Below are positions 1-33,795 of a DNA stretch of 33,795 nt, one piece after another. The position numbers and the translations under genes are program-made. Under the pieces are notes generated by a model, which saw nothing but the letters and a program-made list of their open reading frames with translations, did not search any database and was not told where the DNA came from. Where the stretch lies: positions 1-33,795 of the forward strand of contig JAFXLG010000055.1 in NCBI GenBank assembly GCA_017531305.1. Direction: 5' to 3'. Source of the DNA: Alistipes sp. (GTDB taxonomy: Bacteria > Bacteroidota > Bacteroidia > Bacteroidales > Rikenellaceae). The stretch's first letter is position 1. Each line of letters opens with the position of its first letter.

Positions 1-1
1 A

Positions 2-31
2 CACCGCGCACAGCGTAACTATAAGGACTAA
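2..31 (+). CDS. sdhA: 3' end of succinate dehydrogenase/fumarate reductase flavoprotein subunit (partial)
   Basis: Only the last nine codons and the stop (TAA at 29-31) are inside the window. In frame 2 they read HRAQRNYKD. A tail of the type QRNYK is what I recall for the flavoprotein subunit of Bacteroidetes succinate dehydrogenase/fumarate reductase, and the gene directly downstream is the iron-sulfur subunit, as expected for the sdhCAB order. The 5' part lies outside the window, so the call rests on this short tail and on context. The gap to sdhB is 30 bases, consistent with one operon. Confidence 0.65.
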   Translation, partial: HRAQRNYKD

Positions 32-61
32 TTTGACGTTAAACTTTAATTTTAGAACACA

Positions 62-805
62 ATGAATTTTACATTAAAGATATGGCGTCAAAAGGACGCT
101 AAATCGAAGGGCGAGTTCAAGACATATCAGGTCGAGAACATCTCTGCCGATACTTCATTCCTCGAGATGCTCGACATCTTGAACAACGATTTGGTACACA
201 AGGGTGAGGAGCCAGTAGCATTTGACCACGACTGCCGCGAGGGTATCTGCGGTATGTGTTCATTGCATATCAATGGTCACGCTCACGGTCCATCACAGGC
301 TGTTACTACTTGCCAGATGTATATGCGTAAGTTTAAGGATGGTTCTACCATCACTATCGAGCCATGGCGTTCGGCTGCATTCCCTGTAATCAAGGACTTG
401 GTAGTAAACCGTGGTGCTTACGATCAGATCCTTCAGGCTGGTGGTTTCGTATCAGTTCGCACAAACTCTGTACCTGATGGTAACGCAATTCCAATTCCTA
501 AGGCTGACGCTGACGAGTCAATGGACGCTGCAGCATGTGTAGGTTGTGGTGCTTGCGCTGCTACATGTAAGAATGGTTCTGCGATGTTGTTCGTTGCAGC
601 TCGTGTTTCATCACTTGCTAAGTTGCCACAAGGTCGCGTAGAGGGTGCTCGCCGTGCTAAGGCGATGGTTGCTAAGATGGATGAGTTGGGCTTCGGTAAC
701 TGTACTAACACAGGTGCTTGTCAGGCTGAGTGTCCTAAGCAGATCTCTATTGCACACATTGCACGTCTTAACCGCGAGTTCTTGGCTGCAAAGTTGAAGG
801 ACTAA
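62..805 (+). CDS. sdhB: Succinate dehydrogenase/fumarate reductase iron-sulfur subunit
   Basis: Electron-transfer subunit of the membrane-bound complex that interconverts succinate and fumarate; in anaerobic Bacteroidales it mainly runs as fumarate reductase with menaquinol. All cluster ligands are visible. C58, C63, C66 and C84 form the plant-type [2Fe-2S] site in the N-terminal ferredoxin domain. C159, C162, C165 and C224 fit the [4Fe-4S] site, and C169, C214 and C220 the [3Fe-4S] site; the spacing of the last ligands (45, 6 and 4 residues) closely follows E. coli FrdB. The length of 247 residues is normal. The ATG follows the sdhA tail by 30 bases. Codons are strongly biased (GGT, GCT, AAG, CGT), suggesting high expression. 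A hairpin terminator follows, so this is the last gene of its operon. Confidence 0.95.
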
Positions 806-826
806 GCGTATAAGATACCAATAATT

Positions 827-858
827 TTAGGGCTGTTGACGAAGGTTGACAGCCCTAA
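827..858 (+). terminator. Hairpin terminator after sdhB
   Basis: A 10-bp perfect stem (TTAGGGCTGT paired with ACAGCCCTAA) around a 12-base loop begins 21 bases after the sdhB stop. The 3' flank (TTGCTTTT) has only a short T-run, so termination strength is uncertain. The rest of 860-1050 shows no gene; a 61-codon open frame there has no family features. Confidence 0.6.
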
Positions 859-1053
859 TTGCTTTTCATCCCAAGCCTTGCATTTCAACGCGCACAACGA
901 CTCTCTCTGTAACATCTGAATATAGTCTACAACTACGCCTACATTCAATCTTCCAAACAAAAAAGAGCAATTCTAACAACAACAAATTAGGTGTTTCAAC
1001 CCCAGAAAATGGCTTTTCACCGAAAAAGTGATACAACTATCGGGTTAGTGTAT

Positions 1054-1061
1054 TATTTTTG
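1054..1061 (+). promoter_or_regulatory. Bacteroidetes-type -7 box (TATTTTTG) for the outer-membrane barrel gene
   Basis: Exact match to TAnnTTTG. A clear TTTG -33 box is not seen; TTAG at 1045-1048 is the nearest. Predicted transcription start is about 1065, giving a 35-base leader to the ATG at 1101. It overlaps the TTG codon at 1059, which argues against translation starting there. Confidence 0.55.
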
Positions 1062-1100
1062 CCTGACGAAAACGAAAGAAACACAAAATTGTTCAATAAG

Positions 1101-4025
1101 ATGAGAAAATTAGTTTTATTTTTACTATCGACTTTCGCATGTCTAACCACATACGCACAGTCATCAAAACTCACGGCAACTATTATCGACAGCAAGACCA
1201 ATAGTGGTATTGCAGGTGCCGTAGTCGAGGTTGTACTAACCGCAGATAAAGGCTCTGAGGGTAAATCTAAATTCTACACATCGGGCTTCGAGGGTTCACT
1301 CTCGATCGGCGGTCTAAAGAAAGGCGAATATACCTTTTCTATATCATTCTTGGGATACCAGACAAAGGAGATGGCGGTATTCGTTACAGGCAAAGCACAG
1401 GATCTTGGCAAGATCTCACTCGAAGAGGAGGCTACCAAGATCGAGAGCGTAGTGATGGAAGTACAAGCCATCCGCACCTCACAGAAAGGCGATACGGTAA
1501 GCTACAATGCCGATGCATATAAGGTTGCCAACGATGCCGATGTAGAGGGTTTGCTAAAAAAGATGCCTGGTATCACGGTTAAGGATGGCTCGGTAGAGGC
1601 TCAGGGTGAGAGCGTCAAGAAGATCTTTGTCGATGGTAAGGAGTATTTCGGCGAAGATGTATCGACTGCCATCAAATCATTGCCTGCCGAGGCGGTAAAG
1701 AATGTGGAGATCTACAACAAGCTCAGCGATAATGCCGAGTTTTCGGGTATGGATGATGGCGAGGGATATAAAGCTATCAACATCGTAACTCGCGGCTTCA
1801 TGCGTCAGGGTGTATTCGGTAAAGTCTATGCAGGTTATGGCTATCAGCCTCAGACCGATGATATTACATCGGAGCATAAGTATATGGCAGGCGGTAACGT
1901 AAATATCTTCCAGAACAAAACTCGCGTTACGGTCACTGCATTGCTCAACAACGTCAACCAGCGCAACTTCGGATTTCAGGATATCTTGGGCGTAGCAGGT
2001 GGCGGCATGGGACGTGGCGGCGGTATGGGACGCGGCGTAGGAGCCTTCATGGGTGGCGCACAGGCAGGTATTGCCAACGTGGCGTCTATCGGTAGCAATG
2101 TGACAACTTCGTGGGGTGAGGATGATAAGTTCCGCTTCGAGGGTAGTTACTTCTACAACCGCACCAACACGGAAAATCTGTCGCGACAACTCAAGTGGTA
2201 TGAGGCTCCATCGCCTATCGACACATTGCAGACTTCTGGTTACAGCCAGACGCTGAACAACAACCACCGTTTCAATGCTAAATTCGATTGGGATATTTCG
2301 AAGAACCAATCGTTGATGTCGCGTACCAACTTCAGCTTCCAAGGCAACGATCCACTCAGCTCTACACTCGGTAATCAGAGTGGAGAGAGTGGTTACAACC
2401 TGATCAGCAATGGTTCTGACGGCAAAAACCGTGGTTACAACTTCTCGGAGTTCCTCCAGTATCGCGCTCGTTTGGGTAAGGCTGGTCGTACAATCACCAT
2501 TGATGGTCACATCAACTATATGGACAATACGCAGAATGATTCTCGTAGCTACTCCAATATGGCGACTTTGCCTCAGTATGATGGCGCGGGCAATATCACG
2601 GGCTATGAGCCTCAGTTGCGTTATCTCTACACTACATCTCCTTCGGAGAGTATTAACGTGCGTAGTGGCTTTACATATACCGAGCCATTGGCTCAATATA
2701 CTCAATTGGCTTTGCAGTATAACTTCAGCTACAACGATCAGGAGCGCGACAAGCGTTCATACATCGCCAACAATTCGGCGTACGACATTACAGGCGTATC
2801 ACCCGACACATCTCTTTCGAACAGCTACAACAGCACCTATACCACTCATCGCGTAGGTCCTGGTATCCGCTTCTCGAAGGATGGAAATACCATTGTCGGA
2901 AATCTCTTCTATCAATACTCTGTACTCAACGGCGTTACTTCCAAGGAGCAGATCAAGCACTCGTACAATGATCTTACTTACTTCTTGATGGGTAACATCA
3001 AGTTCAACTCACAGAATACGCTCCGAGTATTCCTTAATTCGATGACCGAGAACCCAAGCATCACACGTCTGCAGGGAATCTACGATGTCTCAAATGCTCA
3101 GTTCATTTCGCGCGGTAATCCAGAGTTGAACCCATCGTACACCAACCGTTTGATGATGCACTTTATCAACTCGGACATTGAGCGAGGACGTACCTTTATG
3201 TTCATGGCGATGGTTCAGAACTCATCTGACTACATCACACAGAGTACCGAGTACAACAAGACGATCGAGGTCGAGAGCGATGGCAAAATCGTAACATACA
3301 AACCTCTCCAATACACCACATACACCAACTTGGACGGATATTGGAGCGTAATGAGTAACATCAGCTATGGACTCCCCATCGGATTCCTCAGCTCTAACCT
3401 CAACGTCAATTTGGGTGTAAACTATAGCGAGACTCCTACGCTTATCGACCTGAAGAAGAATGTTGCCAGCACGATGGGCTACAACGGTGGTCTGGTGTTG
3501 GGAAGTAACATCTCAGAATATGTTGACTTCACGCTCTCATGGAACGGTAACTACTTCGAGTCAAAGAACTCTTTGGCTAAGGGCGGCGGTGCCAACCGTT
3601 ACTTCAACCATACGGCTTCTGCCGACATGAAGTTCACCTTCCTCGGCGGATTCACATTTACAGCAAGTGCAGCCTATAACCAATATGTGGGTTACACCAA
3701 CGACTACAACGAGAGTTACGTACTCTGCAACGCATTCTTGGGTCACAAGCTCTTCAAGAATCAGTTGGGAGAGGTGCTGCTGGGTATAAACGATATCTTC
3801 GATCAGAACACTGCTTTCAGCCGCACTTCAGGTTCGGGTTACACGCAAAACATGTGGAATAGCGTAATCGGTAGATACGTCAGCCTACAGTTTACCTACA
3901 ACCTCCGACTCTTCGGTAAAAAGGGATCTAAGCAGATCTCAGACTACGACATGTCCACATTCCGCGGCATGCCAGGCATGATGCCTCCAGGAGGTGCAGG
4001 TGGAGGTCCTGGCGGCATGAGATAA
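1101..4025 (+). CDS. TonB-receptor-like outer-membrane beta-barrel protein with carboxypeptidase-regulatory-like N-terminal domain
   Basis: Predicted 974-residue outer-membrane protein. I chose the ATG at 1101 rather than an upstream in-frame TTG at 1059, because a signal peptide starts here (MRKLVLFLLSTFACLTTYAQ, cleavage expected near Ala-Gln) and the -7 box covers the TTG. After the signal comes a beta-sandwich of the carboxypeptidase-regulatory type (about residues 23-115), then a plug-like region, then a long barrel with many alternating aromatic strands. This order fits the Bacteroidetes outer-membrane barrel family related to TonB-dependent receptors (PF14905 type). No SusD partner is adjacent, so it is not a classic polysaccharide-utilization pair. 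Odd features are a Gly/Met/Arg-rich loop near residues 297-325 and a Pro/Gly/Met-rich C-terminal tail. The substrate is unknown. Confidence 0.8.
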   Translation: MRKLVLFLLSTFACLTTYAQSSKLTATIIDSKTNSGIAGAVVEVVLTADKGSEGKSKFYTSGFEGSLSIGGLKKGEYTFSISFLGYQTKEMAVFVTGKAQDLGKISLEEEATKIESVVMEVQAIRTSQKGDTVSYNADAYKVANDADVEGLLKKMPGITVKDGSVEAQGESVKKIFVDGKEYFGEDVSTAIKSLPAEAVKNVEIYNKLSDNAEFSGMDDGEGYKAINIVTRGFMRQGVFGKVYAGYGYQPQTDDITSEHKYMAGGNVNIFQNKTRVTVTALLNNVNQRNFGFQDILGVAGGGMGRGGGMGRGVGAFMGGAQAGIANVASIGSNVTTSWGEDDKFRFEGSYFYNRTNTENLSRQLKWYEAPSPIDTLQTSGYSQTLNNNHRFNAKFDWDISKNQSLMSRTNFSFQGNDPLSSTLGNQSGESGYNLISNGSDGKNRGYNFSEFLQYRARLGKAGRTITIDGHINYMDNTQNDSRSYSNMATLPQYDGAGNITGYEPQLRYLYTTSPSESINVRSGFTYTEPLAQYTQLALQYNFSYNDQERDKRSYIANNSAYDITGVSPDTSLSNSYNSTYTTHRVGPGIRFSKDGNTIVGNLFYQYSVLNGVTSKEQIKHSYNDLTYFLMGNIKFNSQNTLRVFLNSMTENPSITRLQGIYDVSNAQFISRGNPELNPSYTNRLMMHFINSDIERGRTFMFMAMVQNSSDYITQSTEYNKTIEVESDGKIVTYKPLQYTTYTNLDGYWSVMSNISYGLPIGFLSSNLNVNLGVNYSETPTLIDLKKNVASTMGYNGGLVLGSNISEYVDFTLSWNGNYFESKNSLAKGGGANRYFNHTASADMKFTFLGGFTFTASAAYNQYVGYTNDYNESYVLCNAFLGHKLFKNQLGEVLLGINDIFDQNTAFSRTSGSGYTQNMWNSVIGRYVSLQFTYNLRLFGKKGSKQISDYDMSTFRGMPGMMPPGGAGGGPGGMR

Positions 4026-4040
4026 TATCTAAATCATAAA

Positions 4041-4076
4041 GAAAGGTTTCCTCTCGGTGCAAAGAGGAGACCTTTC
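4041..4076 (+). terminator. Long hairpin between the barrel protein and the GH76 gene
   Basis: Fourteen-base arms (GAAAGGTTTCCTCT and AGAGGAGACCTTTC) pair with one mismatch around an 8-base loop. There is no T-run after it, so it may be a weak terminator, a processing site or an RNA-stability element rather than a strong intrinsic terminator. Confidence 0.45.
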
Positions 4077-4102
4077 GTGTATAAACACTTAAAACCTAAT
4101 CC

Positions 4103-5353
4103 ATGCAAAAATTTATACCGTTACTGCTTACACTCTGCTCCATCTTTACGCTCAACGCTCAAGAGCATAGCGACAACTACACGATGGAGGATCTCTGGTG
4201 CGCCTACGATAGTTTCAACGCTCAGTTCCTCGATCCACACAAAGGTATCTATAAGGTCGATACCTCGTTTGCTCATGCCACAGACAGGTGGAATGGAGCC
4301 GCTGCCATTTGGTGCCAACCCATGTTTTGGGATATGGCTATCAATGCTCATCAATTAGCCATAAAGACAAAGGATAAGTCACGTGCCATGCGATATGAGG
4401 AGTTGGTAAAAAAGATCTATCAAGGCGAAAAGAGCCACTACGCAGGCTTCGACTTCGATGACAACAACGAAAATACAGGATGGTTCATCTATGACGACAT
4501 CATGTGGTGGACAATCTCACTTGCTCGCGCCTACCAGATTTACGGCAACAAAGAGTACCTTTTACAAGCCGAAAAGAGCTTCAAACGCGTATGGGAAGGC
4601 TCTGAGCGAGTTGGCGATACGGGATCTTACGATGAGCAGCAGGGCGGCATGTTTTGGCGTTGGTACCCGATACAAAACCCCAAGCCAAATCGCTCGACAG
4701 ATGGCAAAATGGCGTGTATAAACTTTCCTACGGTCATTGCAGCGATGCTTCTGCATGAATCTACACCCCAAAAGCGAAGGGACCCCTACCCCACAAGCAA
4801 AGAGTACCTCAGACGCGCCCAAGAGATATACTCATGGGGCGAGAAGAATCTCTTTGACCCAAGTACGGGACGTATTGCCGACAGTCGTCACGGCTCGCAA
4901 CGCCCCGATTGGAAGAGTCACGTCTATAACCAAGCTACATTTATCGGGGCATCTGTTCTGCTCTACAAGGCAACCAGCCAAAGACGATACCTCGACAATG
5001 CCAATAAAGCCGCCTCATACACCATAAATGTGATGTCAGCAAAAGATGGTGTACTCCCTTTCGAGCGAGGCATTGAGCAGGGCATATACACCACAATTTT
5101 TTCGCAATACATCCATCTGCTCATAACCGAAACGCAACAGAGGCAATACATACCTTTCATATATAAAAATATCATGATGGGATGGCAAAATCGCGATACG
5201 AAACGAAATATTTGCAGCGGCGAGTATCACAAACCCACCTCACCGATGAGTGTGATCGACTCCTACTCAGCTTCGGGAATCCCAGCTCTGATGTTGCTTT
5301 TTCCACCCGAAAATTGGCAATCGGAGCTGAAAAATGGACGAAAAAACAAATAA
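4103..5353 (+). CDS. Secreted glycoside hydrolase, GH76-like (alpha-1,6-mannanase family)
   Basis: The 416-residue protein starts with a signal peptide (MQKFIPLLLTLCSIFTLNAQ), so it is exported. The body reads as an (alpha/alpha)6 barrel of the GH76 type. The key motif YDDIMWW carries the adjacent aspartates D131-D132, the usual catalytic pair of endo-alpha-1,6-mannanases, followed by the GGMFWRW segment that lines the cleft. A C-terminal half with repeated helical elements completes the barrel, and length is in the normal range. GH76 enzymes attack the alpha-1,6-mannan backbone of fungal or related glycans; substrate use here is inferred from family only. There is no SusCD pair or other glycosidase nearby. 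No promoter matching the consensus was seen just upstream, so it may be read through from the barrel gene 77 bases before it. A related helical-barrel sugar enzyme is the main alternative. Confidence 0.75.
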   Translation: MQKFIPLLLTLCSIFTLNAQEHSDNYTMEDLWCAYDSFNAQFLDPHKGIYKVDTSFAHATDRWNGAAAIWCQPMFWDMAINAHQLAIKTKDKSRAMRYEELVKKIYQGEKSHYAGFDFDDNNENTGWFIYDDIMWWTISLARAYQIYGNKEYLLQAEKSFKRVWEGSERVGDTGSYDEQQGGMFWRWYPIQNPKPNRSTDGKMACINFPTVIAAMLLHESTPQKRRDPYPTSKEYLRRAQEIYSWGEKNLFDPSTGRIADSRHGSQRPDWKSHVYNQATFIGASVLLYKATSQRRYLDNANKAASYTINVMSAKDGVLPFERGIEQGIYTTIFSQYIHLLITETQQRQYIPFIYKNIMMGWQNRDTKRNICSGEYHKPTSPMSVIDSYSASGIPALMLLFPPENWQSELKNGRKNK

Positions 5354-5376
5354 ATGTCAAAAAAAACGCAAAATAT

Positions 5377-5407
5377 TTTGCAGAATTAAATTTTCTGCCT
5401 ACATTTG
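5377..5407 (+). promoter_or_regulatory. Promoter of tRNA-Leu
   Basis: TTTG at 5377-5380, 19 bases, then TACATTTG at 5400-5407: both boxes and the spacing match the Bacteroidetes housekeeping consensus exactly. Predicted start near 5411, about 20 bases before the tRNA. Confidence 0.8.
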
Positions 5408-5430
5408 CACACCCGATTGAAAAATTGGAT

Positions 5431-5514
5431 GCCCAGATGGCGGAATCGGTAGACGCGCTGGTCTCAAACACCAGTAGGTTCACCCCTGTGCCGGTTCGAC
5501 CCCGGCTCTGGGTA
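5431..5514 (+). tRNA. tRNA-Leu, anticodon CAA
   Basis: The 84-base sequence folds as a class II tRNA. The acceptor arms GCCCAGA and TCTGGGT pair with a terminal G-U. The D-loop region contains GGCGGAATCGGTAGACGC. The anticodon stem CTGGT/ACCAG encloses CTCAAAC, giving anticodon CAA at 5465-5467, which reads UUG. A long variable arm follows, as expected for leucine, and the T arm is GCCGG/CCGGC with loop TTCGACC. The discriminator base is A. The CCA end is not encoded and must be added by nucleotidyltransferase. It has its own promoter and terminator and is thus a single-gene unit between two secreted-enzyme genes. Open frames crossing it on both strands are not genes. Confidence 0.97.
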
Positions 5515-5518
5515 CAGA

Positions 5519-5552
5519 GACGGAGGAAAGAAGTTTCTTCCGTCTTTTTTTT
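5519..5552 (+). terminator. Intrinsic terminator of tRNA-Leu
   Basis: An 11-bp stem (GACGGAGGAAA with TTTCTTCCGTC, one G-U pair) and a 4-base loop are followed by eight T residues, directly after the tRNA 3' end. Confidence 0.9.
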
Positions 5553-5596
5553 GTGTTTTATACGACTGAGTAAACAAACTAACACTTAACACGCAT

Positions 5597-7717
5597 ATGA
5601 GAAACTTTGTAACATTTGCTATTGCGCTTATGATGACCTTCACTTTGTCGGCTCAAGAGTCAGAGAGAAAACTCCTCACAATAGAGGATGTTGTTCTAAA
5701 TCGAGAGCTATCTCCTAAAACATTCCCCGTACAGTGGGTAGGTCAGAGCGACAGCTACTCTACTGTAGAGGGCGACAATTTGGTTGCTACCGATGCACGC
5801 AACAACAAGAAGCGTACAATAATCACGCTAGAAGAGCTGAACAAATTGCTTTCGACCGATTTCAAGCGTTTCCCTGCATACGCTTGGGAGGATGACAATT
5901 CGCTGATTGTCAACGCCCACAGCCAGCGTAACGTGATCGACCTGAAGCTCAAGAAGGTAGCTGCAGCATACAAAATCCCCGTAGGAGCCAACCTCACACG
6001 CCAGAGTGGCAAGGGTGGTATATACGCCTACACCAAGGATAATAATCTATATTGCTATGACGGCGAGCGCGAGCATCAGATAACAAACTTCGAGGACAAA
6101 AACATTGTCTGCGGACAGAGCGTAAGCCGCAACGAGTTTGGTATCTCAGGAGGTATATTCTTCTCGCCTGACGCCAAGAAAATCGCATTCTACCAGAAGG
6201 ATGAGTCACGCGTAACAGATTTTCCTCTGCTCGACATCAACACCCGCACAGGTACACTCCGCAACATCAAGTATCCGATGAACGGTATGGACTCGGAGCA
6301 TGTGAGCTTGGGAGTATATGATATTGCCTCGGGCAAGACCACATACCTCAACGTAACAGACTTTGACGCAGAGCGTTACCTCACTTGCATCACATGGTCA
6401 CCAGACTCTGAGCGCATATACATTCAGGTGTTGGATCGCGCCCAGAAGAACGTACACCTCAACTCATACAACGCTTCGACAGGTCAGATCGACAAGCAGA
6501 TTCTTACCGAGCATAACGATCGTTGGGTAGAGCCTCAGTATCAGCTCGTGTTCCTCAAAAACGACCCATCACGTTTTATATATTCAACAGACAATCGTGA
6601 CGGATTCTGGAATCTTTACCTCTGCAACAACGAGGGTAAGGTTGAGCGTCTAACAAAGGTTGATGCCGATGTAAAATATGTGGCTCAGGATGATAAATTT
6701 GTCTATTACACTTCGGCTGAGGTCTCTCCTGCCGAGAGCCATCTTTTCAAGGTTGAGATCTCTACAGGCAAGACAACCCGTCTGACTAAGGAGGCTGGAT
6801 GGCACGATCCTGTGATGAGCCAAAGCGGCAAATTCTACCTCGACACATACTCTTCACTCAACGTGCCACGCGTAGTGGATTTGGGTCGTACCGATCTTAA
6901 GCCATCACGCGAATTGTTCCGCGCCGAGGATCCTACCGTAGGTTACAACTTCTGCAACATCGAGTTGGGTAAGATCAAGAGTGCCGATGGCAAATTCGAC
7001 AACTTCTATCGCTTGATTAAGCCTCTGGATTTTGATCCTTCGAAAAAATATCCTGTAATCCTCTATGTTTACGGAGGTCCTCACTCTCAGATGGTCAAGA
7101 ACAACTATCAGGCATCGTTGCGCCGCTGGGAGATGTACATGGCACAGCACGGATATGTGGTATTTGTGATGGATAATCGTGGTACTCAGAATCACGGTGC
7201 CGAGTACGAGAAGGCTATCCACCGCCAGTGCGGTCAGGCTGAGATGGAGGATCAGATGGTCGGTATGCGTTGGCTCATGTCGCACGACTGGGTTGATCAG
7301 GAGCGTATCGGTGTGCATGGCTGGAGCTACGGTGGCTATATGACTATCTCGTTGATTACCAACTATCCAGATGTATTTAAGGTAGGTGTAGCAGGTGGTC
7401 CTGTGATAGACTGGAAGTGGTATGAGGTGATGTATGGCGAGCGTTACATGGACAACACTCACAACAACCCTGAGGGCTTCGCCAAGACAAGTCTTATAAA
7501 CAAAGCCACAAGCCTCAAGGGCAAGCTCTTGATTTGTCAGGGCGCGGTGGATAATGTGGTTGTTTGGCAGCACTCGTTGAGCTTTATCCGCGAGTGTATC
7601 AAGAATCATGTACAGGTTGATTACTTCCCTTATCCATGCGCCGAGCATAATGTCTATGGCAAAGATGCTGTTCACCTCTACCAAAAGATTACTAACTATT
7701 TTGAAGATTATCTTTAA
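5597..7717 (+). CDS. Secreted dipeptidyl peptidase IV-type serine peptidase (family S9B)
   Basis: A 706-residue exported peptidase that removes short peptides, usually Xaa-Pro dipeptides, from N-termini; in Bacteroidales it feeds asaccharolytic peptide use. The signal peptide (MRNFVTFAIALMMTFTLSAQ) is clear. Residues about 30-440 form the beta-propeller, and the C-terminal 260 residues form the alpha/beta hydrolase. The catalytic triad is visible: Ser577 in GWSYGGYM, Asp652 in GAVDN, His684 in AEHNVYG. The propeller helix that binds the substrate amino group reads RNEFGI, with one Glu where human DPP4 has a Glu-Glu pair. So the exact specificity (dipeptidyl against prolyl tripeptidyl) cannot be settled by eye. 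It follows the tRNA terminator by 45 bases; no consensus promoter was found in that gap. A terminator follows the stop. Confidence 0.88.
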   Translation: MRNFVTFAIALMMTFTLSAQESERKLLTIEDVVLNRELSPKTFPVQWVGQSDSYSTVEGDNLVATDARNNKKRTIITLEELNKLLSTDFKRFPAYAWEDDNSLIVNAHSQRNVIDLKLKKVAAAYKIPVGANLTRQSGKGGIYAYTKDNNLYCYDGEREHQITNFEDKNIVCGQSVSRNEFGISGGIFFSPDAKKIAFYQKDESRVTDFPLLDINTRTGTLRNIKYPMNGMDSEHVSLGVYDIASGKTTYLNVTDFDAERYLTCITWSPDSERIYIQVLDRAQKNVHLNSYNASTGQIDKQILTEHNDRWVEPQYQLVFLKNDPSRFIYSTDNRDGFWNLYLCNNEGKVERLTKVDADVKYVAQDDKFVYYTSAEVSPAESHLFKVEISTGKTTRLTKEAGWHDPVMSQSGKFYLDTYSSLNVPRVVDLGRTDLKPSRELFRAEDPTVGYNFCNIELGKIKSADGKFDNFYRLIKPLDFDPSKKYPVILYVYGGPHSQMVKNNYQASLRRWEMYMAQHGYVVFVMDNRGTQNHGAEYEKAIHRQCGQAEMEDQMVGMRWLMSHDWVDQERIGVHGWSYGGYMTISLITNYPDVFKVGVAGGPVIDWKWYEVMYGERYMDNTHNNPEGFAKTSLINKATSLKGKLLICQGAVDNVVVWQHSLSFIRECIKNHVQVDYFPYPCAEHNVYGKDAVHLYQKITNYFEDYL

Positions 7718-7746
7718 TTATCACAAATAGTTTTTTGTAACAATAA

Positions 7747-7780
7747 AACCGTCACGATTTTAAGTCATGACGGTTTTTTT
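7747..7780 (+). terminator. Intrinsic terminator after the S9B peptidase
   Basis: Arms AACCGTCACGA and TCATGACGGTT pair over 11 positions with one internal mismatch, and eight T residues overlap and follow the 3' arm. It lies 30 bases after the stop codon. Confidence 0.85.
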
Positions 7781-7789
7781 ATGCAACAG

Positions 7790-7820
7790 TTGTATATATA
7801 AATTTTTATTTGTATCTTTC
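7790..7820 (+). promoter_or_regulatory. Probable promoter of the tatA-tatC operon
   Basis: TTG at 7790-7792, 20 bases, then TATCTTTC at 7813-7820, one mismatch from TAnnTTTG. It sits immediately after the preceding terminator and 54 bases before the tatA ATG. Confidence 0.5.
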
Positions 7821-7874
7821 GGGGTGAAAAGTGACTTTAATAAAAATTTAAATAATTTATAAACTGAAATTACT

Positions 7875-8084
7875 ATGGAACTATTGTTTGTCGGAGGTCT
7901 TGGAACTTCGGAGATTCTATTGATCGTACTTGCTTTGTTGCTTCTTTTCGGTGGTAAGAAATTGCCTGAGTTGATGCGTGGTGCAGGTCGTGGTATCCGT
8001 GAGTTCAAGGACGCTATGAATACAGCTGTTGCACCAGAGGAGGATGACAAGAAGCCTGAGGCTACGAAGAAAGAGGAGAAGTAA
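7875..8084 (+). CDS. tatA: Sec-independent protein translocase subunit TatA
   Basis: A 69-residue membrane protein of the TatA/E/Hcf106 family, the pore-forming part of the twin-arginine translocase that moves folded proteins across the inner membrane. The N-terminal hydrophobic segment covers residues 4-24 and is followed by the hallmark FGGKKLPELMRGAGRGIREFK hinge and amphipathic helix, with the conserved Phe-Gly. The tail is short, charged and Lys/Glu-rich. No second TatA/TatB-like gene is present; a minimal TatA-TatC system is usual in Bacteroidetes. It is followed 27 bases later by tatC, in one operon. Confidence 0.93.
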   Translation: MELLFVGGLGTSEILLIVLALLLLFGGKKLPELMRGAGRGIREFKDAMNTAVAPEEDDKKPEATKKEEK

Positions 8085-8111
8085 TTTTTAGGCTGACGTA
8101 CCACCCCAAAG

Positions 8112-9341
8112 ATGAGTAAAAAGCAGGCAATAAACAGCGAAGCAGAAATGACCTTCGGAGAGCATCTTGACGAGATTCGCAAGATACTTATCCGAGTAGC
8201 AATGGTATTTGCAGTCCTTTGTATCATTCTGTTTGCATACAAAGGCATCGTGTTGGACGTTCTCTTTGCCCCCATACGCGAGACATTCCCTACCAACCGC
8301 CTATTCAACTGGTTGGCAACATTGATGGGATCAGACGTATTGAGGATTCACCCAGAGAATGTGGAACTCTTCAACAACAAGATGGCAGGACAATTCTTGT
8401 TGCACATCAAGAGTTCTATTGTCGGTTCATTCATCATTGCATTCCCATACCTGATTTGGGAGTTGTGGTTATTCGTCAAGCCTGCACTTCCACCACAGCA
8501 GCAGCGTCAGAGCATACGTTACGTCATCGAGACCCCCATTTGGTTTTTGATGGGTTTGGCGTTTGGATACTACATCATTTCGCCATTGGCTATCAACTTC
8601 TTGGGTAACTACTCGGTAAGTGAGCAGATCAGCAACATCATCGATGTATCCTCATTCATGACTACCGTCATGAGCGTGTCTTTCGCAGGAGGTATCGCAT
8701 TCCAGCTACCACTGCTGATCCGCTTATTAGCCACAATGGGGCTTGTCACATCGGAAGGCATGCGTCAATATCGCAGGGTAGCGGTAGCAGCACTGCTTAT
8801 TTTTGCCGCTATCATCACTCCTCCAGATGTTGTGAGTCAGGTGCTGATTTTCATTCCTTGCTACGCACTCTACGAGTACGGTATCGGCATAGCAGCCAAG
8901 ATCGAGGCACGCCGAGCTAAGGAGGAAGCGAAGTATCAGGCTAAGATGGAGGCAGAGAAGGCTCGCAAGGCAAAAGAGGAAGCAGAGAAGGCTCAGGAGC
9001 AGGAGACCAAGCAGGAGGAGTCAAAGGATGACAAGCAGGACGGCAACAATGAGCAGGACGCTAACGAAGAATCATCTGTAGCCGAGGAGCAGCAGGACTC
9101 AGAGGTAGAGTCGAGCGATGATACTGAAGAGCCTACCGCAGAGCAGAGCGAGGAGCCAGAAGAAGACTACGAAGCTCGCGAATTGCGCCGCAGCTACGAG
9201 CAAGCAGCCGACCCCGCAGGTACATCAAACCCTGAGCGTGAGGTGATATACGAGGTTGTCAAGGATGATCAGGCTGAGCCATACAACGATGTTGTGAGCG
9301 AGTTGGATCGTCAAGATATGGATAACAAGCCTAAGGCATAA
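8112..9341 (+). CDS. tatC: Sec-independent protein translocase subunit TatC with long acidic C-terminal tail
   Basis: TatC recognises the twin-arginine signal and recruits TatA. Residues 1-260 carry the family core: the N-terminal MTFGEHLDEIRK motif, six predicted membrane segments (near 28-48, 100-123, 138-160, 185-203, 222-236 and 240-260), and the conserved AFPYLIWELWLFVKPAL stretch after helix 2. The family normally ends near 250-270 residues. This protein continues for about 145 more, first as a Lys/Glu/Ala-rich likely coiled coil (about 263-300), then as a highly acidic, Glu/Gln/Asp/Ser-rich, probably disordered stretch, ending in a more ordered-looking segment. The reading frame is continuous, so the tail is not a frameshift artefact visible here. 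The downstream gene starts 15 bases later and is probably co-transcribed. Confidence 0.92.
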   Translation: MSKKQAINSEAEMTFGEHLDEIRKILIRVAMVFAVLCIILFAYKGIVLDVLFAPIRETFPTNRLFNWLATLMGSDVLRIHPENVELFNNKMAGQFLLHIKSSIVGSFIIAFPYLIWELWLFVKPALPPQQQRQSIRYVIETPIWFLMGLAFGYYIISPLAINFLGNYSVSEQISNIIDVSSFMTTVMSVSFAGGIAFQLPLLIRLLATMGLVTSEGMRQYRRVAVAALLIFAAIITPPDVVSQVLIFIPCYALYEYGIGIAAKIEARRAKEEAKYQAKMEAEKARKAKEEAEKAQEQETKQEESKDDKQDGNNEQDANEESSVAEEQQDSEVESSDDTEEPTAEQSEEPEEDYEARELRRSYEQAADPAGTSNPEREVIYEVVKDDQAEPYNDVVSELDRQDMDNKPKA

Positions 9342-9356
9342 TCGAAACGTCACTCG

Positions 9357-10475
9357 ATGGATAGATTAGGGTTCTTCAAGCATGGACTTGGGCGCATTTT
9401 AGAGACCGCGCAATCGATGATCGGACTCAAGCAAGCCGTAAACTCCTTTACCGAGGTAGTGGATGAAGCGTTGAGCGAGATCAAAAGCGACATGGGTCTG
9501 CACCTTCCTACATTGGATGCTTTGGTATATGAGAATGCCGAGCAGGCGATGCAGGAGCTGCAAAGAATGGGATTTACCGCGATAGAAGTGGGATCTTACT
9601 TCTTCGGCAAGGTGCACTACAAAACGCCTGAGGAGTTTCGAGCATTAGCCGACCGCTACGGCTTGAAGATAACCTCGGCACACCTAAACCACCTCTACGA
9701 ATCCCCCACCCCAGAAGAGGGTGCCGAACAAGAGGGCAAGGAGGGCACAGAGAGCAAGGAGAGCAAGGAGAGTGCAGGGGGAGCAGAGGGCGCAGAGGGC
9801 ATAACAAAGCAGGTGGAGATAGGACAAGAGGGTGCAGGACAAGAAGGTGCGGAATATAAGGAGGTTGAACGCGAGGAGGTTATCGTTGCAGAAGGAACTA
9901 ATAGCTCAGCCGATATTGAGCCAACTTCGGAGATTGACCCCAACGATAAGTGGTGGAGAGAAGCCATAAAGGCTCATAAGATATTGGGATGTAAATATAT
10001 CACCATGCAACGTATGCCTGCCCAGATGACTCCCAAAGATGCAGAGTTTTACGCAGGCTACTTCAACCGCATCGGTGAACTTTGCTTGGAAGAGGGGATG
10101 AAATTCCAATTCCACCCCACCAAAGAGCTGTTAGAAGCCTCATCCGAGCACGAGTCACTGCTGGATATCATAGCCGCAGCAACAGATCCCGAGAAGGTGT
10201 GGTTGCAGATCGACAGCTTGGAGTGCCAGATGGCTAAGGTAGATTGCCTTGCGCTGATCCAGAGATACGCCGACAGAGTGTTGACAATGCATCTGCATGA
10301 CTACGGCACCACAGGCGAGAGTGGCGACATAGATTTTGAGGAGTTGATATCTAAAGCCATCAAACTCAAGGTCGAGGAGCTATATATCGAAGTAAACAAC
10401 TTCACTCTGCCACCAATAAATTGCGTGGAGCGAAGTATAAATAACATGATGTCGCTGCCGAGCGTGAGGTATTAA
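9357..10475 (+). CDS. Sugar phosphate isomerase/epimerase-like TIM-barrel protein with low-complexity insert
   Basis: The 372-residue protein resembles the xylose isomerase-like TIM barrel superfamily (PF01261). The barrel seems to begin near residue 47; recognisable strands include MGFTAIEVGS (71-80), YGLKITSAHLNHL (101-113), GCKYITMQRMP (211-221), KFQFHPT, VWLQIDSLE, VLTMHLHDYG and LYIEVNN. The last four supply His, Asp, His and Glu at positions that bind metal in relatives, but the early Glu ligand is not evident. Between the third and fourth strand segments (about residues 116-195) sits a Gly/Glu/Ala/Gln-rich, repeat-like insertion with no counterpart I know in the family. There is no signal peptide, so it should be cytoplasmic. 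It is 15 bases from tatC and 198 bases before an exported Gfo/Idh/MocA protein; related trios act on 3-keto sugars, so an isomerase, epimerase or lyase role there is plausible but inferred. Confidence 0.72.
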   Translation: MDRLGFFKHGLGRILETAQSMIGLKQAVNSFTEVVDEALSEIKSDMGLHLPTLDALVYENAEQAMQELQRMGFTAIEVGSYFFGKVHYKTPEEFRALADRYGLKITSAHLNHLYESPTPEEGAEQEGKEGTESKESKESAGGAEGAEGITKQVEIGQEGAGQEGAEYKEVEREEVIVAEGTNSSADIEPTSEIDPNDKWWREAIKAHKILGCKYITMQRMPAQMTPKDAEFYAGYFNRIGELCLEEGMKFQFHPTKELLEASSEHESLLDIIAAATDPEKVWLQIDSLECQMAKVDCLALIQRYADRVLTMHLHDYGTTGESGDIDFEELISKAIKLKVEELYIEVNNFTLPPINCVERSINNMMSLPSVRY

Positions 10476-10488
10476 TTATATAAGGTAA

Positions 10489-10574
10489 TTGACTCAAACT
10501 AAGACTCCCTAAGGTGAGCAAGTAGCTAACTGACGAAGATCTCAGTGTTAAGGGTAAAAGTGAAATAGAGTCAA
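10489..10574 (+). other. Possible structured RNA element upstream of the Gfo/Idh/MocA gene
   Basis: Three nested pairings can be drawn: TTGACTC (10489-10495) with GAGTCAA (10568-10574); CCCTAA (10507-10512) with TTAAGGG (10548-10554, one bulge); ACTGA (10529-10533) with TCAGT (10542-10546). No known riboswitch is recognised. No consensus promoter was seen in 10476-10673. The stems are short, so this may be chance. Confidence 0.25.
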
Positions 10575-10673
10575 CGGCACATAGGCAGAAAGAGAGAGAG
10601 AAAAAGTAAATGATAAGATAAAGGGTAAAAATCTTAAATTTAAAACATATTATTAACCTAAAAAATTTTCGTT

Positions 10674-12149
10674 ATGACAAAGAAAATTTCAAGAGCTGAC
10701 TTTTTGAAGGCTTCTACAGCAGGTCTGGCAGCTATGACTGTAGTCCCAGGTAATGTAATGGGTGCTGCTTTTGGTCACAAGGCTCCATCTGACAAACTCA
10801 ACATCGCTGCAGTAGGTATCGGTGGTATGGGTAACGCTAACATCAACAATGTTAAGAAGACTGAGAACATCGTTGCATTGTGTGATACTGACTGGCACTA
10901 CGCTAAGAACGTATTCAACGCATTCCCTAAGGCTAAGAAGTTCTGGGATTGGCGCGAGATGTATGACAAGGCTGCTAACGAGATCGATGCTGTGATCTGT
11001 GCAACTCCTGACCATACTCACGCATTGGTATCAGCTCACGCTATGGAGCTCGGCAAGCACGTATATTGCCAGAAGCCATTGACTCACTCAGTATATGAGT
11101 CACGTCTTTTGACTAAGCTCGCAGCTAAGAACAAGGTTGCTACATCTATGGGTAACCAGGGTTCATCAGGCGTAGGTGTTGAGACTGTATGTAACTGGAT
11201 CTGGAACGGTGAGATCGGTGAGGTTACTCACGTTGACGCTTTCACTGACCGTCCAATCTGGCCACAGGGCTTGATGGTACCAAAGGAGGTTCACGCTATT
11301 CCAGAGACTTTGAACTGGGATCTCTTCCTCGGTCCTGCTAAGTATCGTCCTTACAACAATATCTATCAGCCATGGAACTGGCGTGGTTGGTGGGACTTCG
11401 GTACAGGCGCATTGGGTGATATGGCTTGCCACATCTTGCACCCTGTATTCAAGGCTCTTAACTTGGGTTACCCAACTGAGGTTCAGGGTTCTTCAACTGC
11501 ACTTTTGACTGACTGCGCTCCACAGGCTCAGATGGTTAAGTACAAGTTCCCAGCACGTGAGAAGCTCCACAAGGCTAAGATGCCTGAGGTAACTGTAACA
11601 TGGTATGATGGTGGTCTTACACCTCCACGTCCAGAGGGATTGGAGCCAGGTAAGAACCTCAACGACCAGGGTGGTGGTGCTATCTTCTACGGTACTAAGG
11701 ACATCCTCGTTTGCGGTTGCTACGGTGTTAACCCATATTTGGTATCAGGTCGCGTTCCTGAGACTCCAAAGCGCGCTCGCCACGTAGAACTCTCACACGA
11801 GATGGATTGGGTACGTGCATGTAAGGAGTCTAAGGAGAACCGTCAGATGACTAACTCTGACTTCTCTGAGGCTGGTCCATTCAACGAGATGGTAGTAATG
11901 GGTGTATTGGCTGTTCGCTTGCAGGCTTTGAACAAGGTATTGAAGTGGGACGGCGAGAACATGAAGTTCACTAACATCGGTGCTAACGAGCAGTTACGCA
12001 TCATGATCGAGGACGGCTTCTCAGTTAACGATGGTCACCCAACATTCAACAAGACATATACAGATCCAGTCAATGCAATAGAGTTTGCTAACGAGATGAT
12101 CAAGCATAACTACCGCAAGGGTTGGAGCTTGCCAAATATGCCTAAATAG
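10674..12149 (+). CDS. Exported Gfo/Idh/MocA-family oxidoreductase
   Basis: A 491-residue NAD(P)-dependent sugar oxidoreductase. The N-terminus looks like a Tat-type signal (KKISRADFLKAS followed by a hydrophobic Ala-rich stretch to about residue 32), but only one Arg stands where two are normal. The Rossmann domain follows, with VGIGGMG at about 47-53, an acidic end of strand two (CDTDW) and CATPDHTH. The catalytic-lysine motif reads CQKPLTH with Lys134, in place of the usual EKP. The C-terminal alpha/beta domain runs to the end and is larger than in cytoplasmic inositol dehydrogenases, as is normal for the exported Bacteroidetes/Planctomycetes group. Some relatives oxidise glycosides at C3. 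The gene is 45 bases from the DUF1080 gene, which supports that role. Codon use is strongly biased, suggesting high expression. Confidence 0.85.
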   Translation: MTKKISRADFLKASTAGLAAMTVVPGNVMGAAFGHKAPSDKLNIAAVGIGGMGNANINNVKKTENIVALCDTDWHYAKNVFNAFPKAKKFWDWREMYDKAANEIDAVICATPDHTHALVSAHAMELGKHVYCQKPLTHSVYESRLLTKLAAKNKVATSMGNQGSSGVGVETVCNWIWNGEIGEVTHVDAFTDRPIWPQGLMVPKEVHAIPETLNWDLFLGPAKYRPYNNIYQPWNWRGWWDFGTGALGDMACHILHPVFKALNLGYPTEVQGSSTALLTDCAPQAQMVKYKFPAREKLHKAKMPEVTVTWYDGGLTPPRPEGLEPGKNLNDQGGGAIFYGTKDILVCGCYGVNPYLVSGRVPETPKRARHVELSHEMDWVRACKESKENRQMTNSDFSEAGPFNEMVVMGVLAVRLQALNKVLKWDGENMKFTNIGANEQLRIMIEDGFSVNDGHPTFNKTYTDPVNAIEFANEMIKHNYRKGWSLPNMPK

Positions 12150-12194
12150 TTGATTGAAATTTACTTTTAACATAAATAAATTAAAATCTAAGAA

Positions 12195-12968
12195 ATGAAG
12201 AAAGTATTGATGATGGCAGCAATGGTAGCAATGCTCGCATCTTGCGGTGGCAATGGTGCCAAGAAGTCTGCTGCTGAGGACGATGCAAACACAATTGTAT
12301 TGTTTGACGGAAGCTCATTGGAGGGCTGGAGAGGTTACGGTAAGGATCACGTTCCTTCACGCTGGACTATTGAGGACGGTTGCTTGAAGTTCAAGGGCTC
12401 AGGCGGCGGCGAGGCTCAAACAGGTGAGGGTGGCGACATCATCTACGCTGCTCAGAAGTTCAAGAACTTTGAGTTGGAGTTGGAGTGGAAGATCTCTAAA
12501 GGTGGTAACTCTGGTATCTTCTTCTTGGCTCAGGAGGTTAAGAACGCTAACGGTGGTTACGAGCCTATCTACGTATCTGCACCTGAGTGCCAGGTATTGG
12601 ATAACGAGAATCACCCAGACGCTAAGTTGGGTAAGGACGGTAACCGTAAGTCATCTTCATTGTATGACATGATCCCAGCTAAGCCACAGAACGCTAAGCC
12701 AGCAGGTGAGTGGAACAAGGTTAAGATCCTTTGCTACAAGGGTACTGTTGTTCACTATCAGAACGATGAGCCTGTAGTTGAGTATCACTTGTGGACTGAC
12801 CAGTGGAGAGAGATGATCAACAACTCTAAGTTCTCTAAGGAGAAGTGGCCAGTAGCTTACGAGCTCCTCACTAACGTAGGTGGTGAGAACCACGAGGGTT
12901 ACATCGGTTTCCAGGATCACGGTGATGACGTTTGGTTCCGTAACATCAAGGTTAAGGTTTTGGAGTAA
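12195..12968 (+). CDS. DUF1080 (3-keto-disaccharide hydrolase-like) lipoprotein
   Basis: The 257-residue protein begins with a lipoprotein signal (MKKVLMMAAMVAMLASC, lipobox LASC with Cys17) and is followed by a polar linker. Residues about 33-257 match the DUF1080/PF06439 concanavalin-like jelly roll: NTIVLFDGSSLEGWRG near the start, then FELELEWKISKGGNSGIFF, PECQVLDNENH, a lysine-rich loop with SLYDMIPA, GEWNKVKILCYKGTVVHYQND and a closing GYIGFQDHGDDVWFRNIKV. Characterised members cleave glycosides whose sugar has been oxidised to the 3-keto form, which fits the oxidoreductase gene just upstream. The substrate is not visible. It shares the unusual codon bias of that gene and is closed by a strong hairpin. 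Confidence 0.87.
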   Translation: MKKVLMMAAMVAMLASCGGNGAKKSAAEDDANTIVLFDGSSLEGWRGYGKDHVPSRWTIEDGCLKFKGSGGGEAQTGEGGDIIYAAQKFKNFELELEWKISKGGNSGIFFLAQEVKNANGGYEPIYVSAPECQVLDNENHPDAKLGKDGNRKSSSLYDMIPAKPQNAKPAGEWNKVKILCYKGTVVHYQNDEPVVEYHLWTDQWREMINNSKFSKEKWPVAYELLTNVGGENHEGYIGFQDHGDDVWFRNIKVKVLE

Positions 12969-12989
12969 TCTAATACATAACCAAATCAA

Positions 12990-13028
12990 GAGGGTGCTGA
13001 CAGTTTCTGTTAGCACCCTCATCTTTTT
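12990..13028 (+). terminator. Intrinsic terminator after the DUF1080 gene
   Basis: A 14-bp stem (GAGGGTGCTGACAG with CTGTTAGCACCCTC, one G-U) with a 3-base loop is followed by ATCTTTTT. It lies between convergent genes. Confidence 0.88.
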
Positions 13029-13076
13029 AGGAGTCGTATAACATGTGGGGGGAGGTAGATAACTTCTATTATTATA

Positions 13077-13892
13077 CTACTTCATTAATGACTGACGATA
13101 GGCACGCGGTGAAATACCCTCGACACGTTTGAAATACTTTCCAAAGACCGACTGCGATGGAAACTGCAACTCATCACTAATCTGCTGCACGGTCATTGTT
13201 GTCGATGAAAGACAACTTTTGGCATAAAGCACAACATATCGCTCGATCCACTCCAAAGCTGTCATACCTGTATTCTGCCGAAGCAGTGTCGAAAGATATT
13301 TCTTGGAGATACATAATATATCGGCATAAAATCCTATATCTCGCTCACGTTTGAAATTACTTGACACCAAATCAATAAACTTTTCACATATATCCACCTG
13401 TGGCGTGATTGCCGCAGAGGTGTTCTGCGTGCTATGGACATAATATCCAAGTCCATAATAATATGCCGAGAAGAGATGCTTGATGATTACATCACGATAT
13501 GGATTATCCTTCTGCCTAAGGATGCCCGAGACCTGACGATAGCACGACATATAGGCATCAATCGCCTCACGAGGGATACTATGGAACTGCGTATTCTTAA
13601 GGAATAGTCGCTCTTGCAGACTTACAGGCAGATTCATCGAATCGGTAAAATTGGAACTCATTATCATTCCAAAACCTGCAAATTCATTGTCTGTATCCAA
13701 AGACTCGATAACCTGCCCTGGGAGAAAAATCGCCATGGCGGGAGCTCTCAACGAGTAGGAGCGAAAATCAACACGGCAGGAAAAACACCCTGACGTAATG
13801 ACAATCTGAGTTACTCTGTCGATTTTGTGTGGGAAGCAAAGTCCTTTGACTATAGTCTCATTCTCCAATAGTTTGATATCATCTTCTATCAT
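13077..13892 (-). CDS. AraC-family transcriptional regulator
   Basis: A 271-residue predicted DNA-binding protein. The N-terminal 150 residues look like the cupin-type sensing half of AraC regulators but carry no ligand-specific motif I recognise. The C-terminal 100 residues contain the double helix-turn-helix: DIGFYADILCISKKYLSTLL (first) and TVQQISDELQFPSQSVFGKYFKRVEGISPRAYR (second), the latter close to the AraC signature. The start is the ATG whose complement lies at 13890-13892; a promoter 17-47 bases upstream gives a leader of only about 13 bases. It is divergent from the epimerase gene and convergent with the DUF1080 gene, so either the neighbouring reductase or the sugar module could be the target. 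Confidence 0.88.
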   Translation of the reverse strand: MIEDDIKLLENETIVKGLCFPHKIDRVTQIVITSGCFSCRVDFRSYSLRAPAMAIFLPGQVIESLDTDNEFAGFGMIMSSNFTDSMNLPVSLQERLFLKNTQFHSIPREAIDAYMSCYRQVSGILRQKDNPYRDVIIKHLFSAYYYGLGYYVHSTQNTSAAITPQVDICEKFIDLVSSNFKRERDIGFYADILCISKKYLSTLLRQNTGMTALEWIERYVVLYAKSCLSSTTMTVQQISDELQFPSQSVFGKYFKRVEGISPRAYRQSLMK

Positions 13893-13908
13893 TGCAAGAG
13901 ATTTTTAA

Positions 13909-13939
13909 CAAAAATAGGTAAATAAGAATAATTGCACAA
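13909..13939 (-). promoter_or_regulatory. Promoter of the AraC-type regulator
   Basis: On the minus strand, TTG (13939-13937), 20 bases, then TATTTTTG (13916-13909), an exact TAnnTTTG match. Predicted start near 13905. Confidence 0.6.
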
Positions 13940-14011
13940 TAAAAGCGGCGTAATTTCATAATATAAACCACATTTTCGGAATATATGCCCAAAAAGCAAG
14001 AAAATCACCCC

Positions 14012-14042
14012 TTTAATAATGACTCAAGCAGAAGTAACTTTG
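14012..14042 (+). promoter_or_regulatory. Promoter of the epimerase/reductase gene
   Basis: TTTA at 14012-14015, 19 bases, then TAACTTTG at 14035-14042 (exact TAnnTTTG). It overlaps an upstream in-frame ATG at 14019 and therefore supports the start at 14073. Confidence 0.65.
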
Positions 14043-14072
14043 CACCAGAAAACTACATATAAAAATTACAAC

Positions 14073-15083
14073 ATGGCAAACGTAACATATCTTGTGACTG
14101 GAGCAGCTGGCTTCTTAGGCTCAAATATCTGCGCACAACTATTGGCGCGAGGTGAGAAAGTTAGGGCATTTGTACTTGAAGGGGATAAAGCAGCGAAATA
14201 TATCCCCGAAGATGTAGAGATTTTTTACGGTAACCTATGCGATAAGAGCTCCCTTGAACCATTCTTTAACATTGAAAAAGGGGCAAAGAGCATTTGTATT
14301 CACGTGGCAAGTATGGTAACGGTAAATCCATATTATCGCAAGACGGTGCTTGACGTAAATGTAGGTGGCACAGAGAATATTGTTGATATGTGTTTGGAGC
14401 ATACGGAGTGTCAAAAATTGGTCTATGTAAGTTCTACGGGTGCAATACCCGAACTTCCTCATGGTCAAAAGATCAAGGAGGTCAAAGAGGTAAATCTGGA
14501 CAAATTGGAAGGCTGGTATAGCAAGAGTAAAGCGATGGCTACAAACAATGTATATACAGCCATCAAAACCAGAGGTTTGAAGGCATGCGTTGTATATCCT
14601 ACGGGCATAATGGGACCAAACGACTACGCTATCAGCGAAACCACATCCACAATTATAAAAATCATCAAAGGTCAGATGCCCGTTGGTATTGACGGCTCGT
14701 TTAATATGGTCGATGTGCGTGATCTGGCGGCGGGTTGTATTGCTGCAGCCGACAAAGGAAGAATCGGAGAAGGATATATACTTGGCAATGAGGTGATTCG
14801 TTTCAAGACTCTCAGTAAAATTTTGGTACAGGAATCTGGTTGCAAACCTATAAAGTTCTTCTTGCCGATATTCTTAGCAGAGATGATTGCCCGAAGGATG
14901 GAGAAGAAAGCTGCAAAAACTGGAGAGATGCCTATGATGACCACATTCTCGGTCTATAATCTCAAAAGAAATAATCAATTCGATTACTCGAAAGCCAAAG
15001 AGGAACTCGGCTACAAGACAAGAGCTTTGGATGTGACGCTCAAGGATCAGATTAAATGGTTAAAAGATAATGGGCTTATATAA
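14073..15083 (+). CDS. NAD-dependent epimerase/dehydratase family protein (extended SDR, dihydroflavonol reductase-like)
   Basis: I chose the ATG at 14073 (336 residues): the protein then opens with MANVTYLVTGAAGFLGSN, putting the Rossmann motif GAAGFLG at residues 10-16, as usual. An upstream ATG at 14019 would lie under the promoter. The active-site set of extended short-chain dehydrogenases is visible: Ser120-Ser121 in VSSTGA, and Tyr149 with Lys153 in YSKSK. Substrate-binding residues are not diagnostic; sequence flavour (PTGIMGPNDYA, DVRDLAAG) resembles the dihydroflavonol-4-reductase/3-beta-HSD-like branch rather than nucleotide-sugar epimerases. The substrate is unknown. The AraC gene is divergent from it and may control it. 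A symmetrical terminator follows within 5 bases of the stop. Confidence 0.85.
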   Translation: MANVTYLVTGAAGFLGSNICAQLLARGEKVRAFVLEGDKAAKYIPEDVEIFYGNLCDKSSLEPFFNIEKGAKSICIHVASMVTVNPYYRKTVLDVNVGGTENIVDMCLEHTECQKLVYVSSTGAIPELPHGQKIKEVKEVNLDKLEGWYSKSKAMATNNVYTAIKTRGLKACVVYPTGIMGPNDYAISETTSTIIKIIKGQMPVGIDGSFNMVDVRDLAAGCIAAADKGRIGEGYILGNEVIRFKTLSKILVQESGCKPIKFFLPIFLAEMIARRMEKKAAKTGEMPMMTTFSVYNLKRNNQFDYSKAKEELGYKTRALDVTLKDQIKWLKDNGLI

Positions 15084-15087
15084 AAAA

Positions 15088-15120
15088 TATGGGTGCTAAC
15101 TGATTTGGTTAGCACCCATA
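15088..15120. terminator. Bidirectional terminator between convergent genes
   Basis: A perfect 13-bp stem (TATGGGTGCTAAC and GTTAGCACCCATA) with a 7-base loop. On the plus strand it is followed by TTTAC; on the minus strand by TTTTTTATA. It serves the epimerase gene (+) and, more convincingly, the TonB-dependent receptor gene (-). Confidence 0.88.
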
Positions 15121-15141
15121 TTTACATCGAGGATCGGTAAT

Positions 15142-17496
15142 TTAGAATACAAAATCCAATGTTACACCCATTCGGCATGGTTTGCTAGGGTTGAAGAAGC
15201 TGTTGCCGACCGACTTGAAATAGAATGTATAGAAATCGGTATTGGTAAGGTTACGTCCCCACAACGAGAGGGTAAACGCACCCTTCTTAAGGGCAATCGA
15301 GCCACCCAGCTGAGAGTAAAAATCCTGCTCCAAAGTATTTGCCTCATCCCAATAGATCTTGCCAGCACCCTGCCATGAAGCATTGAATGAGATAAGATCC
15401 AAAGCCTTGCCTCCGATCCACAAATCGTACGAAGCACCCAACGATACGGTGTGCTGCGGCGCATAAGGGAGATAGTTGCCAGCATAGTCGTTATTGCCAT
15501 CATTAAAATCAACAAATGTGGCATGAGTATAACCATAGTTTGCCATCAGACTTAGACGGCTCATCGACATGAGTCGCAATACATCCCATTTAGCTGAGAG
15601 CTCCGCACCATAGCTGCGTGAACGTCCTGCATTCGACATCATACGACCTGTAGTCTGACCCTCAGGGAATACTGTAAGTTGCTGATCGCGACACTCGATA
15701 AGGAAAGCTGCAAAATCAACACCCAGACGACCATCCTTTGTTGCCAAGTGACCACCCAACTCGTAGTTCCAGCTATACTCAGGATCGTATGTCGTAACCG
15801 AAGCCTCATCGTACGATGGCGCAGATGTTGCTCCGCCCTGCTGAGACGAGCCGCCCATAGCACCGCCAGGCATTCCACCGCCCTGACCTGAGCCACCGCC
15901 CATGCCTCCGAGCGCACCCATGGCATCTGCCATCATAGCCTTCATAACCTTCTGCTGAAGGATATCGGAGAAGATTTGTGTATTGAAACCTCCCGCCTTA
16001 TAACCGCGAGTAACCGTAGCATAGAGATCGCCCGCACCAGTGGTGAAGTTAACTGCAAACTTAGGCAGAAGCTCCAAGAAATCGAGCGACTCCTTGCCCT
16101 CGAAAGGCACCTTCACGGTACGGAAATCACGAATCATAGGTGGCATCATATACGACAGCTCAGAATAGTTGTTGTAATCCATCTCTGCCTTCTCGTAGTC
16201 GAGTCGCAAGCCTGCAGTAAAACGCCAACGCTCGCCAGCCGTCAATGAAGACTCGTGATACAGAGCCAAACCATAGGTTGGGAGATCGAAATTGCTGTCG
16301 ATATCGAACTGCTCCTCCTTAAACTTCAGCATCTGCTTCAACTGAGCAGGCATATTACCCAAGATAAGGTCGTTGATACCATCCTGAAGGAATGTTACGG
16401 GAGCCTCCATGTCGATCTGCTTATAGAAAGCATAAGCTCCTGTGATCCACTGCCAACGGCGTGACTTATCCGCCGTACGCAACACCAAATCCTCGGTCAA
16501 AGCATGCTCATGCTGCTCCTGACGCAGAGTAAAGAGTGACTTAGGAGTAAAATCCTGATCCATACGCATGCGGTCATGCATAAATTGGTAGCTTGTGGTG
16601 CTGGTAAAAATCAACTTCTCGCCCTTATGCTCCACAACCAAGCCATCGTTCAGATTATAGCGCATATAACGTGCAGGATCGTTATAATTAACCTCCCCCA
16701 CCACACCTGTATCGGGATCTAACTTACTATACGCATATCCGCCTTCGTAGTTATATCCAAACGAGATGTTGTTGTCGATAGACCAGCCGTTGCCCAACTG
16801 CCAGATGGTACGCAGGCGACCACCGCTGCTCTCGCCCCAATCAAGATCCGAACCATCGAAAGCGTTATCGAAATAACCATCTGTACGGCTGTAATATCCT
16901 GTAACGGAGAGTGCAAAACGATCGGTTGGCTTCACGTAATATGAAGCCTTGGCACGCAAGCTATTGCCTATAGAATACTCCAACGATGCTCTTGCACCCT
17001 GATAATTCAATGGCGAGAGAGTATATACATTCATCTGACCGCCCATCGTATTACGACCATAGAGCGTACTCTGTGGACCACGCAAAAGCTCTACGCGAGC
17101 CACATCGAAAAGGTCAAAATCGTAGTTATTTTTATTAAGGTATGGCACGCCGTCAACCGTCATACCGATGATTGGCTGGTCGATACGCGCACCAAAGCCA
17201 CGAACATAGATCGAAGAGGTCATCTTAGAGCCATAATCCGGTTGGTAGAAGTTAGGCATAATGGCAGAAAGATCCTTCACCGAGAGAATCTTCTCGCGCT
17301 CAATATCTCTCATGCCGACTACACTCGATGATATAGGCTCTTGCTTAAGACCAAAATGCTGTTTGGGATTATGTGCAGCTACTCCGACCTGATCGATCTG
17401 TAGTTGGTAGATATACGTTGTATCCTGCTTGACTTGTGCCGATACGTTTATGAAGGTAAAACATGCAACAAAAAGCAGTAAAAAAGGATGTTTCAT
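15142..17496 (-). CDS. TonB-dependent receptor
   Basis: A 784-residue outer-membrane transporter powered by TonB. The signal peptide (MKHPFLLLFVACFTFINVSA) is followed by a short region, with no carboxypeptidase-like domain. The plug domain then shows the usual strings: ILSVKDLSAIMPNF, SSIYVRGFGARIDQP, MTVDGVPYLN and VELLRGPQSTLYGRNTMGGQMNV (about residues 65-160). The rest is a 22-strand-type barrel ending in a terminal Phe (TLDFVF), as needed for assembly. There is no SusD neighbour, so the ligand is more likely a metal complex, cofactor or other small molecule than a glycan; this is inference. A Gly/Met/Gln-rich loop occupies about residues 522-557. The gene is divergent from a LuxR-type regulator, and the shared region carries a palindrome. 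Confidence 0.9.
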   Translation of the reverse strand: MKHPFLLLFVACFTFINVSAQVKQDTTYIYQLQIDQVGVAAHNPKQHFGLKQEPISSSVVGMRDIEREKILSVKDLSAIMPNFYQPDYGSKMTSSIYVRGFGARIDQPIIGMTVDGVPYLNKNNYDFDLFDVARVELLRGPQSTLYGRNTMGGQMNVYTLSPLNYQGARASLEYSIGNSLRAKASYYVKPTDRFALSVTGYYSRTDGYFDNAFDGSDLDWGESSGGRLRTIWQLGNGWSIDNNISFGYNYEGGYAYSKLDPDTGVVGEVNYNDPARYMRYNLNDGLVVEHKGEKLIFTSTTSYQFMHDRMRMDQDFTPKSLFTLRQEQHEHALTEDLVLRTADKSRRWQWITGAYAFYKQIDMEAPVTFLQDGINDLILGNMPAQLKQMLKFKEEQFDIDSNFDLPTYGLALYHESSLTAGERWRFTAGLRLDYEKAEMDYNNYSELSYMMPPMIRDFRTVKVPFEGKESLDFLELLPKFAVNFTTGAGDLYATVTRGYKAGGFNTQIFSDILQQKVMKAMMADAMGALGGMGGGSGQGGGMPGGAMGGSSQQGGATSAPSYDEASVTTYDPEYSWNYELGGHLATKDGRLGVDFAAFLIECRDQQLTVFPEGQTTGRMMSNAGRSRSYGAELSAKWDVLRLMSMSRLSLMANYGYTHATFVDFNDGNNDYAGNYLPYAPQHTVSLGASYDLWIGGKALDLISFNASWQGAGKIYWDEANTLEQDFYSQLGGSIALKKGAFTLSLWGRNLTNTDFYTFYFKSVGNSFFNPSKPCRMGVTLDFVF

Positions 17497-17528
17497 AATA
17501 TCGTTGATTATAAATTACAATTTTAGCG

Positions 17529-17559
17529 CAAAGGTATATTACCCAATAGTATATAACAA
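17529..17559 (-). promoter_or_regulatory. Promoter of the TonB-dependent receptor
   Basis: On the minus strand, TTG (17559-17557), 20 bases, then TACCTTTG (17536-17529), an exact TAnnTTTG match. Predicted start near 17525, 29 bases before the ATG. Confidence 0.7.
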
Positions 17560-17577
17560 CTATCAAAAGTGATAGTT
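17558..17577. promoter_or_regulatory. Candidate operator: perfect inverted repeat between divergent promoters
   Basis: AACTATCA and TGATAGTT are perfect 8-base inverted repeats separated by AAAG. The element starts inside the -33 box of the receptor promoter and ends inside the -33 box of the regulator promoter, so a protein bound here could control both genes. The LuxR-type regulator next door is the obvious candidate; this is inference. Confidence 0.55.
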
Positions 17578-17606
17578 TTGGGGTTACGATAAATTTAGTA
17601 TCTTTG
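17576..17606 (+). promoter_or_regulatory. Promoter of the LuxR-type regulator
   Basis: TTTTG at 17576-17580, 18 bases, then TATCTTTG at 17599-17606 (exact TAnnTTTG). Predicted start is at about 17610, next to the first ATG at 17611. Confidence 0.75.
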
Positions 17607-17610
17607 CAAC

Positions 17611-18219
17611 ATGAACCAGATGAGTAAGCCACGAATAGCTGTCATACACCCCAATTCACTATGTGGAATTGCCATGAGGACGATACTTGCCGATATCGCT
17701 CCTTTTGTCTGTATGCTCCAGCAGATTGACATCGTATGCTATAGTTCGATGGAGGATTTCTTGCAAGATGATCCGCATCTGGCTTTCCATTGTTTTGTTT
17801 CAAACTCCATTCTGAACGAGAATTCCGAATACTTTGCCTCACAGGCTCGCCGTTGTATCGTTTTACGCGAGGGCGAAGAGCAGGTGATGGAGGGATTTCA
17901 TTCCATCAATCTCTACGGCTCGGAGAGAGACATGATCAAATCTTTGCTCCTACTGTTCAACAACGCTCACATGGCACACGGCATGAAACACCATCCGCAG
18001 CCAACGCAAAGTTCATTGCTGAGCGAGCGCGAGAAAGAGGTTTTGGCTCTCAGCGTCAAAGGCTACATCAACAAGGAGATCGCCGACAAGCTCAACATCT
18101 CTACCGCTACGGTAATCTTCCACCGCCGTAATATCAGCGAAAAGATCGGCTCAAAGTCTATCGGACGCCAGACCATCTACGCCGTAATGAACGGCATAGT
18201 GGATTACAGGGAGTTATAA
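17611..18219 (+). CDS. LuxR-type transcriptional regulator with degenerate receiver-like N-terminus
   Basis: A 202-residue protein. The C-terminal helix-turn-helix is a clear LuxR/FixJ type (about 136-200): LSEREKEVLALSVKGYINKE, then IADKLNISTATVIFHRRNISEKIG. The N-terminal 110 residues have the size and strand pattern of a response-regulator receiver. But the acidic pair after strand one is replaced (VIHPNS) and no Asp stands at the phosphorylation position (FHCFVSNS). It therefore probably senses something other than phosphorylation, or is constitutive. The start is either the ATG at 17611, which would make a practically leaderless mRNA, or the ATG three codons later at 17620. It is divergent from a TonB-dependent receptor gene that it may regulate. 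Confidence 0.85.
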   Translation: MNQMSKPRIAVIHPNSLCGIAMRTILADIAPFVCMLQQIDIVCYSSMEDFLQDDPHLAFHCFVSNSILNENSEYFASQARRCIVLREGEEQVMEGFHSINLYGSERDMIKSLLLLFNNAHMAHGMKHHPQPTQSSLLSEREKEVLALSVKGYINKEIADKLNISTATVIFHRRNISEKIGSKSIGRQTIYAVMNGIVDYREL

Positions 18220-18242
18220 TCTATAAAATTTATTTTCGACAC

Positions 18243-18270
18243 AAAAAGAGGTTGCCCTAAAGCAACCCCT
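18243..18270 (-). terminator. Terminator of the unknown lipoprotein gene
   Basis: GGTTGC (18250-18255) pairs with GCAACC (18262-18267) around a 6-base loop. Read on the minus strand, the hairpin is followed by TCTTTTTGT. It lies 25 bases beyond the stop of the minus-strand gene. The stem is short. Confidence 0.6.
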
Positions 18271-18294
18271 TCAGCCCATATTCATCACTAATCT

Positions 18295-19572
18295 TTAATT
18301 AAGCGCAAAGTATTCTGTAATATGGTACGTTGATGCTCGTTCACTGATAATTTTCACATTGCCCTTATCATCAACCTCACCCATAACAATCGAGCCATCA
18401 CTATAACGCAAAGCTGTAAAAAGCATTTTACCCCAAGATGCATCTGTACGTGTTCCATACACCTCATATTGATCTTCTGGAATTTCGTATGGAATCTCCT
18501 TTATTTCATAAGTAATAGGATCTAAACTTATAGCGACATCCTTATACAAATTAACCCAATCAAAATAAACGTTAGTTTTGCCAATTATTTTGTAAATATG
18601 AGTCATATATCTTAAAGATCCTATCAATTTTTCATCTATCAACTCTATGTCTTTAGGATCATTATAAGATTTCCTCAAAACACATGATTTTCCATCAAAC
18701 TCATATATATTGTAAATTTGCCCATCATGACCCAACTTTTGAAATAACACTACGCGACCATTAACTGTATTAATTGGAATAAAATGCATGATTTCGCTAA
18801 ATCCATCTGTAGAAATTTTAGTTACAAATTTCTTTACAATTTCATCATTTCCGACAGGACTCCACTCATAAATAGAGTGTTCTGTATTCCAGAAATCACT
18901 CGTATGCTCTTTGTCATACTCTATTTCAATAGAATAAATACGATGATCAACAGAACCAAACATTCGCCATTCAATATCGGTTGGATACAATCTCTTACTA
19001 CTTGTCATAACTTTTCCTCCACCCTCATAACATTTTCCGTGTATATAATAAAGAGCTTCATTCTGCCCCAAGAAAAAATCAAATGCAGTCTGTCCTTTGG
19101 GAAGTAGTCGTTCTGCTGTAATGGATTGAGTAGATATCATATATTTATAAAAGTTTTCCCACCCTAGCGCTGCATAAATTGTTCCTCTTGGATACTCCTC
19201 AGTTCGACATTCTCCGTGTAAGTATTCAGGACATTCATATACCTTATTCGTAGTTTTATCCACTAAAACTTTTCCTACTGTTGTGTTAACTATTAAGTAA
19301 TTTTCCAAAATATTTTCAACAGAGTAGATTTCAATATCAATCTCATTCCCTTCTGTATCTAAAACTTTTAGTTTTACTTCTTCACCATTGACGGTTACTT
19401 TCCACACCCCACTTAAATCTTCATCATCCGACTCGCTTCTATTACCTTCTCTTTGGAAAATATAAGCCGCATCAGAGACAGGAATAGAGCCAATCTCACT
19501 AAGTTTAATCTCTGCTTTTTCACAAGCAACTAATGATAAACTTAACAATAGACCTACGATAGATCTTCGCAT
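18295..19572 (-). CDS. Lipoprotein of unknown function
   Basis: I do not recognise a family. The start at 19572 (425 residues) is chosen because a lipoprotein signal begins there: MRRSIVGLLLSLSLVAC, with lipobox LVAC and Cys17. An in-frame ATG nine codons earlier would give a poorer signal. The mature part is rich in Tyr, Ile, Glu and Lys, with alternating beta-strand-like segments (for example GRVVLFQKLGHDGQIYNIYEFDG). This suggests a beta-rich, perhaps propeller-like, fold; four Cys lie in the mature part (CPEYLHGEC, GKCYEGG, KSCVLR). The gene is more AT-rich and uses different codons from its neighbours (many AAA, ATA, AAT), a sign of possible transfer. No consensus promoter was found. A hairpin terminator follows. 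Confidence 0.7.
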   Translation of the reverse strand: MRRSIVGLLLSLSLVACEKAEIKLSEIGSIPVSDAAYIFQREGNRSESDDEDLSGVWKVTVNGEEVKLKVLDTEGNEIDIEIYSVENILENYLIVNTTVGKVLVDKTTNKVYECPEYLHGECRTEEYPRGTIYAALGWENFYKYMISTQSITAERLLPKGQTAFDFFLGQNEALYYIHGKCYEGGGKVMTSSKRLYPTDIEWRMFGSVDHRIYSIEIEYDKEHTSDFWNTEHSIYEWSPVGNDEIVKKFVTKISTDGFSEIMHFIPINTVNGRVVLFQKLGHDGQIYNIYEFDGKSCVLRKSYNDPKDIELIDEKLIGSLRYMTHIYKIIGKTNVYFDWVNLYKDVAISLDPITYEIKEIPYEIPEDQYEVYGTRTDASWGKMLFTALRYSDGSIVMGEVDDKGNVKIISERASTYHITEYFALN

Positions 19573-19618
19573 AAAACATAAGTATGACATAACAAACAAG
19601 TATTTCCCGCCTTGACTC

Positions 19619-19861
19619 CTACGGCGGATTAAAAAAAGAAAGTGTGGAGTCGATTAGTTTATCTGAACGAAGGTTGTGGTATGACCTGAACACAAATAAA
19701 CAATACCCCACACCCGTATTGGGACGTGGAGTAATCCACGAACTATACCAATACAGAGTGATGAGTGTCTTGCCATCCTTGTGTTCATGAAAACTACCAC
19801 ATTTTCGTTCAAGGATAAAAGCTAATACACTTTCATCAAAAAATATGTCTGTCAAAATCAT
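19619..19861 (-). CDS. Possible small protein of unknown function, 80 residues
   Basis: An open frame on the minus strand begins with ATG at 19861 (a TTG two codons earlier is also possible). It runs 80 codons from MILTDIFFDESVLAFILE to a tail rich in Phe and Pro. No family is recognised and there is no signal peptide. A -7 box (TATCTTTG, 19877-19870 on the minus strand) sits just upstream and would give a leader of about 5 bases, but no -33 box was found. Amino acid composition is not strongly protein-like, with many Ser, Trp and Tyr in the middle. It could equally be a decayed element or non-coding. A nested inverted repeat lies inside it. Confidence 0.3.
   Translation of the reverse strand: MILTDIFFDESVLAFILERKCGSFHEHKDGKTLITLYWYSSWITPRPNTGVGYCLFVFRSYHNLRSDKLIDSTLSFFNPP
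19716..19754. repeat. Nested inverted repeat
   Basis: GTATTGG (19716-19722) pairs with CCAATAC (19748-19754), and inside it CGTGGA (19725-19730) pairs with TCCACG (19735-19740) around GTAA. Both stems are perfect. The function is unknown; there is no T-run. Confidence 0.5.
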
Positions 19862-19890
19862 TGACAATGCAAAGATAAAATAAAATTCGT

Positions 19891-19898
19891 TATATTTG
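19891..19898 (+). promoter_or_regulatory. -7 box (TATATTTG) upstream of the nitroreductase-sulfatase operon
   Basis: Exact TAnnTTTG, 29 bases before the ATG of the nitroreductase-like gene. No well-spaced TTG was seen; the nearest (19861-19863) is 27 bases away. Confidence 0.5.
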
Positions 19899-19927
19899 TA
19901 ATTAGGAAAACCTTAAAATATATAACT

Positions 19928-20572
19928 ATGAAAAGATTATTATTTGCATGGGCTGTTTTGGCGATGGTCTTAACATCGTGTAGCCCTACCACATCTAAAA
20001 CAACACAACCCACTCAGGACGATACCAATCCCGTAATCGAGACCATCATGTCTCGCCGCAGCATACGCGCCTACAAGGATCAAGCCGTACCACGCGAGAT
20101 TTTGCAACAGATTGCCGAGTGCGGTATCAACGCCCCAAACGGCATGAATGCCCAGCAATGGGAGGTCAGAATCGTGGATAACGCCGTGTGGATCGCCGCT
20201 GCCACCAAATCTTATGTTGAGAGCGTAAAGGGAACTCCATCGGAGAAGATGGTATCGGGCGAAGGATTCAAAAATATGTTCCGCAACGCCCCTGCCGTAA
20301 TCTTCATCGCACATAAGCCAGGGCACTGCACTCAGGTCGATTGCGGTCTAATGGCTGGGAACATGGTGCTGGCTGCCAAATCACTCGGATTGGGTACCTG
20401 CTGCATGATGGGTCCTTTGGGATTCTTCTCTACTCCAGAGGGCAAGGATTTCCTCTCTTCGATGAAACTGAGCGAGGGCTATGAGCTACTGCTCTGTGTG
20501 GGTGTAGGTTATCCAGCCGAAGAGCCTGCTGCTAAACCTCGTAAAAAGGAAGTAATTGAATTTGTAGAATAA
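19928..20572 (+). CDS. Nitroreductase-family lipoprotein
   Basis: A 214-residue flavin-dependent reductase homologue with an unusual address. The N-terminus is a lipoprotein signal (MKRLLFAWAVLAMVLTSC, lipobox LTSC, Cys18). The rest reads as a nitroreductase domain: IMSRRSIRAYKDQAVPRE (FMN phosphate-binding Arg cluster), APNGMNAQQWEVRIV, a middle region with GNMVLAAKSLGLGTCCM, and LLLCVGVGYPAEEPAAKPRK close to the C-terminus. Such enzymes bind FMN and use NAD(P)H, which makes a cell-envelope location notable; the natural substrate is unknown. It is the first gene of a tight operon, with only 5 bases to the sulfatase gene. Confidence 0.85.
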   Translation: MKRLLFAWAVLAMVLTSCSPTTSKTTQPTQDDTNPVIETIMSRRSIRAYKDQAVPREILQQIAECGINAPNGMNAQQWEVRIVDNAVWIAAATKSYVESVKGTPSEKMVSGEGFKNMFRNAPAVIFIAHKPGHCTQVDCGLMAGNMVLAAKSLGLGTCCMMGPLGFFSTPEGKDFLSSMKLSEGYELLLCVGVGYPAEEPAAKPRKKEVIEFVE

Positions 20573-20577
20573 TCCCC

Positions 20578-22152
20578 ATGAAAAGAGTCAACCAGAAATT
20601 TATCTTCACGCTGACCGCATCAGCCACAGCTATAGCCTTGCCATCGTGCAAAGAGGCTCAACAAAAGGTCTGCCAGCAACCCAACATCGTATATATCATG
20701 ACCGATGATCATACGGCTCAGATGATGAGCTGTTATGACAAGCGTTATATATCTACCCCAAATCTGGATCGTATAGCCAGAGACGGAGTGCGATTCACCA
20801 ATAGTTTTGTCGCCAACTCGCTCAGCGGTCCGAGTCGTGCCTGCATGCTTACTGGTAAGCACTCGTCAGCCAATAAGTTTTACGATAACTCGACTTGCAT
20901 TTTTGACGGCAAACAACAGACATTCCCTAAGCTCTTGCAAAAGGCAGGTTATAAAACTGCCATCATAGGTAAGTGGCATCTGGAGAGTCTGCCCACAGGT
21001 TTTGACCACTGGGAGATTATCCCTGGGCAGGGTGATTACTACAACCCCAGCTTCATCACCATGCAGCAGGATACCATCACCGAGCAGGGCTATCTGACCA
21101 ATTTGATTACAGACAAGAGTCTAAAATGGATCGAAGAGCAGGAGAAGGATTCTCCTTTCTGCATCTTGATTCATCACAAGGCAGTGCATCGTAATTGGCT
21201 GCCAGAATTAAAATACATCAACGAATACGAGGACAAGACCTTCCCTCTACCCGACAACTTCTACGATGAATATGAAGGGCGTGAGGCCGCCAAAAGTCAG
21301 GAGATGCATATCCTCAAGGACATGGATCTGATCTACGACAACAAGGCTTTAGCCGAGGGCAAGAATTCGCGTCTGAAGGCTACATATCTGAATTTCATTG
21401 GTCGTCTGAGTGCTGAGGAGCGCAAGATATACGATGCTACGTACGACCCTATCACCGATGATTTCTACAAACAGAATCTTCAGGGCAAGGAGCTTGCCGA
21501 GTGGAAATATCAGCGTTATATGCGCGACTACGCCAAGGTGGTAAAGTCGCTGGATGATAATGTCGGCAGAGTTTTGGATTATTTGGAGCAGAAAGGATTG
21601 CTCGAAAATACGCTTGTGGTATATACTTCCGATCAGGGCTTCTACATGGGTGAGCATGGTTGGTTCGACAAGCGATTTATGTACGAAGAGTCGATGCGCA
21701 CGCCACTTGTAATGATGCTACCCGAGGGATACAACCATAAAGGCGACATCGAGCAGATGGTGCAGAATATAGACTATGCTCCCACATTCTTGGAGATGGC
21801 TGGCGTAGAGATCCCCGAAGATATACATGGCGAATCAATGGTGCCTCTGCTCAAGGGCGAGGATCCTGCCACATGGCGCAAATCGCTCTACTACCACTTC
21901 TACGAATATCCTGCCGAGCATATGGTCAAACGCCACTACGGAGTGCGTACCGAGCGTTACAAGCTCATACACTTCTACAACGACATAGACTCGTGGGAGT
22001 TATACGATCTGAAGGAAGATCCACAGGAGATGCACAACCTCTACCATAAGGCTGAGTACGCCCCCGTAATAAAGGAGCTGAAAGCCGAGCTATTACGTCT
22101 GCAAGAGCAGTATAACAATCCTGTGCGTTTCTCCACCGATCAAGACAGATAA
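20578..22152 (+). CDS. Ser-type sulfatase, exported lipoprotein
   Basis: A 524-residue sulfatase of the alkaline-phosphatase-like fold (S1 family) that should hydrolyse sulfate esters on host or dietary glycans. The N-terminus has a lipoprotein-like signal (lipobox LPSC, Cys24). Metal-binding Asp43-Asp44 lie in MTDDH. The active-site signature is S-L-S-G-P-S-R-A-C-M-L-T-G (residues 81-93); Ser83 is the residue to be converted to formylglycine. A Ser rather than Cys there marks the type matured by the anaerobic radical-SAM enzyme, encoded 5 bases downstream. Further conserved blocks are GKWHLESLP, IHHKAVHRNWLP and YTSDQGFYMGEHGWFDKRFMYEES (second metal and substrate region). The C-terminal domain (RTERYKLIHFYNDIDSWELYDLKEDP) is normal. 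The substrate cannot be read from sequence. Confidence 0.93.
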   Translation: MKRVNQKFIFTLTASATAIALPSCKEAQQKVCQQPNIVYIMTDDHTAQMMSCYDKRYISTPNLDRIARDGVRFTNSFVANSLSGPSRACMLTGKHSSANKFYDNSTCIFDGKQQTFPKLLQKAGYKTAIIGKWHLESLPTGFDHWEIIPGQGDYYNPSFITMQQDTITEQGYLTNLITDKSLKWIEEQEKDSPFCILIHHKAVHRNWLPELKYINEYEDKTFPLPDNFYDEYEGREAAKSQEMHILKDMDLIYDNKALAEGKNSRLKATYLNFIGRLSAEERKIYDATYDPITDDFYKQNLQGKELAEWKYQRYMRDYAKVVKSLDDNVGRVLDYLEQKGLLENTLVVYTSDQGFYMGEHGWFDKRFMYEESMRTPLVMMLPEGYNHKGDIEQMVQNIDYAPTFLEMAGVEIPEDIHGESMVPLLKGEDPATWRKSLYYHFYEYPAEHMVKRHYGVRTERYKLIHFYNDIDSWELYDLKEDPQEMHNLYHKAEYAPVIKELKAELLRLQEQYNNPVRFSTDQDR

Positions 22153-22157
22153 CACCT

Positions 22158-23372
22158 ATGGCGCAGGATTTGGTTTTCGGTCGCCCGCTTTATGTGATGG
22201 CAAAGCCCGCTGGAGCATCGTGCAACCTCAGATGCAAGTATTGCTATTATCTGGAAAAATCCACACTCACACCTCACCCCAAGCCCATGTCGGATGAGGT
22301 GCTGGAGAGTTTTGTGCGCCAATACATCGAGGCTCAGACCACGCTCGATGTAAACTTCACATGGCACGGCGGAGAGCCCCTCCTAAGACCTATATCATTC
22401 TACGAGAAGGCTTTACAGTATCAACAGCGATATGCCAGAGGGCGACAAATTTCAAACTGTATACAGACCAATGCTACGCTCATAGATGACAAGTGGGCAG
22501 AATTTTTTAGGCAAAACAATTTCCTTGTAGGGGTTTCGATAGATGGACCTCAAGTGATACATAACGCTTTGCGCAAGGATGCCACGGGTGAAGGCTCATA
22601 CCATGATGTGATGCGAGGGCTCAGAGCCTTAGCCCGCCATGGAGTGGAGTGGAATGCTATGGCGGTTGTAAATTCACTCAACGTGACAGATCCCGTAGGT
22701 TTTTATCGCTTCTTCCGCGATGAGTTAGATTGTCGTTTTTTGCAATTCACCCCCATCGTTGAACGTACGAAAACCACCGAAAATAGCACTCTGAGGCTCT
22801 GCTCGGGCAGAGAACAAGGCGGAGAGATCACCCCAGAGTCCATTACGCCAAAAGAGTGGGGCGATTTTCTTTGCGGGCTCTTCGATGAGTGGCTCAAAGA
22901 GGATGTCGGCAAAGTTTTTGTCCAGCTTTTCGACTCCACTCTGGCTTGTTGGGTGGGGGTCGAGCCCGGGGTTTGTACCATGAGTAAGTATTGCGGTCAT
23001 GCTGCCGTGATCGAGGCAAACGGAGATCTCTATTCATGTGACCACTTCGTGTTCGAGGAGTTCAAGTTGGGCAATATCCTCAGCCATCGACTCTCGGATA
23101 TGATGCGCTCGAAGCGACAAAACGAATTTGGCGCATGGAAACATCACTCTCTGCCACGCCAATGTCGCGAATGTGAATGGGAGTTCGCCTGCCACGGCGA
23201 ATGTCCCCGAAACCGCTTTGTGACCACTTCTAACGAAGAGTCGGGGCTGAATTATCTCTGCGAGGGGTATCGCCAATACTTCGAACACGTTGCACCATAT
23301 ATGGATTTTATGAAACGAGAATTGCAGGCAAATCGCGCTCCTGCCAATGTGATGAAGTGGGCAAGAGAGTAG
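22158..23372 (+). CDS. Anaerobic sulfatase-maturating enzyme (radical SAM, SPASM)
   Basis: A 404-residue cytoplasmic enzyme that oxidises the active-site Ser (or Cys) of sulfatases to formylglycine before export. The radical-SAM cluster motif is C22-x3-C26-x2-C29 in CNLRCKYCYYLEK, followed by the SAM-binding region FTWHGGEPLLRP. The C-terminal SPASM part shows the expected cysteines for two auxiliary clusters: CTMSKYCGHAAVIEANGDLY, then SCDHF, then QCRECEWEFACHGECPRNRF. Length and order agree with known anaerobic maturases. Its placement directly after a Ser-type sulfatase, with 5 bases between stop and ATG, strongly supports substrate and timing. No hairpin terminator follows; the next element is the promoter of the aromatic operon. 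Confidence 0.95.
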   Translation: MAQDLVFGRPLYVMAKPAGASCNLRCKYCYYLEKSTLTPHPKPMSDEVLESFVRQYIEAQTTLDVNFTWHGGEPLLRPISFYEKALQYQQRYARGRQISNCIQTNATLIDDKWAEFFRQNNFLVGVSIDGPQVIHNALRKDATGEGSYHDVMRGLRALARHGVEWNAMAVVNSLNVTDPVGFYRFFRDELDCRFLQFTPIVERTKTTENSTLRLCSGREQGGEITPESITPKEWGDFLCGLFDEWLKEDVGKVFVQLFDSTLACWVGVEPGVCTMSKYCGHAAVIEANGDLYSCDHFVFEEFKLGNILSHRLSDMMRSKRQNEFGAWKHHSLPRQCRECEWEFACHGECPRNRFVTTSNEESGLNYLCEGYRQYFEHVAPYMDFMKRELQANRAPANVMKWARE

Positions 23373-23442
23373 AATATGAATCGGTGTATGCGTAGATTTT
23401 TTAAAAATTTTAATCCATTTTATTCTATTTCTTACAAATAAA

Positions 23443-23474
23443 TTTTGATATATCGACTAAATAGGATATATTTG
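23443..23474 (+). promoter_or_regulatory. Promoter of the aromatic amino acid operon
   Basis: TTTTG at 23443-23447, 19 bases, then TATATTTG at 23467-23474: both boxes and the spacing match the Bacteroidetes consensus. Predicted start is near 23478, about 22 bases before the leader peptide and 166 bases before pheA. The stretch from 23373 to here is AT-rich and holds nothing else recognisable. Confidence 0.8.
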
Positions 23475-23499
23475 CCATAAGAAAATTTAGAGTTTATAC

Positions 23500-23568
23500 A
23501 TGAATACTTATTTCTTCTATAAGCGATTTTACTTTTACTGCACGAGCGGTCAGGTTGTCGTATGCTAA
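23500..23568 (+). CDS. Phe/Tyr-rich leader peptide of the pheA operon
   Basis: A 22-codon frame starts at ATG 23500 and stops at TAA 23566-23568. Its first 13 residues are MNTYFFYKRFYFY, so residues 4-13 include four Phe and four Tyr; the rest is a short polar-to-Val tail ending in Cys. Such a run of the operon's own end products is the hallmark of ribosome-mediated attenuation. The frame lies between a consensus promoter and an intrinsic terminator, and codons 17-19 contain the antiterminator arm GGTCAGG. The peptide itself has no expected function. Stalling at codons 4-13 when charged Phe- or Tyr-tRNA is scarce would leave that arm free. The gene is too short for standard gene finders. The chance of eight aromatic residues in 22 codons just here is low, but expression is unproven. 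Confidence 0.8.
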   Translation: MNTYFFYKRFYFYCTSGQVVVC

Positions 23569-23605
23569 TATGAAGATGATTCATGAAGTTATATTGATCC
23601 TGACC
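23548..23605 (+). promoter_or_regulatory. Antiterminator pairing of the pheA attenuator
   Basis: GGTCAGG (23548-23554, inside the leader peptide frame) is perfectly complementary to CCTGACC (23599-23605), which is the 5' arm of the terminator. The two structures are therefore mutually exclusive. A ribosome finishing the leader peptide covers the first arm and lets the terminator form; one stalled at the aromatic codons leaves it free. Confidence 0.7.
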
Positions 23606-23636
23606 CTGCGCTAATGTGGTCGGGATTTTATTTTTT
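23597..23636 (+). terminator. Attenuator terminator just before pheA
   Basis: ATCCTGACC (23597-23605) pairs with GGTCGGGAT (23618-23626) over 9 positions with one U-G, loop of 12 bases, followed by TTTATTTTTT. It ends 8 bases before the pheA ATG and thus lies within the operon leader, as expected of an attenuator. Confidence 0.8.
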
Positions 23637-23643
23637 AAGTAAA

Positions 23644-24453
23644 ATGTTGAATATAGCCATACAAGGATACGAAGCGTGTTTCCATCATATCGCAGCCATT
23701 CAGTACTTTGGTCGCGACATTCAGATCATTCCGTGCGACACATTTCGCGCTGTAGCCGAAGCGGTAAAGAAGGGTGAGGCAAATATGGGATTGATGGCAA
23801 TAGAGAACTCCATCGCAGGATCTATAATCCCAAACTACAAGATCCTTCAAGACAACAATCTACAGGTGGCAGGCGAGGTATATCTGCCCATCAAGCAAAA
23901 TCTGATGGTACTGCCCGATGTGGAGTTGGAAGATATTCGTGAGGTGGAATCTCACTCGATGGCACTTTTGCAATGCGATGAGTATCTGGATCAATTTGAT
24001 TGGAAGCTCATCGAGTCGGACGATACCGCACTGAGTGCCAAGCATATCGCAGAGAAAGGACTACGCCATACGGCAGCCATAGCAAGCGAGTTGGCGGCAG
24101 AGATCTACGGGCTAAAGATCATTGCTCCAGAGATCAATACGGTAAAGAGTAATTACACTCGTTTTATGGTGCTTAAACGCTATGATCACCAGATGGATCC
24201 ACTCTCAAACAAGGCTTCGCTATACTTTAAGACCGATCACGCCGAAGGATCACTCCTCAGAGCATTGAGTCAGTTGCAGGGCATAAACCTATCCAAGCTG
24301 CAATCATACCCAATCCCGAGCGAGCCATGGCACTATATGTTCCACATAGATTTGGAATTTAAGTCACTCGATGATTATATTCGCAATCTGAATAACCTGC
24401 AAAGCGTAACCCAAGATCTGCACGTTTATGGAGTATATCGCAGTGGCAAATAG
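23644..24453 (+). CDS. pheA: Prephenate dehydratase
   Basis: Converts prephenate to phenylpyruvate in phenylalanine synthesis. The ATG at 23644 (270 residues) gives MLNIAIQGYEACFHHIAA, which aligns with the usual start of the dehydratase domain. An in-frame ATG at 23614 would add ten residues encoded by the terminator. Catalytic region: MGLMAIENSIAGSI (about 58-71) and the essential Thr-Arg-Phe in NYTRFMVL (about 165-172). A regulatory ACT domain follows (about 185-268). Its usual GAL and ESRP phenylalanine-binding motifs are changed (GSLLRAL and LQSYP), so feedback inhibition by Phe may be weak or different. There is no fused chorismate mutase here; that activity sits on the fourth gene of the operon. 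It is controlled by the leader attenuator directly upstream. Confidence 0.93.
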   Translation: MLNIAIQGYEACFHHIAAIQYFGRDIQIIPCDTFRAVAEAVKKGEANMGLMAIENSIAGSIIPNYKILQDNNLQVAGEVYLPIKQNLMVLPDVELEDIREVESHSMALLQCDEYLDQFDWKLIESDDTALSAKHIAEKGLRHTAAIASELAAEIYGLKIIAPEINTVKSNYTRFMVLKRYDHQMDPLSNKASLYFKTDHAEGSLLRALSQLQGINLSKLQSYPIPSEPWHYMFHIDLEFKSLDDYIRNLNNLQSVTQDLHVYGVYRSGK

Positions 24454-24507
24454 ATTTAAGACAACAAAAAAGAAAATAATATAATAAACAAATAAAAACA
24501 GAAGATT

Positions 24508-25686
24508 ATGGCAAAGGTTGAGATCGCTCCTGCAAGTCGCATGGACTGTATTAAGGAGTATTATTTTTCAAAGAAGAACCGCGAAATCGCAGAGTTGCGT
24601 AAGGCTGGTCGTGATATCATCAGTTTGGGTATCGGTAGCCCCGATATGCCACCAGCAGATTCAGTAATCGAGCGTCTTGGCAAAGAGGCACAGCGTCCCG
24701 ATGTACACGCATATCAGCCATACAACGGTAGTGACCTTTTGCGTCAGGCTTACGCCGACTGGTACGAGAAGTGGTACAACGTGAAGCTTAACCCAAAGAA
24801 CGAGGTGTTGCCACTTTTGGGCTCTAAGGAGGGCATCATGCACATCTGCATGGCATTCCTCAACGAAGGTGACAAGGTATTGGTACCAAACCCAGGCTAC
24901 CCTACCTATCGCGCTGCCGTGACATTGGCAGGAGGCGAGGTTGTGGAGTATCACCTAAATGCTGCTAACGGCTTCTACCCTGATTTCGAGCAGATCGAGA
25001 AGGAGGATTTGCAGAACGTGAAGCTCATGTTCGTCAACTACCCTAATATGCCTACAGGTACTCACCCAACAGTGGAGCTCTTCGAGAAGTTGGTTGCCTT
25101 TGCTGGTAAGCACAACATCCTTTTGGTACACGACAATCCATATAGCTTCGTGAGAAACAATCTCCAGCTCTCGATCCTCTCTATCCCTGGAGCATGGGAT
25201 GTAGCCATCGAGATGAACTCGACAAGTAAGGGTCACTCTATGGCTGGTTGGCGCGTAGGCGCAGTGGTTGGTCGTTCGGAGTGGTTGAGCGACATCTTGC
25301 GCTTTAAGTCAAACATGGATTCAGGTATGTTCTACCCTGTGCAGGCTGCTGCTGCCGAGGCTTTGAGCTTGGGTATGGAGTGGTTTGATGAATTGAACAA
25401 GACATACTACGAGCGCGAGGCTGAGGGTTATGCTTTACTCGATGCACTCGGATGTAAGTACGAGAAGGGACAGGCAGGTCTGTTCGTTTGGGCTGCTATG
25501 CCAGAGGATTTCGATGGCGATTGCTTCGCATTCTCGGACAAGGTGCTTGATGAGTGTGATGTATTTGTCACTCCTGGCGGAATCTTCGGTTCGGAGGGTA
25601 ACAAGTATATTCGCATCTCACTCTGCATGCCTAAGGAGCGTTTGGCTGAGGCTGCCGAGCGAGCAAGAACACGTTTCCAGAAATAA
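24508..25686 (+). CDS. PLP-dependent aminotransferase, class I/II (likely aromatic/aspartate-type)
   Basis: A 392-residue fold-type I aminotransferase. PLP-binding features are in order: the cofactor Tyr region AYQPYNGSDLLRQAY (68-82), NPGYPTYR (128-135), NYPNMPTG (177-184; the second Asn of the usual NNPTG is Met), HDNPYS with Asp209, and Schiff-base Lys241 in STSKGHSMAGWRVG. The closing Arg that binds the substrate carboxylate is likely in YIRISLCMP near the C-terminus. In Bacteroidetes the same gene sits in the phe/tyr operon, so it probably converts phenylpyruvate and hydroxyphenylpyruvate to Phe and Tyr. Similarity to LL-diaminopimelate and alanine aminotransferases means specificity is inferred from context. 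It begins 54 bases after pheA, in a stretch without a promoter box. Confidence 0.88.
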   Translation: MAKVEIAPASRMDCIKEYYFSKKNREIAELRKAGRDIISLGIGSPDMPPADSVIERLGKEAQRPDVHAYQPYNGSDLLRQAYADWYEKWYNVKLNPKNEVLPLLGSKEGIMHICMAFLNEGDKVLVPNPGYPTYRAAVTLAGGEVVEYHLNAANGFYPDFEQIEKEDLQNVKLMFVNYPNMPTGTHPTVELFEKLVAFAGKHNILLVHDNPYSFVRNNLQLSILSIPGAWDVAIEMNSTSKGHSMAGWRVGAVVGRSEWLSDILRFKSNMDSGMFYPVQAAAAEALSLGMEWFDELNKTYYEREAEGYALLDALGCKYEKGQAGLFVWAAMPEDFDGDCFAFSDKVLDECDVFVTPGGIFGSEGNKYIRISLCMPKERLAEAAERARTRFQK

Positions 25687-25716
25687 TTAACGACCAACCT
25701 TAGAGAGCCTTTGGCA

Positions 25717-26559
25717 ATGAAAACTGCAATTATCGGGTTGGGACTTATCGGTGGATCGTTTGCCCTGAGTCTAAAGGACAAAGGGCTGAGCGATCACATT
25801 TGGGGTGTCGAGCAGTCGGAGCGCAACGCCCAGAAAGCCCTCGAGATGGGTTTGGTGGAGCAAATTTGCACTCTGGAGGAGGCACTCAAGGAGTGTAGGC
25901 TCATAGTTCTGGCAACTCCCGTAGATACCATACCCACGTTGGCGATCAAGATCCTGAATCGCATACGTCCCGACCAGATCCTTATGGATATGGGCTCCAC
26001 CAAACAGGAACTTTGCGAGATGACCATGATGCACCCCAAAAGAGGACGTCTGGTGGCATCGCATCCTATGTGGGGTACCGAGAATAGTGGTCCCGAAGCT
26101 GCCATGCACGGCGCATTCAAGGGGCGCACGGTGGTAATCTGCAACTGCGAACAGAGCGATATGGATGCCCTTCAGGTGGTTGAAGATATCTATCGTCAGC
26201 TTGACATGCCAATACTCCATATGTCTGCCGAGGATCAGGATATGCACTGCGCCTATGTATCGCACATCTCGCATATCACATCCTTTGCTCTGGCTCTTAC
26301 GGTGTTGGAAAAGGAGCGCGAAGAGGAGCATATCTTTGACCTTGCGGGCGGAGGTTTCGAATCTACAGTTCGTTTGGCAAAGAGTCTGCCTCAGACTTGG
26401 GCTCCGATATTTTTGGAGAATAAATACAACGTGCTTGACGTGTTGCGAGAGCATATTCATCAGTTGCAGATCCTTAGACGCATGATCGAGCGCGATGACA
26501 GAGAAGGTCTTATGGAGGCTATGAAGAAAGCCAACAAGATCAGAGAGATTTTGAAATAG
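25717..26559 (+). CDS. tyrA: Prephenate dehydrogenase
   Basis: Oxidative decarboxylation of prephenate to 4-hydroxyphenylpyruvate for tyrosine. The ATG at 25717 is preferred over a TTG two codons earlier, since it opens directly with MKTAIIGLGLIGGSFALSL (280 residues). The Rossmann motif GLGLIGG (7-13) and the acidic Glu32 at the end of strand two indicate NAD rather than NADP. Active-site features of the family are seen in LATPVDTIP, DMGSTKQ, SHPMWGTENSGPEAA (catalytic His region) and HCAYVSHISHITSFALA in the C-terminal helical dimer domain. There is no ACT domain. It is 30 bases after the aminotransferase and 18 before the DAHP synthase gene, within the attenuator-controlled operon. Having pheA and tyrA on one transcript explains why the leader encodes both Phe and Tyr. 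Confidence 0.94.
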   Translation: MKTAIIGLGLIGGSFALSLKDKGLSDHIWGVEQSERNAQKALEMGLVEQICTLEEALKECRLIVLATPVDTIPTLAIKILNRIRPDQILMDMGSTKQELCEMTMMHPKRGRLVASHPMWGTENSGPEAAMHGAFKGRTVVICNCEQSDMDALQVVEDIYRQLDMPILHMSAEDQDMHCAYVSHISHITSFALALTVLEKEREEEHIFDLAGGGFESTVRLAKSLPQTWAPIFLENKYNVLDVLREHIHQLQILRRMIERDDREGLMEAMKKANKIREILK

Positions 26560-26577
26560 AGATATAAAAGTAGGTTT

Positions 26578-27648
26578 ATGGGAAAGTTTACACTTGGGCA
26601 AAAACGCCCTTTGATTATAGCAGGTCCTTGTAGTGCCGAGACTCGCGAGCAGACTTTGGAGACTGCACTAAGACTTGCACGTTCGGGTAAAGTTGATGTC
26701 ATTAGAGCTGGAATCTGGAAGCCACGCACCAAACCAGGCACATTCGAAGGTATCGGCGAAATTGGACTCGATTGGCTTAACGAGGTAAAAGAGCAGACGG
26801 GTATTCCTATCGCTGTCGAGATTGCCAACCGCACTCACGTTGAGATTGCTCTGAAGCATGGCGTGGATATACTCTGGATCGGTGCGCGTACCACCGTTTC
26901 GCCATTTGCCGTACAGGAGATCGCCGAGGCGTTGCACGACAATAAGGATGTTACGGTCTTGATTAAAAACCCAATGACTCCCGACATTAACCTTTGGGAG
27001 GGTGCTGTAAAGCGTCTTATTGCCGAGGGAGTGCCTGAGAAGAACATCGGACTCATCCATCGTGGATTCTCATACTTTGGACATAGCACATACCGCAATC
27101 CACCTATGTGGCACATGATCTTCGATATGCGAAGCCGCTTCCCTGATATGATGATGATCTGCGATCCATCACACATCTGCGGTTGCCGTCCTCTGCTTTT
27201 GGGTATAGCTCAGCAGTCGGCAGACCTGTGCTTCGATGGTCTGATGATCGAGAGCCATATCGACCCCGACAAAGCGTGGAGCGATGCTTCTCAGCAGGTG
27301 ACACCAGAGGATTGCCTCAACATCATTGACAACATCATGTGGCGTAAGAAGAATGCCGAAGATCCCGAATTCAATAGCGAGCTCAATATCTGCCGTCAGA
27401 AGATCGACCAGATTGACTCAGAGTTATTCGATCTTTTGAGTCAGCGTATGCGTACTGCCGACAAGATCGGTCAGATCAAGAAGGCGAGCAACGTGGCGAT
27501 TTTGCAGAGCAACCGCTGGAACGAGATCACCCGCCGTATGGTATCAATGACGCGTGGTATGGGACTTAGCGAGGAGTTTGTAAATACTGTTTTGGAGGCT
27601 ATCCACATGGAGAGTATCAACCACCAGAACGAGATTATGAATAAATAG
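26578..27648 (+). CDS. Bifunctional DAHP synthase / chorismate mutase
   Basis: Fusion of the first step of aromatic synthesis (erythrose-4-phosphate plus PEP to DAHP) and the chorismate-to-prephenate step. Residues about 1-250 are a type I-beta, KDO8P-like synthase: LIIAGPCSAE (12-21), VIRAGIWKPRTKPGTFEG, IAVEIANRTHVE, ILWIGARTTVSPF, VLIKNPM, LIHRGFSYFG, and MMICDPSHICG with the metal-binding region. Residues about 265-356 form an AroQ-type chorismate mutase helix bundle (ICRQKIDQIDSELFDLLSQRM, then KIGQIKKASNVAILQSNRW). In Bacillus-type relatives the mutase is N-terminal and gives feedback; here it is C-terminal. The protein supplies prephenate to pheA and tyrA of the same operon. It is the last gene; a weak hairpin after the stop lacks a T-run. 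Confidence 0.93.
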   Translation: MGKFTLGQKRPLIIAGPCSAETREQTLETALRLARSGKVDVIRAGIWKPRTKPGTFEGIGEIGLDWLNEVKEQTGIPIAVEIANRTHVEIALKHGVDILWIGARTTVSPFAVQEIAEALHDNKDVTVLIKNPMTPDINLWEGAVKRLIAEGVPEKNIGLIHRGFSYFGHSTYRNPPMWHMIFDMRSRFPDMMMICDPSHICGCRPLLLGIAQQSADLCFDGLMIESHIDPDKAWSDASQQVTPEDCLNIIDNIMWRKKNAEDPEFNSELNICRQKIDQIDSELFDLLSQRMRTADKIGQIKKASNVAILQSNRWNEITRRMVSMTRGMGLSEEFVNTVLEAIHMESINHQNEIMNK

Positions 27649-27679
27649 TTGTACCATAGGTTACAAATTGGCGTCAATC

Positions 27680-27712
27680 TTGTCACAATATGGTGAAAAT
27701 TTCATAACTTTG
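27680..27712 (+). promoter_or_regulatory. Promoter of the hydrolase-ligase operon
   Basis: TTG at 27680-27682, 22 bases, then TAACTTTG at 27705-27712 (exact TAnnTTTG). Predicted start near 27716, only about 7 bases before the ATG at 27723. Confidence 0.6.
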
Positions 27713-27722
27713 TCACCGTAAT

Positions 27723-28496
27723 ATGGACAAGTATTTCACATATCAAGGCATCAGGTTGCACTACACCGTTAAAGGTGTGGGGCAACCTTTATTTTTACTT
27801 CACGGATGGGGTTGTGACGGTAAGATCTGGGAGCGAATCAGCACTTTTCTGGAGCAACACTTCCAACTCTACACATTCGACTTCGCAGGATTCGGACTGA
27901 GCGAGGAGCCCACAGAGGTATGGGGCGTAGATGAGTACACCCGTTCGATAGAGGCTATTGCTCAGAGCGAGGGGGTAAGCAATCCTATTTTGATAGGTCA
28001 CTCCTTTGGAGGGCGAGTTGCCATAGTGTTTGCCTCACGCAACCAAACCCACAAGATAATACTCACCGATGCCGCAGGCGTAAAGCCCAAGCGTGGCTTC
28101 ACATACTACCGTAAGGTCTATAGTTACAAACTTTTCAAGCATTTGGCGCATATCTTTTTGGGACATGAGCGTGCCGAGAAGTTAATCGAGAAGCGCAGAG
28201 CCAAGTCTGGGTCTTCGGATTACAACAACGCCTCTCCACGTATGCGAGCCATACTTTCGAAGGTAGTAAATGAGGATTTGTGTTACTTGATGCCAAAGAT
28301 CAAGGCTCCGACACTCCTATTTTGGGGTGATCGGGATACCGCTACCCCACTGAGTGATGCCAAGCGTATGGAGTCGCTCATCGCAGATGCAGGTTTGGTG
28401 GTGGCTCAGGGTGCAGGGCACTTCTCGTTTTTGGAGCAGGCAGATCTGTTCTATCGGGTGATAAGGAGCTTCCTAAGCAAAGAGATTAATAAATAA
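27723..28496 (+). CDS. Alpha/beta hydrolase
   Basis: A 257-residue single-domain hydrolase without signal peptide. The complete triad is visible: Ser94 in GHSFGG (92-97), Asp205 in WGDRDTATP (201-209), His233 in GAGHFSFLEQ. The oxyanion strand is LLHGWGCDG (25-33). A cap region with basic residues (KPKRGFTYYRKVYSYKLFKHLAHIF) lies between strands six and seven. The family covers esterases, lipases, C-C hydrolases and more, so no substrate is assigned. It starts the operon that continues, 6 bases later, with a membrane MurF-like ligase and then Ddl; a link to cell-envelope work is possible but only inferred from position. Confidence 0.86.
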   Translation: MDKYFTYQGIRLHYTVKGVGQPLFLLHGWGCDGKIWERISTFLEQHFQLYTFDFAGFGLSEEPTEVWGVDEYTRSIEAIAQSEGVSNPILIGHSFGGRVAIVFASRNQTHKIILTDAAGVKPKRGFTYYRKVYSYKLFKHLAHIFLGHERAEKLIEKRRAKSGSSDYNNASPRMRAILSKVVNEDLCYLMPKIKAPTLLFWGDRDTATPLSDAKRMESLIADAGLVVAQGAGHFSFLEQADLFYRVIRSFLSKEINK

Positions 28497-28502
28497 ACAG
28501 CA

Positions 28503-30068
28503 ATGAATAGTATCTATATCATATTTCTCGTCTGCTACGCTACATTTTGGTTTGCCATTGTGCGCTATGATGTGCAGATGTTCCAGCAAAACTCTTATCG
28601 CGAAGAGCGTTATCTGCGTTGGCTAAAGCAACACATCAACCTGCTACACCTTTCACTCATGATTGCGTTTGCAGCGGTGGGTGCAATCTTCTCGGATCAG
28701 ATATGGGCGTGGAGCGTAGTGAGTGTATGTATGGTCGGTGATGCCATTCGCCTTTTGCGCACCAAATATAAGAAGCCTATTGTCTATACCAATCGTGTGC
28801 AGAGACTATTCCTTACGGCAGCTATAATCACGGTGGCAGCTCTTGCATTCACATATTTCGCTGCTCCGCACTTGATTTTGACCGTTGGCACGGGAATGTT
28901 GGCATTGCCTGTGATAATGCTTGTGGCAAATCTTCTGAATAAGCCTTTGGAGACGGCAATTACCCGTTGGTACTACAACGATGCTAAGCGCAAACTCAGC
29001 TCGATGCCCGACCTGAAGATAATCGGTGTAACGGGAAGTTTCGGCAAGACATCAACCAAACACTATCTCTACCGCATACTCTCCGAGAAGTACAACGTCT
29101 TGATGACCCCCGGAAATTTCAACACCACATTGGGTGTCGTTCGTACCATACGCGAACACCTCAAGCCTCATCATCAGATATTTATCGTGGAGATGGGAGC
29201 CAAGCAGGTGGGCGACATCAAGGAGATCTGCGATTTGGTACACCCTACGATAGGTATAGTGACTGCCGTTGGCGAGATGCATCTGGAGACCTTCCATTCG
29301 GTAGAGAACATCCGCCGCACAAAGTTTGAGCTGATTGACGCCCTGCCTGCAAACGGATATGGAGTAGTAAATATCGACTCGGATCATATCGCAGGTAAGC
29401 CCATAGATCATAAATCACATCTGATAACATACGGAGTAAAGAATCACGATGCTGACTATCGTGCCGTAAACATAGATTATTCTGCTCAAGAGACCTCGTT
29501 CGACATAGATTCAAGGGGGGATCTGAGAGAGGGCTACACGACACATCTTGCAGGTCGAGGCAACATTCTCAATCTTTTGGCAGCGGTGGCTGTGGCAGAC
29601 CTGATGAAGGTGCCTGCTTCGCAGCAGAAACGCGCCATGCGTCAGATCGAGCAGATCGAGCATCGACTAAGTGTAAAACGTACGGCTGGCGGCATAAGCA
29701 TCATTGACGATGCATATAATTCAAACCCTACGGGAGCCAAGATGGCATTGGAGGTGTTGGCTCACTTCAACCGCCCCGCTACAGCTCGTAGGATTGTCAT
29801 TACCCCAGGATTTGTGGAGCTTGGAGAGCGTCAGGCAGACCTGAACAGAGAGTTAGGACGTGATATCGCTGCAGCAGCTGACATCGCCATTGTGGTCAAC
29901 CAGACCAACCGCCAAGCAATCACCGCAGGATTGAAAGATGCTGAGTTTGAGGAGGCAAAGATTGTTCTTGCCGACAGTTTTGCTGAGGCTCAAGCTTATT
30001 TGGCTGGAGTATTGCGTGCAGGAGATGTGATTTTGTATGAAAATGACTTGCCCGATTCTTTTAAATAG
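28503..30068 (+). CDS. Membrane-anchored MurF-like Mur ligase
   Basis: A 521-residue protein with two parts. Residues 1-150 hold four or five hydrophobic segments (near 3-20, 48-65, 68-80, 103-121 and 124-146) with basic loops, so it is fixed in the inner membrane with the ligase inside the cell. Residues 170-521 are a Mur ligase: the ATP loop GVTGSFGKTSTK (175-186), then NTTLGVV, IVEMGAKQVGDI, TAVGEMHLETF, NIDSD, the central IIDDAYNSNPTGAKMAL and the C-terminal ILYENDLPDSF. These motifs point to the MurF group, which joins D-Ala-D-Ala to the UDP-MurNAc tripeptide. Canonical MurF has a different N-terminal UDP-binding domain and no membrane helices, so this is a MurF paralogue rather than obviously MurF itself. 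The Ddl gene 21 bases downstream would make its dipeptide substrate. Confidence 0.82.
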   Translation: MNSIYIIFLVCYATFWFAIVRYDVQMFQQNSYREERYLRWLKQHINLLHLSLMIAFAAVGAIFSDQIWAWSVVSVCMVGDAIRLLRTKYKKPIVYTNRVQRLFLTAAIITVAALAFTYFAAPHLILTVGTGMLALPVIMLVANLLNKPLETAITRWYYNDAKRKLSSMPDLKIIGVTGSFGKTSTKHYLYRILSEKYNVLMTPGNFNTTLGVVRTIREHLKPHHQIFIVEMGAKQVGDIKEICDLVHPTIGIVTAVGEMHLETFHSVENIRRTKFELIDALPANGYGVVNIDSDHIAGKPIDHKSHLITYGVKNHDADYRAVNIDYSAQETSFDIDSRGDLREGYTTHLAGRGNILNLLAAVAVADLMKVPASQQKRAMRQIEQIEHRLSVKRTAGGISIIDDAYNSNPTGAKMALEVLAHFNRPATARRIVITPGFVELGERQADLNRELGRDIAAAADIAIVVNQTNRQAITAGLKDAEFEEAKIVLADSFAEAQAYLAGVLRAGDVILYENDLPDSFK

Positions 30069-30089
30069 TAAATTGAAGAGACTTAAGAT

Positions 30090-31301
30090 ATGAAAAGTAA
30101 AATCAACGTAGGAGTAATTTTCGGTGGTCGCTCGGTAGAGAACGAGATTTCGGTACTCACAGCTATTCAGGCTATGGAGGCTATCGATAAAGAGAAATAT
30201 GAGATTGTGCCAATCTACATCTCCAAAGAGGGAAAATGGTACACAGGCGAAACATTGCGCAAGAGCGACAACTATAAGGATATGGATAAGCTATATGCAT
30301 CATGCCAAGAGGTGTGTCTGCATCCAACTTATGGCGACAGCAATCTCTATAAGGTTCGTAAATCGCTTTTTGGCAGCGATGTAGTATGCTCGTTGGATGT
30401 GATTCTGCCTGCACTACATGGTACAAATTGCGAGGATGGATCGTTTCAGGGAGCAATAGAGATGACAGGCATCCCTTACGCTTCGTGTAACGTCTTGGCA
30501 TCGGCCAACGGTATGGATAAAATTACCATGAAGATGATCCTCAAAGAGAGTGGCATACCTGTAATCGATTACGCGTGGTTCTGCGACAAGGAGTGGTTCG
30601 ACAAGGAGGATCAGGTGCTGGAGCGAGTTGAGAACAAGTTGGGTTATCCGATGATCGTGAAGCCTGCCGACTCGGGCTCAAGCGTGGGAATATCGGCGGT
30701 CCACAACCGCGAGGAGCTAAAGGAGGCTATCGAGAGTGCTGTATCTTACTCCAAGCGTATCATCGTGGAGCATCTTGTTGAGCAGCTCAAGGAGATTAAC
30801 TGCTCGGTTTTGGGTAACTACTACGAGTGCGAGGCATCGGTTTGCGAGGCTCCCATACGCAGTGGCGAGATCCTGAGCTACGCCGACAAATACTTAGGCG
30901 GAGGCAAGGGCTCAAAGGGCGCAGTAAAGCAGTCAGAGGGTATGCGCTCTACAATACGCGAGATCCCTGCCAATTTGCCAGAAGAGACAACCGACTTCAT
31001 CCGCACCACCGCTGTCGAGACCTTTAAGGCTCTTAATTGCGATGGCGTGGCACGTATCGACTTCATGATCGATCAGGCAGATGGCAAGATCTATGTCAAC
31101 GAGATCAACACCATCCCCGGCTCACTATCGTTCTACTTGTGGGAGGCAAGCGGAGTATCGTTTACGGAGCTTACCGAGCGTTTGATTCAGATTGCCTTTG
31201 AGCGCAAGCGTGACTCTTCGTTCAAGACAACGAGCTATAAGGAGAATATTTTCAACTACACCATCTCTGGCGCAAAGGGAGCAAAAGGCTCTAAGTGCTA
31301 A
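30090..31301 (+). CDS. ddl: D-alanine--D-alanine ligase
   Basis: An ATP-grasp ligase of 403 residues that makes D-Ala-D-Ala for peptidoglycan. The N-terminal domain opens with VGVIFGGRSVENEIS; the substrate loop is ALHGTNCEDGSFQGAIEMTGIPY; the ATP-grasp core has KPADSGSSVGIS; the metal region reads GVARIDFMIDQADGKIYVNEINTIPGSLS. The omega loop region is YADKYLGGGKGSKGAVKQ, longer and more basic than in E. coli DdlB, and the last ten residues are a Gly/Lys/Ala tail. The protein is about 100 residues longer than E. coli DdlB. Specificity for D-Ala over D-Ser or D-Lac as second substrate cannot be judged safely by eye. It is paired with the MurF-like ligase upstream. A second housekeeping Ddl elsewhere is possible. 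Confidence 0.9.
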   Translation: MKSKINVGVIFGGRSVENEISVLTAIQAMEAIDKEKYEIVPIYISKEGKWYTGETLRKSDNYKDMDKLYASCQEVCLHPTYGDSNLYKVRKSLFGSDVVCSLDVILPALHGTNCEDGSFQGAIEMTGIPYASCNVLASANGMDKITMKMILKESGIPVIDYAWFCDKEWFDKEDQVLERVENKLGYPMIVKPADSGSSVGISAVHNREELKEAIESAVSYSKRIIVEHLVEQLKEINCSVLGNYYECEASVCEAPIRSGEILSYADKYLGGGKGSKGAVKQSEGMRSTIREIPANLPEETTDFIRTTAVETFKALNCDGVARIDFMIDQADGKIYVNEINTIPGSLSFYLWEASGVSFTELTERLIQIAFERKRDSSFKTTSYKENIFNYTISGAKGAKGSKC

Positions 31302-31345
31302 GAGATAGTAAGTCAACAAAATCAAACACTTAATATATTACAGAT

Positions 31346-31927
31346 ATGAAAAAGTTACTTTTGCTTTTGGTTGCCGTAGGTATCTGCTCACAGGTATCGG
31401 CAGGTCTGGTTCCACGCTTCCGTTTCGGTGTGAAGGCTGGTATGGATTATCAGACTACTAATTTCAAGTTTTCCGATGTGGTATCTTCCGACTATAAATT
31501 TGACCTGAAATCCAACACAGGTTGGTATGCAGGCGTGCAAGGCGATATGACGTGGGGTATCTTCGGAATACATCCTGAGCTTATATATTCACACAACTCA
31601 TTCGACCTTAGCGGTATGGGCGATAAGATCAAGTGCGACAGATTGCACATGCCGATTTTGGCTCAGATTCGTGTATTGGGCATTTTGGCTATCCAGGCAG
31701 GTCCTAACTTCTTGCTTATGACCAACACAGGTGGCAAGATGGAGGGTGTAAACTGGAGCATAAAGAATCCTACTATGAGTTATAGCGTGGGTGCAGAGGT
31801 TAAGGTCTGGAAGCTCGCTATCTCGGCACGCTACAACGGAGCATTCAAGCAGAGTCAGGTTGTCGGCATAGAGACAGGCAAGGACAAAGTCGAGGATATT
31901 CAGATCGGTTTGGGATACTACTTCTAA
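31346..31927 (+). CDS. Outer-membrane beta-barrel (porin family) protein
   Basis: A 193-residue protein with a signal peptide (MKKLLLLLVAVGICSQVSA) followed by an eight-strand-type barrel of the Bacteroidetes outer-membrane domain (PF13568 type). Features are FRFGVKAGMDY at the first strand, GWYAGVQGDM, GIHPELIYSHNSFD, HMPILAQIRVLGILAIQAGPNFLLM and a final strand IQIGLGYYF ending in Phe, the usual assembly signal. These small barrels have no fixed known function; structural or permeability roles are typical. It follows ddl by 44 bases and is closed by a strong terminator, so it is probably the last gene of that unit. Confidence 0.83.
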   Translation: MKKLLLLLVAVGICSQVSAGLVPRFRFGVKAGMDYQTTNFKFSDVVSSDYKFDLKSNTGWYAGVQGDMTWGIFGIHPELIYSHNSFDLSGMGDKIKCDRLHMPILAQIRVLGILAIQAGPNFLLMTNTGGKMEGVNWSIKNPTMSYSVGAEVKVWKLAISARYNGAFKQSQVVGIETGKDKVEDIQIGLGYYF

Positions 31928-31946
31928 GTATATCCCTACCCAAATG

Positions 31947-31986
31947 AGTAAGGGTGCGAATGATCTTCGCACCCTTACTTGTTTTA
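31947..31986. terminator. Terminator between the barrel protein and the minus-strand oxidoreductase
   Basis: A 14-to-15-bp stem (core GTAAGGGTGCGAA with TTCGCACCCTTAC) with a 5-base loop, followed by TTGTTTTA on the plus strand. It lies between convergent genes; the minus-strand flank (CATTTGGG) is less T-rich. Confidence 0.82.
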
Positions 31987-31999
31987 TAGGTCTTACGTC

Positions 32000-33394
32000 T
32001 TAATTCTCTCGCGCCAACTCCACAGCCTTGGTTGTGGTATAATACTTTGACTTCATGTGAGATCGCTCCCAAGCTGGAATCTCGCCCTGTTTGAGGTAAT
32101 CCAGATAGACTTTCATCACCGAGCTAAAACGCATCTCGTGAGTCTTGACAATATCCTGAGGGATCACAATTTGCCACTCCTTATCGCCACTCTTCACTGC
32201 GCTGAGTTTAGGGTATTGCTTCTCCAACGACTTAAGCGTCTTATTCAACGTAGCCTCAAATGCCGCATCATCAGCACCATTGTTGACCACATAAAGCATA
32301 GGCTTATAACCCTGCTCTGCACCCTGACGGATCTCCACATTACACTTCGAGCCCTTGACAACCGAATAGTGAGTATCGCCCGTACCCTCGGTGCCGACCT
32401 TAGCCATGAAGTTCCAGATCACACTCACGCGCACGTTAACGCCTTGCAACTGGTAATTCATCTCGCCGTTGGAATATACGTGCAACGTATCGTTTACGAT
32501 ATCCTTCTTCAAGAAATCGGGATACACATCCTTACCCGACACCAAACGGTATTTGTCGATTGGAATCTTGGTAGCCCAACGCTTAGCTGATGTGAATTTG
32601 ATATCCTTTGTGTAGTCGATCTCCTGCTCAGGCATAACGGTGCACTGCACCAAATCCACCAAGTGGGTAGTCACATCGACCAAACCCTCGCCCTGCTGCT
32701 CCACATCGAAATACCACTCAGGGCGGCGCAGAGGCTGACCCGACACATACTTAAAGAAGTGGTGAACACTCTCCTTTGTAATTGCTGGATCTTCGGGCGT
32801 ACCCTTCTGCAACTCACCAAAAAGCTCAGGTCGAGCGACCAGCACGCGCTGAAGCTCGTTGTTTACCTCCGAACGCTCGGTCATGATATCATAGACCATA
32901 ACTCCCTTCTCGGCAGCCTCATCCAAAGTCTGCTCTAAGAGTTTAAAACGTTTCTGGTCGATAGCCATTGGTTTGTCCGACAGCACGTTAATACCAGCAT
33001 CAACCGCAGCCTTAACGTAACCTGTCTTCTTGCCATTATTACCCGCCAAGACCACAACGTTACCCTTCTGCTCCTCGATCATCTTCTGCAGGAAGTCATC
33101 GCCCGTGTAGAGTTGCTCATTCCACGATGTAGGACGCTCGGCGCGAGTGTTGTAGATATTGATGCGATCCAAATGCATCTTCACATCATCGCCCTCGGGA
33201 GCATAGACATTTACCGTAGGATCTACCTGATCATACATATACATCTGCACCAATGCAGCATGGAAATGACCTGGGTCGAGCGTCAAGAGTTTCACTTCGC
33301 CCTGCTTGCCGCTAAATTTTGCATCGCTTTTTGTCTGCTGACACCCTACCAGCGCAAAGGATGCAATCGCTGCCATAAAAATTAGTTTTTTCAT
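32000..33394 (-). CDS. Lipoprotein Gfo/Idh/MocA-like oxidoreductase with large C-terminal domain
   Basis: The start at 33394 (464 residues) is chosen for its lipoprotein signal: MKKLIFMAAIASFALVGC with lipobox LVGC, Cys18. A longer upstream frame has no support. The fold reads as a Gfo/Idh/MocA relative: VVVLAGNNGKKTGYVKAAVDAGINVLSDKPMAID holds the strand-turn and the Lys of the EKP-like motif, and the C-terminal two-thirds matches the Bacteroidetes putative oxidoreductase domain (PF16490 type), with FFKYVSGQPLRRPEWYFDV and EGLVDVTTHLVDLVQ. The N-terminal strand, LLTLDPGHFHAALVQ, lacks the usual Gly-x-Gly-x-x-Gly dinucleotide loop, so cofactor use is doubtful or altered. Activity on an oxidised or unusual sugar in the periplasm is inferred from the family only. 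Confidence 0.82.
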   Translation of the reverse strand: MKKLIFMAAIASFALVGCQQTKSDAKFSGKQGEVKLLTLDPGHFHAALVQMYMYDQVDPTVNVYAPEGDDVKMHLDRINIYNTRAERPTSWNEQLYTGDDFLQKMIEEQKGNVVVLAGNNGKKTGYVKAAVDAGINVLSDKPMAIDQKRFKLLEQTLDEAAEKGVMVYDIMTERSEVNNELQRVLVARPELFGELQKGTPEDPAITKESVHHFFKYVSGQPLRRPEWYFDVEQQGEGLVDVTTHLVDLVQCTVMPEQEIDYTKDIKFTSAKRWATKIPIDKYRLVSGKDVYPDFLKKDIVNDTLHVYSNGEMNYQLQGVNVRVSVIWNFMAKVGTEGTGDTHYSVVKGSKCNVEIRQGAEQGYKPMLYVVNNGADDAAFEATLNKTLKSLEKQYPKLSAVKSGDKEWQIVIPQDIVKTHEMRFSSVMKVYLDYLKQGEIPAWERSHMKSKYYTTTKAVELAREN

Positions 33395-33438
33395 TGTATT
33401 TATAATTTTACTTATTACACCAAGAATCAATGATCGAA

Positions 33439-33473
33439 CAAAGATACAAGAAATATTGATTTTTTTGGCAAAA
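33439..33473 (-). promoter_or_regulatory. Promoter of the lipoprotein oxidoreductase
   Basis: On the minus strand TATCTTTG (33446-33439) is an exact TAnnTTTG; TTTTG (33473-33469) lies 22 bases upstream. Predicted start near 33435, about 40 bases before the ATG. Confidence 0.55.
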
Positions 33474-33511
33474 AAGTCTTTATAAAATGCTCATTTTTAA
33501 CATTTTTACTC

Positions 33512-33519
33512 TATATTTG
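33512..33519 (+). promoter_or_regulatory. -7 box (TATATTTG) of rpsA
   Basis: Exact TAnnTTTG. The expected TTG at -33 is not present (the region is T-rich). Predicted start near 33523, giving a 90-base 5' UTR. Confidence 0.55.
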
Positions 33520-33522
33520 TGG

Positions 33523-33612
33523 GCTTGAAAAAGCGAAAAAGGGAGTAAAATCCCGCAACTAATTAATTATTAACATTTTAACGAGCGATTGTATCGCAAA
33601 AATTTTTCCACA
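33523..33612 (+). promoter_or_regulatory. 5' UTR of rpsA with small hairpins
   Basis: Two short stems can be drawn: GGGA/TCCC (33541-33554) and GCGAT/ATCGC (33585-33597). Ribosomal protein S1 represses its own translation in E. coli; whether this leader plays that part is inference. Confidence 0.3.
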
Positions 33613-33795
33613 ATGGAAGTATTGAACAATGTAGCAAACGAGAGTTTCGATTGGAACGCGTTTGAGAATGATTTGGATCTCTATGGCGGTCAGTCAAAGG
33701 AGGAGGTTTCTGAGGCTTACGGCAAGACTCTCTCTAACATCGCAGTAGGTGAGGTTGTTGAGGGTACTGTATCTGAGATCAACAAGCGCGAGGTA
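33613..33795 (+). CDS. rpsA: 30S ribosomal protein S1 (5' part, cut by window end)
   Basis: The first 61 codons are present and open to the last base. The start reads MEVLNNVANESFDWNAFEND, and the segment VGEVVEGTVSEINKREV near residues 45-61 is the beginning of the first S1 RNA-binding repeat as found in Bacteroidetes S1. S1 binds mRNA on the small subunit and is thought to matter greatly in this phylum, where Shine-Dalgarno sequences are weak. A -7 box lies 94 bases upstream of the ATG. The gene is divergent from the lipoprotein oxidoreductase. Confidence 0.85.
   Translation, partial: MEVLNNVANESFDWNAFENDLDLYGGQSKEEVSEAYGKTLSNIAVGEVVEGTVSEINKREV

Follow-up and report, generated by a model that had tools for sequence, protein, structure and literature searches.

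A predicted phenylalanine/tyrosine leader-peptide attenuator upstream of the pheA operon in an Alistipes genome and its relatives in Bacteroidia

The operon composed of pheA, an aminotransferase gene, tyrA and a DAHP synthase/chorismate mutase gene is very probably controlled by a ribosome-mediated transcription attenuator, which would sense both charged tRNA-Phe and charged tRNA-Tyr. The element was analysed in a stretch of 33,795 nucleotides of Alistipes sp. DNA (GenBank assembly GCA_017531305.1, contig JAFXLG010000055.1), hereafter the window. The anatomy of the element, its conservation, the alternative pairing of its arms and their geometry can be read from the DNA of the window and its relatives. 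It is likely that it belongs to a class-wide family of pheA attenuators of Bacteroidia, which carry Phe and Tyr codons (about a quarter of them also Trp), have an antiterminator arm some 10 nt downstream of these codons and occur in tandem in 14 families.

The leader and the operon in the window

The initial annotation had proposed a consensus promoter, a leader frame of 22 codons with four Phe and four Tyr within codons 4-13, an arm inside this frame complementary to the 5' arm of a terminator, and a T-rich tail ending 8 positions before pheA, followed by the four genes of the operon. All of these elements were found in their places (Table 1). The promoter is a Bacteroidota-type one and fits the sigma-ABfr consensus TTTG / TAnnTTTG, as given in the accessible text of PMC7366714. 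The same annotation had the arms right and had overlooked a competing hairpin, formed by segments 1 and 2.

Table 1. Features of the pheA leader and operon in the window (positions in the window, forward strand)
Feature	Positions	Strand	Details	Basis
Promoter	23443..23474	+	-33 TTTTG 23443-23447, 19 nt, -7 TATATTTG 23467-23474	read directly
Leader peptide ORF	23500..23568	+	MNTYFFYKRFYFYCTSGQVVVC; ATG 23500, stop TAA 23566-23568, 22 codons	
Control codons 4-7	23509..23520	+	Tyr Phe Phe Tyr	read directly
Control codons 10-13	23527..23538	+	Phe Tyr Phe Tyr	read directly
Segment 1	23537..23541	+	ACTGC, pairs with 23546-23550 (GCGGT); 1:2 hairpin, loop ACGA	
Segment 2, antiterminator 5' arm	23546..23554	+	GGTCAGG core 23548-23554	
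Small hairpin inside antiterminator loop	23570..23584	+	ATGAA-GATGA-TTCAT	alignment and folding
Segment 3, antiterminator 3' arm and terminator 5' arm	23597..23605	+	ATCCTGACC; CCTGACC 23599-23605	
Segment 4, terminator 3' arm	23618..23626	+	GGTCGGGAT	sequence and folding
T-rich terminator tail	23626..23636	+	TTTTATTTTTT	read directly
pheA	23644..24453	+	prephenate dehydratase	ORF and protein search
Aminotransferase gene	24508..25686	+	class I/II	ORF and protein search
tyrA	25711..26559	+	prephenate dehydrogenase	ORF and protein search
DAHP synthase gene	26578..27648	+	fused chorismate mutase domain	ORF and protein search

The duplex program lengthened segment 2 to 23544-23560. In the fold search, the terminator hairpin of the window's own copy (row L035) had an energy of -14.4 kcal/mol and a loop of 12 nt. 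Its T tract is interrupted by one A, and 7 bases separate the end of the tail from the pheA ATG. A generic terminator scan reported none at the pheA leader, the loop limit of that scan being 8 nt, against the 12-nt loop found here. An in-frame ATG lies in the terminator loop (window 23614-23643), from which pheA would gain 10 codons; this start is probably not used, since close relatives align at 23644.

The genome of the window (G000) comprises 2.05 Mb and is 87% complete. The best titled match of its PheA was that of an Alistipes sp. MAG, with 95% identity. The order of the four genes was the same in 28/28 loci with a length of 8.9 kb or more, most of them from the window's own family (Rikenellaceae). 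Upstream of the leader, window positions 20578-23372 hold a gene that was called sulfatase-like on the basis of its sequence, and then the gene of an anaerobic sulfatase-maturation radical SAM protein.

Ribosome stalling, termination and the response to amino acids at this leader are what we infer from the arrangement. When charged tRNA-Phe or tRNA-Tyr is scarce, the leading ribosome would be slowed on the Phe and Tyr codons 4-13, leaving segment 2, about one half-footprint beyond, unpaired. Free segment 2 would then pair with segment 3 to form the antiterminator, and the polymerase would continue into the pheA operon. When Phe and Tyr are both ample, the ribosome would reach the stop codon and mask segment 2, so that segments 3 and 4 would form the terminator and transcription would end before pheA. 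If the leader is not translated at all, the 1:2 hairpin would favour termination. Because a shortage of either amino acid would suffice, the leader would follow an OR logic, which suits an operon for both branches and for the entry enzyme.

Alternative pairing and spacing of the arms

By sequence and folding, the window contains the complete set of four segments known from classical ribosome-mediated attenuators. When the leader RNA was left free from 23490, the 1:2 hairpin and the terminator were formed; when it was free from 23530, or from 23540 (to 23610), the antiterminator was obtained; and when it was free only from 23555, the terminator was formed again. These three predicted folds match the three states of the classical attenuator. 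Among 100 non-redundant representatives, the full untranslated leader folded into the terminator in 89 and into the antiterminator in 11. When the ribosome was placed at the leader stop, the terminator was predicted in 100/100, and the 2:3 pairing formed in 99/100 when segments 2 to 3 alone were out. With segments 2 to 4 and the T tract all free, the antiterminator was the better fold by minimum energy in only 27/100, so the order of synthesis must matter.

The arms were compared across the same 100 representatives by exchanging partners. The mean energy of the 2:3 pairing was -13.7 kcal/mol for own partners and -9.04 kcal/mol (sd 0.25) for permuted ones, and the lowest of 5000 partner permutations reached -9.985 kcal/mol. 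The own segment 3 was better than at least 90% of foreign segments 3 in 59/100, and not in the remaining 41. Against shuffled spacers, 2:3 complementarity reached p 0.05 in 115/151. Judged by these sequences, the antiterminator arms co-evolve with the terminator 5' arm across the phylum sample.

Covariation was also examined within the close clade. In 24 close sequences the 2:3 helix was intact in all with no double change, five of its seven pairs being invariant and two varying only to G-U, and the 3:4 helix, with 99.1% of cells intact, showed one double change. In the 1:2 hairpin, 97.5% of pair cells were kept, the innermost pair being U-A in 15 sequences, C-G in 8 and U-G in 1. The covariation score of this hairpin was reached by 0/500 shuffles, a kind of score that kinship alone can give without structure, and the change from U-A to C-G seen in 8 related sequences may go back to few events. 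Taken alone, the window's 1:2 hairpin did not exceed the stability of shuffles (z 0.40), and phylum-wide such a hairpin was above shuffles (z of -1.64 or lower) in just 38/100.

The position of segment 2 was also determined. Its start lay at a median of 10 nt (quartiles 8 and 12) past the last aromatic codon (n=100), and at 5-15 nt in 92/100, compared with 23% in shuffles. In the window, the distance from the last control codon is 9 nt to the GGTCAGG core and 5 nt to the extended duplex. With respect to the end of the leader stop codon, the start of segment 2 varied between 47 nt upstream and 7 nt downstream (n=100). In 13/100 it was located entirely 3' of the stop codon, where coding cannot explain its placement. 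Taking the size of the ribosome footprint into account, this half-footprint spacing would reflect a demand of the leading edge of the stalled ribosome.

Alternatively, a ligand- or tRNA-binding leader, i.e. a riboswitch or a T-box, could be the sensor, the peptide being incidental. The output of riboswitches and T-boxes likewise consists of alternative terminator and antiterminator folds, which speaks for this explanation. It is nonetheless highly unlikely, considering that the leader RNA has about 150 nt, nearly half of which is ORF, that the position of the arm follows the last aromatic codon, and that no Rfam family was found at gathering score at the window leader, an undescribed aptamer being possible despite Rfam. 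Over the whole window, the Rfam scan at gathering score gave no leader family and one tRNA elsewhere. Eight further matches below threshold were judged to be chance (best E-value 1.6). In 15 relatives the scan gave just two Flavo-1 matches, both in L107 and neither at its leader.

Conservation, tandem units and other leaders

Of the regions upstream of pheA in 282 loci, the 257 distinct ones were retained, and a leader was defined by at least 6 Phe, Tyr or Trp in 12 residues, no more than 420 nt upstream of pheA. Before pheA, aromatic-rich leaders were found in 106/120 family regions, in 81/88 order regions and in 28/49 regions from the phylum sample; a terminator of at most -7 kcal/mol accompanied them in 96/120, 77/88 and 28/49, respectively. 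The start codon was ATG in 211/215 leaders and GTG in 4/215. Under a stricter rule (ATG only, 300 nt), a leader was present in 208/257 regions and a leader with terminator in 196/257. With this rule, 27/30 pheA starts in the long loci had a leader and 25/30 a leader with terminator, compared with 1/307 and 0/307, respectively, for other gene starts.

The enrichment was also evaluated against shuffled DNA. An ATG ORF with at least 8 Phe or Tyr in 12 residues arose in 1/5000 dinucleotide shuffles of the 300 nt upstream of pheA in the window. A Phe/Tyr score of at least 8 was reached in 125/178 distinct upstream regions vs 0/3560 dinucleotide shuffles.

These results bear on the proposal that the terminator merely ends the transcript of the upstream radical SAM maturase gene (22158-23372) and that the leader ORF is an AT-rich accident. 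Intergenic DNA and Phe and Tyr codons are both AT-rich, and a score of at least 6 did arise in 64/3560 shuffles. However, the leader and its arms recur in divergent genomes with different neighbourhoods, a relative of the maturase was present in only 5/28 long loci, and an accident is contradicted by the arm-swap and spacing tests and by the low count at control starts, which makes this explanation extremely unlikely.

The phylum set was found to divide in two: a leader was present in 28/29 of the best-matching pheA regions and in 0/20 of the weakly matching ones, which belong to other classes. The former (L094-L122) are the best-scoring loci and not a random draw, and the latter (L263-L282) were hand-picked from the weak part of the list. 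Four genomes of other classes with better-matching PheA (L094, L102, L109 and L117) all carry the leader, perhaps acquired by operon transfer. Recurrence of aromatic leaders and alternative pairing in relatives supports the attenuator proposed in the initial annotation, and the outcome is favourable overall, with the exception of 22/237 regions of the usual carriers (family, order and best-matching phylum sets), where no leader was detected within 420 nt (e.g. L023 and L024). Among the leaderless regions, L086, L151, L156 and L235 have a candidate that is weaker or farther away, and L105 and L175 follow immediately on another ORF.

At least two Phe and at least two Tyr codons were present in 96/100 representatives, and Trp in 25/100. 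Both Phe and Tyr were found among the last five control codons in 94/100. A TAnnTTTG -7 box was located no more than 110 nt before the first leader ATG in 76/100, vs 6.9% of shuffles. Within a single genus (e.g. L179-L202), PheA was either about 80-86% or about 40% identical to that of the window, and both kinds were preceded by aromatic leaders with different arms. Given these two kinds of PheA, operon replacement within the window's genus is possible.

An excess of synonymous changes in the leader ORF was observed in three clades (observed vs expected 0.33/0.19, 0.24/0.17 and 0.39/0.20), the middle value being based on 17 codon-type pairs. The conserved ORF and its synonymous excess would also be compatible with a small functional protein, and leader genes near gene starts have been proposed to aid initiation, according to the accessible part of PMC4833913; but a role of the peptide as such, or in pheA translation by reinitiation, with no attenuation, is barely credible, given that the peptides of the clades look unlike one another outside the Phe/Tyr run, in which Phe and Tyr interchange (listed, uncounted), and that 75 nt, including the terminator, separate the leader stop from pheA, more than the Bacteroidetes peak of 11-14 bp in that part of the paper.

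The window itself holds a single attenuator unit. In 21 loci, two Phe/Tyr leaders were found in series before pheA, each with its own terminator (L065, L066, L072, L075, L077, L078, L080, L087, L089, L092, L099, L100, L208, L212, L219, L220, L224, L234, L238, L243 and L260). They comprise 19/88 regions of the order, 2/49 of the phylum and 0/120 of the family, and correspond to 14 families under this analysis's own grouping of genomes. The 2:3 complementarity was above shuffles (p 0.05) in 17 first units and 18 second units of the 21 loci, and in both units in 16 loci (13 families); it failed in at least one unit in L065, L066, L089, L100 and L220. The tandem arms paired better with their own partner than with that of the other unit in 36/42 comparisons. 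A -7 motif was present before the first leader in 12/21 and none was found between the two leaders in 21/21 loci, so both units apparently share one transcript. If this is true, serial attenuators for the same amino acids would multiply two termination steps, thereby sharpening the response. With one attenuator in some genomes and two in others before the same operon, nature provides a comparison in which the question of why two are placed in series is directly testable.

Regarding tryptophan, no match to trpE or trpD was found in the window's genome (87% complete), so among the aromatic amino acids chorismate may here feed only Phe and Tyr. In the family, trpD was present in 32/200 genomes, just one of those 32 belonging to the window's genus. 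In the pooled data, leaders contained Trp in 28/83 genomes with trpD vs 11/93 others (p 0.0005), a link between Trp codons and trp synthesis that is unproven, the values being p 0.41 within the family and p 0.42 within the order, with some Trp codons outside the control run.

Two other leaders were observed in the same genome. The first, MRINRSYMLHHHHIVFR, with four His codons, lies just upstream of hisG (L283, contig C17, reverse strand 1354-1407), flanked by a TATATTTG box on its 5' side and a terminator on its 3' side; this is probably another attenuator built in the same way. The second, MNMTFFGLYIISLSLVLLLR, is rich in Ile, Leu and Val and lies upstream of ilvD (L284, contig C62, reverse strand 1287-1349). 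It is followed by a strong hairpin with a poor T tract, which was rejected by the terminator search.

Comparison with known systems

The pheA and pheST leaders of E. coli (pheL and pheM; Rfam Phe_leader) are Phe-rich leader-peptide attenuators. The window element resembles them in a Phe-rich leader peptide before pheA, in mutually exclusive 2:3 and 3:4 helices and in an intrinsic terminator. It differs in that Phe and Tyr codons are mixed, the operon spans both branches and DAHP synthase, and the leader ORF encloses segments 1 and 2. No match was obtained with Rfam Phe_leader or other leader models. A comparative paper on attenuation from 2004 reportedly mentions Bacteroidetes.

In the literature found, little is said on how gut Bacteroidota regulate the synthesis of amino acids. 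The initial annotation had regarded such leaders as far less documented in Bacteroidetes, which is right, though they are not undocumented, as seen in the accessible text of PMC1173090 and PMC9723704. A putative attenuator before pheA > hisHb > aroAIb-aroQ > tyrA of Bacteroides thetaiotaomicron was listed in 2005 (Merino database; Table 7 of PMC1173090). According to that entry, the gene set of the operon and the class are the same as in the window, and the attenuator is likewise predicted. Neither a leader peptide nor the amino acids sensed nor a comparative test is given in the accessible entry. In the same species, short ORFs reminiscent of leader peptides were noted, in a text whose accessible part does not name phenylalanine (PMC7366714).

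For Flavobacterium psychrophilum, structured 5' elements of pheA and hisG and clues to leader peptides before amino acid operons were described in 2021, the pheA element being conserved in Flavobacteriaceae (PMC9723704, accessible text). Those elements share with the present one the phylum Bacteroidota, a suggested leader-peptide attenuation and the lack of an Rfam match. They belong to Flavobacteriaceae, and the codons, the arm geometry and the tandem units described here are not covered in the accessible text of that study. With regard to the tandem units of the relatives, the mgtCBR leader of Salmonella likewise carries two leader ORFs, one behind the other in a single transcript. From what is accessible of PMC3641672, its units answer different signals (ATP and proline), whereas both tandem units of the relatives are rich in Phe and Tyr and have their own terminators.

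A literature search, in which few subscription papers were covered, gave no recognisable Phe and Tyr leader family in Bacteroidota and no recognisable tandem amino acid attenuators for the same signal. The class-wide extent, the predicted joint sensing of Phe and Tyr and the same-signal tandem were not met with in this search. From the attenuator, an on/off rule for aromatic synthesis is predicted class-wide, and the spacing rule suggests a simple search for further leaders in Bacteroidota. The window element is a well-supported further example of the already predicted pheA attenuators of Bacteroidota.
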